Part shown: piece after piece, positions 1 to 64,000 of the stretch
How the letters are laid out: every line of letters begins with the position of its first letter
Position numbering within the stretch: position 1 is the stretch's first letter
Assembly (NCBI RefSeq): GCF_030848565.1
Contig: NZ_JAVDDV010000003.1
Span: 186,001-250,000 of the forward strand
DNA length: 64,000 nucleotides
Origin: Natronolimnohabitans sp. A-GB9
GTDB lineage: Archaea; Halobacteriota; Halobacteria; Halobacteriales; Natrialbaceae
Direction: 5' to 3'
Program-made: the position numbers and the translations under genes
The notes under the pieces: generated by a model
Seen by the model: only the letters and a program-made list of their open reading frames with translations
Database searches by the model: none
Told to the model about the DNA's origin: nothing

Positions 1-425
1 CGCGCTTGCCGGCCGCCCGAACCGACGACTCCGTGGCCGTCGTTATGGCCGATCTCGCGTTGGCGACACCGGACGCACTCGAGTCGCTGCTCTCGAGCGA
101 CGCCGACGTCGCCGTCGCGCCGGGCCGGGGCGGTGGTACGAACGCGCTGGTCGTCTCCCATCCCGACTTCCGGGTCGACTACCACGGTGCGTCCTATCTG
201 GACCACTGCGAGATTGCCCGCGACGTCGGCGCATCCCTCGAGACGATCGACTCCTTCCGGCTGGGGACCGACGTCGACGAGCCAGCGGACCTGGTGGAAG
301 TGTTGATCCACGGCACGGAGCCCGCGCGGACGCCAGCCTGCCTCCGGGAGCTGGGATTCGAACTCGACCGTGACGACGGGCGGGTCGATATCGTCCGCCT
401 CGGTGATTCGGTCCGGACGAGGTAG
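1..425 (+). CDS. cofC: 2-phospho-L-lactate guanylyltransferase CofC, 3' part
   Basis: C-terminal two thirds of CofC; the 5' end lies outside the window. CofC activates phospholactate (or a related 3-carbon acid phosphate) with GTP, giving the precursor that CofD joins to the deazaflavin Fo in coenzyme F420 synthesis in the cytoplasm. Seen here are the nucleotidyltransferase-type segment MADLALATP, the glycine-rich [11 protein letters not shown] loop and the [13 protein letters not shown] segment near the end, all typical of the family. cofG follows on the same strand and cofH lies 0.6 kb further, so this is an F420 locus. The family assignment is confident from motifs; exact substrate is family knowledge. 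Confidence 0.9.
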
Positions 426-454
426 CCCCTGACGAGACGACGCTTCGCCGAAGT

Positions 455-475
455 GAAGCCCTTATGTGGCGAGCG
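455..475 (+). promoter_or_regulatory. Probable box A promoter of cofG
   Basis: The sequence GAAGCCCTTATG places a TTAT core about 30 nt before the ATG at 492. This is the usual spacing between a haloarchaeal TATA-like box and a leaderless start, and it favours ATG 492 over the GTG at 453 as the cofG start. Confidence 0.5.
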
Positions 476-491
476 ACGGGACTCCGAGGTA

Positions 492-1670
492 ATGGTTCCC
501 GGGGCGAGCGAGTACGGCGTCGATCTCGCAGTCGACGACGCGGCGGTCGAGGAACTGCTTTCGGTAGCACCATCCGACGTCGACGCGCCCGAGGCGTTGA
601 CCTTCGCACGAAACGTCTTCGTACCGTTGACGACCGCGTGTCGGTACACCTGTACGTACTGTACCTACTTCGACCCGCCGGGCCAGGCCTCGCTGCTCAG
701 CCTCGAGGAGGTCCGTGACATCTGTCGGCGCGGTGCCGACGCAGGCTGTACGGAGGCGTTGTTTACGTTCGGTGACGACCCCGACGACCGCTACACCGAG
801 ATCCACGACCAGCTCGCCGAGTGGGGTCACGATTCGATTCATACCTATCTGCGTGAGGCCTGTGACGTCGCTCTCGAGGAGGGGCTGCTCCCCCACGCGA
901 ATCCGGGCGACCAGACCGTAGAGCAGATGGCCGAAGTCGCGGACGTCAACGCCAGTATGGGCGTGATGCTCGAGACGACTGCCGACGTGGACGCCCACGC
1001 CGGCCCACGGCGGAAGGAGCCGGGCCAGCGGCTGCAAACGATCGAGAACGCCGGGAAACTCGACGTTGCGTTCACGACCGGCATCCTCGTCGGCATCGGC
1101 GAATCCTGGCGCGATCGGGCCGAGAGCCTGCTGGCGATCCGTGAGCTACACGACCGGTACGACCACATCCAGGAGGTGATCGTCCAGCCGGTCGTCAACA
1201 ACGAACGCTGGGACGAGGGATCGCCCGACCTCGAGACGATGCGCCGGGTGACGGCGATGGCCCGCGCTGCGTTGCCCGAGGAGGTATCGGTACAGGTCCC
1301 ACCGAACCTCGCTCCTGCCCGCGACCTGATCGACTGTGGCGTCGACGATCTGGGTGGGGTCTCGCCGGTGACCGACGACCACATCAACCCCGACTACACG
1401 TGGCCCGCACTGCGCGAACTCGAGGGGATCGCCGACGCCGCCGACCTGCCGCTTTACGAGCGACTGCCGGTCTACGAGCGGTTCCTCCCCGCTGACCTGC
1501 GAACCGACGGCTTCGACGGCGTGGCAGCCGATGGCACGGCCGGCGCCGCGGACACACGGAACCCCGACGCCGATCGGAAGTGGCTCTCGGCGACGATTCG
1601 CGAGGCACTCGAGGGCGACGACACGGCCGGGCGACGGTACCGGTCGGTCCTCGAATCAGCCGGGCGCTGA
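492..1670 (+). CDS. cofG: 7,8-didemethyl-8-hydroxy-5-deazariboflavin synthase, CofG subunit
   Basis: Radical SAM enzyme, 392 aa, that with CofH makes the F420 chromophore Fo from 5-amino-6-ribitylaminouracil and tyrosine. The CxxxCxxC cluster motif is at C50, C54, C57 (CRYTCTYC) and binds the [4Fe-4S] cluster that cleaves SAM. Further family segments are GILVGIGE near 195-205 and QPVVNNERW near 230-240. I chose ATG 492 because a promoter-like box sits about 30 nt upstream; GTG 453 in the same frame would give a 405-aa protein. The TGA stop is the first three bases of a palindromic repeat. cofC is directly upstream, cofH lies downstream on the other strand. Confidence 0.95.
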   Translation: MVPGASEYGVDLAVDDAAVEELLSVAPSDVDAPEALTFARNVFVPLTTACRYTCTYCTYFDPPGQASLLSLEEVRDICRRGADAGCTEALFTFGDDPDDRYTEIHDQLAEWGHDSIHTYLREACDVALEEGLLPHANPGDQTVEQMAEVADVNASMGVMLETTADVDAHAGPRRKEPGQRLQTIENAGKLDVAFTTGILVGIGESWRDRAESLLAIRELHDRYDHIQEVIVQPVVNNERWDEGSPDLETMRRVTAMARAALPEEVSVQVPPNLAPARDLIDCGVDDLGGVSPVTDDHINPDYTWPALRELEGIADAADLPLYERLPVYERFLPADLRTDGFDGVAADGTAGAADTRNPDADRKWLSATIREALEGDDTAGRRYRSVLESAGR

Positions 1671-1789
1671 TACTGTCGGACCGAGTCAGTAAACCGCCGG
1701 TCGCGAATTCGCGGCCATCGCCCACGGGGACGGCCGTAGTCGCGTGATCGACCGTTGAACTCACTACGCGATACTGCCCGCCAGTATCA
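1668..1789. repeat. Palindromic intergenic repeat, family A, stop-to-stop copy
   Basis: Fills the whole spacer between convergent genes. It starts at the TGA stop of cofG (TGATACTGTCGGAC) and ends at the TGA stop of the opposite gene (read as TGATACTGGCGGGC). Inside are hairpin-forming blocks such as GGTCGCGAATTCGCGGCC. Related copies occur at 19104, 20566, 34588 and 44767. It may act as a bidirectional terminator or be a MITE-like element. Confidence 0.8.
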
Positions 1790-2095
1790 GAGGTACGTGG
1801 ACTCGACGTACCCGTCGTCGAGACTCGCGTCCTCGAAGCTGACACCGATGCGTCCGTTACGACAGATACTTTCGATCGTCGCGATCGCCTCCGTTCGGAT
1901 CAGATACCCCTGATCGGAAGTACAACTTTCGTACACGATGACGTACCTCGGGACGCGGAGGCGATCGCCCACGGAAACGTCAGTGGTCGATGACTGTGCT
2001 GCAGCGGTCCCTGCCATGGTGATGGTTGCAGCAGCGGCGCTAGCGGTCGCTTTCAGGGCGCTCCGTCGACTGATAGATCGTTCTTCGTCTGACAT
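1787..2095 (-). CDS. Small Tat-exported protein of unknown function
   Basis: 102 aa. The N-terminus SISRRSALKATASAAAA followed by TITMAGTAAAQS is a twin-arginine signal with an AxA-like cleavage site near residue 34, so the mature protein of about 68 aa should be exported folded. The mature part has two cysteines (about residues 58 and 78) that could form a disulfide, and a pattern of short beta strands. I do not recognise a family. It converges on cofG with only the repeat between. The upstream region to 2266 is AT-rich and contains its promoter. The stop codon is part of the repeat arm. Confidence 0.7.
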   Translation of the reverse strand: MSDEERSISRRSALKATASAAAATITMAGTAAAQSSTTDVSVGDRLRVPRYVIVYESCTSDQGYLIRTEAIATIESICRNGRIGVSFEDASLDDGYVESTYL

Positions 2096-2224
2096 GCGTA
2101 TTTAGGTACTATAGAGACATAAATAATACATATTATTGGGGCAATAAACTATGGGTCAGATAATAATAAATATATGTAATTTGGATTTTACTAACTCTGT
2201 CGATCAAGAATAAAGAAGGGATGG

Positions 2225-2269
2225 TCGGTTCTGGCGATCGGCGGCAACTCGGGACAGTAGTCCGTATCA
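2225..2269. repeat. Half of a family B palindromic repeat at the cofH stop
   Basis: Read on the minus strand, the cofH TGA continues as TGATACGGACTACTGTCC and then GCCGCCGATCGCCAGAACC. This is one outer arm plus the left half of the inner hairpin seen in full at 44984-45069. The second half is missing. Confidence 0.65.
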
Positions 2270-3649
2270 GTCGTCAGCCAGGGATACCCGCTCGAGGCGT
2301 TCCTCGTCGGTGAGCAGCGGCGTCCCATCTGCGTTCGGTCCGAGCCGTGGCCCGATCGGTGGATCGTCAGGGTCGACGACACGGCGGGTCTCGTAGTCCG
2401 TCGAGCGCTCGACGGGGACGCGACCGATCGAGGAGATCAGCTCCACGTAGTCGGCGAACGAACGGAACTCGCCGTAGTCGCCGCCGGCACGTTTGGTGAT
2501 CTCCTCCGAGAGGATGGTCCCCATGAAGTCGTCGGCGCCGCAGTTCAACATCTTCAGTCCCTGCTCGTCGCCGTATTTGACCCACGACGACTGAATGTGA
2601 TCGATGTTGTCGAGGAAGAGTCGAGAGACGGCGATCATCAGTTCGTCCTCGTCGGTACTCGCGCCACCAGACACCACGTCGTGTTCGTACAACGGCGTGT
2701 TCTGGTGGACGAACGAGAGGGGGACGAACTCCGTGATCGCGCCGTCGACGCGCTCTTGGAGCTCTCGGACTCGCTTGAGGTGGAGCGCACGGTGGGCCTC
2801 GTTCTCGACGTGGCCGTACATGATCGTCGCCGTCAGACCGAGCCCGACGTCGGCAGCGGCCTCCATCGCCTCGAGCCACTCGTCGGTGCCGATCTTGCCG
2901 GGACAGATGACCTCTCGGACTTCGTCGACGAGGATCTCGGCGGCCGTCCCGGGTACCGTGTCCAGTCCCGCGTCCTGTAGACGGCTGTAGATCTCCCGGT
3001 AGGACCAGTCGGTGCCCCGGCGGGCGTGGTAGGCCTCTTCGGGGGTCATCGAGTGGACGTGGACGCCGTCGACGCTCATCGCGTTCATCTGCTCGACGTA
3101 GGTGCCGGGATCGGTCGCGTACCGTTCGGGCGGCTTGTAGTTGACCGCCTTCGGATCCGGGTGGGACGCGAGGATCTCGCGGTGTTCCGCATCGAGTGCG
3201 AACGCGGGGTGAAGTCCCGAAACCGAGGTGACCTCGTAGATTCCGCGGGAAACGGCGTCGGCGACGGTTTCGCGTGACTGTTCGGGTGTCTTCGTAAAGC
3301 CCGCAGTCTCGACCTCGGCGTCGCGCTCGAAGGTGTGTGCGGCGTCTTTGAAGTTACAGAACAGACAGCCGACGTTACACGCGGTCGTGACGTTGTTGTT
3401 CAGGTTCGCGACGAAGGTGACCTCCTCGCCGACGACGTCGGCGCGACGGCGGTCGGCGGCCTCGAGGACTCGTTCCTTGCGCCGACGGTCGATACCATCG
3501 GTCTCGGTCCCGGTCGTGAGCAACTCGATCGCGTCGGCGACCGTGAGTCGATCGCCTGCGCGTGCCTTCTCGAGTGCGTTCTCGAACGACTGCTCGGTCT
3601 CGGGAGTGTGGTCGAACGCGAGGTCCGCCTCGGTCACCGGTCGCTCCAT
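2267..3649 (-). CDS. cofH: 5-amino-6-ribitylaminouracil--tyrosine hydroxyphenyl transferase CofH
   Basis: Second radical SAM subunit of Fo synthase, 460 aa. It transfers the tyrosine-derived hydroxybenzyl radical to 5-amino-6-(D-ribitylamino)uracil; CofG closes the ring. The cluster motif is C91, C95, C98 (ACNVGCLFCNF). Other family segments are VSGLHPAFALD, HVHSMTPEEAYHARR and EILVDEVREVICPGK. In haloarchaea CofG and CofH are separate proteins as here, whereas actinobacteria fuse them as FbiC. The gene is on the opposite strand to cofG with a small exported protein between. Its TGA stop begins a repeat arm. Confidence 0.95.
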   Translation of the reverse strand: MERPVTEADLAFDHTPETEQSFENALEKARAGDRLTVADAIELLTTGTETDGIDRRRKERVLEAADRRRADVVGEEVTFVANLNNNVTTACNVGCLFCNFKDAAHTFERDAEVETAGFTKTPEQSRETVADAVSRGIYEVTSVSGLHPAFALDAEHREILASHPDPKAVNYKPPERYATDPGTYVEQMNAMSVDGVHVHSMTPEEAYHARRGTDWSYREIYSRLQDAGLDTVPGTAAEILVDEVREVICPGKIGTDEWLEAMEAAADVGLGLTATIMYGHVENEAHRALHLKRVRELQERVDGAITEFVPLSFVHQNTPLYEHDVVSGGASTDEDELMIAVSRLFLDNIDHIQSSWVKYGDEQGLKMLNCGADDFMGTILSEEITKRAGGDYGEFRSFADYVELISSIGRVPVERSTDYETRRVVDPDDPPIGPRLGPNADGTPLLTDEERLERVSLADD

Positions 3650-3741
3650 CGACGTATCAATGCCGATACAGCGAGAAAAGCATGGTGGATCCGGTATCGG
3701 CCGGCGAACTCGAGATGGACCGGCCGGGCCGATACTGAAAC

Positions 3742-3814
3742 CTTCTTACGGGCCGACCACGGCAACTGAGGTATGAACGGCGGCCGTGGACACGTCCTGG
3801 GGTGTCTCGTATGA
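3742..3814 (+). promoter_or_regulatory. purC promoter with 13-codon leaderless upstream ORF
   Basis: The box CCTTCTTACG (TTAC at 3745) lies 28 nt before an ATG at 3773. That ATG opens a 13-codon frame, MNGGRGHVLGCLV, whose TGA (3812-3814) overlaps the purC ATG (3811-3813) as ATGA. Transcription would start at or just before the mini-ORF, so purC translation is probably coupled to it. Confidence 0.45.
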
Positions 3815-4830
3815 CGAGTGTCAAAGAGTTCCGTATCGACGAGGAAGCGACCGACGAGGAACTCGGGGAGGGCGCGTTCGTCTTCACCGACGCCTACTCG
3901 GTCTTCGACTGGGGCCAGATGCCCGATCGCATCCCCGATAAGGGGGCGAGTCTCTGTGCGATGGGTGCCTTCAACTTCGAACTGCTCGAGTCCGAAGGCG
4001 TCCCGACCCACTATCGGGGCGTCGTCGACGACGGCGACGTCGTTTCGCTCGCGGAGACCTCGAGTCCGCCCTGGGAGATGGCGATCGACCTCACGCAGGT
4101 TCCCGACCTCCCACACGAGGGTCGGAGCTACGACTACGACCACTACCACGAGGCGGCCGGTGAGAACTATCTCGTGCCCCTCGAGATCGTCTTCCGCAAT
4201 CGCGTCCCCGTCGGCTCGAGTCTCCGACGGCGAACCGAGCCCGCAGATCACGGCCTCGAGTTCGACGAGTGGCCCGAGGAAGCCGTCGATCTCGCGGAGC
4301 CGATCGTCGAGTTCTCGACGAAGTACGAAGAGGGCGACCGCTATCTCGACCGCGAGGAGGCCGACGCCATCGCCGGCGTGGCATCGATCGACGACCTCGA
4401 GGAGACCGCCCGCGAGGTCAACCGGATCGTCACCGAACAGGCCGAATCTGCCGACCTAACCCACGAAGACGGCAAGATCGAGTGTCTTTACTACCAGGGG
4501 GAGATCCGCGTCGCGGACGTCGTCGGTACGTTCGACGAGAACCGCTTTAGCTACGAAGGAACGCAGCTCTCGAAGGAGGTCCTCCGTCAGTATCACAAGC
4601 GGACCCAGCCCGACTGGGTCGAGGCCGTCGAGGAGGCGAAAGCCGAAGCGAAACGACAGGACGTTGCCGACTGGAAATCGCTCTGTGACGTAGAGCCGGA
4701 GCCACTCGAAGACCACGTCATCGAGACTGCCCGGGACCTCTACTGTGCCGGTGCCAACGCCTACACCGGTCGAGAGCTGTTCGATGCGCCGCCGCTCTCG
4801 AGTGCGATCGGCGCCGTTCAGCGACTCTAA
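3811..4830 (+). CDS. purC: Phosphoribosylaminoimidazole-succinocarboxamide synthase
   Basis: SAICAR synthase, 339 aa, joins CAIR and aspartate using ATP in de novo purine synthesis. The N-terminal ATP-grasp-like part shows GAFVFTDAYSVFDWGQMPD and IPDKGASLCAMGAFNFE; later come VPLEIVFRNRVPVGSS (about 127-142) and the DGKIECLYYQGEIRVADVVGT segment around 222-242, characteristic of the family. The start at 3811 excludes an in-frame GTG three codons upstream (3802) and overlaps the stop of the 13-codon upstream frame. Other purine genes (purS, purQ) are 18 kb away, so this gene is a single unit. Confidence 0.93.
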   Translation: MTSVKEFRIDEEATDEELGEGAFVFTDAYSVFDWGQMPDRIPDKGASLCAMGAFNFELLESEGVPTHYRGVVDDGDVVSLAETSSPPWEMAIDLTQVPDLPHEGRSYDYDHYHEAAGENYLVPLEIVFRNRVPVGSSLRRRTEPADHGLEFDEWPEEAVDLAEPIVEFSTKYEEGDRYLDREEADAIAGVASIDDLEETAREVNRIVTEQAESADLTHEDGKIECLYYQGEIRVADVVGTFDENRFSYEGTQLSKEVLRQYHKRTQPDWVEAVEEAKAEAKRQDVADWKSLCDVEPEPLEDHVIETARDLYCAGANAYTGRELFDAPPLSSAIGAVQRL

Positions 4831-5011
4831 GCGGCTCGAGCACCGACTCGAGGGGGTTTCGATCCGTCAGCGTGATACGCGAGATTCACTCGGTTCGTTC
4901 GGGAACAGTAGGCATTCTCACTGTTTTATGAACATCGACAGCGAATGGCACACTCGACGTAACAAAGTAACCCTCATATGTCGGGCCGAAAAATCGACGT
5001 GGTGACCGACA

Positions 5012-5224
5012 ATGACCCTCGCTACCGGTGGCATCGTCGCAAGCATCGTGCCGTTTGACCCAACTGTCGGAATCACGGTCGCCGCGACCGCCATGTTAGC
5101 TGCCTTCATGCTCGCGATGCTGTTTTTTGCGCTCGCTCCAGTGGTCTCCTCGACGTGGGACGAACAGCTGAGTGCGCCGTCGACGCCCGCTAACGCCCGC
5201 AGTGCCGAGCCAAGCGACGACTGA
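5012..5224 (+). CDS. Small single-pass membrane protein
   Basis: 70 aa. One strongly hydrophobic helix of about 25 residues (20-45, ATAMLAAFMLAMLFFALAP) followed by a short acidic, serine- and alanine-rich tail. I recognise no family. Haloarchaeal genomes hold many such conserved small membrane proteins. A TATA-like stretch CCTCATATG lies about 35 nt upstream, and the TGA stop is embedded in a repeat arm (TGAGACGG), which supports a real, expressed gene. Confidence 0.6.
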   Translation: MTLATGGIVASIVPFDPTVGITVAATAMLAAFMLAMLFFALAPVVSSTWDEQLSAPSTPANARSAEPSDD

Positions 5225-5306
5225 GACGGATCCTTGGAACGATTTACCGGCGCAACCCCAGTCCGGGTCGCGGGTGTGCCAGAACCGACGGTAGTAATCC
5301 GTCCGA
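5222..5306. repeat. Family B palindromic repeat with ACCGGCGCAACC-type hairpin
   Basis: Starts in the TGA of the preceding gene (TGAGACGGATCC) and ends near AGTAATCCGTCC. The left inner stem TTTACCGGCGCAACC matches the copy at 21067-21152, but the right half has diverged. Confidence 0.6.
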
Positions 5307-5501
5307 ATCGTCGGTTCTTTTCTTTCGTTCGAAAACGGCCGGTCGGTTCTCCCCCGAACCGACGATCGACCTTCGACCCCTGCAAGACTCTTCTCTGTGG
5401 CGCTCCCAGTGTCGGACACTACCGACTGTTGTACGTCAGTTCCGTGCAACCGCAGACGGTCGCGGTTGCACCGAGACATCGGTACAGCAGACGTAACATC
5501 G

Positions 5502-5774
5502 ATGGAAATCACAGTCTACGGCCCCCTGCGGGCTGCGACCGGTGCGAAGACGGTGACGCTCGACGTCACCGGGACGACCGTCGCGGACGCGATCGACGCG
5601 TTCACCGACGCGTATCCGCGGGCGACGAACCACCTCTACGACGGCGACGAGTTGCGCCCGAGCGTTCGGGTACTGGTCGACGGAGACCGTGTGACACTCG
5701 AGGATCCGATTTCCGAGACCGCGTCCCTGTCGCTGGTGCCGGCGGTGCAGGGCGGCTCGAGGTCGATGCCGTGA
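5502..5774 (+). CDS. Ubiquitin-like MoaD/ThiS/SAMP-family protein with C-terminal extension
   Basis: 90 aa beta-grasp protein (MEITVYGPLRAATG... VRVLVDGDRVTLEDPI... LSLVPAVQGG). Such proteins either carry sulfur as C-terminal thiocarboxylates for molybdopterin or tRNA thiolation or are conjugated to lysines as SAMPs. Family members normally end in Gly-Gly. Here the GG is followed by SRSMP, so activation would need trimming or the protein does not work by the usual route. An in-frame start far upstream (5397) exists, but ATG 5502 matches the family N-terminus. A second family member with a free GG end lies at 38929-39216. Confidence 0.8.
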   Translation: MEITVYGPLRAATGAKTVTLDVTGTTVADAIDAFTDAYPRATNHLYDGDELRPSVRVLVDGDRVTLEDPISETASLSLVPAVQGGSRSMP

Positions 5775-5906
5775 CGGGATCGAACTCTCGTCGAGCGAGC
5801 CGGAACCTGTACGACATCGGCGTTTGACTCGCTGGTTGACTGTCTGGAGCGCGGACTCGAGCGGGAAGCTTTTTCGCCGCTGGAATGGCCTTTGGCACCA
5901 ATAACC

Positions 5907-6092
5907 ATGGAATCCCTTCCAGTCCCAGAATCGTGCACGCAGTGTCCACACGTCGACGAGTTCCACAGTACGTGCTCCCATCCGTTTCGCCAGAGTATCG
6001 TCCAGACGTTAGCGAAGGAGCGAGACACCTGTCCCGTCTTTGCCGAAGTCAGAGCCGACGCGATGCAGACACTCGAGGAGCGGATCTGCTGA
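5907..6092 (+). CDS. Small cysteine-rich protein
   Basis: 61 aa from ATG 5907. Cysteines occur as CTQCPH near residues 10-13, then C about 10 residues later (TCSHPF), C near the centre (TCPVF) and one as the last residue. The CxxC...C...C set with adjacent histidines suggests a small zinc-binding domain. I do not recognise a named family. The TGA stop is the start of a family B repeat arm, TGATACGGACTGCTG. Confidence 0.6.
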   Translation: MESLPVPESCTQCPHVDEFHSTCSHPFRQSIVQTLAKERDTCPVFAEVRADAMQTLEERIC

Positions 6093-6165
6093 TACGGACT
6101 GCTGTACTTATGTGCTGCCGATCGCCAGATTGGGGTCGGCGGGACGTGACTCCAGTAGATCGTCT
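6090..6165. repeat. Partial family B palindromic repeat
   Basis: TGATACGGACTGCTGT arm fused to the stop of the small cysteine-rich gene, followed by CTGCCGATCGCCAGATTGG and GGTCGGCGGGACG, a decayed form of the GCCGATCGCC hairpin. Confidence 0.6.
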
Positions 6166-6247
6166 GATACGTCGACTGAAGCGGTAGACGAATTGACCGC
6201 GAGAACGGAACGGCGAGAGCCGGCGGTTCCATCCTGGCGGCTCCCGA

Positions 6248-7555
6248 TTATAGGCCGTACTGCTCGCACACCAGGTGGGCGATGCCGCGGTCCTCGAGGA
6301 CGGAAAGCGGCGCGAGCATGTCGAGTTGGACGACGCCGGGCAACCGACCGATCTGGACGCCGCCGGTGAACGTACACCGCGAACGGACCTCTCCCTCGCT
6401 CATGTCGAGCAGTTCGCCCGCGCGATCGAAGGCGTTCTGGGTAGCGTCGTTGACCGTCGCGCCGGAGCCGATCACCTGGATCGGTCCCATATCGTCCGCG
6501 AGGTCGACGCCGTGTTCGTCGGCGAGTTCACGGCCCGCCTCGCGTTCCTCGTCGCTGTAGGGTTTGCTGATGAAGGGGAGATCCTCCTCGTTGGGCAGGA
6601 GAATCGGCCCGTCGAGTTCGAGACCCTCGATGACCTCGACGTCCATCCGGACGGTGCCAGTGACGTCCGTCGTGTGCAGTGAGAGTTCGCCGTCGCCCTG
6701 GTTCGCGTGGAGGTCGCCGACGTACACCCCCGCGCCGTCGACCGCGACGGGACAGATCAGCGTCGCGCCCGCCCGGACCTGCGGGATGTCCATGTGGCCG
6801 TCGGTTCGGTCCTCGAGGTCGGCTTCGCTCTCGAGGCCGTAGTCGTGTTCGGCGCCGATGAGATACTGGCCGAAGTCGCCGGCGTTGTGCGAGTCGGGCA
6901 TCGTAATCGGCGGCGTCGTGCCGACGTTGCCGATGAACGGGCGCAGGCGGCCAAGCGTCCCAGGCATTTCGTCGGGTTCGAAGGCCACGATCGGGTGTTG
7001 TCGCGAGTTCTCGGGGATATCCATCACCTCGTGGGCGTCCTCGGCGACCTCGTGGGCGGCGTCCTCGTCGAGGGTGACGCCGACGGCGTGGTCGTCGTCG
7101 AACGCGACGGTGTAGCCGTACTCGAATCCGAACGGCGAGGCGTCCGCCCCGCACTCGTCACACCGGACGGCGTCCTCGCCGGTTCCCTCGAGGGTCGTCT
7201 CGGGCCAGTCGGTACCACACTCGGGACAGCGACGGTCGACGAACGGGTCGTCGCCGAAGGCGTCCTCGCGCTCGGTCATCGAGCCTGTACTCGTCGCCAT
7301 GCTCGTTACCTCGACGTCCCGGATGTGGAGAGCAACGGCGTCGCCGACCTCCGCACCTTCGACACGAATCGGTCGGGTGACCTCGTGGCCGCCACGGAAC
7401 TCGGGTGTGATCATGGGACCCCAACAGGCCGGTGGCGTGTACGTTTCGATCGTTCCACCGTCCGCGACGGTCCCTGCCCACTCTTGATCGGGACCGACGA
7501 GACCGAGCGTGTACTGGTCGACGTACAGCTCCTGCTGGATTTCTTGTTGTGACAT
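6248..7555 (-). CDS. Acetamidase/formamidase family amidohydrolase with zinc-ribbon insertion
   Basis: 435 aa. FmdA/AmdA family enzymes hydrolyse formamide or acetamide to ammonia and the acid. Family segments seen are TPPACWGPMITPEFRGG (40s), GRLRPFIGNVGTTPP, MPDSHNAGDFGQYL, HANQGDGELSLH and the C-terminal FTGGVQIGRLPGVVQLD. Between about residues 95 and 125 a CPECGTDWPETTLEG...CDECGA insertion forms a CxxC-CxxC zinc ribbon. I take ATG 7555 because it begins MSQQEIQQEL; an in-frame start lies nine codons upstream (7582). The neighbour purU also releases formate and fdhA is at 30 kb, but a functional link is inference. Confidence 0.85.
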   Translation of the reverse strand: MSQQEIQQELYVDQYTLGLVGPDQEWAGTVADGGTIETYTPPACWGPMITPEFRGGHEVTRPIRVEGAEVGDAVALHIRDVEVTSMATSTGSMTEREDAFGDDPFVDRRCPECGTDWPETTLEGTGEDAVRCDECGADASPFGFEYGYTVAFDDDHAVGVTLDEDAAHEVAEDAHEVMDIPENSRQHPIVAFEPDEMPGTLGRLRPFIGNVGTTPPITMPDSHNAGDFGQYLIGAEHDYGLESEADLEDRTDGHMDIPQVRAGATLICPVAVDGAGVYVGDLHANQGDGELSLHTTDVTGTVRMDVEVIEGLELDGPILLPNEEDLPFISKPYSDEEREAGRELADEHGVDLADDMGPIQVIGSGATVNDATQNAFDRAGELLDMSEGEVRSRCTFTGGVQIGRLPGVVQLDMLAPLSVLEDRGIAHLVCEQYGL

Positions 7556-7558
7556 AAC

Positions 7559-7969
7559 ATGCCAAACTACGTCGGTGTCCACGATAAGATTGCTGGTCAG
7601 GAGTGCTATAGGTTCTCACAAGTCCGCCGCCGAGCGGGCCGACGACTTGCATCTGAGGGCCCTATTCCGAAATCGGCTCCAGCCGAAGACGCGAGTATAC
7701 AGGAAAACGAGTTCTACTCGCTCGTCCAGGAGGCCGGCCACCTCGAGTCGATGGACCGCACACAGACAGCAAGCGAAGCCGTCCTCGCGACGCTCGGCGA
7801 GACGCTGACCGGCGGTGAGGCCGAGGACGTCGCGGCGCAGTTACCCGGCGAACTGGCGCGGATCCTCGAGGGGGAAGACCCAGTGACGTCGCTACGGTTC
7901 CTTCGCGACGACGTCGCCGATTCCGTCGACCGGCCGGTCCGGCGTGTACTCGTCGACTTCCTCGGGTAA
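7559..7969 (+). pseudogene. Decayed DUF2267-family gene
   Basis: From residue 47 the frame reads ENEFYSLVQEAGHL, TASEAVLATLGETLTGGEA and EDVAAQLPGELARIL, a clear N-terminal DUF2267 half-domain. The residue preceding this block, where family members start with Met, is encoded by ATA (7697-7699), and the 46 codons before it resemble no protein. After about residue 105 the frame runs into antisense of the purU 3' end and stops, so the second half of the domain is missing. Either a far-upstream ATG (7559) is used or, more likely, the gene is dead. Confidence 0.6.
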
Positions 7970-8842
7970 TCCGAGCTGGTACTCGTCGCCGTTTTCCCGG
8001 ACCGACGTCCGTCCGCGGTGGACCGAAACGTCGCCGTTCAGATGCAGTTTGACCGCCTCGAGTAAGGCGTCGGCTTCCAGGGGCTGGCCGCGGCGTTTCA
8101 TTGCCTCGAGGTCGGCGTCGTCGGGGACGTCGAACGCCCGCTGGGTGATGATCGGTCCCTGGTCCAGATCGGTCGTCACGTAGTGGGCGGTGACGCCGGC
8201 CACGCGAACGCCTTCCTCGATGGCCTGTCGGTACGCTTCCGCGCCGGGGAACGCCGGCAGCAGGGAGGGGTGGACGTTGATGATCCGGTCCTCGTAGCGG
8301 AAGACGACGTTCGGGCTGAGAATGCGCATGTATCGTGCGAGAACGATCAGGTCGACGTCGTACTCCGCGAGCAACTCGAGTAGTTCGTCCTCGTTTTGCT
8401 GGCCGCTCTCGTCGCCGATGTCGTGGAACGGAACGTCGTAGTGTTCGGCCAGTGGCTGGAGATCGTCGTGGTTTCCGATGACGACGCCGATGTCGGCGCC
8501 GAGTTCGTCGTTGGCCCACGCCTCGAACATCGCCTCGAGGCAGTGGCTCTCTTTCGTGACGAGGACGGCGATCTGCTGGGTCTTGCGGTCGGCGGGGAAT
8601 CGGACCTGTACGTCGAGATCGAGATCGTCGCCGAGTTCGTGGAGGTCGTCCCGGAGGGTTTCCTCCGTACAGACCATCTCCGAGGTATCGACGGCGAGAT
8701 ACATCCGGAAGACGCCGTCACGAACGGCCTGATCTACGTCCTCGATATTGACTCCGCGCTCGAACAGGAGGCTTGTCACGCGGGCAACCAGTCCAGTGTC
8801 GTCGTCTCCGATTACGGTAATTTCGGTGATTTCGGTCGTCAT
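7892..8842 (-). CDS. purU: Formyltetrahydrofolate deformylase
   Basis: 316 aa. Hydrolyses 10-formyl-THF to formate and THF, balancing one-carbon pools and feeding formate to purine synthesis. An N-terminal ACT regulatory domain (residues 2-80, TEITVIGDDDTGLVARV) precedes the formyltransferase-type domain. Catalytic-type motifs are VIGNHDDL (Asn/His), INVHPSLLPAFPG (His) and TDLDQGPII (Asp). The start at 8842 skips three in-frame codons of the longer frame. An extension of about 50 residues after the domain (SVHRGRTSVRENG to the end) is longer than in bacterial PurU. It overlaps the DUF2267 remnant tail to tail. Confidence 0.9.
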   Translation of the reverse strand: MTTEITEITVIGDDDTGLVARVTSLLFERGVNIEDVDQAVRDGVFRMYLAVDTSEMVCTEETLRDDLHELGDDLDLDVQVRFPADRKTQQIAVLVTKESHCLEAMFEAWANDELGADIGVVIGNHDDLQPLAEHYDVPFHDIGDESGQQNEDELLELLAEYDVDLIVLARYMRILSPNVVFRYEDRIINVHPSLLPAFPGAEAYRQAIEEGVRVAGVTAHYVTTDLDQGPIITQRAFDVPDDADLEAMKRRGQPLEADALLEAVKLHLNGDVSVHRGRTSVRENGDEYQLGLPEEVDEYTPDRPVDGIGDVVAKEP

Positions 8843-9030
8843 CACAGCCACCTCCGCTCGAGCGAATATCGATGCATTACCCGGAGTTCAGTCTACCTGT
8901 GATCAAAAGTCCTGCTTTCCGCCGATGGTTCGGTGTGAGTGAACGTAGCAACGATACGAATTCCGGTATGAGTGTTTGCTAAGAAACGCAGTAGTATTAT
9001 TAACGATGGTGGGGCTACTGTTACCCCTAC

Positions 9031-9369
9031 ATGACGCTACCACGAACGCTCGACGTCGCGGTCGTCGGTGCCGGTCCTGCGGGGATCGGGACAGCAGTCG
9101 CACTCGACTCGCTCGAGATCGACTTCGCCATCCTCGAGCGCGACTGTATCGGTGCGTCGTTCCGACAGTGGCCCGACGAGATGCGTCTGTTGACGCCATC
9201 GTTTCCGGCCAATGCCTTCGGCGTCCGCGATCTAAACGCAGTCACGACCGACACCTCGCCGGCGCTTGCACTCGACTGTGAGCATCCGACCGGCGACCAG
9301 TACGCCGACTATCTCGAGGCCGTCGCTGCCTTCTACCGATGTGCCGGCACGTCCGCAGATGAGTCGTAG
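9031..9369 (+). pseudogene. Truncated FAD-dependent oxidoreductase (N-terminal fragment)
   Basis: 112 aa with a perfect FAD Rossmann motif VAVVGAGPAGIGTAVAL, ILERDCIGASFRQWP and LLTPSFPANAFG, as in flavoprotein monooxygenase/thioredoxin-reductase-like proteins of 350-400 aa. The match runs to YLEAVAAFY and then stops after 11 unrelated codons. The break falls in an 18-bp perfect inverted repeat. The NAD(P) domain and the C-terminus are absent downstream, where another gene lies on the other strand. A box TATTATTAAC lies about 30 nt upstream, so the fragment may still be transcribed. Confidence 0.7.
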
Positions 9370-9391
9370 GTACGCCGGCACATCGGTAGAA
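9331..9391. repeat. 18-bp perfect inverted repeat at flavoprotein truncation
   Basis: Arms TTCTACCGATGTGCCGGC (9331-9348) and GCCGGCACATCGGTAGAA (9374-9391) with a 25-nt loop. The left arm begins inside the codons for AFY, exactly where the flavoprotein loses homology. Confidence 0.85.
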
Positions 9392-9400
9392 AGGTCCGTG

Positions 9401-9553
9401 TCAGTGGCTCTCGTGGACGTGGTTCTGGAGCGATCCGACGTCGTCGAACGCCTCGTCACAGACTGCACAGGTGTTGTGATGAAGCGCGACGTGCTGGGTG
9501 ACACCGGCTGCGGACTCGAAACTCTCGTCACAGGTGGAACAGTTGTATCCCAT
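9401..9553 (-). CDS. C2H2-type zinc finger small protein
   Basis: 50 aa: MGYNCSTCDESFES, then HVALHHNTCAVCDEAF and NHVHESH at the end. Two CxxC...HxxxH units (C5, C8, H21, H25/26 and C29, C32, H45, H50) make a two-finger protein of the haloarchaeal C2H2 type. Such small fingers may regulate transcription or mediate protein contacts; the target here is unknown. The gene is convergent with the flavoprotein fragment and only 31 nt from it. The frame and start are unambiguous. Confidence 0.8.
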   Translation of the reverse strand: MGYNCSTCDESFESAAGVTQHVALHHNTCAVCDEAFDDVGSLQNHVHESH

Positions 9554-9800
9554 GTGTTAGTAACACAGAACGCCACACATAAAAAGAGTTGCTAGGAAAG
9601 AGCCATCTACTGCGACTATATTTTAACAACTCTGCGGCGGACGGTCATATCCCGTGCTCGAGCGTCGTGGGTTCGGACTGCTGGTCGTGACCGTGTCACG
9701 ATACAACTGCACGACGATCCGCGGGTACAAAACCGACCGCGAGTCAGGTGAGCCGTAGAACGTGTGTGTACCGTTTAGCGGCCACTCACAGCCGCCGGTA

Positions 9801-10058
9801 TCAGCACAGTTCGTCGGCTCGTCGCCGCAAGGACGGATCGATCGTCGTATCCTCGGCGAGATCCTCGAGTTCGTCGGCCCCGTTACACTCGGCGAGTCCG
9901 TTCAGCGCCCGCCGACGGAACTCGCCGTCGAGTCCGCTCATGCGGACGAGGATACCGAGGTTCGTTCGTTCGCCGCGTTCGACCATTCGGTCGATCGCGT
10001 CGTATCGGTGCGTGTCGGAAACTGTTGCTTTGACTGCAGTCTGGAACTGTGTTGACAT
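9801..10058 (-). CDS. Small helical protein downstream of COG0523 GTPase
   Basis: 85 aa, acidic, predicted mostly helical (FQTAVKATVSDTHRYDAIDRMVERGERTNLGILVRMSG... EFRRRALNGLAECN). The pattern suggests a short HEAT-like or alpha-hairpin fold. No named family recognised. It is the last of three co-directional genes (GTPase, 74-aa protein, this gene) and is separated from the second by 52 nt, so a shared role in metal handling is possible. Its TGA continues as TGATACCGG, like the repeat arms. Confidence 0.6.
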   Translation of the reverse strand: MSTQFQTAVKATVSDTHRYDAIDRMVERGERTNLGILVRMSGLDGEFRRRALNGLAECNGADELEDLAEDTTIDPSLRRRADELC

Positions 10059-10110
10059 GGGTTTTCGGAGTCGTCTGTCGGTGGTCGCTGTGCTGTTCCC
10101 CTCGGGGCGA

Positions 10111-10335
10111 TCAACGAGCGTCGTCCCGTGAGACGAACGCGTCGCCCCACGCCTTGATCCACTGGTCGCGCTCCGAGCCGGCGGTAACCGACGCGTAGAT
10201 GGTGCAGGTGTCCGGCCGGTAGTCGTTGCGCTCGAGATAGGCCTGGTAACACGGCGAGACGTCGGGCTCAGGCGGATCGCCGTCGGCGTCGGACGTCGGC
10301 GGTTCGGTCTCGGTGTCGGTGTCGTGTTCGCTCAC
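10111..10335 (-). CDS. Small haloarchaeal protein, DUF7511-like
   Basis: 74 aa with GTG start, placed 11 nt after the stop of the GTPase gene, so almost surely cotranscribed. The first 25 residues are acidic and proline-rich; the rest (CYQAYLERNDYRPDTCTIYAS... WIKAWGDAFVSRDDAR) has the W...DAFVS ending I associate with the small haloarchaeal DUF7511 family, though I hold that loosely. Two cysteines (C29, C44) could bind a metal. Confidence 0.6.
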   Translation of the reverse strand: MSEHDTDTETEPPTSDADGDPPEPDVSPCYQAYLERNDYRPDTCTIYASVTAGSERDQWIKAWGDAFVSRDDAR

Positions 10336-10346
10336 GTCCCGTCTTC

Positions 10347-11642
10347 TTAGTCCGCAAGTCCGATCTCTTCTTGTTCGTCACCTGACTCCGCGCTCGCTCC
10401 GTCGGCCGACTCCTCGGCGTCCGCGTCGACGTCAGCTTCCGGCGGCTCGAACGTCGGGAACCGATCCTCGTAGGTCGACCAGTCTTCCTCGAGTTCCTCG
10501 TCGGTGAGCAGGCAGTCGGCGAGATCGTTTCGGAGCGATTCGTGATCCATCTCGGTGCCGATCACGACCATGCGGACGTTTCGGTCGCCCCAGCGGTCGT
10601 GCCACGTTTCTTCGAGCTGTGGGTTCTCCTCGAGTTGCGCCTCGCGCTCTTCGGGTGGGAGCGCGTCGATCCACGTCCCAGCCGGTGCGACCCGGACCGA
10701 CTGGCCCGCGACGTTGAGCGTGATCGCTTCGTCTTCACGGCTCGCGATCCAGAAGTGTCCTTTCGATCGGACGACGTTGTCCGGGAACTCGTCGAGCAGG
10801 TCCGCGAAGCGTTCGGGGTGGAACGGCCGGCGCGCCTCGAAGACGAAGGAGGTGACGCCGTGTTCCTCCTCGGCAGACTCGTGGGGCTCCTGGAGTTCCT
10901 GGATCCATCCGGCCGACTGGCTGGCTTCCTCGAAGTCGAACCGTTCCGTATCGATGATTCGATCGGGATCGATCCGTCCGTGTTCGGTACGGATGATATC
11001 GGCGCGGGGCTGGAGGACCTCGAGCGTCGATTCGATCTCCTCGAGGGTCGTCTCGTCGACCAGATCACACTTGTTCAGGGCGAGGACGTCACAGAACTCG
11101 ACCTGTTCGACGAGCAGGTCGCCGAGATGTTTTTTCGTCCCGTCGTCGTCTAAGATCTCGTCTGACTCCATCGCCTCGTCGAACTGGTGGGCGTCGACGA
11201 CCGTAACGGTCGTATCGAGGTGACAGCCCTCAAGCGGCTCGATCCCGGTCTCTTCGTAGAACTCCGTGGGATCGAGGTCGGCCTGATCGAAGCCAAGCGT
11301 CAGCGTCTGTGCGACGGGGAGTGGCTCGGCGACGCCGGTCGATTCGACGACGATCGCGTCGAACTCCCGCTTTTGGGTCAGTTCGCCGATGGCGTCGAGC
11401 AGATCGCCACGTAGCTCACAGCAGATACAACCGTTCGAGAGTTCGACCAGCTCCTCGTCCTCGTCGGCGATATCCGAGGATTCGGCGACGAGTTCGGCGT
11501 CGACGTTGACCTCGCCCATGTCGTTGACGAGGACGGCGAGATCCCGGTCGCCGCTCTCGCGCAGCACGTGGTTGAGCGTGGTCGTCTTGCCGGCACCGAG
11601 GATACCGGATAGCACCGTGACGGGAATCGAGTTGTCGGACAT
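10347..11642 (-). CDS. G3E-family (COG0523/CobW-like) metal GTPase
   Basis: 431 aa. COG0523 proteins are metallochaperone GTPases that move zinc, cobalt or nickel to client enzymes, often under metal shortage. Visible: Walker A GILGAGKT (13-20), the metal-site CxCC motif GCICCELR (C72, C74, C75), switch/Walker B region VVESTGVAEP, base-recognition LNKCDL, and a CobW_C domain from about 265 (FVFEARRPFHPERF, KGHFWIASR). The C-terminal 40 residues are very acidic. The gene heads a three-gene operon and is divergent from a FeoB-like transporter across a 90-nt AT-rich spacer. Substrate metal cannot be told from sequence; zinc is the common case. Confidence 0.88.
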   Translation of the reverse strand: MSDNSIPVTVLSGILGAGKTTTLNHVLRESGDRDLAVLVNDMGEVNVDAELVAESSDIADEDEELVELSNGCICCELRGDLLDAIGELTQKREFDAIVVESTGVAEPLPVAQTLTLGFDQADLDPTEFYEETGIEPLEGCHLDTTVTVVDAHQFDEAMESDEILDDDGTKKHLGDLLVEQVEFCDVLALNKCDLVDETTLEEIESTLEVLQPRADIIRTEHGRIDPDRIIDTERFDFEEASQSAGWIQELQEPHESAEEEHGVTSFVFEARRPFHPERFADLLDEFPDNVVRSKGHFWIASREDEAITLNVAGQSVRVAPAGTWIDALPPEEREAQLEENPQLEETWHDRWGDRNVRMVVIGTEMDHESLRNDLADCLLTDEELEEDWSTYEDRFPTFEPPEADVDADAEESADGASAESGDEQEEIGLAD

Positions 11643-11731
11643 TCAGTTGCCAATACCGTCTGCAGAATAATAGTAGTTATTATCTTATTCGAGAGTATTA
11701 TTAACGCGGCGGCGCGAGGGGCGACCCGAGA
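11643..11731. promoter_or_regulatory. Divergent metal-gene promoter with AT-rich palindrome
   Basis: Spacer between the G3E GTPase and the FeoB-like unit. It contains ATAATAGTAGTTATTAT (6-bp arms, 5-nt spacer) and GAGTATTATTAACGC about 30 nt before the ATG at 11732. A shared metal-responsive operator is plausible; the regulator is not in the window. Confidence 0.4.
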
Positions 11732-11818
11732 ATGAGCCAGACAGCAGCCGATCATCGGTTGGGAACGGAGCGATCGTTCGAACCGGAGGCAAAGCAGGAG
11801 GTGACCGAGACCGAATGA
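11732..11818 (+). CDS. 28-codon upstream ORF coupled to the FeoB-like gene
   Basis: Short frame MSQTAADHRLGTERSFEPEA... ending VTETE. It lies about 30 nt after a TATA-like box, and its TGA overlaps the next start as ATGA (11815-11818). The spacing suggests a leaderless first cistron that feeds ribosomes to the transporter gene. No similarity to FeoA or another known small protein; it may be a regulatory leader only. Confidence 0.4.
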   Translation: MSQTAADHRLGTERSFEPEAKQEVTETE

Positions 11819-13512
11819 CCGACTCGAGTCGGAACCGAGTCGTCCTGATCGGAAAGGAAAGCGTCGGCAAGTCGGCGCTTGCGGCCGGGCTCACTGGCAC
11901 GACGCCGGCCGTCGAGAACGTCGGCGGGTCGACGGTTTCGAGTGAAATCTATCGGAGTGGTGATCTCGAGGTGATCGATACGCCTGGAATCACCCTCGAG
12001 GCCGACACCGAGACGACCCGTGAGGCGCTGTCGGCCCTCGATCGGGCGGAGACGGTGATCCTCGTCGTGCCGGCGACGGACATCGATCGGGATCTCACGG
12101 ACCTCCTCTCGCTCGTGCAGGGTCGCACGGGCGCGGTGGTCGTCACTCACTGGGATCGAATCGAGGCAACCGACGAGGCACGGGGTGTGATCGCCGATCT
12201 CGAGGCGGATCTCGGCGTTCCCGTCGTCCCCGTCGACGCACGGCATCTGGGCCGTGTCGCGGCCGACGGCGGCGCTCGAAATCCGATCGATAGGTCCGGC
12301 AGTACCCAAACCGCGCCGAGGGCGGCCGACGGTCGCGACGTCCGCGCGGCACTTCGCTACGCGGACGAACTCCCCGGCGAAACCGGGGTGCAGTCGGGGT
12401 GGGAGATCGAACCCTCGAGGCACGTCTTCGAGCGACCGTATCTCGGCCCCATCGCGAGCGCGCTCGTCCTCCTGTTACCGGCGATCGTCGCCGTCTGGTT
12501 CGCAAACACCGTCGCGGGCGAACTCGACCCGCTCGTCGGCAACGCGCTCGAACCGGCGATCGTGTGGGCCGAGACGCTACCGGGACCGCTGGCGGCTGTA
12601 CTGGGCGGTGACTACGGCCTGCTCGCGATGGGACCGTTCCTGTTCGTCTGGGCGCTGCCGACGCTGCTGATCTTTGCGTTGTTCATGGGCGCGTACTCGG
12701 CCAGTGGGCTCACGATGCGTGTGACGGCTGCGCTTCACCCGTTTATGCGTCGCGTCGGACTCACCGGCCGGGACCTCGTCCGGGTCGTGATGGGATTTGG
12801 CTGTAACGTCCCCGCGGTCACGAGCACTCGCGGCTGTTCGGACTGTACGCGCTGTACCACCATCTCTGCGATCTCGTTCGGGTCGGCGTGTTCCTACCAG
12901 TTCCCCGCCACGCTGGCGGTCTTCGCGGCCGTCGGGATGCCCTGGCTCGTCGGTCCCTACCTCGCCGTCCTCGTCGCGTCCACCCTGCTCTACGTCCGCC
13001 TGATCGCGCCGCCGGAAGCGCGCAGGACGGACCTCGCCGTCGATCGGCGCACCTTCCTCGAGTGGCCACGCCCGCGTGCGATCTGGCGCGAGGCCCGCAG
13101 TTCACTCGCCAGTTTCGTCACGACCGCGCTCCCCGTCTTCGCCGGGATCTGTGTCGTCGCCGCACTGCTCGAGTATCTCGGCGCGCTCGAGCGATTGGGA
13201 ACGGTGCTCGAGCCGGCGATGGCGGCGTTTGCCCTGCCCGCGGAGGCGGCACTGCCCGTCGTCCTTGCGGCGATCCGAAAGGACGGGATCGCACTGCTGA
13301 CGGCGGATTCGGCTGGCGTCGCGTCACTCTCGGCTGTCGAGGTACTGGTCGCTGTCTACCTGGCCGGCGTCCTGTTGCCCTGTCTCGTCACGGCGATCAC
13401 GGTCGCACGGGAAGTCTCGAGTCGGTTCGTCGCCGCGATGCTTGCACGCCAGATCGCCGCGGCGATCGGATTCGCGCTCGTCATCGCGTGGGGCGGACGA
13501 GTGCTGTTCTGA
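11815..13512 (+). CDS. FeoB-like GTPase-coupled membrane transporter
   Basis: 565 aa. N-terminal small GTPase: G1 GKESVGKS (13-20), G3 DTPG (55-58), but the G4 base motif reads THWD instead of N/TKxD. After about residue 200 there are many membrane segments with two gate-like regions. The first contains the FeoB signature GCNVPAV, followed by an unusual CSDCTRC and a further cysteine where standard FeoB has the ERDRK segment and a single cysteine. FeoB imports ferrous iron; the altered gate cysteines leave the ion uncertain. At 565 aa it is shorter than most FeoB. It is divergent from a COG0523 metallochaperone, supporting metal uptake. Confidence 0.85.
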   Translation: MTDSSRNRVVLIGKESVGKSALAAGLTGTTPAVENVGGSTVSSEIYRSGDLEVIDTPGITLEADTETTREALSALDRAETVILVVPATDIDRDLTDLLSLVQGRTGAVVVTHWDRIEATDEARGVIADLEADLGVPVVPVDARHLGRVAADGGARNPIDRSGSTQTAPRAADGRDVRAALRYADELPGETGVQSGWEIEPSRHVFERPYLGPIASALVLLLPAIVAVWFANTVAGELDPLVGNALEPAIVWAETLPGPLAAVLGGDYGLLAMGPFLFVWALPTLLIFALFMGAYSASGLTMRVTAALHPFMRRVGLTGRDLVRVVMGFGCNVPAVTSTRGCSDCTRCTTISAISFGSACSYQFPATLAVFAAVGMPWLVGPYLAVLVASTLLYVRLIAPPEARRTDLAVDRRTFLEWPRPRAIWREARSSLASFVTTALPVFAGICVVAALLEYLGALERLGTVLEPAMAAFALPAEAALPVVLAAIRKDGIALLTADSAGVASLSAVEVLVAVYLAGVLLPCLVTAITVAREVSSRFVAAMLARQIAAAIGFALVIAWGGRVLF

Positions 13513-13560
13513 GACGAACAGCGACTCTCCTGTCGACACTGATACTGTCGGACAGAACTA
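13510..13560. repeat. Stop-to-stop junction repeat
   Basis: From the transporter TGA (TGAGACGAACAG) to the opposite TAG. Contains CTGATACTGTCGGACAGAACTA, one half of family A inverted onto the minus-strand gene end; the CTA is that gene's stop. Confidence 0.7.
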
Positions 13561-13989
13561 TTCGACGTCGATCGCACTACTGCGGCCGTCTCCGTCGGCG
13601 TCGCGACCGGTCGGGTCTCCGCGATCTTCGAGATAGCGTTCGACGTCGGCGACCGTTTCCGTCTCGAGTAACACCTCGAGTCGGCGTTCGAACTCCGAGT
13701 CGGTGAGTTCGCCGTCGGCGTACCGCGTCCGTAGTCGCTCGAGGGCGTCTTCGCGGTTGCTGTCGACTATCTCCGACTCGTCTTCGGCCGTCGCGTCGTC
13801 GTCTTCGGTCTGGAGAACCGTCGAGAGCTGTCTCAGGAGGTCGCCACCGAAGACGAACCCGAAGATCGCGAGGATGATCGCGACTGTCGAGTCGATGGCC
13901 GCAAGCGCGACGAACGCCACGAGCAACGCGACGATAACGGTGGCCACCGCGGGCGTAATTCCCGCGCCGAGTGAGGCGTTTTCGGCCAT
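13558..13989 (-). CDS. SHOCT-domain membrane protein
   Basis: 143 aa. Two adjacent hydrophobic helices (about 13-32 and 35-50), an acidic linker, then a SHOCT motif at about 80-118 (ALERLRTRYADGELTDSEFERRLEVLL). SHOCT proteins are common haloarchaeal membrane or envelope proteins, often with roles in oligomerisation; function unknown. It ends against the FeoB-like gene with only the repeat between, and its upstream region (13990-14176) is a divergent promoter shared with a flavoprotein gene. Confidence 0.75.
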   Translation of the reverse strand: MAENASLGAGITPAVATVIVALLVAFVALAAIDSTVAIILAIFGFVFGGDLLRQLSTVLQTEDDDATAEDESEIVDSNREDALERLRTRYADGELTDSEFERRLEVLLETETVADVERYLEDRGDPTGRDADGDGRSSAIDVE

Positions 13990-14176
13990 AGCATACTATT
14001 AGATGCCCAACATAAAAACTCCTGCTCACGGGGGCACCTCGCTGCTTCGGTGCCACGGGACAGTTACGCAACCCCGAAGTGGGAGCTCTACCAACGTTAT
14101 ATGAATACGCAGCTATAGCATAGCAGTAGTTAATAATACAGTAGACTAAAGTAATAACCTACCGTAGCGTGGTCCG

Positions 14177-15412
14177 ATGTACGAGTGCGTTATCGTCGGC
14201 GGTGGCATCCACGGCACCTATCTCAGCCAGCGGCTCCTCGAGGACACCGACCTCGAGCGCGAGGACCTCCTGGTCGTCGATCCACACGAACGCCTGCTCG
14301 AGTCGTTTCGCCGGAAAGCTGCCGCCTGCGAGATGGAGGAGCTGCGCTCGACGTTCGTCCACCACGTCGGAACCGAACCGTTTGGCCTCGAAACCTTCGC
14401 CGAGAGCCGAGATCGAGAGGACGAGCTCCGACCGACGCCGGACTATCCGCCGCGCCCGACGCTGTCGCTGTTTCTCGACTACGCCGACTACGTCATCGAT
14501 GGGAACGATCTCGATACGCTCCATCGTCGGGCGACCGTCGAGGCGATCCGAGAGCCGAACACCGACGATGGGGCGCTCGTCCTCGAGACGGCCGACAGTC
14601 GAGACGAGTCGAGTGAGACAGCCGAGATCCGAACCCGAAACTGCGTCCTGGCGATCGGTCACGGCGGTCGCTACCGACAGCCGTCGTGGGCCGACGGCGT
14701 CGATGCGATCGACCACGTCTGGGACGGGTTCGATCCAGGGACCCGGGCCGATGGGACGGTCGTCGTCGGCGGCGGCGTCACCGCCGCACAGCTCGCGACC
14801 TGTCTCGCCGGCCGGGAACCGGTGACGCTGTGTACACGACACGAACTCGAGACGGCGAACTCCGAGGCCGATCCGCGCTGGATCAACTGGAACCACATCG
14901 AGCGCCACCTCCATCGCCATCCACCCGGCTCGAAGGCACGCCTCGAGACCGTCGGGGAGGCGCGCAACGACGGGACGATCCCGCCGACGCTACTCGAGCG
15001 CCTCGAGACAGCCGTCGACGACGGAGCGCTGTCGATTCGCCACGGTGACGTTCGCTCGGCCCGCGACGTCGACGGTCGGGTTCGTCTCTTACTCGAGGAC
15101 GGGGGCTGTCTGTCGGCCGACCGCGCCGTGCTGGCGACCGGCTTCGCGCCGGTCTTCGAGCATCCGTTCGTCGACCGCGTCGCCGACGAACTCGACCTCG
15201 AGCGGGGCTACCGAGGTATGCCAGTGTTAGACGACGAGACGCTCGCCTGGCAGGACTCGAGCGGTCACGCGACGTCGGTGTTTGTCACAGGAGCGCTCGC
15301 GGCGGGTACCGTCGGGCCGCTTGCGGGTAACGTCGCCGGCGCGCGGCGGGCGGCCGATCGACTGACGACGGGGATCACCGTCGACGAGCGCCGACCCGTG
15401 ACTGCCGACTGA
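14177..15412 (+). CDS. FAD/NAD(P)-binding oxidoreductase, N-hydroxylase-like
   Basis: 411 aa. FAD Rossmann motif VIVGGGIHGTYLS at the N-terminus, a second dinucleotide motif VVVGGGVTAAQLATCL at about 197-212, and ATGFAPVFEHPF near 325, the ATG motif of the lysine/ornithine N-monooxygenase and flavin-monooxygenase superfamily. The central GRYRQPSWADG part fits that superfamily. Substrate unknown: no siderophore genes are near, so a siderophore role is not supported. Stop codon TGATACAGCC resembles the repeat arms. Confidence 0.75.
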   Translation: MYECVIVGGGIHGTYLSQRLLEDTDLEREDLLVVDPHERLLESFRRKAAACEMEELRSTFVHHVGTEPFGLETFAESRDREDELRPTPDYPPRPTLSLFLDYADYVIDGNDLDTLHRRATVEAIREPNTDDGALVLETADSRDESSETAEIRTRNCVLAIGHGGRYRQPSWADGVDAIDHVWDGFDPGTRADGTVVVGGGVTAAQLATCLAGREPVTLCTRHELETANSEADPRWINWNHIERHLHRHPPGSKARLETVGEARNDGTIPPTLLERLETAVDDGALSIRHGDVRSARDVDGRVRLLLEDGGCLSADRAVLATGFAPVFEHPFVDRVADELDLERGYRGMPVLDDETLAWQDSSGHATSVFVTGALAAGTVGPLAGNVAGARRAADRLTTGITVDERRPVTAD

Positions 15413-15523
15413 TACAGCCTGTTGGAACGGGGGGCGTGCGTCCCTGGCTCTCTAGAAAACCGGGCTGTGTTAATTATTAAACCTGAATAAAGTCTTTTGA
15501 CTCCCCGACGAGTTTGGGCGGTA

Positions 15524-18391
15524 ATGACCGGGGATAACGATGGAGGTACTTCATCCAGCGCCCACGGTAATGAGGACGTGGTTTCTCGTTCTCCCCTCGA
15601 TCTCGACGATGCTACCTTCTTCCAGACACTTGCGGCGAATACATCGGAAGGCTTGCTCACACTCGATACAGAGAGTACGATCGTCTATGCGAATCCTGCA
15701 GTCGAACGGATCTTAGGCTACTCACCAGAAGAACTCGTCGGCACGTCGAAGATGGACCTGATTCCAGAACGACTACGATCCGCTCACGCCGAAGGACTTC
15801 GGCGGTATCTCGAAACCGGCGAGAAACACTTCGACTGGGACGGCGTCGAACTGCCCGCCCTCCACAAAGACGGCCACGAAGTGCCGATTTCGATCAGCCT
15901 GCGCGAGCACGAGTACGATGGCCAGCGGCTCTTTACCGGCATCATCCGCGATATCACTGACCAGAAAGCGTACGAAGAGAAACTTCAGTACGAACGCGAC
16001 ACCGTTCAGCAGCTTCTCGAAACCAGCCCTATTGGAATCACGGTCATCGACTCCAAGGGCGAGATCGTCCGCGCAAATACCTACGCCGGAGTTCTCTATG
16101 ACCGCTCCCCCGACGAACTCCGGGGAGAGAGCTACGAGTCAATCGACCAAAAAGTGGTCAGTGTCGCCGAAGAACCGCTTTCCCCCGAGGATCACCCGAT
16201 CACGCGCGTCTTCGTGACTGGCGAACCAGTCTACGACACTGTCATTGGCATCAAACCAACTGCTGGAAAGCGGACATGGTTGTCAGTCAGTGCCGCGCCG
16301 ATTCGCGGTCCCGACGGCTCGATCGACCGCGTCATTACGGCACTCGAGGACGTCACTGAGCGCAAACAACGGGAACAACGCCTCCGCGCGTTCCGCGAAG
16401 CGCTCGATCATGCGGGCCACTCGATCTATCTGACTGATACGGACGGCACAATCGAATACGTCAATGCAGCGTTCGAGGAGCAAACCGGCTACGCGGTCGA
16501 GGAAGCGCTCGGCGAAACACCGCAGATACTCAACTCCGGCGAGCACGACAACCCGTTCTATGCCGACCTGTGGGAGACGATTCTCTCGGGCGAGACGTGG
16601 ACGGGCGAAGTGATCAACCAGCGCAAGTCCGGCGAAACGTACACCGTCAATCAGACGGTTGCTCCTATTACGACTGCGGACGGTGACATCGAGCGGTTCA
16701 TCGCAGTCAACGTCGACGTGACCGAGCAGAAAGAACGCGAGCGGACAATCACGCGCCAACGAAATACCCTCCAGCAGTTGCTCGAGACAAGCCCAAGCGG
16801 CATTATGGTTGTCGACGCTGACGGCGAAATCACCCGAATAAACGGGAGAGGAAGGGAGATTCTCGACATTCACGAAGAAAGAATCGACGAGTACACACCC
16901 GAGGATAGACCGACCTACGACGAAGAGGGACAGCCAGTTCCGGCCGACGAACACCCATTTGCGGTGGCCCTCGAGACGGGTACGGTGGTGGAGGATCGAA
17001 TCCTCAAGGTCGAGCGACCCGATGGAGAGTCCCGGTGGCTTTCGGTCAGTGCCGCACCCGTGTTCGACGAGGACGGGACGCTCGACCGCGTCATCACAAC
17101 CGCCGAGGACATCACCGCCCTCGAAGAGAGCAAACGGACGCTCGCACAACAGCGGGATACCCTCGAACATCAACGAAATACACTCGAGCGACTCCACAAG
17201 ATCATTACCAGCCTCAACTCGATCCATCATGCAATCGTGCGGGCATCGACTCGTGACGAACTCGAACAGCAGGTATGTGACAGCCTTGGGAGTTCAGAAG
17301 CGTACGCGGAGGCGTGGATCGGCGAATACGTCGTGGCAGACGAGACGGTTAGACCAAGTGCATGGGCGGGACTGACGGAGGAGACTCTCTCAGACGAAGT
17401 GGCGGCGGTGAACGAAGCCGACTCTCGCGACGGAATTACCAAGAAAGCACTGCAGAGTGGGGATGTACAGGCCGTCCAGAACCTGTCAAATAATTCGATG
17501 GCGACGATGGCCAGCGGGTATGCACACCGACGCGGCTACAATGCGGCGGCTGCAGTCCCGCTCACGTACAGGGGCACCGTGTATGGCGTGCTCCGCCTCC
17601 ACTCTGACCGGGCGTTCGCGTTCGACGAGAACGAACGCCATCTCCTCGGCGAACTCGGCGAACGCATCGGACACGCCATCTACGCGACGAAGAACCGCCA
17701 ACTGCTTCACGCCGAGACGCGCGTCGAACTCGAGTTCCGCTGTACGGACTCGGACGTTCCCGTCATCGATGTCACCGAACACCTCGATTGTCGGCTCTCT
17801 CTGAAGAAAACGACGCCCGCTTCGGAGGGGGCATTTGTCTACTATATCGACGTGGAGGGCGCTCCGCCAGAGCACGTCTGTGACCGGCTCGAGACGTTTT
17901 CGGGGGTTGACTTGGCTCGTCCGTTGCAAGCGACAGGAGACACAGGACGAATCGAGTGTCGTGCAACTTCGTCGTCACCAGTACTAACACTCATCAAAGA
18001 AGGAGTCACCCCTAACTCGGTCGTTGTCGAAGACGGCATTGGCCGGATCATCGGGGAAACCGCCCCCGAGACGAATATCCGGCCCATCATCGAGCGGCTG
18101 CAAGCGACGTTCCCCGAGACGGAGTTCGTCTCGAAACGGACGGTCACGCAGAGCACCGCAGCGGAAAACGCCGACTCAGAGACCGTATTCGAATCGTTGA
18201 CCGACCGCCAGCAAGAGGTACTCGAAGTGGCCTATCATGCGGGGTACTTCGACTCGCCGCGGCGTGCTTCTGGTGAAGAAATCGCCGAAACGCTCGGAAT
18301 CTCGTCAGCGACATTCTACCAGCACGTCCGAAAGGGATCGCGGAAGTTGCTCGACGAACTCGCTGCGGATGGATCGTCAGCCACCGGCTAG
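15524..18391 (+). CDS. Multi-PAS, GAF and HTH_10 (bacterio-opsin activator-type) regulator
   Basis: 955 aa. Order: four PAS domains (about 25-150, 155-275, 285-410, 415-535), a GAF domain (about 560-715), a BAT-associated domain (about 725-880) and a C-terminal HTH_10 helix-turn-helix (LTDRQQEVLEVAYHAGYFDSP... ISSATFYQHVRKG). PAS2 and PAS4 both begin QLLETSP and look like an internal duplication. There is no kinase domain, so sensing probably acts directly on DNA binding. Start at ATG 15524; a longer frame from 15497 has nine extra codons. Signal unknown; the PAS domains lack the LOV cysteine motif. Confidence 0.88.
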   Translation: MTGDNDGGTSSSAHGNEDVVSRSPLDLDDATFFQTLAANTSEGLLTLDTESTIVYANPAVERILGYSPEELVGTSKMDLIPERLRSAHAEGLRRYLETGEKHFDWDGVELPALHKDGHEVPISISLREHEYDGQRLFTGIIRDITDQKAYEEKLQYERDTVQQLLETSPIGITVIDSKGEIVRANTYAGVLYDRSPDELRGESYESIDQKVVSVAEEPLSPEDHPITRVFVTGEPVYDTVIGIKPTAGKRTWLSVSAAPIRGPDGSIDRVITALEDVTERKQREQRLRAFREALDHAGHSIYLTDTDGTIEYVNAAFEEQTGYAVEEALGETPQILNSGEHDNPFYADLWETILSGETWTGEVINQRKSGETYTVNQTVAPITTADGDIERFIAVNVDVTEQKERERTITRQRNTLQQLLETSPSGIMVVDADGEITRINGRGREILDIHEERIDEYTPEDRPTYDEEGQPVPADEHPFAVALETGTVVEDRILKVERPDGESRWLSVSAAPVFDEDGTLDRVITTAEDITALEESKRTLAQQRDTLEHQRNTLERLHKIITSLNSIHHAIVRASTRDELEQQVCDSLGSSEAYAEAWIGEYVVADETVRPSAWAGLTEETLSDEVAAVNEADSRDGITKKALQSGDVQAVQNLSNNSMATMASGYAHRRGYNAAAAVPLTYRGTVYGVLRLHSDRAFAFDENERHLLGELGERIGHAIYATKNRQLLHAETRVELEFRCTDSDVPVIDVTEHLDCRLSLKKTTPASEGAFVYYIDVEGAPPEHVCDRLETFSGVDLARPLQATGDTGRIECRATSSSPVLTLIKEGVTPNSVVVEDGIGRIIGETAPETNIRPIIERLQATFPETEFVSKRTVTQSTAAENADSETVFESLTDRQQEVLEVAYHAGYFDSPRRASGEEIAETLGISSATFYQHVRKGSRKLLDELAADGSSATG

Positions 18392-18483
18392 ATGACTAGG
18401 CCGGCCCTGGACACGCCAATTTGCTGATCCTAGATCCCTAGCACGGCTTTGCTTCTTCCTATACCCTATACGTGGAGATGTTC

Positions 18484-18843
18484 ATGACCGACCTGCAGAC
18501 AGCCACAACCGAGATCGAAGCTACGGACGACCGCTCGCCGACAGACTTCTTCGAAGCGTTCAGCGACGAGCGCCGCCAGCACGTACTCGAGTATCTATCC
18601 GACTACGGCATCGCCACGCTGGATGAACTCACGACGCGCGTCGCAAGCCGCGAGGAGAGCCCCGCTGAGGAGCAGCAGATCGGGATCAGCCTCGTCCATA
18701 ATCACCTTCCCAAGCTCGAAGAAACCGATATCATCGCATACGATCCGGATCACAAAACTATTGAATTGGTCGCTGATCCCACTGAATTGGCCCCGTACCT
18801 CGCCCTCGCTACAGGTCGCGATTCCGGTGCCAGAGGTCGATAG
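18484..18843 (+). CDS. Winged-helix DNA-binding protein, DUF7344-like
   Basis: 119 aa. The core FFEAFSDERRQHVLEYLSDYG... LDELTTRV followed by ISLVHNHLPKLEETDIIAYD is a winged-helix fold widespread in haloarchaea (DUF7344-type), where the second helix and the HNHLPKL recognition helix contact DNA. In-frame starts at 18472 (GTG) and 18478 exist. I prefer ATG 18484, MTDLQTATTE. It is translationally coupled to a CxxC mini-protein by a one-base stop/start overlap. Confidence 0.75.
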   Translation: MTDLQTATTEIEATDDRSPTDFFEAFSDERRQHVLEYLSDYGIATLDELTTRVASREESPAEEQQIGISLVHNHLPKLEETDIIAYDPDHKTIELVADPTELAPYLALATGRDSGARGR

Positions 18844-18992
18844 TGAAATTTCAGCTTTCCTGTACGATCTGCACGTTCGAAGCGGAAGTGGGCGACCTCA
18901 CTACAGCCCTCTCCGTTGACGACGCCCATCGCGACGAGTGGGGCGACAACCATCTCGTCGAGATTCAACGGATATCGCTATCTAGTACGTAA
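18843..18992 (+). CDS. 49-aa CxxC protein coupled to the winged-helix gene
   Basis: GTG start overlaps the preceding TAG by one base. MKFQLSCTICTFEAEVGDL... AHRDEWGDNHLVEIQRI: a CxxC near the start and histidines later (H29, H37) resemble small haloarchaeal zinc-binding proteins that accompany winged-helix regulators. Probably a partner or modulator of the upstream regulator. Confidence 0.6.
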   Translation: MKFQLSCTICTFEAEVGDLTTALSVDDAHRDEWGDNHLVEIQRISLSST

Positions 18993-19103
18993 CTCTACTG
19001 ATCGACAGATTCAGCGCAAACTTTCTGAAACGAACGACGTCCGCTTGCTGCACTCACGCTCTCGATTCAGCACGCATCTTCTGACAATGACTGGGTGGGT
19101 TGT

Positions 19104-19217
19104 TCATACTGCCGGACAGCAGTCAGTGAACCGTCGGTCACGAACTCGCGGCCGTCACCCGTTGGGACGGCCGCAGTCGCACGACCGATCGGTGAATAGT
19201 TCTGTCCGGCAGTATCA
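19104..19217. repeat. Family A palindromic repeat, left copy flanking the alcohol dehydrogenase
   Basis: 113 bp with ends TCATACTGCCGGACAG and CTGTCCGGCAGTATCA. Two inner stem blocks: GGTCACGAACTCGCGGCC and GGCCGTCACCC...GGGACGGCC. Nearly identical, in reverse orientation, to 20566-20679. Confidence 0.85.
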
Positions 19218-19349
19218 GTTGTAGTTAGATAGATAACGCGAATGTGGTACGACTGCCGGTTCGATTTGCGAAGCAAGTGATCGCCCAGGCAGGAGAAACA
19301 GTTACTACGGAATCTCTGGGTTGAATACAGTAATTTTGATATTCAGCAA

Positions 19350-19400
19350 TTACTGTATCCCTCTACATTTATGCTCTATCTTGGCGTGTATTATCATAGC
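19350..19400 (+). promoter_or_regulatory. Promoter region of the alcohol dehydrogenase
   Basis: AT-rich stretch with TACATTTATG about 33 nt before ATG 19401. The spacer 18993-19400 otherwise holds only the family A repeat. Confidence 0.35.
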
Positions 19401-20474
19401 ATGTCAATGCAAGCTGTCGTGCTCGAAGAATTCCAAGAACCGCTCGAAGTACAGGAGGTTGACCGGCCGGAACTGGAACCCCACGGCGTAATTGCGAGGG
19501 TCGAAGGGTGTGGTGTCTGTCGAAGCGACTGGCACTGCTGGCAGGGCGACTGGGACTGGTTTGGCTACCGGCCCGACCCGCCGCACATTCTGGGTCACGA
19601 GCCCACGGGAACAGTCATCGAAGTCGGAGACGATATCGAGACCGTCGAGGAAGGCCAAGAGATCGCCATCCCGTTTAACTTTGCCTGTGGGAAGTGTTCG
19701 CTCTGCCGCAACGGCCGGGAGAACATCTGTGAGAATCACATTGGGCTCGGCTTTATGAACGACGCACCCGGTGCGTTTGCCGAGGAAGTTCACATTCCCA
19801 ACGGTGACATCAACGCCGTCCCACTCCCGGATGGAATCGACGCCGAGACTGCCGCTGGCTGTGGCTGTCGGTTTATGACTTCCTATCACGGTATGGCCCA
19901 CCAGGGTAACGTCGGAAACGGTGAGGACGTGGTCGTTCACGGCTGTGGTGGCATCGGCCTTTCAGCAGTGCATATTGCAAACGCGTTGGGAGCAAACGTC
20001 ATCGGCGTCGATCTGATGGACGAAAAACTCGAGCGAGCAGAAGAACTCGGCGCTGTGGCGACAGTCAACGCAAGCGAGGTCGACGATCCCGCAAAAGAAG
20101 TCAGGGATATGACTGACGGAGGTGCAGATGTCTCCGTCGACGCGCTGGGGATCGAGACGACCTGCCGAAACGCCGTTGACTCGCTCGGGAAAGGGGGCCG
20201 CCACGTCCAGATTGGACTCACCACCAGCGATGAACAAGGTGAGATTCCACTCCCGACTGACGAGTTTGTCGCAAAGGAAATAGAGTTCGTCGGTTCGCTC
20301 GGTCTACAGCCGTCTCGATACTCGGAGATGCTCGATATGATCGAAACCGGTAAACTCGATCCAACCGCCCTGGTCGAAGAGACGATCGACATTCATCAGG
20401 TGCCGGATGAACTCGCAGCGATGACCGAGTTCAACACCGTCGGTATCCCAGTCTGTACCGACTTCAGTAGCTAA
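19401..20474 (+). CDS. Zinc-dependent alcohol dehydrogenase (MDR family)
   Basis: 357 aa medium-chain dehydrogenase. Catalytic zinc ligands in GCGVCRSDWHCWQGDW and GHEPTGTVIEVG; the structural zinc lobe has four cysteines in ACGKCSLCRNGRENIC; the NAD(P) motif is GCGGIGLSAVHIA. Oxidises or reduces an alcohol/aldehyde pair in the cytoplasm; the substrate cannot be read. ATG 19401 (MSMQAVVL) fits the family start; ATG 19407 is possible. The gene lies alone between two inverted copies of the family A repeat, which may mean it was carried or duplicated as a unit. Confidence 0.9.
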   Translation: MSMQAVVLEEFQEPLEVQEVDRPELEPHGVIARVEGCGVCRSDWHCWQGDWDWFGYRPDPPHILGHEPTGTVIEVGDDIETVEEGQEIAIPFNFACGKCSLCRNGRENICENHIGLGFMNDAPGAFAEEVHIPNGDINAVPLPDGIDAETAAGCGCRFMTSYHGMAHQGNVGNGEDVVVHGCGGIGLSAVHIANALGANVIGVDLMDEKLERAEELGAVATVNASEVDDPAKEVRDMTDGGADVSVDALGIETTCRNAVDSLGKGGRHVQIGLTTSDEQGEIPLPTDEFVAKEIEFVGSLGLQPSRYSEMLDMIETGKLDPTALVEETIDIHQVPDELAAMTEFNTVGIPVCTDFSS

Positions 20475-20565
20475 CTCGCTTATACTCTCTTGTTCGGTAT
20501 TTTGTATAGTTCACATATAACACATTTCTGGAGGGTCGATATCCTATTGCTGCCGGTTCTTCGAC

Positions 20566-20679
20566 TCATACTGCCGGACAGAACTATTCACCGATCGGTC
20601 GCGCTACTGCGGCCGTCCCAATGGGTGACGGCCGCGAGTTCGCGACCGACGGTTTACTGACTGCTGTCCGGCAGTATCA
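20566..20679. repeat. Family A palindromic repeat, right inverted copy
   Basis: Inverted copy of 19104-19217 with a few base changes. Ends TCATACTGCCGGACAG and CTGTCCGGCAGTATCA. Confidence 0.85.
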
Positions 20680-20780
20680 CAAAGCATTGGTGTCGTACTG
20701 CACTCATGCTCTCTATGCAGTATCGATTAACTGTCTCAGTTTTGAACAAGATTTACATCACATCTCAAAAAATATATCGT

Positions 20781-21044
20781 ATGAACAAAAGAAGCTGGTA
20801 CCATCTCTTGATGGGAGTCACTGGTCTGAGTGTTGGGCTCGTTGGTTTCAACGAGATGCTCTCAACAGGCGTTAGCCTCGGTGGCACACTGATGATTGTT
20901 GGTGCTTTTGCCTTTCTTGCACAAACTGGATACGGCCTCTTTGTAGAAAGATCCACAGAACTCAAAGCTGGTGAAAGCGTCGAGATTGCCGCGATTAGTG
21001 CGATACTTTGTTCTTTCGGGGCACTGCTCCATTTCCTCGTATGA
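20781..21044 (+). CDS. Small three-helix membrane protein
   Basis: 87 aa from ATG 20781 (MNKRSWYHLLMGV). Hydrophobic segments at about 8-24, 32-54 and 68-87. I do not recognise a family, though small three-helix membrane proteins of this type are common in haloarchaea. Base composition is lower in GC than its neighbours, including an AT-rich leader (TCTCAAAAAATATATCG), suggesting later acquisition. Longer in-frame starts (20706) would add a non-homologous, positively charged N-terminus and are less likely. Confidence 0.6.
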   Translation: MNKRSWYHLLMGVTGLSVGLVGFNEMLSTGVSLGGTLMIVGAFAFLAQTGYGLFVERSTELKAGESVEIAAISAILCSFGALLHFLV

Positions 21045-21066
21045 TGACTTCGAATATAGTAACAAC

Positions 21067-21152
21067 TGATACGGATTGCTGTAACGATTTACCGGCGCAA
21101 CCGCAGCCTGGGTCGCGGTTGCGCCGGTAACGACTTACAGTAGTCCGTATGA
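21067..21152. repeat. Family B palindromic repeat, complete copy
   Basis: Ends TGATACGGATTGCTGTAAC and GTTACGACTTACAGTAGTCC-type right arm (ending CCGTATGA). The inner 14-bp perfect stem ACCGGCGCAACCGC / GCGGTTGCGCCGGT encloses a 10-nt loop. Confidence 0.85.
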
Positions 21153-21216
21153 AACGATGTACACACCGATCGCACAGCCGTCGTGCGATCGGGTGTTTAC
21201 TGTGTCCGGTAGTATA
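21153..21216. repeat. Family C repeat directly abutting family B
   Basis: ACGATGTACACACCGATCGCAC ... GTGCGATCGGGTGT, then TGTCCGGTAGTATA. Same inner stem as 34422-34504, but the right arm is of family A type. Confidence 0.75.
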
Positions 21217-21373
21217 CCACTCCCCAGTATTCGATAGCCCGTTTGTGTCAATCGGTAAGCGTTCAACAGAATCGTAGGATACTCTCGGCCAGTGGCCAAT
21301 ACGACTCGAGCGAACCGATACCGACTCGAGCGAGATCCGTACCGTTTTGTTCTCGTGTGCAATATTGGGCAGT

Positions 21374-21745
21374 ATGAGCAAGATCACACCGCCGGAACTC
21401 GAGGAGCGACTCGAGAACGGCGAGTCGCTGTACGTCCTCGATATCCGACCGCGAAAGACCTACCAGCGCGATCGTATCGAAGGGAGTCAGAACATCCCGG
21501 TGTACGACGATCTTCGACGGGGCAACGAGGACGAGTTTCGACAGTCCCTTTCGAAGGTCCCGGACGGAAAGACGGTCGTCACGGTCTGTAAGGCGGGTGT
21601 CGTCGCCAAGAAGGCGACCGAACTACTCGAGACGGAGGGGTACGATGCTGTCACCCTCGCCGGTGGGATGCGGGGCTGGAACGGCTATCAGAACGGTTCG
21701 ATCGGCTATCGGGTGATGTCGTTCGTCCGCCGGCTCCTTCCATAA
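21374..21745 (+). CDS. Rhodanese-like sulfurtransferase
   Basis: 123 aa single rhodanese domain. The active-site cysteine is C72 in VTVCKAGVVAKK, with VLDIRPRKTYQRDRIEGSQNIPV as the conserved N-terminal half and LAGGMRGWNGY at the end. Rhodaneses pass a persulfide to acceptors. No obvious partner is adjacent; the C-terminal extension SIGYRVMSFVRRLLP is basic and may be an amphipathic helix. ATG 21374 fits the family start. Confidence 0.85.
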   Translation: MSKITPPELEERLENGESLYVLDIRPRKTYQRDRIEGSQNIPVYDDLRRGNEDEFRQSLSKVPDGKTVVTVCKAGVVAKKATELLETEGYDAVTLAGGMRGWNGYQNGSIGYRVMSFVRRLLP

Positions 21746-21852
21746 CGGCCCTCGAGACGCGGTCGCTCGCGTCTACGTCGCGTGTATCCACGAACGTGTA
21801 TTACGAACGCAAGCCGAAAGCGTTTTTGAGCACGGTTACGGGGTATCAGGTA

Positions 21853-22104
21853 ATGACCGCCTATACCGCGACGGTGACCGTCCGACTCAAACACGGCGTG
21901 CTCGATCCGGAGGCCGAGACGACCCAACAGGCCCTCGAACGACTCGGATTCGAACTCGAGGACCTGCGGTCGGCCGACCGCTTCGAAATCGATATCGAGG
22001 CCGAATCGGCCGAGAGCGCCCACGAGCGCGCCAGCGAGATGGCAGAACGGCTGCTCGCGAATCCGACGATTCACGACTACGACGTGGAGGTCGACGAACG
22101 GTAG
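21853..22104 (+). CDS. purS: Phosphoribosylformylglycinamidine synthase subunit PurS
   Basis: 83 aa. Small structural subunit that bridges PurL and PurQ in the archaeal/Gram-positive type FGAM synthase. Recognised by TVTVRLKHGVLDPEAETTQQALERLGF and the ASEMAERLLANPTIHDYDVEV ending. Its TAG stop is immediately followed by the purQ ATG with no spacer, so the two subunits are translationally coupled. purL is not in this window. ATG 21853 is the family start; the longer frame from 21796 is not supported. Confidence 0.93.
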   Translation: MTAYTATVTVRLKHGVLDPEAETTQQALERLGFELEDLRSADRFEIDIEAESAESAHERASEMAERLLANPTIHDYDVEVDER

Positions 22105-22797
22105 ATGACTGTCTCTATCATCCGCTTTGGCGGCTCGAACTGCGACCGAGACGCCGAGCGCGCGCTCGAGCACCTCGGCATCGACGCCGAGATCGTCTGG
22201 CACGAGGACGGCCTCCCCGAGGAGACGTCGGGGATCGTCCTCCCTGGTGGATTCTCCTACGGAGACTACCTCCGTGCGGGCGCGATGGCCGCCCGCTCGC
22301 CGATCATGGCCGACGTCCGCGAGGCTGCAGCGGCGGGAACGCCCGTCCTCGGAGTCTGCAACGGCGCCCAGATCGGCTGTGAGTCCGGTCTCACCGAGGG
22401 GGCGTTCACGACCAACGAGAGCGCCCGCTTCCAGTGTGAACACGTGTATCTGCGCGTCGAGCGCGACGATACGCCCTGGACCGCAGCCTACGACGAGGGC
22501 GACGTCATCGAGATCCCGATCGCACACGGCGAGGGCCGCTACGAGATCGACGACGAGCGACTCGCCGAACTCGAGGACGAGGATCGCGTCCTCTTCCGGT
22601 ACTGCGACGAGAACGGCGACACCGGTCCAGACGTGAACCCGAACGGTTCGAAGCACAACATCGCGGGCGTCCTCGGCGACCGCGAGACCGTCGCCGTGTT
22701 GATGCCCCACCCCGAGCGCGTGACGCTGCCCGACGTCGGGCCCACCGACGGACAGGGCGTCCTTCGCGGCTTCGAAGCCGCCGAAAACGGCGCGTAA
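22105..22797 (+). CDS. purQ: Phosphoribosylformylglycinamidine synthase subunit PurQ
   Basis: 230 aa class I glutamine amidotransferase that releases ammonia for the FGAM synthase reaction in purine synthesis. Nucleophile C85 in LGVCNGAQIGCESGL; His/Glu of the triad in LMPHPER near 200. N-terminal IIRFGGSNCDRD is typical. The gene begins directly after the purS stop. Confidence 0.95.
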   Translation: MTVSIIRFGGSNCDRDAERALEHLGIDAEIVWHEDGLPEETSGIVLPGGFSYGDYLRAGAMAARSPIMADVREAAAAGTPVLGVCNGAQIGCESGLTEGAFTTNESARFQCEHVYLRVERDDTPWTAAYDEGDVIEIPIAHGEGRYEIDDERLAELEDEDRVLFRYCDENGDTGPDVNPNGSKHNIAGVLGDRETVAVLMPHPERVTLPDVGPTDGQGVLRGFEAAENGA

Positions 22798-22911
22798 CGT
22801 CGCCAGCCCGTTCTTCCGGTCGCTCGAGGCCCACCGCTCGAGTCGTTTCTACGAGAGTGAAGCGAGTGAAAAGACCGATCGCCGATCGAGAACGTCGGCC
22901 GGGCTGGCCCG

Positions 22912-24012
22912 TCAGCGCGTCAGCGGCTGGTTGAAGCTCCGCTCGCGCTCGATGACGGTCTCCCAGGTCAGTTCACACTCACAGGAGACCTGCTCGAAGA
23001 CCGTCGGATCCTGCCGGAGGTCGAAGTCCTTGATCGCCTTCTGAACGAGGTCGTCACACTCCCCACAGTTGTGTGGGCCGCGATCGGAGCCGTGTCCGAC
23101 GGGGTCGGAGACGACGATTGCGTCGACGTCGGCGGTCTCGCGGAGGACGTGAGCGACCGACCACAGCCACGGTGGCCGGTAGCCGTCCGAAAAGTAGAGT
23201 TCGTCGACCATCGTGTAGCGCTGGACGTTACAGGGGTTCATCGAGACGGTGTGACAGCCGTCGACGTCGGCACAGCGCTCGATCGAGGAGATCATGTCCT
23301 CGACTGCTTCGGATTCGGTCAGAAACGGCGGCTTCATCAGGAGATACGCTTTGATCCCGGCGTCGGCGTCGTCACCTGCTTCGTCGTTGGCGGCGATGGC
23401 CTCGACACAGGCGTCCTCGAAGTCTTCGAAGTCGAAGTACTTGTTCACGCAGTCGTGACGGACGCGGTCGGTAGCCGTCTCGAGGCCGATCGCGATGTCC
23501 GTGTCGATCCCGTGGCGGGTGAAATCGGCGATCTTCTCCCGGTCGACGAAGTCGGGCAGCGACTCGAGGACGATACGCTCGCGGTCGGCGAACGTCTCGC
23601 CGATGGCACGTCGGGTTTCGGCCCCGACCTCGCGCTCGTCGAGGAAGGAGCCGGAGGTGTAGATCTTGATCAGCTCCGCGGGCTCGTCGGCGTTCTCTCG
23701 TTCGTGCTCGAGACAGACCTCGATCTGATCCATCAGGGCGTCGTGGGAGACGCTCCCGCCGTCGACGCTCTCGGCGACGTAGCCACACATCGTACAGCCG
23801 CCGGCGCGGGCCCAGCGACAGCCGCCGGTATTGAGGATGATCGTCAGGCTCTGTTTGACGCCGCCGGGAGTGTTGTCCTCGTCGAGCCAGACACGGGTCG
23901 GCTCGTGGGGGTCGTAGCTCGCCTCTTTGCGCGAGCGGATCTCCCGCATCACCTGGTTGTGGGCGTCCATGCCCTTGCCCTGCTCGTAGACGTCGGGCGT
24001 GGGTTGACTCAT
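22912..24012 (-). CDS. Archaeosine biosynthesis radical SAM enzyme RaSEA
   Basis: 366 aa. RaSEA works with ArcS to convert lysine-modified preQ0 at tRNA position 15 to archaeosine. The cluster-binding cysteines are in GGCRWARAGGCTMCGY (CxxxxxxxCxxC spacing, as in the family), near residues 66-77. Later conserved blocks are IGLETATDRVRHDCVNK, AYLLMKPPFLTE and VSMNPCNVQRYT, and CxxC-type pairs near the C-terminus (HNCGECDDL, SCECELTWE). arcS/tgtA2 is not adjacent here. On this chromosome segment it is convergent with purQ. Confidence 0.9.
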   Translation of the reverse strand: MSQPTPDVYEQGKGMDAHNQVMREIRSRKEASYDPHEPTRVWLDEDNTPGGVKQSLTIILNTGGCRWARAGGCTMCGYVAESVDGGSVSHDALMDQIEVCLEHERENADEPAELIKIYTSGSFLDEREVGAETRRAIGETFADRERIVLESLPDFVDREKIADFTRHGIDTDIAIGLETATDRVRHDCVNKYFDFEDFEDACVEAIAANDEAGDDADAGIKAYLLMKPPFLTESEAVEDMISSIERCADVDGCHTVSMNPCNVQRYTMVDELYFSDGYRPPWLWSVAHVLRETADVDAIVVSDPVGHGSDRGPHNCGECDDLVQKAIKDFDLRQDPTVFEQVSCECELTWETVIERERSFNQPLTR

Positions 24013-24158
24013 TAGGAGAGCAAAGCGGCCCAGCGCCTAAAGCGCCTTCGTCTGGAGCTGTCCGGAAAGCGTTCCGTCGGGCACGGGCAACGACAGCGCC
24101 TCGAGACGGGCGAGGCCGCTCGAGTTTGAGAACGAAAAGGAGAACCGTCGCTACGGTA

Positions 24159-24419
24159 TTATGCCTCGGAGATCTCGACGTCACCGTCGGTTCCGACGCG
24201 AACGTCGTATCCGCAGTAGGTAAACCGAACTTCCGTCGCGGTCCGCGTCTGACCGGCCGTCGGCGAGTGACAGAGCGAGTCCAGCGCTTCCGGATCGACA
24301 GCGTCGTACAGCGGCGGCAACGACATCGGATCCGTATCTTCGAGCGCGGCGATCTGTTCGATAACGGCGAGGCTCGGCGTTCGGGCCGACAGCTCCGGGG
24401 ACGAACTCGTTTTACTCAT
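24159..24419 (-). CDS. HalOD1-type output domain protein
   Basis: 86 aa. The block VIEQIAALEDTDPMSLPPLYDAVDPEALDSL followed by VRFTYCGYDVRV matches the haloarchaeal output domain HalOD1, a small domain inferred to act in signal transduction. It lies 100 nt downstream of the HTH_10 regulator on the same strand, likely the same transcript. ATG 24419 (MSKTSSSPEL) preferred over the longer frame. Confidence 0.8.
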   Translation of the reverse strand: MSKTSSSPELSARTPSLAVIEQIAALEDTDPMSLPPLYDAVDPEALDSLCHSPTAGQTRTATEVRFTYCGYDVRVGTDGDVEISEA

Positions 24420-24518
24420 TGCCGAATGGCCGGCCTCGAGTGGCACCAATCTGATGTCGTATTCTTCTCTCCTTTATATGGGGACTCGAGCGTCGAGTTA
24501 TCGACACGTTCAGTGCCA

Positions 24519-25187
24519 TCAATCGACAAACAGCTGCTGGAACAGCTTCGCCATGATTCGCCGCAGATGGGTCGACAGCGTCGACGGCGAGATCCCCAGT
24601 TCGGCTGCGACTTCGTCTGCGCTGGCACCGTCCGGTTCGTAGTAGCCCATCCGAGCCGCGGTACGAGCGACCTCCCGCTGGCGGTCGGTCAGCGAGAGGT
24701 CGGGGCGATCGGTCCCGACGGAGCGTGCTCGCGGTCCGGTACTGTACAGTTTCTCGAGGGTCACCTGAATGTCTTCCTCGCGGCAGTACTCCCAGTAGTC
24801 GCCGAGATGTGCCCTGTCGGGTGCGTGAAGTCGGACCCGCCAGCCCCGGTCGCCGTTGTGGACGGAGAGCAACTGAATGCCGATGTCGGCGATTTCGGGG
24901 GTAGTGAACTTCGCGACCGCGCTGTGATAGATCTGATAAATACGGCGGTCCGGAAACGCCATCGAGAGCTGCCACTCCGCGACCGTATGATCGTCGTCGA
25001 AGACGGACTCGAGCGTCTCGAAATCACAGTCGGTCGCCGAATAGAAGGAGATCGGGCCGGATCGATCGGGATACGTCAACGGCTGCGATTCGACCGTGAT
25101 GTTCGCGTCGGTGACGGTCCGAAGCGTCGGGGCAAGCGGGAGATCGGCGTGTATGATATGTAGCTCGGCGATAAAATGCTGTGACAT
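24519..25187 (-). CDS. HTH_10-domain transcriptional regulator
   Basis: 222 aa. N-terminal about 155 residues form a BAT-associated type sensor region without a recognised ligand site; the C-terminal HTH_10 (LSLTDRQREVARTAARMGYYEPDGAS... ISPSTLSTHLRRIMAKL) binds DNA. Divergent from the LOV-type regulator at 25351, and upstream of a HalOD1 gene. Start at ATG 25187 (MSQHFIAEL). Confidence 0.85.
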   Translation of the reverse strand: MSQHFIAELHIIHADLPLAPTLRTVTDANITVESQPLTYPDRSGPISFYSATDCDFETLESVFDDDHTVAEWQLSMAFPDRRIYQIYHSAVAKFTTPEIADIGIQLLSVHNGDRGWRVRLHAPDRAHLGDYWEYCREEDIQVTLEKLYSTGPRARSVGTDRPDLSLTDRQREVARTAARMGYYEPDGASADEVAAELGISPSTLSTHLRRIMAKLFQQLFVD

Positions 25188-25321
25188 CGACCTCACCTCA
25201 GTTCAGCGGCCACCAGATGGGTAAGCGTTGGGATCTGTAAGAAAACGTATCAGTGGTCTCGATTGCACGACTTCGATAACATGCATCGTTCGACGACTGA
25301 ACGCTGTTCGACCACCGAGGT

Positions 25322-25350
25322 TCTTAGGGCGCTCCGCGACAAGGATAGCT
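25322..25350 (+). promoter_or_regulatory. Box A of the LOV-type regulator
   Basis: GGTTCTTAGGGC lies about 27 nt before ATG 25351, the spacing expected of a leaderless haloarchaeal promoter, and decides the start against an upstream in-frame codon at 25228. Confidence 0.45.
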
Positions 25351-27285
25351 ATGGAGAACGCCGACGCCGAGTACAGTGGCAGGGGCGACGCCACGCCCGC
25401 AGCCGCCGCACTCGAGGCCGTTGTCGATCCGGTCGTCGCCGTCACCGACGGGACGATCACGTACGCGAATCGCGCAGCACGGGACGTTTTCGACCTTCCG
25501 AACGAATCGACCGACGACGAACCCGGTAGTGGTGACTGGGACGCTGTAGCCACGCTCGAGTCGTGGTCGCGACTCGAGACGGCGATCGACGAGACGGCCG
25601 TCGGCACGGCACGGCGGGTCTCACTCGAGTGCGATGACGGGACGGATCACCGATACGACGCACGCATCCACCGCTCGGTCGACGGCGCGACGATTACGTT
25701 CGAACCCGCCCGCGACGACCGCGGCGACGACGGGACGTCAGTCGTCGGAACGCGCGACCGCGCAGTCAAAGAACGCGCGATCAACGAAGCCCCGGTCGGA
25801 ATCGTCATCTCCGATCCCGACCGCGAGGACAATCCGCTGGTCTACATCAACGACGCCTACGAGGAGATAACGGGCTACGACTACGACGAGGTCGTCGGTC
25901 GGAACTGTCGGTTCCTGCAGGGCGAAGACACCGACGAGGCGGTGGTCGCCGAGATGGCGGCGGCGATCGACGAACAGCGGCCAGTCACCGTCGAAGTGAA
26001 AAACTACCGGAAAGACGGGTCCGAGTTCTGGAACGAAGTGACGATTGCGCCCGTCCGCGACGAGTCGGGACAGGTCACTCACTACGTTGGGTTCCAGAAC
26101 GACGTTACCGCCCGCAAGGAAGCCGAACTCGAACTCGAGGCCCGGACCGACGAACTCGAGTTTCTCCTCGATCGGGTGGAAGGGTTGGTCGGGGACGTCA
26201 CCGACGTCGTCGCGGGTTCGACCGACCGTTCGGCACTCGAGGAAGCGGTCTGTGAACGGATCGCCGACGAGTCGGCTTACGACGGGGCGTGGATCGGCGA
26301 GCGAAACCCCGCGACCGGAACGATCGAAATTCGGGCGACGACCGGCGAGGAACCATCGAAACCGGTCGCGATGGCCGACGATCACCCGGCTGCGGCTGCG
26401 CTCGCCGCCGGTGACGCCACGACCGACACGCTCGACGGGACCACCCGCGCGGCGTTCCCGCTGTCGTACAACGGCATCGAGTACGGCGTACTCACGGTTC
26501 GGACCGATGGCGACCGGGAGATCGACGACCGCGAGACGGTCGTTCTCTCGGCGCTTGCCCGCTCGGTCGCAAGCGGTATTAATGCTCGCGAGACGAGCCG
26601 CGTCCTCGAGACCGACGCCGTCGTCGCCGTCGAGGTCGCGCTGACCGATACGGCCGTCGCACCCGTCGCTCTCTCGTCGGCAGCGGACTGCCGGCTCGAG
26701 TACCGTCGTTCGGTCCACCGAACCGGCAACGAAACGGCGTCGCTGTTTACCGTTACCGGACCCGACGCGACGGCTACGGATCTCACCGCGGCCGCTGCCG
26801 AGGCGGAGCTTGACTGTCGCGTCGTCGTCGAGCACGACGAAGCGTGTCTGATCGAACTCACCGGCGGAGACGCGCTCGTCGGCTGGCTCTCCGAGCGTGG
26901 CGTCCGCACACGTGCGATCGAAAGCGAAGACGGCCGCGCCCGCGTCACGCTCGAGATCCCGCGCTCGACGAACGTCCGCTCGATCGTCGAAGCCCTCGAG
27001 GATCGCTACGCGGGCACCGACGTCATCTCGTTCCGACAGCGCGAGCGCCAGGGGGAGACGCGCCAGGAGTTCGCTGCCCGACTCGAGCGCGAGCTCACCG
27101 AGCGTCAGTTCGCCGCCCTCCAGCGGGCGTACCTGAGCGGCTACTTCGAGTGGCCCCGGCCGACAACCGGCGAGGAACTGGCCCAATCGATGGGCGTCTC
27201 GCGACCGACCTTCCACGAACATCTTCGAACGGCCGAGGAGAAGCTCTGCCGGGCGTTCTTCGACGATACTCAGTCTTCGGGCTGA
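25351..27285 (+). CDS. PAS/LOV-GAF-HTH_10 regulator, Bat-like
   Basis: 644 aa. Domain order: PAS (about 15-100), a second PAS with LOV signature GRNCRFLQGEDTD (C186), then coiled linker, GAF (about 275-420), BAT-associated domain (about 430-570) and HTH_10 (LTERQFAALQRAYLSGYFEWPRP... VSRPTFHEHLRTAEE). The GRNCRFLQ motif is the flavin-adduct cysteine motif of blue-light LOV receptors and is also known in the bacterio-opsin activator Bat. So the protein could respond to light or flavin redox state and act directly on promoters. No opsin or carotenoid gene lies in this window. Divergent from another HTH_10 gene at 24519. Confidence 0.87.
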   Translation: MENADAEYSGRGDATPAAAALEAVVDPVVAVTDGTITYANRAARDVFDLPNESTDDEPGSGDWDAVATLESWSRLETAIDETAVGTARRVSLECDDGTDHRYDARIHRSVDGATITFEPARDDRGDDGTSVVGTRDRAVKERAINEAPVGIVISDPDREDNPLVYINDAYEEITGYDYDEVVGRNCRFLQGEDTDEAVVAEMAAAIDEQRPVTVEVKNYRKDGSEFWNEVTIAPVRDESGQVTHYVGFQNDVTARKEAELELEARTDELEFLLDRVEGLVGDVTDVVAGSTDRSALEEAVCERIADESAYDGAWIGERNPATGTIEIRATTGEEPSKPVAMADDHPAAAALAAGDATTDTLDGTTRAAFPLSYNGIEYGVLTVRTDGDREIDDRETVVLSALARSVASGINARETSRVLETDAVVAVEVALTDTAVAPVALSSAADCRLEYRRSVHRTGNETASLFTVTGPDATATDLTAAAAEAELDCRVVVEHDEACLIELTGGDALVGWLSERGVRTRAIESEDGRARVTLEIPRSTNVRSIVEALEDRYAGTDVISFRQRERQGETRQEFAARLERELTERQFAALQRAYLSGYFEWPRPTTGEELAQSMGVSRPTFHEHLRTAEEKLCRAFFDDTQSSG

Positions 27286-27382
27286 CCCTGCAGGCTGAAT
27301 GCCGGTCTTAACCGGCTGTAGTCCGGGGTTAGCGCGTGTACGGTCGCCGAGATTTATTTATGGGGTCGTGATAGCCCCGCAC

Positions 27383-27577
27383 ATGCTCGAGTCCGCAACG
27401 TCGGCACCGCTACAGATGGGCGGCGGTGATTTCCTGTACTGGGCGCTGATATTCTTCGTGCTCGCTATCGTCGCCGCTGCCGTCGGCGCTCGTGGCGTCG
27501 CCGGGATCTCGATGGAGATCGCACGGATCTTCGTGTTGATCTTCATCATCCTCGCGATCGTCGCCCTGTTGTTGTGA
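27383..27577 (+). CDS. DUF1328-family small membrane protein
   Basis: 64 aa. Two helices: FLYWALIFFVLAIVAAAVG and the C-terminal IFVLIFIILAIVALLL, joined by ARGVAGISMEIARI, the pattern of the DUF1328 (YtjA-like) family. Function unknown. ATG 27383 follows a box GATTTATTTATGG at about 30 nt. The 3' side holds a repeat from 27604. Confidence 0.85.
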   Translation: MLESATSAPLQMGGGDFLYWALIFFVLAIVAAAVGARGVAGISMEIARIFVLIFIILAIVALLL

Positions 27578-27603
27578 TCGGTCGCCGCCGGCTCGTCCTC
27601 GAG

Positions 27604-27688
27604 TGAGACGGACTGCTGTCCCGATGTCCCGCCGATCGCCGACCCCGTCCTGGCGATCGGCGGGCAGTGACGACAGGAGACCGTATGA
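27604..27688. repeat. Family B palindromic repeat
   Basis: Starts TGAGACGGACTGCTGTCC and ends GACAGGAGACCGTATGA, with the inner stem CCCGCCGATCGCC / GGCGATCGGCGGG. Confidence 0.8.
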
Positions 27689-27880
27689 CACGCTGCTCGG
27701 CAGTAACTTTCTCACACGACCGAGATAGGTTACGATCTGGCAGTATTTGCTAGTTATACTGATATCAATATCCGGGGACTCAGAACCGATGGGGTTCATC
27801 CTTCGCGTTCGACGTCCGAATCCGGCGTAACTAGATATGGTTACCATTGAGTGGGAACGACTAACAGTGTGGACGTAGAA

Positions 27881-27904
27881 ATGAACAAGGAGGAGTTATC
27901 ATGA
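27881..27904 (+). promoter_or_regulatory. Ribosome binding site and 7-codon overlapping frame before the AOR gene
   Basis: AAGGAGGAGTTATC places GGAGG 7-11 nt before ATG 27901, a strong Shine-Dalgarno site that is unusual for haloarchaea. The same bases encode MNKEELS from ATG 27881, ending in a TGA that overlaps the AOR start. Confidence 0.45.
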
Positions 27905-29823
27905 CTGAACTCGGTGGATTCCAAGACAGGGTCGCTCGCATCGATCTCTCGGAGGAGGACGTCGCATACGAGTCGATCGACGACGACGACGCGGAGAAGT
28001 ATATCGGTGCGCGCGGATTGGGTGTCAAGTACGTCTTCGAACAGGGACCGGACGTCGATCCCCTCGGGCCGGACAACCTGCTGGCGTTTATGAACGGGCC
28101 GCTCTCGGGAACGCAGACGACGATGAGTGGCCGGATCGCCGTCTGTACGAAGTCCCCGCTGACCGGCACCGTCACCGACAGCCACCAGGGTGGCTGGTCG
28201 GGCGCTCGCCTCAAGTGGGCCGGCTTCGACGGCCTGCTATTCGAGGGGAAAGCCGACGAGCCGGTTTACGCCTACGTCGAGGACGGCGAGGTCGAACTTC
28301 GCGACGCCTCTCATCTCTGGGGCAGTGGCTATCACGAGACCCGTGACATGATCGAGGAGGAGGTGGACGGATCGTACGGCAAGAACCTGAGCATCATGGG
28401 GATCGGTCCCGGTGGCGAGAACCAGGTCCGATTCGCCTGTATCGTAAACGAGGACGACCGGGCATCCGGCCGAGGCGGTACGGGCTGTGTGATGGGGTCG
28501 AAGAACCTCAAGGCAGTCGTCGTCAAGTCGGGCACGCAGATGCCCCAGCCCGCGGACAAGGAGACGTTCATGGAAGGCCACCAGCAGGCGATGCAGGCCA
28601 TCCAGGAGTCGGACGTCACCGCGCCAAACGAGGGTGGGCTCTCGCAGTTCGGGACGAACGTCCTGATGAACATCACCGAAGAGATGGACGGACTCCCGAC
28701 CGGCAACGCACGGTACACGAGCACGAGGAGTGCAAGCGAGGATCGAGGACTCGACTTCGACGCCGAGCGCGTCTCCGGCGAAAACGTCCGGGAGAACATC
28801 CTCGTCGACGAGCCGACCTGTCACTCCTGTCCGGTCGCCTGTAAGAAGGAAGTCGAGGTCGACTACATGCACAAAGGCGAGGAGATGAACGTCCGGATGG
28901 AGTCCTACGAGTACGAACCGGCCTTCTCCCTCGGCCCGAACTCGATGAACGACGATCGTGACTCGATCGCGATCATGATCGACCGCTGTAACGACCTCAC
29001 GATCGACGCCATCGAGACCGGGAACATGCTCGCGATGGCGATGGAGATGACCGAAGACGGGAAACTCGAGGAAGGTATCGACTGGGGCGACACCGAGGAG
29101 ATGATCGAGATGATCAAGAAAATCGGCCATCGTGAGGGCGTTGGCGATCTCCTCGCGGATGGCGCCGACCGCGTCGCCGAGAAACGCGACGCCCACGATA
29201 ACTCGCTTGCAGTCAAGGGCCAGACGATCCCCGCCTACGACCCCCGCTGCATGAAGGGGATGGGGATCGGCTACGCCACCTCGAACCGTGGTGCCTGTCA
29301 CCTCCGTGGCTACACGCCGGCCGCGGAGATCCTGGGTATCCCGGAGAAAGTCGACCCCTACGAGTACGAAGGGAAAGGTGAACTCACCGCGCAGTTCCAG
29401 GATCTCCACGCCATCTCTGACAGCTTCGACATCTGCAAGTTCAACGCCTTCGCAGAGGGCATCGAGGAGTACGTCACCCAGTACAACGGGATGACCGGCC
29501 TCGACGTCAGCGAAGACGAGTTGCTCGAGGCCGGCGAGCGCATCTACAACTTAGAGCGCTACTACAACAACCTCGTCGGCTTCGACGGCGACGACGACTC
29601 CCTCCCCGAGCGGTTCCTCGAGGAGGGCGGCGTGCCCGGCCAGGGCGCAAGCGAAGGCGAGTACTGTGAACTCGAGGAGATGAAAGACGAGTACTACGAG
29701 CACCGTGGCTGGGTCGACGGCGTCGTCCCCGACGAAAAACTCGAGGACCTCGGGATCGAGATCGGTCCCGGAACCGGGATCAGCACCGGCGACGAGAGCG
29801 CAGCCGCACCGGGCGACGACTGA
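27901..29823 (+). CDS. Aldehyde:ferredoxin oxidoreductase family tungsto/molybdoenzyme
   Basis: 640 aa. AOR-family enzymes oxidise aldehydes to acids using ferredoxin, with a W- or Mo-bis-pterin and a [4Fe-4S] cluster. Cluster cysteines are C307, C310, C314 (CHSCPVAC) and C512 (DICKF). Pterin-region motifs include GARGLGVKYVFE, SGRIAVCTKSPLTG, GGTGCVMGSKNLKAVVV and MKGMGIGYATSNRGACHLRG. Preceded by a strong ribosome binding site. A formate dehydrogenase subunit follows 162 nt later. Which aldehyde is used cannot be told; haloarchaea have several AOR paralogues. Confidence 0.93.
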   Translation: MTELGGFQDRVARIDLSEEDVAYESIDDDDAEKYIGARGLGVKYVFEQGPDVDPLGPDNLLAFMNGPLSGTQTTMSGRIAVCTKSPLTGTVTDSHQGGWSGARLKWAGFDGLLFEGKADEPVYAYVEDGEVELRDASHLWGSGYHETRDMIEEEVDGSYGKNLSIMGIGPGGENQVRFACIVNEDDRASGRGGTGCVMGSKNLKAVVVKSGTQMPQPADKETFMEGHQQAMQAIQESDVTAPNEGGLSQFGTNVLMNITEEMDGLPTGNARYTSTRSASEDRGLDFDAERVSGENVRENILVDEPTCHSCPVACKKEVEVDYMHKGEEMNVRMESYEYEPAFSLGPNSMNDDRDSIAIMIDRCNDLTIDAIETGNMLAMAMEMTEDGKLEEGIDWGDTEEMIEMIKKIGHREGVGDLLADGADRVAEKRDAHDNSLAVKGQTIPAYDPRCMKGMGIGYATSNRGACHLRGYTPAAEILGIPEKVDPYEYEGKGELTAQFQDLHAISDSFDICKFNAFAEGIEEYVTQYNGMTGLDVSEDELLEAGERIYNLERYYNNLVGFDGDDDSLPERFLEEGGVPGQGASEGEYCELEEMKDEYYEHRGWVDGVVPDEKLEDLGIEIGPGTGISTGDESAAAPGDD

Positions 29824-29845
29824 TACGGACTGCCGTCCGTATTGG
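29821..29845. repeat. Minimal family B palindrome at the AOR stop
   Basis: TGATACGGACTGCCGTCCGTATTGG: the TGA is the AOR stop codon and the two arms GATACGGAC / GTCCGTATT meet with a short TGCC loop and no inner hairpin. Confidence 0.75.
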
Positions 29846-29985
29846 CTTTTTCCCACGTTACATACTGCTCGAGCGAGCAGCCGAAGCAGACGACTACCAT
29901 GTTGAGTGCTAGAAAGACTCATTGACGTGGCCAGTTACTGTACGTATGTCAGCCGAACCGCGGCCCAACACATAAGATCAGAATA

Positions 29986-32133
29986 ATGTCCAGCGATCAG
30001 CACGATCAAGTCAAGACGATCTGTCCGTACTGTGGCGTCGGCTGTGGAATCACGGTCCAGCAGGGCGAGGAGCCGGGCGACGTCCAGTTCATGCCGTGGG
30101 GCGACGCGCCGGTCAACGAGGGACGCGTCTGCATCAAAGGCGGCGCGGCGACGGAGGTCGTCGACCACGAGGACCGACTCACCGAACCGCTCGTCAAAGA
30201 AGACGGCGAGTTCCGCGAGGCGACGTGGGAGGAAGCCTACGAGTACGTCGTCGACGAACTCGAGCGCATCCGCGAGGAACACGGCCCCGACGCGATGGGC
30301 TTTTTCGGCTCCTCGAAGACGATGAACGAGGAGAACTACCTCCTGCAGAAACTCGCCCGTCGCTACGGGACGAACAACGTCGACAACTGCACGCGGATGT
30401 GTCACGCCTCGACGGTCTGGGCGCTCCGGACGAGCCTGGGCGCCGGCGCGATGACAAACAGCATGGCGGATCTCCGGGACGAGGCCGATCTGTTCTGGAT
30501 CCAGGGGGCAAACCCCGGCGAGCAGCATCCGATCGCCAACAGCCAGTACTTCCGCCAGGCTGTCCTCGACGGGGCGACCGTCATTCAGGTCGATCCCCAC
30601 GCGAACAAGACGACGCGGTCGTTCCAGATCGACGAGACGGACCGCCACCAACACCTCCAGTTGAACCCTGGGACCGATATCCCGCTGTTGAATATCGTCC
30701 TCAAGACGATCCTCGAGCACCACGAGGAGCACCCGGAGGACGGCTGGATCGACGAGGAGTTTATCCAGAAGCGCACCGACGGCTTCGAGGATCTGCAAGC
30801 GACGCTTGCGGAGTTCGACAAGGCGGCTGCCGCCGAGGAGTGTGGGATCGATCTCGAGGAGATCGAGCGAGCCGCCGAGAAGTACGCGAAAGCCGACAAC
30901 GCCGCCATCTTCACGGGGATGGGGATGAGTCAGCACGCCTGCGGCGTCGACAACGTCCAAAACGAGATCAACCTCGCGTTGATCACGGGCAACATCGGCC
31001 GACCCGGAACGGGGGTCAACCCGCTTCGCGGCCAGAACAACGTTCAGGGAACCTGTGACGTCGGTGCGATGCCCAACGTCCTCCCGGGATACCAGTTGGT
31101 CGACGACGACGAGGCTCGCGAAAGCGTCGAGGAGGTCTGGGGGTTCGAGATCCCCGACGAACCCGGCCTGACGAACGTCGAGATCTCCTACGAAGCCGGC
31201 GAGTCGATCAAGGGACTGTACGTCCTAGGCGAGAATCCCGTCATGAGCGAACCCGACGCCAACAGCGTCGCCGAACGGCTCGCCGACCTCGAGTTCGTGG
31301 TCGTCCAGGACATCTTCATGACCGAGACGGCCGACTACGCCGACGTCATCCTGCCGGCGACGACCTGGGCCGAACGCGGCGGGACCGTCACCAACACCGA
31401 TCGGCGCGTCCAGCGGATGCGCGGCGTCGAAAACGTTCACGAAAACACGAAACACGACCTCGAGATCGTCTCGGAAGTCGGGAAACGGCTGTTCGACGAC
31501 GGCGAGGAACAGTTCGACTTCGACGACCCCGAGGCGGTCTTCGAGGAACTCCGGCAGGTCTGTCCCATCTACCACGGGATGACCTACGACCTGCTGGGCG
31601 AGGAGGGACTCCACTGGCCCTGTTACGAACCGGGCGACGAAGGCGACCCGTTCCTCTACGAGGACGAGTTCGACACCGAGAGCGGCCTTGGCCAGATCGA
31701 GGGTGTCGAACACCAGCCGCCGGCAGAAACGCCAGACGAGGAGTATCCGCTGATCCTGACGACGGCTCGTCTCGAGGAACACTACAACACCGGGACGATG
31801 AGTACTCGTTCGCCGACGCTCAACCGTCAGACGCCCGAGAACTTCGTCGACGTCCACCCCGCCGACGCCGAACGCTACGGCATCGAAGACGGCGAGTACG
31901 TCCGGCTGCGGTCGCGACGGGGTGAGATCACACTCGAGGCCCAGGTCACCGAGGACACCAAGGAGGGTGTCGTCTGGACGACGCCACACTTCGCGGCCGC
32001 TTCCGCGAACAAGCTCACGAACCACGTCCTCGACGAGCGGGCGAAGATCCCCGAGTACAAGGCCGCCGCCACCGAGATCGAGGTCGACGTCGAACCGCTC
32101 GGCGAGACCGCCGACCCTGCAGCCGACGACTGA
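29986..32133 (+). CDS. fdhA: Formate dehydrogenase alpha subunit (molybdopterin type)
   Basis: 715 aa. Oxidises formate to CO2 on a Mo-bis-MGD centre. N-terminal [4Fe-4S] cluster: C13, C16, C20, C49 (CPYCGVGC...RVCIKGG). The active-site residue is C139 in NCTRMCHAST, at the position of selenocysteine in E. coli FdhF. The MGD-binding C-terminal domain is from about 600 (LILTTARLEEHYNTGTMS, VWTTPHFAAASANKLT). The protein has no N-terminal 2Fe-2S/ferredoxin extension, and no electron-transfer subunit is adjacent, so the partner must be elsewhere or ferredoxin is used directly. It ends against the repeat at 32131. Confidence 0.9.
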   Translation: MSSDQHDQVKTICPYCGVGCGITVQQGEEPGDVQFMPWGDAPVNEGRVCIKGGAATEVVDHEDRLTEPLVKEDGEFREATWEEAYEYVVDELERIREEHGPDAMGFFGSSKTMNEENYLLQKLARRYGTNNVDNCTRMCHASTVWALRTSLGAGAMTNSMADLRDEADLFWIQGANPGEQHPIANSQYFRQAVLDGATVIQVDPHANKTTRSFQIDETDRHQHLQLNPGTDIPLLNIVLKTILEHHEEHPEDGWIDEEFIQKRTDGFEDLQATLAEFDKAAAAEECGIDLEEIERAAEKYAKADNAAIFTGMGMSQHACGVDNVQNEINLALITGNIGRPGTGVNPLRGQNNVQGTCDVGAMPNVLPGYQLVDDDEARESVEEVWGFEIPDEPGLTNVEISYEAGESIKGLYVLGENPVMSEPDANSVAERLADLEFVVVQDIFMTETADYADVILPATTWAERGGTVTNTDRRVQRMRGVENVHENTKHDLEIVSEVGKRLFDDGEEQFDFDDPEAVFEELRQVCPIYHGMTYDLLGEEGLHWPCYEPGDEGDPFLYEDEFDTESGLGQIEGVEHQPPAETPDEEYPLILTTARLEEHYNTGTMSTRSPTLNRQTPENFVDVHPADAERYGIEDGEYVRLRSRRGEITLEAQVTEDTKEGVVWTTPHFAAASANKLTNHVLDERAKIPEYKAAATEIEVDVEPLGETADPAADD

Positions 32134-32245
32134 GACGGACTGCTGTCCGTCAGTGCCGGCGCACTCGCAGCCGGGGCGAGGGTGTGCCGCCGATCGCCGA
32201 TCCCGTGTGGCGATCGGCGGTCGGTGACGACAGGAGGCCGTCTCA
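32131..32245. repeat. Stop-to-stop palindromic repeat, double hairpin
   Basis: From the fdhA stop (TGAGACGGACTGCTGTCC) to the stop of the opposite gene (CCGTCTCA). Contains the stem GCCGCCGATCGCC / GGCGATCGGCGG and a second GTGCCGGCGCACTC / GAGGGTGTGCC block. Confidence 0.8.
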
Positions 32246-33580
32246 GTCCGGCGATTCCGATCCCCGTATCGAATCGGTATCGGCCGAGTCAGTATCCGGC
32301 TCGTGTTCGAGCAGTCGCCAGCCCTCGAGTCGATCGGTGATCGTGTCGGTGACGTCGGTGAGATAGGGGAGTCCCCACAGCGCAGTGATCGTGCCGCCGA
32401 CCGTGTTGAAAACGATGTCGGTCATCGTATCGTCGAGTCCGTGTTGGGCCAGCGGCATCTGGAGGCCGGTCGCGTCGGCGACGAGATCCTGTCCGAACTC
32501 GCCGATTTCCCAGAAGACGCCCGCAGCGATTACGAACAGCACGACGAATCCCGGGAGTAGCGCCGGCGGCAGGTGGACGTCGTCGCGGTGTTCGTCGAGC
32601 GTCCGGATCACGACGTAGCCGACGGCACCGACGAGCGTCGCCGAGAGTGGGTGGGTGACGTTGTGCCACCAAAACGACCGCTCGTAGACGTAGACCGAAC
32701 CCAGCGCGTGGAGGAAGACCACCAGCGTAATCCAGCAAACGAGTCCCGTATCGAACGGCAATCCGTACCGCCGACGCAGTAGCGTCGGCACGAACGTGAC
32801 CGCGAGCATCGCGCCGACGTTGGTGACGATCCCGGTGTCGAACGCGAGCAGTCCGTAGGCGATCATCGCCACCAGTCCGGCCCGCATCCCGTCGACGAGC
32901 CAGCGCTGTGTCTCCCCCGTGAGCGGCAGTCGTTTCTCGAGCGGCGGCGCGCCGTCGATGTCGGCCCTGATCGCAAACAGGTTCTCGTTGACGCCGTCGA
33001 CCGGCGCCGAGACGAGTTCCTCGCCAGGGAACCGTCGATAGTACTGGTCGAAACAGACGCCTGCGAACAGTCCCGCCGCGGTGGCGGCGATCAGCAGCCA
33101 CATCACCTCGGTGTTGGACGCGATTACGTCGGTCCCTGCAACGATGTCCTGTACCCAGGTGAGCGTCGCCCACGTCGCCGCGATCGCCGCCGCGAGCATC
33201 GTGACGAACGTGACGGCCAGCCACCGCTCAAGCCGGACTTCGGTGAGCGCGTGACACTCGAGGGTCAGTGCAAGCGCGAGCACGCCGGCACCAGCATAGA
33301 GGACGACTTGCCGACTCCAGAGATCGGGTGCGACGAGCGCTGCGAGCAGCGGTACCACAGCCGCGGCCGGTAGCTCCCAGGGCAGGGCAGCTCGCGTCGA
33401 CTCGAGGGCAATCGCCGGAACGAGTGCGATGCTCACGACGGTCGCGGCGAACAGTAGTTCGTGGACGAATCCCTCGAAGAGCGCCCACGCGCCGACGACG
33501 AGCGCGAGCGCGACGGCGAGCCACGAGAGGACGGCGTTGGTCCGCTCACCGTGAAACGCGCGAGTCGGCGTTCGTGACAT
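32243..33580 (-). CDS. Multi-pass membrane protein with YjdF/DUF2238-like C-terminal half
   Basis: 445 aa, about 10-12 hydrophobic segments. The C-terminal half (YERSFWWHNVTHPLSATL, FWEIGEFGQDLVADATGLQ and DTMTDIVFNTVGGTI) matches the YjdF/DUF2238 membrane family, with conserved W, H, E and D residues within the membrane. The N-terminal half adds four or more helices. Role unknown; some relatives sit near lipid metabolism genes, but no such neighbour is here. Stop codon lies in the repeat. Confidence 0.7.
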   Translation of the reverse strand: MSRTPTRAFHGERTNAVLSWLAVALALVVGAWALFEGFVHELLFAATVVSIALVPAIALESTRAALPWELPAAAVVPLLAALVAPDLWSRQVVLYAGAGVLALALTLECHALTEVRLERWLAVTFVTMLAAAIAATWATLTWVQDIVAGTDVIASNTEVMWLLIAATAAGLFAGVCFDQYYRRFPGEELVSAPVDGVNENLFAIRADIDGAPPLEKRLPLTGETQRWLVDGMRAGLVAMIAYGLLAFDTGIVTNVGAMLAVTFVPTLLRRRYGLPFDTGLVCWITLVVFLHALGSVYVYERSFWWHNVTHPLSATLVGAVGYVVIRTLDEHRDDVHLPPALLPGFVVLFVIAAGVFWEIGEFGQDLVADATGLQMPLAQHGLDDTMTDIVFNTVGGTITALWGLPYLTDVTDTITDRLEGWRLLEHEPDTDSADTDSIRGSESPD

Positions 33581-33754
33581 TGTCGAAAACCGGACCCGTC
33601 GATCGACGTTCGTCGCGATAGGTCCGCCGATACCGTCTTCGTCGGAGCGGTGCTAAAACGCGGGGCTTGCAGGTCCCGCTGTCGGCGACAGTGTGGGGCC
33701 GTCAGCTGCCGCCAGGGTCCATTTGTGGCCAGCACACCTACTCCGGTCGCCATG

Positions 33755-34402
33755 ATGGCTACGACCCACGTCTTCGCGGGACTCACGCTGGCTACTGCCG
33801 TCGTCGTCACTGCCCCGCAGTTCGCCGGCGTCGTCGCGGTCGCCGCGATCCTCGGCGGTTGCTTTCCCGACCTCGATCTCCTCGCGGCCCATCGGAAGAC
33901 GCTGCACTTTCCCGTCTACTACGGTGTCCTCGCCGTTCCGGTGACTTTCGCTGCAGTCGTCGTCCCGACGGCCGCGACCGTCGGCCTCGCCGTTTTCCTG
34001 CTCGCTACCACTCTCCACTCGGTGTCGGACTGCTTTGGCGGCGGCCTCGAGCCAAAGCCGTGGCGCGAGACCTCCGAGCGGGCGGTGTACAGCCACTATC
34101 ACGGCCGCTGGCTCGCCCCGCGGCGGTGGATCCGCTACGATGGCGCGCCGGAGGACCTGGCGCTCGCTACCGTTCTGGCCGTACCCGTCCTGTTCGTCTT
34201 CGATGGCGTGGTCCAGACGATCGTGCTCGCTATGCTAGCCCTCTCGCTTGGCTACACGCTCGTTCGAAAACCGATCGCCCGCGTCGGGGAGTGGCTGGTC
34301 GAGCGGACACCCGATACCGTCGTCTCGATCGTTCCGGCCGATCTACTGCCGGTCGAAGACGATCGTGATCGACGGAAGCGAAACGACAATAGTAACGACT
34401 GA
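33755..34402 (+). CDS. YdjM/DUF457-type membrane-bound metal-dependent hydrolase
   Basis: 215 aa from ATG 33755 (ATG 33752 is adjacent). MATTHVFAGLTLATAVV and GGCFPDLDLLAAHRKTLHFP supply the His/Asp ligands typical of the family; THSVSDCFGGGLEPKPW and YSHYHGRWLAPRRWIRYDG add further His and acidic residues. Five or so hydrophobic segments. Predicted membrane metalloenzyme of unknown substrate, perhaps a lipid or envelope phosphatase/hydrolase. Its TGA stop starts a repeat arm. Confidence 0.8.
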   Translation: MATTHVFAGLTLATAVVVTAPQFAGVVAVAAILGGCFPDLDLLAAHRKTLHFPVYYGVLAVPVTFAAVVVPTAATVGLAVFLLATTLHSVSDCFGGGLEPKPWRETSERAVYSHYHGRWLAPRRWIRYDGAPEDLALATVLAVPVLFVFDGVVQTIVLAMLALSLGYTLVRKPIARVGEWLVERTPDTVVSIVPADLLPVEDDRDRRKRNDNSND

Positions 34403-34421
34403 TACGGTCTCCTGTCGTCAC
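34400..34421. repeat. Family B arm at the DUF457 stop
   Basis: TGATACGGTCTCCTGTCGTCAC; TGA is the gene's stop codon. Matches the right arm of 27604-27688. Confidence 0.6.
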
Positions 34422-34504
34422 TGATACTTCGGACAAAACGATGTACACACCGATCGCACTCGAGACGCGATCGGGTGTGTATTGACTGTTGTCCGGTAGT
34501 ATGA
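34422..34504. repeat. Family C palindromic repeat with family A-type ends
   Basis: TGATACTTCGGACAAAACG on the left and TTGTCCGGTAGTATGA on the right, with inner stem ACACCGATCGCACTCG / CGCGATCGGGTGTGT. Same inner stem as 21153-21216. Confidence 0.75.
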
Positions 34505-34587
34505 CCGCTGATCGCCAGTTCGTGGGTCTCTCTGGTGGTCGCCTCGACCCACGCTCCCGTCAGGCGATCGGTGTATACAGTGTATTG

Positions 34588-34668
34588 TCATACTGCCGGA
34601 CAGCAGTCAGTAAAAAGTCGGTCGCGAACTCGCGGCCGATCGTTGAATAGTGCTGTCCGGCGGTATCA
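34588..34668. repeat. Family A repeat, internally deleted copy
   Basis: TCATACTGCCGGACAGCAG ... GCTGTCCGGCGGTATCA, 81 bp, keeps GGTCGCGAACTCGCGGCC but lacks the second stem seen in the full 113-bp copies. Confidence 0.8.
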
Positions 34669-34794
34669 GGCAGTATGAGAAGCAGGAGTCAGTTCGTGTG
34701 CGGAAATCGATCCACAATCGTCGGAATCGCGTCGCCGTCCGCTACGACGTGTCCCGAGCGGTATGCGTATGTGACTCGCAGACTACGTCGGCGC

Positions 34795-35205
34795 TCAGTC
34801 GTCGGCGACGGCGTATGGAGACCCCGCAGACGGGTCGCGTTCGACGTCACCCGCCGATTCCGCGTCGGCTGCCGTCATCTCGATGTCGACTTCGCCATCG
34901 TCGATCGAGACGCGCACGTCGTCGAAACCCTTGCGGTACTCGGTAGCGTGTTTGCCAGTGGTGTTGATCCGAACACGCTCCTCGACGAGCTCGGCCTCGG
35001 TGAGTTTCTCGACTTTCCGATAGGCCGTCGACATAGGAATGTCACACCGCTCGGAGAGTTCGGTCGCAGTCAGTGCCGTCTCACTCGTCGCTTCGAGGAT
35101 GGCTCGACAGGCGTCGTCGTCTAACGCGTTGAGAACTGCTTTCGCGTCGACCTGGTCGTCGGTTGCTGGCCATCCTCGCTGCGTATCTGAGTTCGTAGCG
35201 GACAT
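34795..35205 (-). CDS. Winged-helix transcriptional regulator
   Basis: 136 aa. ALNALDDDACRAILEATSETALTATELSERCDIPMSTAYRKVEKLTEAELVEE is an ArsR/IclR-like helix-turn-helix common in haloarchaeal regulators; STAYRKVEKL is the recognition helix. The C-terminal part (EYRKGFDDVRVSIDDGEVDIEM) is a short beta dimerisation or sensor segment. Start at ATG 35205 (MSATNSD) rather than 35214. Targets unknown; the adjacent HTH_10 gene is divergent. Confidence 0.8.
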   Translation of the reverse strand: MSATNSDTQRGWPATDDQVDAKAVLNALDDDACRAILEATSETALTATELSERCDIPMSTAYRKVEKLTEAELVEERVRINTTGKHATEYRKGFDDVRVSIDDGEVDIEMTAADAESAGDVERDPSAGSPYAVADD

Positions 35206-35387
35206 CGTCTTCACTCTAACCTAGAGACCCGATCACCTCCAAATGAGTCCCAATAAATCTGGGTCCTTTATATACGGCAGCGAGAATAGACGTCCGAGAT
35301 GGTCTCAGGTCGGTCTCTGCTCGAGGTGGGTTCGGAGTCTCTCGTGTGGCACAGCGTTTAGGTAGGCGGCGCTCCCAGCAGTAGGCA

Positions 35388-36050
35388 ATGGCTTCGGGGA
35401 TCCGTGCGGAGGTGAAGATCGACGATCCGGACGGCTGTGTCGTAACGACGGCTGCCGGATCGGTACGCGGCGACGTTCCGTCCGTCTCGAAGAGTACGAA
35501 TCCGGAGGCACCCGATCGCGTCAGCGAGGAGTTCATGCTCGAGGCAGCGGAGTACCCCGACGAGTTCGACACCGACGTCGAACTGTCGCCGGTGTTCTCC
35601 TACGGATCGAGCGAAGTGTATCGGTTCACACGCGAACTCGGACGGGGATGTCCCTGTGAGTGTATCGAGCGCCACGACTCGCCCGTGGTCGACGTCCGAG
35701 CGAAGGGGTCGACGCTGTATCTGACCTTCCACGCGCCTGATATGCAAGGCCTACAGGCGATCATCGGCGAACTCAAGGAAAACTGCTCGAACCTGGACGT
35801 CCAGCGGCTGCTCCAGTCCCAGCAGGACCACGCCGAGCAAAACCTCGTCTTCGTCGATCGGAACACACTGACCGCGCGCCAGCTCGAGGTCTTGGAGACG
35901 GCCCACCGGATGGGATACTTCGACCACCCCAAGCGGGCCAACGCCGGCGAGGTCGCCGACGAGTTGGGTATCACCAGCACGACGTTCACCGAACACCTCG
36001 CAGCCGCACAGACGAAGCTTCTCGATGCGATTCTCGAGTACGACGATTGA
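35388..36050 (+). CDS. Bat-like HTH_10 regulator
   Basis: 220 aa. N-terminal BAT-associated domain with a cysteine cluster CPCECIER (about residues 88-95), then linker and HTH_10 (LTARQLEVLETAHRMGYFDHPKRAN... ITSTTFTEHLAAAQTKLL). The clustered cysteines could sense redox or metal, as proposed for DmsR-type anaerobic regulators, though I cannot confirm homology to a specific one. The region between 35206 and 35387 is a divergent promoter with GC-rich halves. A zinc-ribbon gene follows. Confidence 0.82.
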   Translation: MASGIRAEVKIDDPDGCVVTTAAGSVRGDVPSVSKSTNPEAPDRVSEEFMLEAAEYPDEFDTDVELSPVFSYGSSEVYRFTRELGRGCPCECIERHDSPVVDVRAKGSTLYLTFHAPDMQGLQAIIGELKENCSNLDVQRLLQSQQDHAEQNLVFVDRNTLTARQLEVLETAHRMGYFDHPKRANAGEVADELGITSTTFTEHLAAAQTKLLDAILEYDD

Positions 36051-36179
36051 CTGTCGAATCATGCCTCAAGAAAGCTTCGGAAACTACTGCAACTCGGCGG
36101 CGAACCGCAATCCTATATATAGTGGACACAGAGCTATGAACGTAGATACCCTACGGCTTCCACGAACCACGTCCCTCTC

Positions 36180-36329
36180 ATGAGCAGATACGAATTCACC
36201 TGTCCCGAATGCGGCCAGGAAATCGAGGTCAATGAAGAAATGCGCGAGGCCACGATCGATCACGGTTGTCCCGTCTGCGGTGGCGACGTTACGCCGGAGG
36301 ATTTCGCGCTCGAACAACCGACGAACTAA
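36180..36329 (+). CDS. 49-aa double-CxxC zinc ribbon
   Basis: MSRYEFTCPECGQEIEVNEE... IDHGCPVCGGDVTPEDF: two CxxC knuckles (C8, C11, C30, C33) form a small zinc ribbon of the kind widespread in haloarchaea. Begins at ATG 36180; a TATA-like stretch (CCTATATATAGTGG) lies upstream. Function unknown, possibly protein-protein or nucleic-acid contact. Confidence 0.75.
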   Translation: MSRYEFTCPECGQEIEVNEEMREATIDHGCPVCGGDVTPEDFALEQPTN

Positions 36330-36361
36330 CGATCGGCTTCCGACCTCGATGACGACGGCCG

Positions 36362-36814
36362 CTACCCTTCGCGATCGACTTCGGTTCGCCGCCCGCTAAG
36401 CGAGTCCGGGTCGAGTTGATAGAGTTCGATATCGAGTTCTTCTTTCCCTCGTGCCCAGATTTCGAACAGTGGACGCTTTGCGTCGCCGTACTGGGCGATC
36501 TGGTCGGGGGTCAGCTCGGACGGTGCGATGTCCTCGAGTGTTCCGGTAGCGATGACGCTCCGGTAGGTCGATCCCTCGTCGTCGTAGACGACGAGTCGCG
36601 CGCCCGGCGAGGACTCGAGAAACTCTCGTTTCTCGCTGTCCGGCGTCGCCACCAGTCGCATGTAAAATACCCGTTCGTCGTCGTCGTAGCCGTACGAGAT
36701 CGGGATCGCATAGGGGTCGTCGGTGCGTGCAAGCGACAGCACGCCCGTCTCGCGCTGACCGAGAAACTCGTCGATCTCCGCGTCGGCCATTTCGGTCTCC
36801 TGGTCGATAGCCAT
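36362..36814 (-). CDS. Pyridoxamine 5'-phosphate oxidase family (FMN/F420 split-barrel) protein
   Basis: 150 aa split-barrel fold: MADAEIDEFLGQRETGVLSLARTDDPYAIPISYGYDDDERVFYMRL and later RSVIATGTLEDI. Binds FMN or F420; given the F420 genes in this window an F420-dependent role is possible but unproven. ATG 36814 matches the family. TATAAAG upstream on the minus strand fits a promoter. Confidence 0.82.
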   Translation of the reverse strand: MAIDQETEMADAEIDEFLGQRETGVLSLARTDDPYAIPISYGYDDDERVFYMRLVATPDSEKREFLESSPGARLVVYDDEGSTYRSVIATGTLEDIAPSELTPDQIAQYGDAKRPLFEIWARGKEELDIELYQLDPDSLSGRRTEVDREG

Positions 36815-36899
36815 CGTCTCAGTGCTTTGGGAAAGGGGGAACACGGTCTTTATAGTTGCCATCGACTACGACCCGATCAGCTATGGTCGCGGGGTTCCG

Positions 36900-37241
36900 T
36901 TATCGTTCGTCTCCCGCCGACGTAGCGATACAGACCGGTTCCCGTATCTCGAGAGCTGTCTCGAACTCCGCCTCGCGGTCGGTCCGGCGACCGATCCGCA
37001 ACAGCTGTTCTTCGTGTGCACGGCGGAGCGCCGATAGCTCGCGCTCGCTCAACTCGAGGTCGTCGCCGAGTGTTTCCCAGTGGCCCCATTCGACCAGAAA
37101 CGCCTCTCGGTTGTCATCCGCGTGGACGCGTTCGTATTCGCGACGGTAGCGCTCGCACTCGGGCGCCAGTGCCGCCTGTGCACGCTCGAGGAGGTTCGGG
37201 AGTCGTTCGCCAGGCACGCTCGCTTTCGCGGCCGTCAGCAT
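36900..37241 (-). CDS. Uncharacterised haloarchaeal protein
   Basis: 113 aa from ATG 37241. Predicted mostly helical, acidic; core RLPNLLERAQAALAPECERYRREYERVHADDNREAFLVEWGHW then ALRRAHEEQLLRIG. No named family recognised. It lies 32 nt after the 86-aa gene on the same strand, so probably cotranscribed. The GC-rich frame upstream of 37241 is not supported as coding. Confidence 0.55.
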   Translation of the reverse strand: MLTAAKASVPGERLPNLLERAQAALAPECERYRREYERVHADDNREAFLVEWGHWETLGDDLELSERELSALRRAHEEQLLRIGRRTDREAEFETALEIREPVCIATSAGDER

Positions 37242-37273
37242 GAGCACCTGGCCCTCGATCGGATTGCACACGA

Positions 37274-37534
37274 TCAACCACCCGCACGCATCGCTTTCTG
37301 TGCGAAGCGATCGACGAGGTGCTCGAGTCGCTGTTCGTCGCCCTCGAAGACGACGGTGACTTCGGTGAGCGTCAGCGACGGGCCGACGCCGACCGTCTCC
37401 GAGGAGACCGTCGCCGTCCAATCCTCGGCGTCGACGGTGTCGTCGCCGACACGCTCACCACCCAGGTTCGTCAGATACCGCATCGCGAGCCGCTCGGAGA
37501 TGCCGCGAAAAGACCGTTCCACACGCGTTGCCAT
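37274..37534 (-). CDS. Uncharacterised small haloarchaeal protein
   Basis: 86 aa from ATG 37534 (MATRVERSFRGIS). A two-domain look: helix, then strands WTATVSSETVGVGPSLTLTEVTVVFEGD and a closing helix EHLVDRFAQKAMRAGG. Compatible with a small sensor or scaffold fold; no family recognised. Co-directional with the 113-aa gene. Confidence 0.55.
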   Translation of the reverse strand: MATRVERSFRGISERLAMRYLTNLGGERVGDDTVDAEDWTATVSSETVGVGPSLTLTEVTVVFEGDEQRLEHLVDRFAQKAMRAGG

Positions 37535-37602
37535 ACCTGCAGTTGGGGCTCGAGCCCGATAAACTCGAGCGTGGCACGTCTCGGCTCCGCCATACCTATC
37601 GA

Positions 37603-37947
37603 TCACAGGAGCGCCCGGAACCCGACGACGCCGACCACGCCGGCGACCAGCGCAAGCAGGATACTCTCGGTTCGCCACATCACCGCGACGACGACCGCGG
37701 CTGCACCCCACTCGGCCGGTCCGCCGGCGGCCAGCTCCGGCGCGAGGACGGCAATCACGACCGCACCCGGAAGGACATCCAGGCCGGCCTCGAGGCGGTC
37801 GCTCAACTCGACGTGACGGACCAGCCAGAGACCTCCGACCTTCGCGACGACGGTGACGACGGCCATCGCGAGGATGACGACGACCACCACCGGATCGAGC
37901 GAGAGCGCGTCGCCGTACAGCGCCGGCGCGGACGGCTCAATCGCCAT
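37603..37947 (-). CDS. azlD: Branched-chain amino acid exporter subunit AzlD
   Basis: 114 aa, three to four hydrophobic helices (VVVVVILAMAVVTVVAKVGGLWLV, VLPGAVVIAVLAPEL, AVVVAVMWRTESILLALVAGVVG). AzlD pairs with AzlC to export branched-chain amino acids or analogues. Overlaps the azlC 3' end by 11 nt, indicating translational coupling. Confidence 0.88.
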   Translation of the reverse strand: MAIEPSAPALYGDALSLDPVVVVVILAMAVVTVVAKVGGLWLVRHVELSDRLEAGLDVLPGAVVIAVLAPELAAGGPAEWGAAAVVVAVMWRTESILLALVAGVVGVVGFRALL

Positions 37948-38734
37948 GGCGCATCACCTCGACTGCGGCCGCGGCGAGACCGCCGATCAGGATGTACCAT
38001 CGGCCCGGAAGGACGTTTGCGGCAGCGATGCTCGTCCCGAGGGCGACGAGCCACGGAACCAGCGTCGACGTCCCATCCCAGAGTTCGACCGCGAGCGCGA
38101 CGAACACCGCCGTGAGAATGAAATCGAAGCCGTACTGCTCGGGAGCGCCGACTGACTCGCCGGCGAGGACGCCGAGCACCGTCGAGCCGACCCAAAACAG
38201 CCAGAGCGCGATCCCGCTACCGAGCAGGAACGCGCCGCGTCCGCTCCCGGACCGGAGCTCGCGCATCGTCAACGCCCAGTTCTCGTCGGCCATCATCACG
38301 AGGCTGGCGTAGATCTGTCGCGGCGAGAGGTGGCGAAACCACGGCTGTAGGGCCGCCCCCATCAGCGAGTACCGCAGGTTGACCGCGAACGTCGTCGCGA
38401 CGATCGCGGCGATCGGAATCGGATCTGCCCAGAGTTCGACGGCGATGATCTGAGATGCACCAGCGAGTACGGTCGCGCTCATCAACGCCGCTTCCGCGAC
38501 GGTTAGCCCGGCCTGGTTCGCGAGCACGCCGAAAGCGATCCCATAGCCACCGACGCCGATCGCGATCGGGATACCAGTGAGAAAGCCGGATCGAACCCCC
38601 TCCCAGCCGAACGAGACGCCGTCTCTTTCGGGCGTCTCGTCCGTGTCCGGATGCGGCTCGTTGCCGGCCATCGTTCCCGTTCCCGCTTCCGTCGCTCGAG
38701 TGGACGAGTCGGCCGGTTCGGAGTTTCTTGCCAT
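37937..38734 (-). CDS. azlC: Branched-chain amino acid exporter subunit AzlC
   Basis: 265 aa. After a 38-residue acidic N-terminal extension it has five to six membrane helices with the family segments AFGVLANQAGLTVAEAALMSATVLAGASQ, FAVNLRYSLMGAALQPWF and LPGRWYILIGGLAAAAVEV. Works as a complex with AzlD. ATG 38734 (MARNSEPADS) chosen; a longer frame to 38851 lacks homology to membrane segments. Confidence 0.88.
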   Translation of the reverse strand: MARNSEPADSSTRATEAGTGTMAGNEPHPDTDETPERDGVSFGWEGVRSGFLTGIPIAIGVGGYGIAFGVLANQAGLTVAEAALMSATVLAGASQIIAVELWADPIPIAAIVATTFAVNLRYSLMGAALQPWFRHLSPRQIYASLVMMADENWALTMRELRSGSGRGAFLLGSGIALWLFWVGSTVLGVLAGESVGAPEQYGFDFILTAVFVALAVELWDGTSTLVPWLVALGTSIAAANVLPGRWYILIGGLAAAAVEVMRHGD

Positions 38735-38928
38735 CGCGCGTTCTATCTCACAACCGGCTATCCCAGCGTAAATCGTTCTCGAAATCGACGAAGAGTGTCG
38801 CGCAGTCACGTGATTCCGGCTCGAGTGTGCCACGCCGATCACCGACTGCACGGCCTGTTTGATCGGTTTACTGACACGATAACACTCCGTCTGGCGGTCG
38901 CGCCGGGACAGCGAGACTGGGGGCCGTA

Positions 38929-39216
38929 TCAGCCACCCGCAACCGGCGGGAACACCGACAGCGTGTCGCCGTCCTCGAGGTCGGTCTCGGGACCGGCCAT
39001 GTGGGTCACGTCACGACCGTTTTTCAACACGCTCAACTGGTCTCTGATCGCCACGTCGTCCTCGTCGGTGAGCAACTGCCCTGCCAGCCCCTCGTACTCG
39101 TCCTCGAGCGTACCGAGGACGTCTGCGACCGTCGATCCGTCGTCGAACGTCGCGGTGTGTTCTTTCTCGCCGACGGCGTCCCGAAAGGTCGCGAAAAATC
39201 GCAACTCGAGTTCCAT
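38929..39216 (-). CDS. Ubiquitin-like SAMP/MoaD-family protein
   Basis: 95 aa beta-grasp protein (MELELRFFATFRDAVGEKEHTATF... SVLKNGRDVTHMAGPETDLEDGDTLSVFPPVAGG) with the free Gly-Gly C-terminus used for adenylation, thiocarboxylate formation and lysine conjugation. The VFPPVAGG ending is close to the haloarchaeal SAMP3-like and MoaD-like proteins. Likely a sulfur carrier for molybdopterin (useful for the nearby AOR and FdhA) and/or a protein modifier. The start at 39216 is set by MELELRFFATF. Confidence 0.88.
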   Translation of the reverse strand: MELELRFFATFRDAVGEKEHTATFDDGSTVADVLGTLEDEYEGLAGQLLTDEDDVAIRDQLSVLKNGRDVTHMAGPETDLEDGDTLSVFPPVAGG

Positions 39217-39282
39217 ACCCGATATCTCGTCGTGCATCCGCATAAGTTCGGGTGTCACGGCGAGGTGGCGAGCGAGCCACAG

Positions 39283-39343
39283 TCCCGCCGATCGCCAAGC
39301 GCGGTCGGCAATCGCTGGGACGTGATGACAGCAGCCCGTATCA
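39283..39343. repeat. Family B palindromic repeat at a minus-strand stop
   Basis: CCCGCCGATCGCC / GGTCGGCAATCGCTGGG stem and the arm TGACAGCAGCCCGTATCA; the final TCA is the stop of the gene at 39341. Confidence 0.7.
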
Positions 39344-39691
39344 GGCTGTCGACGCTGCCGGGGACGACGTGTACGTGACCGAGTCGACGCCGGCTGTCGC
39401 GAGCGCTTCTTTGATCGCATCGGCGCCGATCTCGGCGGCGGCGTCTTCGGTATCAGCGTCGACGACGACGGTCACCGAAAACTCGACGGTGATCGTGTAC
39501 GGATCGAAGGGGGCGGTCGGGTGTTCGGTCACTGTGGCGTCGTCGATCTCCCAGTCGGTGACGGGCCCGTCGGCCGCCATCGCCTCGAGTCGCTCGGCGA
39601 GTTGGTCGCTTGCTTCGTCACAGGCGGTCGTGTCGCTCCCGCCGTGGAGCGTGACCGTCGTCATCCCCGTTCGCGAGACTGCGTACTCCAT
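39341..39691 (-). CDS. Uncharacterised two-strand/helix protein
   Basis: 116 aa from ATG 39691 (MEYAVSRTGMTTV). Two similar halves: TTVTLHGGSDTTACDEASDQLAERLEA and ITVEFSVTVVVDADTEDAAAEIGADAI, each a beta strand-helix unit, which could be a tandem ferredoxin-like fold. No named family recognised. The stop codon is embedded in a repeat arm. Confidence 0.6.
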   Translation of the reverse strand: MEYAVSRTGMTTVTLHGGSDTTACDEASDQLAERLEAMAADGPVTDWEIDDATVTEHPTAPFDPYTITVEFSVTVVVDADTEDAAAEIGADAIKEALATAGVDSVTYTSSPAASTA

Positions 39692-39829
39692 ACCGTGCTC
39701 TATCAACTGAACGGATTTCAAAGCTCGGTTTGTATTCACATCCCGTGGTGTCTCAGTCCTGTAAACGAGTCGCGTCTCGTCGAACGGCGGTAGTCGCCGA
39801 CGTTCGCCACTCGAGGACGTCGCGGGCCG

Positions 39830-40216
39830 CTACAGATCCTGCAGCCGGATCCCGTCTTCGACCAGCCGGGCGTTTCGCTCTCGGTCGAGGTGTTCCTTGA
39901 GGTCGTCGTGATCGTGCAGTTGGGCGATTACGTCGGCATAGAGCGTCCGCCACGCGATCGCGTAGATCGGCGACTGTCCCCACGCCCGCAACTCGGGGAC
40001 GAGTTCGTCGTAGGTCTCGTAGCGCTGCTCGAACCGATCGATCGCCTCGAGTACGCGACTCGCCGCCTCCCGTTCGTCGTCGGCGTCCTCGACCGCACGG
40101 TTCAACCGTTGCTCCCAGCCCGCGACGGCCTCTTGCATGTCCGCAGCTGCGGTTTCGTCGTCGTCAGGCAGCCGTTCGAGTACTGGTTTCGGTACACCAA
40201 GTGAAATATCGTCCAT
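39830..40216 (-). CDS. Uncharacterised acidic helical protein
   Basis: 128 aa from ATG 40216 (MDDISLGVPKP). Predicted largely helical with a repeated pattern DDEREAASRVLEAIDRFEQRYETYDELVPELRAWG... LYADVIAQLHDHDDLKEHLDRER. No family recognised; may be a dimeric coiled-coil. Starts 37 nt after the GNAT gene stop and is on the same strand. Confidence 0.55.
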   Translation of the reverse strand: MDDISLGVPKPVLERLPDDDETAAADMQEAVAGWEQRLNRAVEDADDEREAASRVLEAIDRFEQRYETYDELVPELRAWGQSPIYAIAWRTLYADVIAQLHDHDDLKEHLDRERNARLVEDGIRLQDL

Positions 40217-40253
40217 ACGGGACATATGGCACCACCCCGCAAGAAACTGTTGT

Positions 40254-41096
40254 CTACGGCCAAATCGACAGCATCACTTCGTCGACGAACTCGTCGTCGA
40301 TTCGGTACTGGTCTTCGTGGACGCCCTCACGTTTCCACCCGTTGTCCTCGAGAAACGCGATCGCGCCTTCGTTGGTCGCCGGAACGTTCTGGTAGAGTTT
40401 CCGGTAGCCCACTTCGTCGGCCCACTCGAGGCCGTACTCGAGTAGCGCCGAGCCGATTCCCTGCCGACGGACAGCGGGCGCTACGCCGACGGTCAGTTCG
40501 GCGGTGTGTGCAAGCGACGGGAGTTCGTGGGCATCGACGTGGAGCCAGGCGACGACATCGCCGTCGCCGGCTTCGTCGTCTTCGGGGACGAGAGTCGCGA
40601 CGAAACAGACCCGCGAGCGGTCTTCAGTGGCGCGGACGAGCGCCGAGTCGCGCTCGAGTTCCGTCGCGACGTTCTCGGCGACGATGTAGGTCCCTTCGTC
40701 GGCGACCGTCCGCATCACCTCGATGACGCCGTCGCGGTCCTCTTCTCGGGCTGGCCTGATCGTTACGGTCCCGGCGTTGCACTCGTGTTCGACCGTCGTT
40801 CCCGGGACCGCGACGCGAAGCTTGCCGTTCGATTCGGTCAGATACCCCCGCTCTTTCAGCGTCTCGAGGCAGGACTCGAGGTCTTCGGTCGGTGGACAGA
40901 CAGATTCGGTGTAGGTGTCGGCTCGAGCCGGTTTCGACTGAGCCTGGTCCGACTCGATTCGGATCGACCGGGCCAGTTCGTCCGGATCGGCGGCCCCGTG
41001 CCGTTCGACGTACTCGTAGACACGCTGGTGTAACTCGTCGTCGAACGACAACGTCGGGTGGACGCTCATACCGTCATCGGCGGTAGTGTCCGACAT
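40254..41096 (-). CDS. Winged-helix/GNAT acetyltransferase fusion
   Basis: 280 aa. The first 100 residues form a helix-rich winged-helix-like region (ELHQRVYEYVERHGAADPDELARSI... LESCLETLKERGYL) ahead of a GNAT N-acetyltransferase domain from about 110 (VTIRPAREEDRDGVIEVM, ELTVGVAPAVRRQGIGSALLEYGLEWADEVG, VPATNEGAIAFLEDNGW), with the acetyl-CoA pyrophosphate loop RRQGIGSA. Substrate unknown. Ends next to the 128-aa gene, likely operonic. Confidence 0.85.
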   Translation of the reverse strand: MSDTTADDGMSVHPTLSFDDELHQRVYEYVERHGAADPDELARSIRIESDQAQSKPARADTYTESVCPPTEDLESCLETLKERGYLTESNGKLRVAVPGTTVEHECNAGTVTIRPAREEDRDGVIEVMRTVADEGTYIVAENVATELERDSALVRATEDRSRVCFVATLVPEDDEAGDGDVVAWLHVDAHELPSLAHTAELTVGVAPAVRRQGIGSALLEYGLEWADEVGYRKLYQNVPATNEGAIAFLEDNGWKREGVHEDQYRIDDEFVDEVMLSIWP

Positions 41097-41993
41097 AATT
41101 ATGCTTCTCGTACCGCTGGCCCCGGCGATCGAAATCCACGATTCTTCGACACCACGAACCGTTTCGACCCGATTTCACGGCTGCTTCTGGCTGCAAATCC
41201 CTCGTTGTAGTCGTCCCCGCTGTCGCGATGGGGCTGGCGTTCGGGGGCGATCAGCCGACCCGGGACACGGTCGTTTCGCTCGAGTCCCTGGTGTTGCGAA
41301 GATAGGGAATAATGCACAGGTCCGAGGGTGACCACTTTCCGAACTGAGCGATCTCGCGTACCTCTGGTTACGAGTGAATAACCTCATTTGTCAGAATTAT
41401 AAGTGATCAGTTTCCGCAAGCAACAAACCTGACTTCGTTTGTTCCATTCAAACCGCGCTGAATCAGTTGGAATCAGTAGACGTGCGCACTTACTGCTGGA
41501 CTTTCTACCAGTTACAATAGATGTTCACGCTGGCGTGCAAGCTACGGGGCAACAGTACAGTATCGGCTGTTTCAGAACTAACAAGTCACAAAATACAATC
41601 TGATTCGGGTTAGAATATGAACAACAACGATAGGGGGCCACGCTGCAAATGGGTATTGAATACCGGGGCGAAGCGGCTGGGAGTACGTCGAGTCGGACAT
41701 CATTTATCCGGACGGCTATGCAATGATGGCGTGTTTCTTTGGGTGGCGGAGCTACTGTAATTACGAACCGATCGCTGGCCAGAGAAGGGATTCCGGATGA
41801 TGTCTGCGACAACTCAGTTAGTGCCGTCAAAACAGTCATCACACTGCTGATGTTCGTTGGCTCACCAGATGCGGGCGTAGACAGTTTTAAAAGGGATCAA
41901 ACCTTGGACGACTTCGTAACACGCCCAAAACATCATGATGCATAGATCGGATCGGAAAAAGAATATGGTAAAAAGTATTCAGTAAGTATAGCC
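41097..41993. other. Gene-poor accessory segment
   Basis: About 900 bp without a supportable gene. A few short frames exist (for example 41628-41771, and one reading WEYVESDIIYPDGYAMMACF with no start) but have no recognisable family and may be remnants. From about 41890 the DNA becomes AT-rich and leads into an AT-rich gene. The whole stretch is likely part of a mobile or degraded region next to the transposase. Confidence 0.5.
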
Positions 41994-42314
41994 ATGAGTG
42001 ACTTAGATATATATGTATACGATGCTGCAAGATCAATAGGATTGATTATATTAGTTATTTTAGCATCATTACTGGTTGATTCATTGAATCCTCTACCAGT
42101 CTACATCGCTATAATATTAACAGCTGTATTATTCCCTATCAGAAGAGTGGCATCAAAATACCTATACTGGATTATGGGGATTGGTGTATTTGCCACTGGA
42201 ACATTTTATTATTTATTTGACGGTTCAATGTTAGCCATGATTGTATTTGGTGCGGTTTCAGCAATTTTATTTATGATCCCTAAAGCAGTTAATAAACAGT
42301 TCGAAATTATATAG
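41994..42314 (+). CDS. AT-rich small membrane protein
   Basis: 106 aa with four predicted helices (about 14-30, 35-49, 57-74, 78-96): SIGLIILVILASLLVDSL, LPVYIAIILTAVLFPI, ASKYLYWIMGIGVFATG, MLAMIVFGAVSAILFMI. Codons such as ATA, TTA and AAA dominate, unlike the GC-rich neighbours, so recent transfer is likely. It lies just before the transposase gene. Function unknown. Confidence 0.6.
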   Translation: MSDLDIYVYDAARSIGLIILVILASLLVDSLNPLPVYIAIILTAVLFPIRRVASKYLYWIMGIGVFATGTFYYLFDGSMLAMIVFGAVSAILFMIPKAVNKQFEII

Positions 42315-42337
42315 GGAAGGCACATAATTCCTGAGTA

Positions 42338-44317
42338 GTGACAGCACGCGCGGGACAGGCCCCGACGGGGTCACGGTGGGAGCGCCTCGGTCCGGCGAGG
42401 CGTCTCGACAGCGCGGGCTACGAATCCACACCGAAAGACTACAAAGTAGAAGGCCTCTACGGCGCAGACACCGGCGAGGTTGTCGAAGCGCGGTCCTTCG
42501 ACATGACTTTTCGGGAGATGGTTGACGGGGCTCTCAGTAGTTACCCGTACCAGCAACAGATCCGGCACGACCGCTCTGTCTCACTGGAAGATCTCGTTAC
42601 AGAGGTGCCTACGTGCTACCTCCGCTTCTACGACACCTACGACCACAAACAGGGGGACCCAAAGCCGTGGGAAGCTGTCTTCCGGGCGCACGTTCTTCGG
42701 TGTGTGAAAGGCTGGAAGAACGAAACGAAGCTCTGGAAGTACCTCAAGCAGCAGCCGTTCCTCTGTACGCAGCTAGGATTCGAAGACATCCCGGACCAGT
42801 CAACACTCTGGCGAGCATGGGAGGACCGCCTCGTTGAGGTACAGGAGGCTGTTCGGGACGCCGCCGAGGTCGTCGTGGACATCGCTCGCTACCACGACAT
42901 TCCTGCACCGGAGCCGGAGTTCCTGCCAAACCAGCCAACCGATACGGTCACGAAATCGAAGAGCAAAGACACGCTCGCGCGGGAGAAAGCCCGTGAGGTC
43001 TGGAAGGGCGCGAAGCCGATCGTCGAAGACTGCTTTTACCCTGATCGCGGCGACAACTCCTCAATTCCTGAAGGCGCGTTCTGGGAACAGCAGTCTTACC
43101 TCGGGATGCGAACCGACATGCATCCGAATGACGGCGCACAGTCGTTCGCGGAGGACACGACCCGAGATCGGACGCCGTCGGGGGACTCGCACCGACTCCA
43201 GACGAAGCGGCTTGGTATCGATCGCACGCGAACGATGCTTCGAGAGAGCGCTCGAACGCTCGTTGCACGCGCAAAATCGAGAGATCAGATGGGGCGCAAG
43301 CAGATGGCTGCTATCGACATTACGAAAGGCAATCCGTGGAGCGGCGAGGTTACCCGCAACAGTAGCGGTCGGAACCAAGAGCCGTGGATTCTCGGGTACA
43401 AGGGTGATGATGGACCGTTCTTCCAGTGGGCAGTCATCAAACTCGTCGGCCATGATGTGCCGCTGATCCTCGATGCGATCCCAGTCGAACGTGGCCGTAA
43501 GCGAGCTGACCTCGTGGACGACCTCCTCGAAGGTGCAACCGACGTCGCGCCGGGACTGGACCTCGTGATGATGGATCGGGAGTTCGCCAATGACGGCGTC
43601 AAAGACGCCTGCGAGAAGCATGACGTTTACTACCTGAACCCTGCCGTCGTCCGGTCCAGCAGCGACCACGAACACCAGATCGCCAAGCTCGCCAGTGAGG
43701 ACAAGGATTTCGACGTCGTCAAGCAGGAACGGCTGGACGATGGTCCGACGCGGAAGGCTGTCTACCTCCCGAAGCGCGAGTGGGGACGCGAAGAAGAGGA
43801 TGGCGACGGCCCGGAGGTGACTATCCGTCAGGAGTTGCTCGATGAGTTCTCCGACGTGGGTAATACGACACCGCTGTCGAAGGACCGCGACGCCGACTCG
43901 CCACTCGGCAATCTTCTCGATGAGGTCCGGGAGGAAGAGGAGATCGACGAGCCGGCGCGGGTCGAAGCGCCGACGGTCCCCTTCGAGACGAACCTCCCGT
44001 GGGTGGACGTCGAACCCGAGGACGAACGGGAGATGAAACACCAGATCGGGCGGCTGATGTCCCGATACAAGCGTCGCTGGGGCATCGAAAACGGGTTCAA
44101 GAAACTGAAGACCTTCCTCGCGGAGACCCAGTCGCCGGACCACCGGTTCCGGTACTTCAACTTCGCGTTCGCCTGTGTGCTGTACAACTGCTGGCGACTC
44201 GTGGACATCCTCGTGCAGCTCGAACTGGACGGTGAGGTCAGCGACGGACCGGCGATCTCGGCGAACTCGTTCCTGACGTTCGCCAAGAAGAGCTACGGTC
44301 TCGACCCTCCCGACTAA
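42338..44317 (+). mobile_element. Long DDE transposase (YREK/IS4-superfamily type)
   Basis: 659 aa, GTG start (42338). Catalytic-type blocks: MAAIDITKGNPW (first Asp, about residue 324), VMMDREFANDG (second Asp, about 416) and the YREK motif YKRRWGIENGFKKLK near 572-586, giving the final Glu. This is the IS4/YREK class. At 659 aa it is much longer than ISH3-like transposases; extra sequence lies before the first Asp and between the second Asp and the YREK motif. Terminal repeats are uncertain: GAAGG...TTC..TGAG at 42316-42335 partly matches inverted CTCAGAACTGTTCCTTC at 44413-44429, but with gaps. Intact, so possibly active. Confidence 0.8.
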
Positions 44318-44766
44318 CCCCATGTTTCCTCTGGGCTTGCTCGGTCGGTAGTGGCGACGCTACCCTGAAATCGCTTTTCTCCGGTAGTTTATGATAGGAA
44401 GTCGGTAGTTTTCTCAGAACTGTTCCTTCAGACTTTGATGTCGACTTTTTTCACATCCCTGACCCGTGGAACCTGTACATCATAGTGCCATCTTCGGAAC
44501 ATCAGGGAGTCCGATTCAGTATCGTAAAATGTAGTTTATCACGTCCGATTACCGGCTGTGGCCTTTGCCTGAACCGAATGCCGAGACCGGCGGCGGGAAC
44601 GGCTCGGCCCAGAAGCCGGACTGATTGCGTTGCCCTAGTCGGGGATTCGTTGCCACCGTCGCGTCTTGGCTCGAGTCGTATTCGGTCACGCATCGAAACA
44701 CGGCCCAGGTCCCACGGGAACGATCCCGGTGCCGACGAATACCTATCGAGATTCGCCATTCTTCGC
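44318..44766. other. Right flank of the transposase, no gene seen
   Basis: Holds the possible right terminal sequence near 44413-44429, and runs such as CTTTTCTCCGGTAGTTTATG. No frame in it shows a recognisable protein. Ends where the family A repeat begins. Confidence 0.4.
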
Positions 44767-44880
44767 ATATACTGTCAGACAGCACGAGTCGACGACCGGT
44801 CGTGTTACTGGGACCGTCCAGAGGGAGACGGCCGCGATGTCGCGACCGACAGCTCACTGACTGCTGCCAGATAGTATTCG
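44767..44880. repeat. Family A repeat, degenerate copy
   Basis: TATACTGTCAGACAGCACG ... ACTGCTGCCAGATAGTATTC; keeps the GGGACCGTCC and GGCCGCGATGTCGCGACC blocks with several base changes. Confidence 0.7.
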
Positions 44881-44983
44881 GTAGGCTCGGTCGGAGCCGA
44901 TCACCGATCGCCCCGTCTCGGCGTGCACACTGCCTGGTCGGCCTGTCCACGCAGCCATCGGGCGAACGGGTTCGCAGTGCCTG

Positions 44984-45069
44984 TCATACGGATCGCTGTA
45001 ACTATTTACCGCCGATCGCCAGATCCGGGGTCGGCGATCGGCGGTAATTGACTACAGCAGTCCGTATCA
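44984..45069. repeat. Family B palindromic repeat, complete copy
   Basis: TCATACGGATCGCTGTAAC ... TACAGCAGTCCGTATCA with the perfect inner stem ACCGCCGATCGCC / GGCGATCGGCGGT. Best copy for defining the family. Confidence 0.85.
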
Positions 45070-45266
45070 GTGATTCTATCGGGTCGTTCGATAGGATGAG
45101 CGACAGGGATACGAATCGGGTCGAAACAATTGATAAATCATATAGTGCGATATAGAACGTCTAGGCGTGGCGAACGCGTCACAGAGAGCGAGTTGGAACG
45201 CCGCAGAAAACCGGATTTCGGATACGAAACGATGTCGTCGGGCACTATATTTATACACGGCAGTCG

Positions 45267-45738
45267 ATGATGGGACATGCTGATCCGCCTTCCGGGCGGC
45301 TCCGATCTCGTATCCGACAACAGGAGGTCGCCACCGAACTCGGCCAGCGCGCCCTCGAGTCGTCCACTCTCGACGCGTTGATTTCGTCGGAGCGTCGCCA
45401 ACGTCGTCGGCGATCCGCCCGACCAAGCCTCACGTATATCCGTCTCCGCGGCGAAAGGCGGACAAGCGTGGCGTCTCTCAGTTCGCGATCAGGGGATCGG
45501 ATTCGATCCAGCGGAGTCAGAACGAATCGTCCAGATGTTCGATCGTTTGCACAGCATCGACGAGTACGACGGTACCGGGATCGGGCTCGCGCTCTGTCAG
45601 CGTCTCGTCGACCGACACGACGGCGAGATCACCGTCGAGTCGACGCCGGGGGAGGGTTCGACGGTTACGGTGACGCTTCCGGCATCCGACGAGACAGCTG
45701 GATCTCACAACGACGCCAGCGACCCTAGCAATGAGTAA
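45267..45738 (+). pseudogene. Histidine kinase remnant (GAF start joined to ATPase end)
   Basis: Two frames. One reads RQQEVATELGQRALESSTLDALIS, typical start of a GAF domain in haloarchaeal kinases. After a frame shift near 45380 the other reads DALFRRSVANVVG, then jumps to the ATPase lid: LSVRDQGIGFDPAE, MFDRLHSIDEYDGTGIGLALCQRLVDRHDGEI and [13 protein letters not shown] (HATPase G boxes). The GAF core, HisKA His and N box are gone. So a kinase lost its centre through deletion and frameshift; the response regulator directly after may have been its partner. A short ATPase-only peptide from ATG 45535 (67 aa) could still be made. Confidence 0.7.
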
Positions 45739-46192
45739 CTCGAGACCGTTTCGACCGGAACCAGCACAGATCCTGTTAGTCGAGGACAATCCCGGCGACG
45801 TCCGACTGACCAAAGAGGCGTTCAAACAGGGGCGCATCGAGAACGATCTCCACGTCGTCTCCGACGGCAACGAGGCACTGGCGTTTCTCTACCAGCGCGG
45901 CGAGTACGAGGACGCCCCGCGGCCGGATCTCATCCTGCTCGATCTCAACCTGCCTCGGAAGGACGGCGAGGACGTCCTCGAGGAACTGAAGGGCGATTCG
46001 GAGCTGCGTTCGATTCCGGTCATCGTCCTGACGAGTTCCCGGGCCGAGGAAGACGTCGTCAAGTCCTACGAGCTACACGCCAACGCCTATCTCACGAAGC
46101 CGGTCGATCCGGACGATTTCATCGAGACCGTTCGTGCCTTCGAGAAGTTCTGGTTCTCGGTCGTTCGCCTTCCACCGGAGGACGAGCAATAA
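45731..46192 (+). CDS. Single-domain response regulator (Rcp1-type)
   Basis: 153 aa receiver. [13 protein letters not shown] gives the acidic pocket, D71 in [13 protein letters not shown] is the phosphoacceptor, and K in AYLTKPVDP completes the site. Lacks an output domain. Overlaps the end of the kinase remnant (45738) and its TAA overlaps the ATG of the next gene, forming a coupled pair. Its kinase is apparently broken, so phosphate may come from another kinase. Confidence 0.92.
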
Positions 46193-47886
46193 TGAGCGGG
46201 ATAGACACGCACTCCGACACCGAGGATACTGAAGACGACACCGACGACTTAGAGATCGTCCTGATCGAGGACAATCCGGGCGACGCGCGGCTCATCCAGG
46301 AGATGCTTCGGGATACCGAAGAGCTCGCCCAGCGTGTCAGTCCGGACGAATCGGCCGGCAGAACTCCCGAGATTACCCGCGAAAACCGCCTCGAGGACGG
46401 GCTCGAAACGCTCGAGGAGATACCGACCGACGTCGTCTTGCTTGACCTGAACTTACCAGACAGCGACGGACTCGAGACTCTGGAGACGGTCCACGCCGAG
46501 AGCGACGAGACGCCGATCGTCGTCTTGACCGGCGTCCGCGACCAGCAGGTCGGTGTCCAAGCGATCCAGCGGGGCGCACAGGATTTCCTCGTCAAAGACG
46601 AGGTGACAAGCGAGTTGCTCGTCCGAACGATCCATCACGCGATCGAGCGTGCGCGACAGGAACACGAACGACGACGCCAGCGCGAGCAACTCGAGGCGCT
46701 CAATCGCCTCAACCGGATCGGCCACGACATCACACACGCGGTGATCACGACCGAAACCCGAGCGGACTTAGAACAGCAGGTCTGTGAACGCCTCGCCGCA
46801 TCCGACGCCTACCGGTTCGCGTGGATCGGTGGCGTCAATCCCGGAAGCGATCGCGTCGTCCCGAAAGCAGCCGCCGGTGTCGAGGAGGGATACCTCGATA
46901 CCGTCGAGGTCAGTGCCGACGAGGACGACGAAACCGGACGCGGGCCGTCCGGGACTGCTATTCGGACCGGACAGGTCCAGGTCGCAAACGACGTCCAGGA
47001 CACCCCCGAGTTCGAACCGTGGCGCGAGGAAGCCCTCGAGCGAGGGTACCACTCCTCGGCGGCGATCCCGATCGTCCACGAGGATCTCGTCTACGGCGTG
47101 TTGAACATCTACTCCGAGTCCCCGAGGGCCTTCGAGGGACCGGAGAGGACGATTCTCGCCCGGATCGGCGACGTCATCGCCCACGCGATCACGGCCATCG
47201 AGCGCAAGGACGCGCTCGTCAGCGACGCCGTCATCGAACTCGAGTTCCGCGTCGACGACCTCGCTCAGCCGTTGATCGGTCTCTCGACCGAGGAGGAGTG
47301 TACGATCGAGTTCGAGCAACTGATCCGCGGCGACGAGACGCTGCTCGCCTACGGATCGGCGACTGGTGTCGACCAAGAGACGTTCAGCGAGGCGATCTCC
47401 GAGACGGACGGGTTCGGCGACGTTCGCTTCCTGGCGGTCAGACGGGACACCTTCGAGTTCGAACTGGTAGCGCCGGCAGCCGTCTCCCTGTTCGAGACGA
47501 TCGCGACCCACGGTGGCCGGGTCCAATCCGCGACCATCGAGGACGGTGAGTTCCGCTTCGTCGTCGAACTCCCCCGCGGACGGGACACCCGCCAGATGAT
47601 CGAACTCATCAAGGAACAACGCGACGACGTCACCTATCTCGCCCAGCGCACTCGCGAACGCAGCGGTCGGGACGACTCGAGTTCGACGTCGGTCCTCGAG
47701 GAAGAACTCACCGAAAAACAGCGCGCCGCACTCGAGACGGCCTACTTCGCGGGGTACTTCGACTGGCCGCGGGAAAGCACTGGCGAGGAAATCTCCGATC
47801 GACTGGGGATCGCACCGGCGACGTTCAACCAGCACCTCCGAACTGCCGAACGGAAGTTCTTCGATTCGGTCCTCGGCGAACAGTAA
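46192..47886 (+). CDS. Receiver-GAF-HTH_10 response regulator
   Basis: 564 aa. Receiver at 20-145 with D85 (VVLLDLNLPDSDG), then GAF (about 185-340), BAT-associated domain (about 350-490) and HTH_10 (LTEKQRAALETAYFAGYFDWPRES... IAPATFNQHLRTAERKF). It unites phosphorelay and GAF-ligand input on one DNA-binding output. Coupled to the upstream receiver by a one-base overlap. Confidence 0.9.
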   Translation: MSGIDTHSDTEDTEDDTDDLEIVLIEDNPGDARLIQEMLRDTEELAQRVSPDESAGRTPEITRENRLEDGLETLEEIPTDVVLLDLNLPDSDGLETLETVHAESDETPIVVLTGVRDQQVGVQAIQRGAQDFLVKDEVTSELLVRTIHHAIERARQEHERRRQREQLEALNRLNRIGHDITHAVITTETRADLEQQVCERLAASDAYRFAWIGGVNPGSDRVVPKAAAGVEEGYLDTVEVSADEDDETGRGPSGTAIRTGQVQVANDVQDTPEFEPWREEALERGYHSSAAIPIVHEDLVYGVLNIYSESPRAFEGPERTILARIGDVIAHAITAIERKDALVSDAVIELEFRVDDLAQPLIGLSTEEECTIEFEQLIRGDETLLAYGSATGVDQETFSEAISETDGFGDVRFLAVRRDTFEFELVAPAAVSLFETIATHGGRVQSATIEDGEFRFVVELPRGRDTRQMIELIKEQRDDVTYLAQRTRERSGRDDSSSTSVLEEELTEKQRAALETAYFAGYFDWPRESTGEEISDRLGIAPATFNQHLRTAERKFFDSVLGEQ

Positions 47887-48007
47887 TACTGTCGGATGGA
47901 ACGATTCTCGATAGCGGCACGAAGAACACCTGTCACTGGTTCGATATTCGAACTCGTTCGAGAGGGGTACCAGATACGATTTATCCGTTTGGTTCGTTGG
48001 TAGGCGT

Positions 48008-48661
48008 ATGAGGAAGTCATTCGACTCGGTGTACCACCGACGAGCAATTCTGGGATCGATCGGAGCGGGAGCCGCAGTTGGCCTTGCCGGCTGTCTCGGT
48101 GGCGACGACGAGAACGGTGAGGAAAACGGCGATGAAAATGGCGATGAAAACGGTGAAGAGAACGGTGAAGAGAACGGCGACGAAAACGGCGACGAAAACG
48201 GCGAGGAGACAGCGTCGCTCGAGGAACCGGCTGAATTCCCGGAGGGACGTGACTGTGCGGTCTGTAGCATGGAAGCGGGCGACTACCCCGACTGGAACGC
48301 CCAGCTCGTCCACGAGGACGAACACCGCGAGTTCTTCTGCTCGGCAGGCTGTATGGCGGCGTACTACGCCGCACCGGAGGAGTTCGACGGGTCCGATGCA
48401 GCGGTCGAAGGCGTCTGGGTCACCGATTTCGAAACGGGAGAGTTGATCGACGGGACGGAGGCGTACTACGTCCGGGTAACCGATCCGGACCACGTCGACG
48501 ACATCATGATGCGCAACCCCACGCCGTTCGCTGAGCGGTCCGATGCCGAAGCGTTCGTCGACGAGTTCGACGAGTACGACGACGAGGACATCATCACACT
48601 CGAGGACTTCGACCGCGACCTCGCCGAACTGTACCGCAGTCGGTTCTTCGAGGAAGACTGA
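48008..48661 (+). CDS. NosL-domain lipoprotein with ENG-repeat linker
   Basis: 217 aa. Tat-like N-terminus (HRRAILGSIGAGAAVG) with lipobox LAGC (C29), so a probable membrane-anchored lipoprotein. A low-complexity linker of ENGD/ENGE tetrads (about residues 35-66, from 12-bp tandem repeats at 48110-48205) precedes a NosL domain: CAVCSMEAGDY (C83, C86, M88) and FFCSAGCM (C111, C115). NosL binds Cu(I) and serves NosZ; here it may carry copper or a related metal. C-terminal tail ends ELYRSRFFEED, like the paralogues. Box CGATTTATCCG is about 27 nt upstream, so leaderless. Confidence 0.85.
   Translation: MRKSFDSVYHRRAILGSIGAGAAVGLAGCLGGDDENGEENGDENGDENGEENGEENGDENGDENGEETASLEEPAEFPEGRDCAVCSMEAGDYPDWNAQLVHEDEHREFFCSAGCMAAYYAAPEEFDGSDAAVEGVWVTDFETGELIDGTEAYYVRVTDPDHVDDIMMRNPTPFAERSDAEAFVDEFDEYDDEDIITLEDFDRDLAELYRSRFFEED
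48110..48205 (+). repeat. 12-bp tandem repeat coding the (E/D)ENG linker
   Basis: About eight units of GANGANAACGGY give the acidic repeat in the lipoprotein linker; unit number may vary between strains. Confidence 0.75.
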
Positions 48662-48753
48662 GACGGGTTGCGTAACTGTTGCAGTAACTCGCTTCCAGGA
48701 CGGCCGCGGCCCGGTCGCGGCCCTGTCGCACTGACAAACCGCAGTCCGTCTGA
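48659..48753. repeat. Palindromic repeat at the lipoprotein stop
   Basis: From the TGA stop (TGAGACGGGTTGCG) to CGCAGTCCGTCTGA. Inner stem GGACGGCCGCGGCC / GGTCGCGGCCCTGTC. Confidence 0.65.
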
Positions 48754-48965
48754 GATGGACCCCCTGGCCGATCTCTCGATTGCCTGACCCGACACCGGAT
48801 TGTGGATTCGTCGACACTGGCCGACAGCAGACCTCCAGTGTTCCTCGACCGGGCTGTCTCGTTGCATCGAACGATCACGGCACTCGAGAATTGCACCAGA
48901 CGCTACTTTCGTGTGCAATTCTTACGGTCGACCATCGCCCCTCACATCGATTTCGAACGATAGCA

Positions 48966-49817
48966 ATGACGATACCTCTGTCTTCGCCGGCTCTCGACTC
49001 CGTGCTGCTCGAACAGTGTTATGACCCGTCGCTCGATCCAGCGGTGATGGAACCGGTGAGTCTCGTCGTCTTCGGGCTGATCGGACTGTTGGGTGGGGCT
49101 CACTGTCTCGGAATGTGTGGCCCGCTCGTGACGACGTACTCGGATCGAATGCGCCAGCAAAACGACGGCTCGACGCGACGCAACGAGTTGAGCCTCGGTA
49201 TGGTCCGCCAGCACGCGCTGTTTAACCTCGGCCGAGCGGGAAGTTACGCGCTTCTCGGTGGGCTGTTCGGCTTTGTGGGCTCGCTCGTGTTCGTCACGTC
49301 ACAGTCGGTGACGGCCGTCATGACCGACGTACACGCGATCGCCGGGATCGGCGTCGGCCTCGCAATCATCGTGATGGGACTGTCCTATCTGTCCGGCCGC
49401 GGCTTACTCGGCGGGTCGGTCACGATCCCCGTCCTCGAGTCGGCGCTCAGTCACATCCAACAGCGGCTGCTCCGAAACGTCGACAACTGGGTCGGCAACA
49501 GCAAGATCGTCGGACTCGGCGCAGCCCACGGGCTGTTACCCTGTCCGCTGCTCTATCCGGCGTTTCTGTACGCGTTCGTCCAGGGATCGGCACTCGAAGG
49601 GTTCCTCGCGTTGGGCATTCTCGGTCTCGGAACCGTCCCGTCGTTGTTCATCTACGGGACGCTCTTCCAGTCGCTCAGCGTCGAGACGCGAGCGAAACTC
49701 CACCGCGTCCTCGGCGTCGCCTTCCTCCTCCTGGGGTACATCCCGCTCCAGCACGGACTGGCGACGCTCGGGATCCACTTGCCTCCGATCCCGCTGCCAC
49801 ACTACCAGCCGCTTTGA
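48966..49817 (+). CDS. TauE/SafE-type membrane protein (COG2836)
   Basis: 283 aa, six or so helices. GAHCLGMCGPLVTTYS (HCxxMCGP) lies in the first helix, and LLPCPLLYPAF is a matching half in the second repeat. In bacteria such proteins accompany copper enzymes such as cbb3 oxidase and Nos maturation and may move thiols, copper or sulfite. Position between two NosL genes supports a metal role. ATG 48966 preferred; the TTCTTACGG box lies about 45 nt upstream. Confidence 0.78.
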   Translation: MTIPLSSPALDSVLLEQCYDPSLDPAVMEPVSLVVFGLIGLLGGAHCLGMCGPLVTTYSDRMRQQNDGSTRRNELSLGMVRQHALFNLGRAGSYALLGGLFGFVGSLVFVTSQSVTAVMTDVHAIAGIGVGLAIIVMGLSYLSGRGLLGGSVTIPVLESALSHIQQRLLRNVDNWVGNSKIVGLGAAHGLLPCPLLYPAFLYAFVQGSALEGFLALGILGLGTVPSLFIYGTLFQSLSVETRAKLHRVLGVAFLLLGYIPLQHGLATLGIHLPPIPLPHYQPL

Positions 49818-49948
49818 TCTCGGTGGCTCACGTTCCGTTTGGCCGTTTATGATCCGTTTCCCACTATTCGTTCGTATCTATCGAATATTGAACTAATTTC
49901 GCTAATCATACCATACTTTATTTGTTATCTGGATTATGACTTTCCGAT

Positions 49949-50554
49949 ATGTCGGTGGAACACCAAAAAGATCCGGAGCTAGATCCACGATGGGCGACAC
50001 GACGGTCGATGCTCGCCGGTGTCGGTACGACCTGTGCGATGGCACTGGCGGGCTGTCTCGGAAGTGACGACGGGCTTCCGGAGCCGATCGCGATCGAAGA
50101 CGATCACAACTGCCCGCTGTGTAATATGGTCGTCGTCAACCATCCGGGCCCGGCCGGCCACGCGTATTTTCCCGACGACGCGGACGTCCGAGAACAGGAC
50201 GGCGTCGTTCCGTACTGTGCGAGTACGTGCGCCTACGAACACTACTTCGAGCAGAAGGAACTCGACGAGGAACCGACCGTGATCTACTTGACCGACTACT
50301 CGAGGGTCGACTGGGACGTGTACGAAGAAGACGAGTCGAAGTTTATCACGGCACATCTCGAGGCCGACGACCACACCGATGCGCGTGAACTCACGTACGT
50401 TGTCGACAGCGAGGTGCTGGGAGCGATGGGCGAGTCGATAATCGGCTTTTCGGACCCCGACGATGCCGATGCCTTCGCCGACGAGTACGGCGGTGAGATT
50501 CACGATCACGATTCACTCAATCGAGAGCTGGTCGAGAGCCTCGGATTCGTATGA
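49949..50554 (+). CDS. NosL-domain lipoprotein
   Basis: 201 aa. Twin-arginine region ATRRSMLAGVG, lipobox LAGC (C36), then NosL: CPLCNM (C55, C58, M60) and PYCASTC (C90, C94). The later half (AHLEADDHTDARELTYVVDSEVLGAMGESIIGFSDPDDADAFADEYGGE) keeps the NosL PF-x-D-x-x-D-A-x-A-F pattern. It lacks the YRxR tail of the larger paralogues. Close to canonical single-domain NosL. A NosD-like gene starts 70 nt downstream. Confidence 0.88.
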   Translation: MSVEHQKDPELDPRWATRRSMLAGVGTTCAMALAGCLGSDDGLPEPIAIEDDHNCPLCNMVVVNHPGPAGHAYFPDDADVREQDGVVPYCASTCAYEHYFEQKELDEEPTVIYLTDYSRVDWDVYEEDESKFITAHLEADDHTDARELTYVVDSEVLGAMGESIIGFSDPDDADAFADEYGGEIHDHDSLNRELVESLGFV

Positions 50555-50624
50555 TCGGGGCGGCACCGAGACGACGTCCCCGGCACCGACCACTGGGTGA
50601 CGACGCCAACGAGGTCAATACAGC

Positions 50625-52544
50625 ATGCGCACCTACTACACGACTGTTCTGGTAGCGATCACGATCGTCGCCGTCCTCTGTGGTGTCGGTCTGTTTGCCG
50701 TCGACACTGGCTCGACGGCACCCGAACCGGTGTCGTTCAACGAGACGGTTTCGATGGGCGTCGACTTCGACGACGACCTCGAGGATGCCGACGCCGTCGA
50801 CCTGCCGAAAACGCAGGTGTTTTACTCCCAGTACGAGTTCGTCGTCGGCTACCACGGCGTCGAACGGTTCGTCCACGCACGGGAGCAAGCCGGCCACCAA
50901 CAGCGGTTCGGCTACCCACTTGCAGTGTACGTAACCGACTTCAGCGACACGGACGTCGAGCTGACCGAAGAGGGGTATCCGACCGCGAACGAACCGACCG
51001 GCTGGACCGATGCCGAGTCGGCCGCGTTCGTCGTCGACAGTGACGCTCGAAATCCTGCCGGTGAGACGGTCGTACCGTTCGCAGATCGCGACGATGCTGA
51101 GGCGTTTACTGCCGAGTACGGCGGCACCGTCCTCACCTGGGATGAACTCGTGGAGCGTGAGTTCTCCTTCGACGACGCGGCGGCTGTCAAAGACCGCGTC
51201 GACGACCGACTCCGAGACGGGGACGCGCTCGTCGACGACCGACGGACGATGCTCGATCGTCCCGAAGAGACCGTCGTCGACGACGGCGAGACGGTTCAGG
51301 AAGCGATAGACGATGCACCGTCGAATACGACCGTCGTCGTCCCGGAGGGGACCTACGAAGAGACAGTCGAGATCGACCGACCGATCACCCTCTCCGGCGA
51401 GGGAGCCGTCACGCTCGATGGCGGTGGTGACGGCACGGTCGTCGAGATCGGCGCCGACGAGGCAGCCGTTCGAAACGTCGATATCACCGGCGTTGGAAAC
51501 ACGACCCGTCCCGAAGAGCAAGAGACCGTCAGCGACACGGATAGTGGTGATACCGTCCTCGAGATGGCCTACGCAGGCGGTGACGCCGGAGTCAGGATCG
51601 ACGGTGCCGAACGGGCACTGGTCGAAAACGTGACGATCGAGACGCCGGCAAACGGTGTTATGCTCCGTGATAGCCCCGAGTCGGTGGTCCGGAACGTCTC
51701 AGTCGACGGTGGCGACGACTGGGGCGATGCGTACATGGGCGTCATGTCGATGCGATCCGGCGACGGCGTCATCGAGGACTCGACGTTCCGGGACGGCCGT
51801 GATGGGATCTACACCCATCGCTCGGACGGACTCGTCTTCCGAAACAACACTCTCGAGCGAAACCGAATCGGCGTCCACCTGATGTATACTGCCCAGACCG
51901 TCATCGCCGACAACGAAGTGCTGAACGCGGAGGCGACGGGAGTTCACGTGATGACGAATCCCCACGGGAACGCGGTCGTGGGCAACGAGATTCGAAACAG
52001 TCCGGACGGACTACGAACCGAGGGCTGGAACTCCTACGTCGCCGATAACGTCGTCGTCGACAACGGGCTCGGGATGACGACTGAAGCTGGCAACTCGATC
52101 TACGAGGGCAACGTCGTGGCCGGCAACGACGTCGGGATCCAGGCGAGTCACATTCTCCCGACCAACCGCGTCATCGGCAACGATTTCGTCGACAACGACC
52201 GCCATGCAACCGCGCGGGCGGGCACGCTCCGGATCTGGACGCGAAACGATGCGGGGAACTACTGGCACGGCGCGATCGGCGACGCCGACGGCGACGTCCT
52301 CGAGCGTCCGTACTCGCCGACCGAGGACGTCGACGGTTCCCTCCATCGCACCGACGGTGCCTCCTCACTCGCTCGTTCGCCACTCCACGGCGCATTGACC
52401 GATCTCGCGGGCACTGTCTCCGGGATGCGCGATGCGAGCATCGTCGATACGGCGCCCCGCTGTGAGCCGGCGAACCCGGAGCAGTTCGACGCGATCGAGT
52501 GGAACCCACCTGAACGCGACTGTGGGCCGATCGCGCCGGCGTAG
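50625..52544 (+). CDS. NosD-like beta-helix protein with N-terminal NosL-like domain
   Basis: 639 aa, N-terminal membrane/signal helix (VLVAITIVAVLCGVGLFAV). Residues 50-200 resemble NosL (FYSQYEFVVGYHG, AFVVDSDARNPAGETVVPFADRDDAEAF) but without the CxxCxM cysteines. From about 215 a parallel beta-helix of NosD/CASH type: NTTVVVPEGTYEETVEID, DGIYTHRSDGLVFRNNTLERNRIGVHLMYT, VVGNEIRNSPDGL, YEGNVVAGNDVG. NosD acts in periplasmic NosZ copper-centre assembly. The fusion puts carrier-like and beta-helix parts in one protein. Ends CEPANPE...RDCGPIAPA. Confidence 0.85.
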   Translation: MRTYYTTVLVAITIVAVLCGVGLFAVDTGSTAPEPVSFNETVSMGVDFDDDLEDADAVDLPKTQVFYSQYEFVVGYHGVERFVHAREQAGHQQRFGYPLAVYVTDFSDTDVELTEEGYPTANEPTGWTDAESAAFVVDSDARNPAGETVVPFADRDDAEAFTAEYGGTVLTWDELVEREFSFDDAAAVKDRVDDRLRDGDALVDDRRTMLDRPEETVVDDGETVQEAIDDAPSNTTVVVPEGTYEETVEIDRPITLSGEGAVTLDGGGDGTVVEIGADEAAVRNVDITGVGNTTRPEEQETVSDTDSGDTVLEMAYAGGDAGVRIDGAERALVENVTIETPANGVMLRDSPESVVRNVSVDGGDDWGDAYMGVMSMRSGDGVIEDSTFRDGRDGIYTHRSDGLVFRNNTLERNRIGVHLMYTAQTVIADNEVLNAEATGVHVMTNPHGNAVVGNEIRNSPDGLRTEGWNSYVADNVVVDNGLGMTTEAGNSIYEGNVVAGNDVGIQASHILPTNRVIGNDFVDNDRHATARAGTLRIWTRNDAGNYWHGAIGDADGDVLERPYSPTEDVDGSLHRTDGASSLARSPLHGALTDLAGTVSGMRDASIVDTAPRCEPANPEQFDAIEWNPPERDCGPIAPA

Positions 52545-52560
52545 CGTTCGCACGACGTCG

Positions 52561-52992
52561 CTACGACTCCGGCGCTGTCGTGCCCTCGACGGAGAGTTCT
52601 CGCTCGACGGCGCTGTGTACGTCCGGTCCCTCGAGGCCGACGGTGACCGTGTCGGTGACGACGCCAGTTCGTACGTCGGTGAGTGTTATCTCTACGGTAA
52701 CCGGATCCGCGAGTGAAAACGGCGGCGCCGGATCGAACGTGAACGCGCCGGCCTCGAGCGTCGCCACTGTCGCGTCTTCGAGTTGGGTATCGATCGTCAG
52801 CGTCGCCTCCGATTCGGCGACCGGCTCCCACAGTACGTCCCCCTCGAGGACGAGATACGACTCGTCATCGGACGTCTCGACCTCGACGTGGTGACCGACG
52901 CCCGCTCGCGAGACGGCGTCGGCCCCAACCACCAGCGCAGTTGACGATCCGGCCGCGAGCGTCCCGAACAGGCGGCGGCGTGTCAGATCCAT
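52561..52992 (-). CDS. Exported SipW/TasA-type beta protein, small
   Basis: 143 aa from ATG 52992. Signal MDLTRRRLFGTLAAGSSTALVVG is twin-arginine-like; the mature part (HVEVETSDDESYLVLEGDVLW... FTFDPAPPFSLADPVTVEITLTDV) resembles the short beta-sandwich found at the start of the two SipW-type NosL proteins. It has no cysteines. Divergent from the gene at 53228 across 235 nt; may form or cap a surface polymer with those proteins. Confidence 0.6.
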   Translation of the reverse strand: MDLTRRRLFGTLAAGSSTALVVGADAVSRAGVGHHVEVETSDDESYLVLEGDVLWEPVAESEATLTIDTQLEDATVATLEAGAFTFDPAPPFSLADPVTVEITLTDVRTGVVTDTVTVGLEGPDVHSAVERELSVEGTTAPES

Positions 52993-53070
52993 CGTTTTCG
53001 AGTGACCGTTCGCGGTAGCTATGCCGATTCTGGTTCGACGGTCGAACGGTCGTTCGAGATCTATCCGCAA

Positions 53071-53151
53071 TTTCTACAAGTAAACCAGTCCATTCTACGA
53101 ATGCACCACAATTTGTTAATGAAAACAGTTCAACCAAGAGACTATAGCATG
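53071..53151 (+). promoter_or_regulatory. Promoter and upstream frame of the first SipW-type NosL gene
   Basis: TTCTACAAGTA at 53071 and TTGTTAATGAAAACAGTTCA at 53113-53132; similar blocks, TTCTACAAGTA and TTGTTAATTAATACAGTTCA, occur at 54952 and 55024-55043 before the second such gene. The TTAAT box is about 31 nt before ATG 53149, which opens a 25-codon frame ending one base before the real start. Confidence 0.45.
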
Positions 53152-53227
53152 CCGATACGAGGTGCCCAGCCGACGACCACGTACCGACGGCCAGAGAACT
53201 GCGGGTGCGCGGACGGAAGAAGGTAGC

Positions 53228-54790
53228 ATGGACCGACGGAAGTTCCTGCTGGGTTCGACGGCTGCCGGCGCCGGACTGCTGTTCGGATCGGGCGCGTTTA
53301 GCGCGGCTGGTGTCGGCCACGACGTCTCGATCGAGACGGGAAACGGGTACCTACACGTCGAGCCGAACCCCGACTACGAGGGGAACGCGGTCTCGTACGT
53401 CGACGACTCGGACGATCCGCTCGAGCTCACTATCGACGACCTCGCCGAACACGGCTGGGTCCGGTTCGACGACTTGCTTTTGCTCACGAACACGGGGACA
53501 CAGCCCGTCAGCGTCTACGTCGAGGACCAGGACTGGCTCGGCGACGACACGGACGCCGTCCTCGATTACCGTCTCGAGGACCGTTCGATCGTCGGTGAAG
53601 AAAACGCCGTCGAACTCGACGGGGTGGGAGGGGAGGGAAACAGCGTGACGATCACGATCCGGGCTGATGCGACCGACCACGACGACCTCGAGCACGCGCT
53701 TCCGGAACCCGAAGACGGCGAAGATCACACAGTGATGTTCGTCGCCGAGATCGTCTCCAACGTCGCTGACGGCGAGTCGATCGGTCTCGACCTCGAGGCG
53801 ACCGAGACGATCACTCCCCGCGAGATCGCCGAGGTCACAGCAACGGTCTACAATCGTGACAACACCCCTCGCTCGGGTATCGTGGCTCTCGACCTCGAAG
53901 AGCACGTTCATCCCGGGGAGGGACTGGATCTCGACCTCGAAGCCGACGTCGGCAACGTTCCGGAGATAGACTTGACGGGTGAAGACGGTGACGTGGCGTA
54001 TAGCTATCTCGATCGTGGCGACTATCCACAGGGTCTTCGCTCCTCGGAGGTGACCGTCGACGCGGTCGAACGTGAAACTGTCTCGTTCGAGATTCCTGTT
54101 GCATACCGAAACCTCGAGATCGGAGACCTGCAGTTAGACGAGAACCGTCTCGAGATCACGGCGGAGTTCGGTGAGGAGACCGTCACTGAGGAAGAGACCG
54201 TCATTATCGAGGACTCGACGACGGAGTGGTTCCAGCCGGACAATGGAAAGCAATGTCCTGTCTGCAACATGGCGACGGAGATGTACAACGGGTGGCACGC
54301 GATGGTTACCCACGGCGACGGAAGCCGAATCGAGTTCTGTTCGATCGGCTGTGCCGTCGCCTACTGGGTGTATCCGGTCCACTTCGCCGAGGAGGTCTCC
54401 GACCGTTCGACGACGTACTACGGAATCCACCCGGGTACGGACTCCGAGGACCTCGTGACGATGTGGGCGCCCGACTTCACCGACATGGACCCAAGTGACG
54501 GACTGAGCTGGGGTGACGACCCTCATCCCGGCTACAAGCGGTTCATCGATATGCGTGAGGGGTATTTCGTCCTCGACGACGAGACTGCGACGAAGTACTG
54601 GACGCCGATGGGTGGCGGCAGTCCAGTCTGTTTCGCCGCGTACGACGACGCGCTCGCGTACGTCGATGGCAGTCTCGAGACCTTGCCCGACGACGTCGAC
54701 GTGAGCAACGTCACCGAGGACGACATCGTCACCCTCGACGATTTCGACCACGACATCGCAACGACGTATCGAGGTCGGTTCGTTCCCTGA
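53228..54790 (+). CDS. SipW-type secreted protein with C-terminal NosL domain
   Basis: 520 aa. Signal MDRRKFLLGSTAAGAGLLFG / SGAFSAAGVGHD is the RRxFL...GAFS pattern of SipW/TasA-like archaeal proteins. A beta domain (about 30-190), a linker/Ig-like module starting TITPREIAEVTATV (about 200-330), then NosL: C343, C346, M348 (CPVCNM), C371 and C375 (FCSIGC), TPMGGGSPVC (M461, C468), and tail TTYRGRFVP. The metal ligands C, M and H (WHAMVTH) are intact. Probably a surface-anchored or polymer-forming NosL carrier. Heads its own unit; the next paralogue starts 350 nt later. Confidence 0.8.
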   Translation: MDRRKFLLGSTAAGAGLLFGSGAFSAAGVGHDVSIETGNGYLHVEPNPDYEGNAVSYVDDSDDPLELTIDDLAEHGWVRFDDLLLLTNTGTQPVSVYVEDQDWLGDDTDAVLDYRLEDRSIVGEENAVELDGVGGEGNSVTITIRADATDHDDLEHALPEPEDGEDHTVMFVAEIVSNVADGESIGLDLEATETITPREIAEVTATVYNRDNTPRSGIVALDLEEHVHPGEGLDLDLEADVGNVPEIDLTGEDGDVAYSYLDRGDYPQGLRSSEVTVDAVERETVSFEIPVAYRNLEIGDLQLDENRLEITAEFGEETVTEEETVIIEDSTTEWFQPDNGKQCPVCNMATEMYNGWHAMVTHGDGSRIEFCSIGCAVAYWVYPVHFAEEVSDRSTTYYGIHPGTDSEDLVTMWAPDFTDMDPSDGLSWGDDPHPGYKRFIDMREGYFVLDDETATKYWTPMGGGSPVCFAAYDDALAYVDGSLETLPDDVDVSNVTEDDIVTLDDFDHDIATTYRGRFVP

Positions 54791-55140
54791 CCGTCAGTGC
54801 GCACCTGGTCGACCGCAGGGAGCGCGGGTCGAGACACCCACCGGAGCGCCCCGCGAACTGGCGAGGGGGGACCGACGTGACCCGCGAGCCCGGCGATCGG
54901 TGTGGGAACAGGTTCAGTTGGCAGTATAGATCCCATCGAGCGGTTCGATGGTTCTACAAGTAGTTGTACTACCAAAAAATAATATATTAACACAAAATAT
55001 ACTTTCTAGAACCATACCAGAAGTTGTTAATTAATACAGTTCAGAAATACAACTGGACATGATGGTCCAAACACACCCACGGGAACGGTGGGATCGGGAC
55101 GTACCGACACGCGACTGCGGGACGAACAGGGTGACTCCGC
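54791..55140 (+). promoter_or_regulatory. Intergenic leader of the second SipW-type NosL gene
   Basis: 350 nt. The first 110 nt are GC-rich without a gene; then comes an AT-rich promoter with TTGTTAATTAATACAGTTCA (55024-55043) about 30 nt before ATG 55059/55062. That opens a 30-codon frame (MVQTHPRERWDRDV...) ending at 55154, overlapping the 55141 start. Confidence 0.45.
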
Positions 55141-56958
55141 ATGGAACGGCGTAACTTTTTGCTCGGGTCGACGGCTGCCGGCGCGGGAATCCTGTTCGGA
55201 ACGGGGGCGTTCAGCGCGGCTGGTGTCAGCCACGGCGTCTCGATCGAGACGGGAGACGGATACCTTCACGTCGATCCCAATCCCGACTACGAGGGGAACG
55301 CGGGCACGTACGTCGACGACTCGGATGGTCCGCTCGAGCTCACCATCGACGACCTCGGTGAACACGGCTGGGTCCGGTTCGACGATTTGCTCCGTGTGAC
55401 GAACACAGGAACACAGCCGGTCAGCGTCTACGTCGAACCCCAAGACTGGCTGGGTGACGATGCCGACGCCGTCCTCGATTATCGGTACGACGGCGACTCG
55501 ATCGTCGGCGAAGACAATGATGTCGAGATCGAAGACGTTCGCGGTGACAACAGCCTGGCAGTCACGGTCCGTGCCGACGCGACTGGTCACGACGACCTCG
55601 AGGACGTCCTCCCGGACACGGACGCGGACGCAGGGTCACACACCGTCACGTTCGTCGCCGAGGCAGAAGAGCCAAGCGGCGGTGGTCTCCGACTCGAGAC
55701 GACGATCCCAGGGCAGGTCGAACTGGACGAGGAGGCGACTCTCGAGGTCGAACTCGAAAACCTGGGCAACGAAGCGGACGAGTCGGCGGTCACCGTCACC
55801 ATCGACGACGAGACGGAGTACGACGAAGACGTAACTGTCGATGCCGATGCCACGTGGACGGGGTCGTTCGAGTTCGACACAGGCGAGGAGGGGACGGTCG
55901 ACTGGAAGGTCGAAACCGACGCGGACGACGCAAGCGGCACGCTCGAGATCAAAGGGGAGATCGAAGAGTTGGTCGACGTCGAGGTCACCGACACGATCAC
56001 CCCACGCGAGGTCGCGGAGGTCACGGCGACGGTCACAAACGACGCCGACGAACAGCGTTCGGGGACCGTCACCCTCGACGTCGACCAGCGACTCCACCCC
56101 GGCGACGGGCTGGACGTCGACCTCGAGGCCGACGTCGATTCGTACCCGGAACAGAGCTACGCGGCGGGCGATCCGGACTACCACTACATCGATCGCGGCG
56201 AGTACCCACAGGACCTCCTCGAACAGGACGTCACCGTCGACGCCGGCGACAGCGAGACGGTGACCTTCGACGTGCCGGCAGCCTACAAGAACCTCGAGTT
56301 GGGCGATCTCAAACTCAAAGAGAACGACCTCGAGGTGACGGTCGATCTCGACGGTGAAACGGATCGCGACGATGACACCCTGACGATCGAGGACGCGACG
56401 GTCGAGTTCTTCCAGCCCGACGACGACAAGTGGTGTCCGGTCTGTAACATGGCGACCGAACAGTACGAGGCCTGGCACGCGATTATCTCCCACGAGGACG
56501 GGAGCCGCCCCGAGTTCTGTTCGACGGGTTGTGCCGTCCAGTACTGGGTCAAACCCGGCTGGTTCTTCGAGAACATGCGAGACGACACGTACCGTGGCAT
56601 GACCCCGGCCACCGAAGAAGACTTGGTGACGATGTGGGCGCCCGACTTCACCGACGTCTCGGGTGAGGACTTGGACGAACATCCGGGCTACGAGGCGTTC
56701 ATCGACCTGCGGGATGGCTACATCGTCCTCGACGGCGACACCGTCTCGAAGTTTTCGACGCCGATGGGTGGCGGCAGCCCGGTCTGTTTCGCGGACTACG
56801 ACGACGCGGTCGACTACGTCAACGGCGACCTCGAGAACCTGCCCGAGGACGTCGACATGAGCAACGTCACCGAGGACGACATCGTCACGCTCGAGGAGTT
56901 AGACGAGGACAACACTGCAGTCTACGACGGCTCCGGTCGGATCACGTGGCGGGGGTGA
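55141..56958 (+). CDS. SipW-type secreted protein with extra module and NosL domain
   Basis: 605 aa, closest paralogue of the gene at 53228. Signal MERRNFLLGSTAAGAGILFGT then GAFSAAGVSHG; beta domain 30-185; an extra Ig-like/CARDB-type module at about 185-280 (TTIPGQVELDEEATLEVEL) not present in the first paralogue; a second such module from about 283 (TITPREVAEVTATV); NosL with C432, C435, M437, C460, C464 and TPMGGGSPVC; ending YDGSGRITWRG. First gene of a probable six-gene operon to 63.4 kb (gaps 55-85 nt). Confidence 0.82.
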   Translation: MERRNFLLGSTAAGAGILFGTGAFSAAGVSHGVSIETGDGYLHVDPNPDYEGNAGTYVDDSDGPLELTIDDLGEHGWVRFDDLLRVTNTGTQPVSVYVEPQDWLGDDADAVLDYRYDGDSIVGEDNDVEIEDVRGDNSLAVTVRADATGHDDLEDVLPDTDADAGSHTVTFVAEAEEPSGGGLRLETTIPGQVELDEEATLEVELENLGNEADESAVTVTIDDETEYDEDVTVDADATWTGSFEFDTGEEGTVDWKVETDADDASGTLEIKGEIEELVDVEVTDTITPREVAEVTATVTNDADEQRSGTVTLDVDQRLHPGDGLDVDLEADVDSYPEQSYAAGDPDYHYIDRGEYPQDLLEQDVTVDAGDSETVTFDVPAAYKNLELGDLKLKENDLEVTVDLDGETDRDDDTLTIEDATVEFFQPDDDKWCPVCNMATEQYEAWHAIISHEDGSRPEFCSTGCAVQYWVKPGWFFENMRDDTYRGMTPATEEDLVTMWAPDFTDVSGEDLDEHPGYEAFIDLRDGYIVLDGDTVSKFSTPMGGGSPVCFADYDDAVDYVNGDLENLPEDVDMSNVTEDDIVTLEELDEDNTAVYDGSGRITWRG

Positions 56959-57042
56959 CCTCGCGCAGACGTGGCTGCCCGACTCGACGGCCCGGTGTCG
57001 TCGATCGGGCGAGTACCTGGAAAATAACGTATTTGATGTGAT

Positions 57043-58116
57043 ATGAACCGACGAACGTTCATTCGCGACAGCAGTATCGTCTTCACGCTCGCGATTACGG
57101 CCGGCTGCCTCGAGAATGACTCGACGACGGCACTCGAAGAGGACGCAGTGGCGGTCGCCGTCGAGACACCCGATACGATCACCCCACGCGAGGTCGCGGA
57201 GGTCACGGCGACGATCACCAACGATGCCGACGAGCAGTTCTCCGGGACCGTCGGACTCGAGGTCGAGCGGGTCGATCCGGACGTCGATCCCGACGCGTTT
57301 CCCGATCGGGACTTCGAGGCGGGCGATCCGGATCGCTTCGGACTCGTCCTCGAGTATCCCGACGACCCGTTCCAGCGAGACGTCACCGTCGATGCCGGCG
57401 ACAGCGAGGACGTCGTCTTCGAGGTCCCGGCCGCGTACAAGAACCTCGAGTTGGGCGGCCTGACGCTCGAAGAGAACACGCTCGAGGTCGCGGTCGACGC
57501 TGGTGGCGAGACCCGCTCGGACGAGGCCGAGTTCACCGTCGAGGATGCGGCGGTCGAATGGTTCCAGCCCGACGGCGACAAGTGGTGTCCGGTCTGTAAC
57601 ATGGCGACCGAACAGTACGAGGCCTGGCACGCGATGGTGACGCATGCCGATGGCAGTCGTCCCGAGTTCTGCTCGACGGGCTGTGCCGTCCAGTACTGGG
57701 TCAACCCGGGCTGGTACATCGACTACAACGAGGACGACAGCACGTACCGCGGGATGCACCCCGGAACCGACCCGGACGATCTGGTGACGATGTGGGCACC
57801 GGACTTCACCGACGTTTCGGGGGCGCAACTGGACCAGCATCCGGGATACGAGGCGTTTATCGACATGCGCGACGGCTATTTCGTCCTCGACGACGACACC
57901 GTCTCGAAGTTTTCGACGCCGATGGGTGGTGGCAGCCCCGTCTGTTTTGCCGACTACGACGACGCCCTCGCCTACGTCGACGGCGACCTCGAGAACCTGC
58001 CCGACGACGTCGATATGGACAACGTCAGCGAGGACGATATCGTCGAACTCGAGGGACTCACCCAAGCGAACGTCGCGGTCTACGATGGAATGGGGAGGTT
58101 TTCGTGGCGCGACTGA
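57043..58116 (+). CDS. NosL-domain lipoprotein with Ig-like module
   Basis: 357 aa. Lipobox TAGC at about C23 (AITAGCLEN). One Ig-like module beginning TITPREVAEVTATITNDADEQ (nearly identical at DNA level to the second module at 55990), then NosL: C182, C185, M187, C210, C214 (CPVCNMATEQYEAWHAM, FCSTGC) and TPMGGGSPVC, tail YDGMGRFSWRD. It lacks the SipW-type beta domain, so it looks like the C-terminal part of the preceding protein with a lipoprotein signal. Confidence 0.85.
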   Translation: MNRRTFIRDSSIVFTLAITAGCLENDSTTALEEDAVAVAVETPDTITPREVAEVTATITNDADEQFSGTVGLEVERVDPDVDPDAFPDRDFEAGDPDRFGLVLEYPDDPFQRDVTVDAGDSEDVVFEVPAAYKNLELGGLTLEENTLEVAVDAGGETRSDEAEFTVEDAAVEWFQPDGDKWCPVCNMATEQYEAWHAMVTHADGSRPEFCSTGCAVQYWVNPGWYIDYNEDDSTYRGMHPGTDPDDLVTMWAPDFTDVSGAQLDQHPGYEAFIDMRDGYFVLDDDTVSKFSTPMGGGSPVCFADYDDALAYVDGDLENLPDDVDMDNVSEDDIVELEGLTQANVAVYDGMGRFSWRD

Positions 58117-58171
58117 CGGCAGTAGACGACGGTGTAGACGGCAAACTGACGATCGATAGAGTACGAAAGAC

Positions 58172-59107
58172 ATGAACAGGCGAGCGTTCATCACGAGCAG
58201 TGGGATCGCACTCGCGGTCGCCGTTTCCGGCTGTCTCGGGGATATCGAGGGGAGCATCGCGGTCGACGAACAGCCGGACGGAGTGACCGTTCGGGACGAG
58301 ATCGACTTTACCGTCACCGTAGCAAACGACGACGAAAGCGATCACGAGGTAGACGTTACGGCCGACGTAAGCGGAGAGCAGCGAACTGAGTCGGTCGCCG
58401 TCCCCGCCGAAGACAGCGAAACGGTCACCGTCACCGTTCCGACCGGCTATGAGGAGGTCGAGACCGGCGGGATCAGCTTCGGCGAAAACGAGTGGACCGT
58501 CGAGGCCGACTCGATTCAGGGGGCGGAGAGCGGAACGCTCTCGGTGGCCGACGCAGTGGTTGAGTGGTATCAGCCGGACAGCGAGAAGGTCTGTCCCGTC
58601 TGTAACATGTTGACCGAGGAGTACGAACCCTGGGCCGCCCAGGGGACTCACTCGGATGGCAGTCGAATCGAGTTCTGTTCGATCGGCTGTGCCGTCGAGT
58701 ACTGGATCACGCCCCGCTACGCGTCGAACGAGTACGATGGGAAACACGAGGAGACAGTCGAGGACGAACTGGTGACGATCTGGGCTCCCGACTTCACCGA
58801 CGTCGACCTCGATCCGGGCGACGGGAGTTCGGCGGCTCATCCAGGCTGGGAGAAGTACATCGACATGCGCGACGGCTACTTCGTCCTCGACAGCCAGACG
58901 TTCCAGAAGTTTACGACACCGATGCCGGGCGGAAGCCCGACCTGCTTTGCCGATTACGACGACGCCCTCGCCTACGTCGACGGCGACCTCGAGAACCTGC
59001 CCGACGACGTCGATATGGACAACGTCAGCGAGGACGACATCGTCGAACTCGAGGGGCTTGCAGCGGCCGATGCGGGCTCACTGTACCGATCGAGGTACCA
59101 GCCATGA
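58172..59107 (+). CDS. NosL-domain lipoprotein, shortest of the tandem set
   Basis: 311 aa. Lipobox VSGC (C20; AVAVSGCLGD). A single short beta module (DEIDFTVTVANDDESDHEV, about 25-115), NosL: C141, C144, M146 (CPVCNMLTEEYEP), C169, C173 (FCSIGC), TPMPGGSPTC, tail LYRSRYQP. About 100 bp at 58957-59055 are almost identical to 57957-58055 in the preceding gene, showing recent duplication or gene conversion. Followed 62 nt later by the signal peptidase. Confidence 0.85.
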   Translation: MNRRAFITSSGIALAVAVSGCLGDIEGSIAVDEQPDGVTVRDEIDFTVTVANDDESDHEVDVTADVSGEQRTESVAVPAEDSETVTVTVPTGYEEVETGGISFGENEWTVEADSIQGAESGTLSVADAVVEWYQPDSEKVCPVCNMLTEEYEPWAAQGTHSDGSRIEFCSIGCAVEYWITPRYASNEYDGKHEETVEDELVTIWAPDFTDVDLDPGDGSSAAHPGWEKYIDMRDGYFVLDSQTFQKFTTPMPGGSPTCFADYDDALAYVDGDLENLPDDVDMDNVSEDDIVELEGLAAADAGSLYRSRYQP

Positions 59108-59169
59108 GCGTCGACGCCGTGACGATCGTTTCGACGTTCGTGTATTCACGATAATATACATAGGAGACT

Positions 59170-60297
59170 ATGGGTTTACAGGGCCTCTCACGGCTGCTTC
59201 GGGTCGTACTGCTCGTGGTAGTCGTAGCCGTCGTCGCCGGTCAACTCCTCGGTCAGCCGATTTTGCTCGGCTACGTCACAAGTGCCAGCATGGAGCCGAC
59301 GATCGAGGCCGGCGACGGCTTCGTCGCCGTCCCGGCGGCCGCCACGGGAGACGCAAACCCAGGGGACGTTGTCGTCTACGAGTCGACCGACGGTGAGCTG
59401 GTGACCCACCGTGTCGTCGACGAGACCGACGAAGGATACGTCACGCGTGGCGATGCGAACCCGGTGACCGATCAGGACCGTGGCGACCCACACGTCACCG
59501 ACGATCGGATCGTCGCGACGGCGCTTCAGGTCGGCGGTACGGTCGTTACGATTCCCGGTCTTGGAACGGGGGCAAGCGAACTCGGCGCCGCAGCCGATAC
59601 CGTAGGCCAGTGGGTGACGTCTGCCACCGACCTCGAGTTCGACGGAACCAGCGGCGTTGCCACCGTCGTGCTCGGGCTCTCGCTCGTTGGCTACGCGGTC
59701 GAGACCGTCCGCGATCGCCGTCGCGGTACCCGTCCGAGCCGGGGTGACGACGTCGGGATCGCTCCGCGTCGCCTGGCCGTCGTGTTCGCGCTCTTCGTCG
59801 TCGTCGTCGCGTCGGCGGCGATGCTCGTCCCCGCAGGCACGGAGTCGCTGACGGTCGTCAGCTCCGATCCGGCCCCCGATGGCGAGCTGATAACCGAACC
59901 CGGAGGAACCGCCGAGACGACGTATCGCGTCTCCAACGCCGGGTTCACTCCGGTCGTCACCTACCTCGAGCCGACCGACGGTCTCGCCCTCGAGTGTGAG
60001 TCGGTGGTGGTGTCGGGACGGAGCAGTACGCCTGTCGAGGCCACGCTCGAGGCTCCCGAGTCGACTGGCCACTACGAGCGGACGGTCGACGAACGGCGCT
60101 ATCTACACGTGTTGCCCCGGTCCGTGATCGACGGGCTCTACGATGTCGATCCGTGGCTGCCGTTCGTCGCAATCGTTGCCGTACTCGGCGGGAGTGCGTA
60201 CGCGCTCGGTCGGACACTCGCCGGCTCCGAGCGTGTTCGGACGGCACGAAAACGGGTTCGTTCCCGACGACGGTCCCGATCGTTTCGATTCGACTGA
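59170..60297 (+). CDS. SipW-like signal peptidase I
   Basis: 375 aa, family S26B. Catalytic S40 in SASMEPTIEAGD and H80 in GELVTHRVVDE (His in place of the bacterial Lys, as in archaeal/ER and SipW types); the RGDANPVTDQD region gives the Asp. Membrane segments at about 9-28, 162-180, 199-217 and 325-347, with a beta domain (about 225-320) between the last two, larger than a minimal signal peptidase. Its place among the NosL genes and the RRxFL...GAFS signals of two of them suggest it processes these proteins. Confidence 0.85.
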   Translation: MGLQGLSRLLRVVLLVVVVAVVAGQLLGQPILLGYVTSASMEPTIEAGDGFVAVPAAATGDANPGDVVVYESTDGELVTHRVVDETDEGYVTRGDANPVTDQDRGDPHVTDDRIVATALQVGGTVVTIPGLGTGASELGAAADTVGQWVTSATDLEFDGTSGVATVVLGLSLVGYAVETVRDRRRGTRPSRGDDVGIAPRRLAVVFALFVVVVASAAMLVPAGTESLTVVSSDPAPDGELITEPGGTAETTYRVSNAGFTPVVTYLEPTDGLALECESVVVSGRSSTPVEATLEAPESTGHYERTVDERRYLHVLPRSVIDGLYDVDPWLPFVAIVAVLGGSAYALGRTLAGSERVRTARKRVRSRRRSRSFRFD

Positions 60298-60359
60298 CTA
60301 CAGCCATAATTACGGATGATAGACACCCGACCGACACTCGAGACGAGGAGGCACCGACG

Positions 60360-61475
60360 ATGAACGAGACACACCGACGCCTGCGGGTTCGCCTCTACGA
60401 CCGGCGACTGCTCGCCGTACTGGTTGTCGTCTGTCTGCTGTGTGTCGGCGGCTGGCTGTCGTATACGGCCTACGTCGAGCCCGGCGACCGGACCGAAGAG
60501 CAGACGACCGACTCGTGGACGGTTTCGGGGACGGTCTCCCACGGTGCGACCGTCAGCGAACCGACCCCGATCTACGGCGACGATACCGACTCGGCCGACG
60601 GCGGAACGACCGTCACCGACGAACCGCTGTACTACACCGACGTTGCACCGGCGGCACATGGAGACGTTGCCGTCGCTTACGATGCGGACCGAAGCGACGA
60701 CGTAACCGTCTCTCTCGAACTCGAGCGGGTGATCCGTGCGGTCGGCGACGACGCCGTCTACTGGGAGACGTCCGAACGACTCGAGCGCGTCGATCGAGCG
60801 GACGTCGAGCCCGGCGAAGACGTCGTCGCGACGTTCGAACTGAACGTCACCGACCTCGAGGATCGGACCGACGAGATCGAGACCGAGCTCGGGGCGAGTC
60901 CAGGCGAGACCGAAACCGCCGTCGATGCGACCGTTACCCTCGAGGGCGATGTCGAGGGTGAGTCGGTGTCGATGACGCGGACGTTCCGGATCGACCTCGC
61001 ACTCGAGGGGGCGACCTACAGCATCGACGTCGACGAGCCACTCGAGGAGACCGTTACTGAAACCGAGACGGTGACCGAAACGCGGTCGTACGGGCCACTC
61101 TGGACGGTCGGCGGGCCGCTACTCGTCGTGCTCGGCGCCGTCGGTGTCGGTGCGATCGGTATCGTCCACCATCGGGGGCCACCCACAGAGACCGAACGGG
61201 CGTGGCTCGCCTACCGGGCGGACCGTGCCGAGTTCGAGGACGTAATCATCAGGGCCGACGGCCTCCCGGACGTTGCGGATCGGCCGGTCGTTTCCGTCCC
61301 GTCGCTCGGGGACCTCGCCCGACTCGCAATCGACGTCGATGGGGCCATCCTCGAGGACTCGAGCCGGGACCGATACGTCGTCGAACACGAGGGAAGTACT
61401 TACGTCTACGAGCCGCCCGACGATCCTGCTCGCTCGCGCTCGACCGGCGGGAACGAAGACGTCGACGCCACGTGA
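60360..61475 (+). CDS. DUF5305-family membrane protein
   Basis: 371 aa. N-terminal helix (about 17-38, LLAVLVVVCLLCVGGWLSYTAY), a large extracytoplasmic beta-rich part (DSWTVSGTVSHGATVSEPTPIYG... VEGESVSMTRTFRIDLAL), and a second helix near 242-264 followed by a cytoplasmic acidic domain (WLAYRADRAEFEDVI). DUF5305 proteins often stand beside SipW-like signal peptidases in haloarchaea, so it may aid export or polymer assembly. No cysteines in the outer domain. Confidence 0.8.
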   Translation: MNETHRRLRVRLYDRRLLAVLVVVCLLCVGGWLSYTAYVEPGDRTEEQTTDSWTVSGTVSHGATVSEPTPIYGDDTDSADGGTTVTDEPLYYTDVAPAAHGDVAVAYDADRSDDVTVSLELERVIRAVGDDAVYWETSERLERVDRADVEPGEDVVATFELNVTDLEDRTDEIETELGASPGETETAVDATVTLEGDVEGESVSMTRTFRIDLALEGATYSIDVDEPLEETVTETETVTETRSYGPLWTVGGPLLVVLGAVGVGAIGIVHHRGPPTETERAWLAYRADRAEFEDVIIRADGLPDVADRPVVSVPSLGDLARLAIDVDGAILEDSSRDRYVVEHEGSTYVYEPPDDPARSRSTGGNEDVDAT

Positions 61476-61543
61476 GCGATCGCAGCGAATTCCTTCGATA
61501 CACGAACCAGACGGCCTATTAGCCGATGTGTGCCAGAATCGGT

Positions 61544-63439
61544 ATGCGCAAGAGCGTGCGACTCGGCTGTGTTTTCCTCGTCGCGTTCGTGTTACTCGGC
61601 GGTGCCGGGCTGTTCGTCGCCGACCCGGGGACCTCATCACCCGATCCGGTTCTGTTCGAGGACACCGTCACGATGGGCGTCACGCTCGAGAACGACCCTG
61701 GCGGCGGCGAGATCGACGTACCGAAAGCCCAGGCGTTTTACTCCCAGTACGAGTACGTCGTCGGCTATCGCGGCGTCGAACGGCTCGTCGACCATCACCA
61801 CCAACCCGACCACCGGAGCCAGTTTGGCTATCCGCTTGCGGTCTACGTCACCGACTTCGGTAGCGCCGAGGTCGAACTCACCGAGGACGGGTATCCGACC
61901 GTCGACGGCTCGCTCGAGTGGACCGACGCCGAGTCGGCCACGTTCGTCGTCGACAGCGACGCCCGGACGCCGGCCGGCGAGACGGTCGTGCCGTTTGCCG
62001 ACCGCGACGACGCCGAGCGCTTCGCGTCGGCCCACGGCGGCGACGTCCGCTCGTGGGAGCAACTCCTCGACCGCCAGTTCGACGTCGACGACGCGACGGC
62101 CGTCCGCGACCGCGTCGACGAACGCCACGAGCGGGCAGACGAACAGGTCGCGGCCGCAAGCGACCTGACCGAGCGACCGGCAGCGCTCGTCGTCGGCGAA
62201 GACACCGAGACGATCCAGGCGGCGATCGAGGAGGCGCCCGCGAACACGACGGTCGTCGTCCCCGACGGAACCTACGAGGAGACGATCACGGTCGATCGAC
62301 CGGTGACCGTCGCCGGCGAGGGCAACGCGACGATCCGCGGCGACGAGAACAGTACGGTCGTGACCGTCGAGAGCGACCGGGCCGCCGTCACGGGGGTCCA
62401 CGTCACGGGCGTCGGTGAGACGACGACCACGGAGGGAGACCCAACCGACGACGGCGACGCCCTCGAGATGGCCTACGGACAGGGCGACGCCGGGATCGAG
62501 GTCGACGGTGGGGCCGACGTGGTGATCGAGGACGTGACGATCGACACGGCGGCAAGCGGCGTCTTGCTCAGGGACAGCCCCGAGTTCGTCGTCCGGAACG
62601 TGACCGTCGAGGAAAGCGAACGCGTCGCCGAAGGCTACATGGGCGTCATGACGATCGGATCGCCCGACGGACTCGTCGAAAACTCCCAGTTCAGCGACGG
62701 CCGTGACGGCCTCTACACTCACCGGTCGGACGGCCTCGTCTATCGGGACAACGTCCTCGAGCGAAACCGGATCGGCGTCCACCTCATGTATACGTCGAAC
62801 GTGTTGATCGCCGACAACCGGATCACCGACGCGAGGGCGACCGGCATCGACGTGATGACCAGCCCTGAACACAACGCGGTCGTCGGCAACGAGATCCGTG
62901 GCTCCGATCGGGGACTGCTGATGGCCGGTACCCGATCGTACGTCGCGGACAACCTCATCACCGACACCTCCCTCGGACTGACCGTCGGTGCCGGGGCCTC
63001 GATCTACGAGGGCAACGTCCTCGTCGGCAACGACGACGGGATGCGGGCGACACATCCCCTGCCGACCAACAGCGTCGTCGACAACGATTTCGTCGACAAC
63101 GAGCGACACGCGACGGCCGGAAGCGGCGTCCTCCGGACCTGGTCCGAGGACGGGACCGGCAACTACTGGGAGGGTGCGATCGGCTCGAGTGAGGGCGCGG
63201 TCCTCGACCGGCCGTACTCACCAACCGAGTCGGTCGATCGGAACCTCCACCGCGTCGATGGAACGCCGACGCTCGCCCAGGCGCCGACGACACACGCGAT
63301 CGAAACGGTCGACGACGCGGTTCCCGGAATGCGAGCGGCCAGTATCGTCGATACGGCCCCGCTCTGTGAGCCGGCGAACCCGGATCTGCTCGAGCGAACC
63401 GACGCCGAGTTGCCGGACCGCGACTGTGTGGCGAACTGA
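61544..63439 (+). CDS. NosD-like beta-helix protein with N-terminal NosL-like domain, second copy
   Basis: 631 aa. Signal/TM helix CVFLVAFVLLGGAGLFVA; NosL-like region (FYSQYEYVVGYRG, ATFVVDSDARTPAGETVVPFADRDDAERF) without CxxCxM; beta-helix with TTVVVPDGTYEETITVD, DGLYTHRSDGLVYRDNVLERNRIGVHLMYT, YEGNVLVGNDDG and ending LCEPANPD...RDCVAN. Same architecture and the same order of parts as the 50625 gene, about 11 kb away, so the two are paralogues. Last gene of the NosL/signal-peptidase operon. Confidence 0.85.
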   Translation: MRKSVRLGCVFLVAFVLLGGAGLFVADPGTSSPDPVLFEDTVTMGVTLENDPGGGEIDVPKAQAFYSQYEYVVGYRGVERLVDHHHQPDHRSQFGYPLAVYVTDFGSAEVELTEDGYPTVDGSLEWTDAESATFVVDSDARTPAGETVVPFADRDDAERFASAHGGDVRSWEQLLDRQFDVDDATAVRDRVDERHERADEQVAAASDLTERPAALVVGEDTETIQAAIEEAPANTTVVVPDGTYEETITVDRPVTVAGEGNATIRGDENSTVVTVESDRAAVTGVHVTGVGETTTTEGDPTDDGDALEMAYGQGDAGIEVDGGADVVIEDVTIDTAASGVLLRDSPEFVVRNVTVEESERVAEGYMGVMTIGSPDGLVENSQFSDGRDGLYTHRSDGLVYRDNVLERNRIGVHLMYTSNVLIADNRITDARATGIDVMTSPEHNAVVGNEIRGSDRGLLMAGTRSYVADNLITDTSLGLTVGAGASIYEGNVLVGNDDGMRATHPLPTNSVVDNDFVDNERHATAGSGVLRTWSEDGTGNYWEGAIGSSEGAVLDRPYSPTESVDRNLHRVDGTPTLAQAPTTHAIETVDDAVPGMRAASIVDTAPLCEPANPDLLERTDAELPDRDCVAN

Positions 63440-63466
63440 TTCGTGCCAGTCCAGGCCACGACCCCG

Positions 63467-64000
63467 CTACGGATAATCGGCAACGTCGCTCGAGTGCTCG
63501 GGTGTCCCAGCAGGCGTCCGCTGGCGTCCGAGTTGACGACGCAGTCGCCCGGCGAGGTTTTTCGCGAGTATTCGTCCCGCGAACGCAGGCGTGCGCCGTT
63601 GGTCGCGGTAGTAGAACTCGCCGAGTTGCTCGTCCGGGATCGTCGTCGGTTCGAACGTCGGATCACAGAGGTTCTCGACGCCCTCGGTCAACAGTCGGAT
63701 CTGGAGGGCAGCAAGGCGATCGAAGACGTCCCAGAGCGTCTCACAGCCGGTCAGCGAGACGTCGTCGTAGGCGACGATCTCGCCGCCGTCGATCGACTCG
63801 TCGAGTCGCTGGAGGGTCGATCCGGCACGGTCCCGACCGTCGTGGAAGATCGCCGGCGGTCCCATCCCGCGGTAGCGACGAATGTCGGCCGGATGGAAAC
63901 TCAAGACGCCGTACTCCGGTGCCGTCAGGACGTCCCCTCGGACGAGCCCGAATCCGAAACGAATCACGAGGTCACAGCGGTCGGCGACCGTCTCGACGAC
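63467..64000 (-). CDS. Formyltransferase-family protein, C-terminal part
   Basis: The 3' end of a gene that runs past the right edge. YGVLSFHPADIRRYRGMGPPAIFHDGRDRAGSTLQRLDESIDGGEIVAYDDV matches the formyltransferase domain (HPAxxxxYRG with the catalytic His; dGGEIV near the Asp) of methionyl-tRNA formyltransferase and sugar-formylating enzymes. Residues RSR...RTPAFAGRILAKNLAGRLRRQLG form a basic tail. Full length, and therefore whether it acts on tRNA or a sugar, cannot be judged. Confidence 0.75.
   Translation of the reverse strand, partial: VVETVADRCDLVIRFGFGLVRGDVLTAPEYGVLSFHPADIRRYRGMGPPAIFHDGRDRAGSTLQRLDESIDGGEIVAYDDVSLTGCETLWDVFDRLAALQIRLLTEGVENLCDPTFEPTTIPDEQLGEFYYRDQRRTPAFAGRILAKNLAGRLRRQLGRQRTPAGTPEHSSDVADYP

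Follow-up and report, generated by a model that had tools for sequence, protein, structure and literature searches.

Two adjacent haloarchaeal genes raise the question of what a NosL metal-carrier domain is doing at the end of a protein that begins like a pilus subunit. The window, i.e. the whole stretch of 64,000 nucleotides that was analysed, is contig C23:186001–250000 of genome G000 (4.3 Mb, 99.95% complete); its relevant features are listed in Table 1. Both open reading frames lie where a preliminary description of this DNA had placed them, and the RR...GAFS-type N-termini reported there are seen as MDRRKFLLGSTAAGAGLLFGSGAFSAAGV in the first protein and MERRNFLLGSTAAGAGILFGTGAFSAAGV in the second, both of the Tat/SipW type. 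For fusion 1, a longer open reading frame from GTG 53162 was rejected, as the alignment favours ATG 53228. Each protein joins a signal and an N-terminal beta domain of the TasA superfamily to an Ig-like middle part and a NosL domain, an architecture that is practically certain. The Ig-like module had been credited to one protein only; the second does have a further module of CARDB type (residues 188–263), but an Ig-like domain lies between the two ends in both.

Table 1 Features of the fusion locus. Coordinates are positions in the window; aa, amino acids.
Feature	Coordinates	Strand	Remarks
NosL lipoprotein (217 aa)	48008..48661	+	Pfam NosL 1.3e-15
NosL lipoprotein (201 aa)	49949..50554	+	Pfam NosL 3.2e-37
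NosL-NosD fusion (639 aa)	50625..52544	+	
Short divergent TafC-like partner (143 aa)	52561..52992	-	Signal and first strand common with the fusions
Fusion 1 (520 aa)	53228..54790	+	Tat/SipW-type signal, TafE-like beta domain, Ig-like spacer, NosL
Fusion 1, residues 1–175	53228..53752	+	Signal and TafE/Tafi-pilin-like domain; NCBIfam TafE 2.3e-22, fold match 9p0a Z 8.4
Fusion 1, residues 178–331	53759..54220	+	Ig-like spacer
Fusion 1, residues 327–510	54206..54757	+	NosL domain with CPVCNM, FCSIGC, MGGGSPVCF
Fusion 2 (605 aa)	55141..56958	+	TafE-like domain, CARDB-type Ig module, second Ig-like module, NosL
Fusion 2, residues 188–263	55702..55929	+	Extra CARDB/Ig module; Pfam CARDB 3.5e-5
Ig-NosL lipoprotein, lipobox AGC	57043..58116	+	Ig-NosL module of the fusions without the TafE domain
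Ig-NosL lipoprotein, lipobox SGC	58172..59107	+	
SipW/archaeal-type signal peptidase	59170..60297	+	S40, H80, D95, D101 and C-terminal extension
DUF5305 protein	60360..61475	+	PF17231 1.5e-54
NosL-NosD fusion (637 aa)	61526..63439	+	

The N-terminal domains are matched by NCBIfam NF052522 (TafE, "fimbrial adapter protein") with E-values of 2e-21 for fusion 1, over model positions 1–163 of 176, and 1.5e-17 for fusion 2. Because the score of the fusion 1 domain (79.6 bits) lies under the curated equivalog cut-off of 155 bits, the domain is called TafE-like, not TafE; the canonical TafE-like proteins of G000 also score under this cut-off (25–67 bits). A model of the full fusion (AlphaFold2, 22 sequences; mean pLDDT 75) has three domains. 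Because matches to the Ig-like middle part took up its Foldseek list, the N-terminal domain was folded alone (AlphaFold2, 39 sequences; mean pLDDT 81). The single significant Foldseek match of this predicted domain is the Tafi pilus of Natrinema sp. J7-2 (PDB 9p0a; 5e-4), which is also the top match in VIA-align (Z 8.4, 126 residues aligned, rmsd 3.4), the likeness in fold being moderate (TM about 0.5); the archaeal bundling pilin AbpA of Pyrobaculum (PDB 7ueg), which the predicted fold likewise resembles, is next among filament proteins (VIA-align Z 6.5). The sequence profile of the domain finds 9p0a as well (E 1e-32). TasA is not among the matches listed for the domain (profile, Foldseek, VIA-align), where missing from the list does not exclude likeness. 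An N-terminal fold unrelated to TasA-like proteins, set beforehand as a result that would refute the preliminary description, is not what the match to 9p0a shows; the closest solved relative is the haloarchaeal Tafi pilin and not TasA or camelysin themselves. The modelled part of 9p0a (188 of 215 residues) suggests that the mature fusion chain would start near AFS. An N-terminal Xaa-Xaa-His copper site was set aside, as a cleavage site placed from 9p0a leaves the histidine several residues in.

At the other end of both proteins the NosL domain is intact, as had been described, in fold as well as in its ligand candidates. Pfam NosL (PF05573) scores 31.7 bits in fusion 1 and 35.2 bits in fusion 2, above the gathering threshold of 24 bits; predicted residues 327–510 of fusion 1 align with NosL 7og7 (Z 13.7, 133 of 134 residues), and the whole-protein profile finds the NosL chains 7osf and 7znq. 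CxxCxM, FCx-GC, the distal methionine and the histidine are kept in 22 of 22 Ig-NosL modules; clade II NosL is reported to have the CXXCXM pattern (PMC6530538). With NosL (7og7, 7osf) the fusions thus share the fold, CxxCxM and the distal methionine; unlike NosL, they have an extra CxxxC pair and are anchored by a pilin-like domain, no lipid-anchor cysteine being found in their first 60 residues. The middle part of fusion 1 (residues 178–331) resembles Ig-like domains of complement C3/C4, factor XIII and CARDB (3idu) with VIA-align Z-scores of 10–11. The TafE-like fold at one end and the NosL fold and ligands at the other support the earlier proposal of an export or surface-type module joined to a metal-carrier domain, and the combination, put forward there as no known described family, is named in no library used.

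Searches of the order (293 genomes) and of the family (125 genomes) gave 13 fusion genes, from 12 genomes that belong to 7 genera and 2 families; with this many homologous genes across these genera, chance fusion is excluded, and the joining of a TafE-like domain to NosL is real and conserved. Outside the order, no fusion was found in a phylum sample of 393 genomes. A contig scan with the 520-aa protein gave no relative; the whole-genome searches did. Two candidates were rejected: the TafE-like match in G332 is a canonical locus without NosL, and the match in G352 is a PQQ-type beta-propeller protein. At L074 8578–11261 (G338), the fusion and the adjoining lipoprotein share one duplicated segment of ~25 residues, which contains an unknown base and is probably an artefact of assembly.

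In all 12 fusion genomes, a TafC-like gene, the fusion and a SipW-type peptidase make up the core of the locus; DUF5305 is found in 8 of the 12 loci, and NosL lipoproteins together with NosL-NosD in 6. The 59170 peptidase scores 66.5 bits against TIGR02228 (cut-off 51.85), and the catalytic S40, H80, D95 and D101 are invariant in 32 of 32 peptidases. In a tree of these 32, the 12 fusion-locus enzymes group on a single branch (100/100) that excludes the 20 canonical ones, most of which come from fusion-bearing genomes; in a tree of N-terminal domains among TafE-like proteins, 12 fusions likewise fall on one branch (100/100). This strict co-inheritance makes it more likely that the fusions would be cleaved by the 59170 enzyme. 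Peptidases of its type (59170–60297) extend ~200 residues beyond the catalytic domain and are conserved there at many positions in canonical and fusion-locus copies; this C-terminal extension is possibly an assembly platform.

A second trait sets these loci apart. GxxH follows AFS in 13 of 13 fusions and in 11 of 12 short TafC-like partners, the twelfth having GxxQ, whereas canonical TafE-like proteins have arginine at the position of the histidine (25 of 25; Fisher p near 1e-13, a descriptive figure from a count with two duplicate rows and related sequences). The site falls in the presumed donor strand, and the simplest reading of these sequences is that GxxH would mark either a docking strand or a peptidase site specific to these loci. 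The N-terminal 50 residues of the short partner match the TafE-like profile (hhalign 8e-10, 50 columns, 36% identity) and its body differs; TafC is weakly matched by 5 of 12 short-partner orthologues (best 1.8e-5). Bacillus TapA has its N-terminal strand in common with TasA (PMC9674648); the fusions and their TafC-like partners parallel this sharing of a strand between subunit and partner.

Among known systems, the TAFi pilus (Natrinema J7-2, 9p0a; NCBIfam TafA, TafC, TafE, TafF) has the N-terminal signal, cleavage region and beta-sandwich in common with the fusions, and the fusion locus shares the TafC-like, SipW-type peptidase and DUF5305 neighbours of canonical loci in the same genome: one on C67 has the same plan (divergent TafC-like gene, TafE-like genes, SipW, DUF5305), and the DUF5305 gene also adjoins SipW in the canonical TAFi-like loci of C34 and C67 (L047, L048). 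In contrast to TAFi, the fusions add Ig spacer(s) and NosL, score under the TafE cut-off and have the R-to-H change in the first strand, and no TafA, the major pilin, is recognised in their locus, a scan of ten window proteins at E up to 0.1 having given no match to it. With TasA-TapA-SipW of Bacillus and with AbpA (7ueg) the operon logic is common, namely a filament protein, a partner and a dedicated SipW; the fusions differ in carrying metal-chaperone cargo, and TasA is not among the sequence matches listed for them.

We read the locus as a derived relative of a haloarchaeal TAFi-type (TasA-superfamily) fimbrial cluster in which a TafE-like subunit bears a C-terminal copper chaperone, and give the mechanism as a whole even chances. 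Most likely the fusion displays a Cu(I) chaperone at the surface and docks by strand complementation; docking, cleavage and copper binding are predicted as follows. Going by the RR motif, the fusion and the short TafC-like protein would be exported by Tat; the co-encoded SipW-type peptidase would remove the signal near GxxAFS, about where modelled 9p0a begins; and the freed N-terminal strand, with its locus-specific GxxH, would complement a partner subunit's beta sandwich. The Ig-like spacer(s) may keep the NosL domain off the membrane, at the S-layer or surface, and CxxCxM and the distal methionine would hold Cu(I). One Ig-NosL module would occur in two anchoring formats, lipid-anchored and pilin-anchored, which probably pass copper to each other, to NosL-NosD and to some exported cuproenzyme that is not N2O reductase; buffering of surface copper would be the alternative to delivery. 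A DsbD_2-type membrane protein lies among the NosL genes at 48966–49817 and is a possible copper/cytochrome maturation partner. Given the lack of a recognised TafA-like major pilin in the locus, a long filament need not form; polymerisation into a short one or into a fibrous layer at the surface, with a Cu(I) chaperone on every subunit, is unlikely.

That same lack would suit a TafE-like domain that no longer assembles and merely offers an alternative surface anchor or spacer to an ordinary NosL chaperone. In the Ig-NosL tree, TafE-fused modules are intermingled with lipid-anchored ones, which requires at least 3 changes of form and indicates that the chaperone module has been exchanged between the two anchoring formats within these loci, and such swaps fit a plain anchor, as do the unrelated cargoes that TafE-like modules bear elsewhere. 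In five loci (L131–L135, from genomes G251, G052, G257, G183 and G223) TafE-like or DUF1102-like N-terminal modules carry other cargo: right-handed beta-helices in L132, L134 and L135, and SNase/lamin-tail (LTD)/DUF4350 in the protein of about 1200 aa in L131. Pfam DUF1102 (PF06510) matches several cargo-bearing TafE-like proteins and two further long proteins; archaeal DUF1102 proteins likewise have a TafE-like module followed by C-terminal cargo, theirs being a beta-helix or SNase/LTD and that of the fusions NosL. NosL thus counts as one among the cargoes of a general surface module. A mere anchor is nevertheless somewhat unlikely, for each fusion retains a neighbouring TafC-like partner and dedicated SipW, and both substrates have an altered first strand (GxxH), and docking by strand complementation is preferred.

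That the NosL domain has become a structural or adhesive head no longer handling copper is quite improbable. Constraint on the C-terminal half looks relaxed in comparisons with G164 of genus g2 (dN/dS ~1.1), and the fusion copy of G318, of the same genus, is frameshifted, as such a head would allow; yet the ratio is 0.08–0.42 in the other pairs, every copper-ligand candidate is kept in all of the modules, and the fusions are co-located with NosL-NosD and NosL lipoproteins. Of the pairs tested, three (G208/G291, G071/G338 and G000/G267) have both halves under purifying selection. Decay of the NosL half seems to be under way in genus g2 (L077 9378–10705, the frameshifted copy; L045 9591–10970, from G164), and NosD, NosL lipoproteins and DUF5305 are missing alongside these copies.

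The enzyme normally served by NosL and NosD is N2O reductase (NosZ). Fusion-bearing genomes are mostly without it, unlike what is usual for NosL: the 11 genomes of the window's family that carry the fusion all lack NosZ, which is present in 40 of 125 family genomes (Fisher p 0.016, ignoring relatedness), and N2O reductase is therefore not the client. NosL and NosD genes do adjoin in half of the loci, but maturation of N2O reductase by this system is scarcely credible with no NosZ in the nearly complete G000 and with the NosZ of G067 on another contig, among nos genes without the fusion; such a client is refuted for these genomes, barring an unrecognised N2O reductase. G000 has 11 NosL domains, ten of them on C23. 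The NosL-rich stretches of this contig are window positions 48008–63439 and, outside the window, C23 166793–170804, with three NosL-NosD-like long open reading frames among the NosL domains.

A NosL system that cannot serve N2O reductase makes the role of NosL and NosD in NosZ-less genomes testable, and the GxxH-for-Arg change common to both substrates of one peptidase clade provides a handle on subunit and peptidase specificity. The recently solved haloarchaeal TAFi fimbriae are linked by these fusions to metal trafficking, and TafE-like (DUF1102-like) domains come to be seen as an exchangeable display module with cargo. Should the fusions polymerise after all, they would form a copper-charged fimbria capturing or relaying copper over the haloarchaeal surface, independent of N2O reductase.
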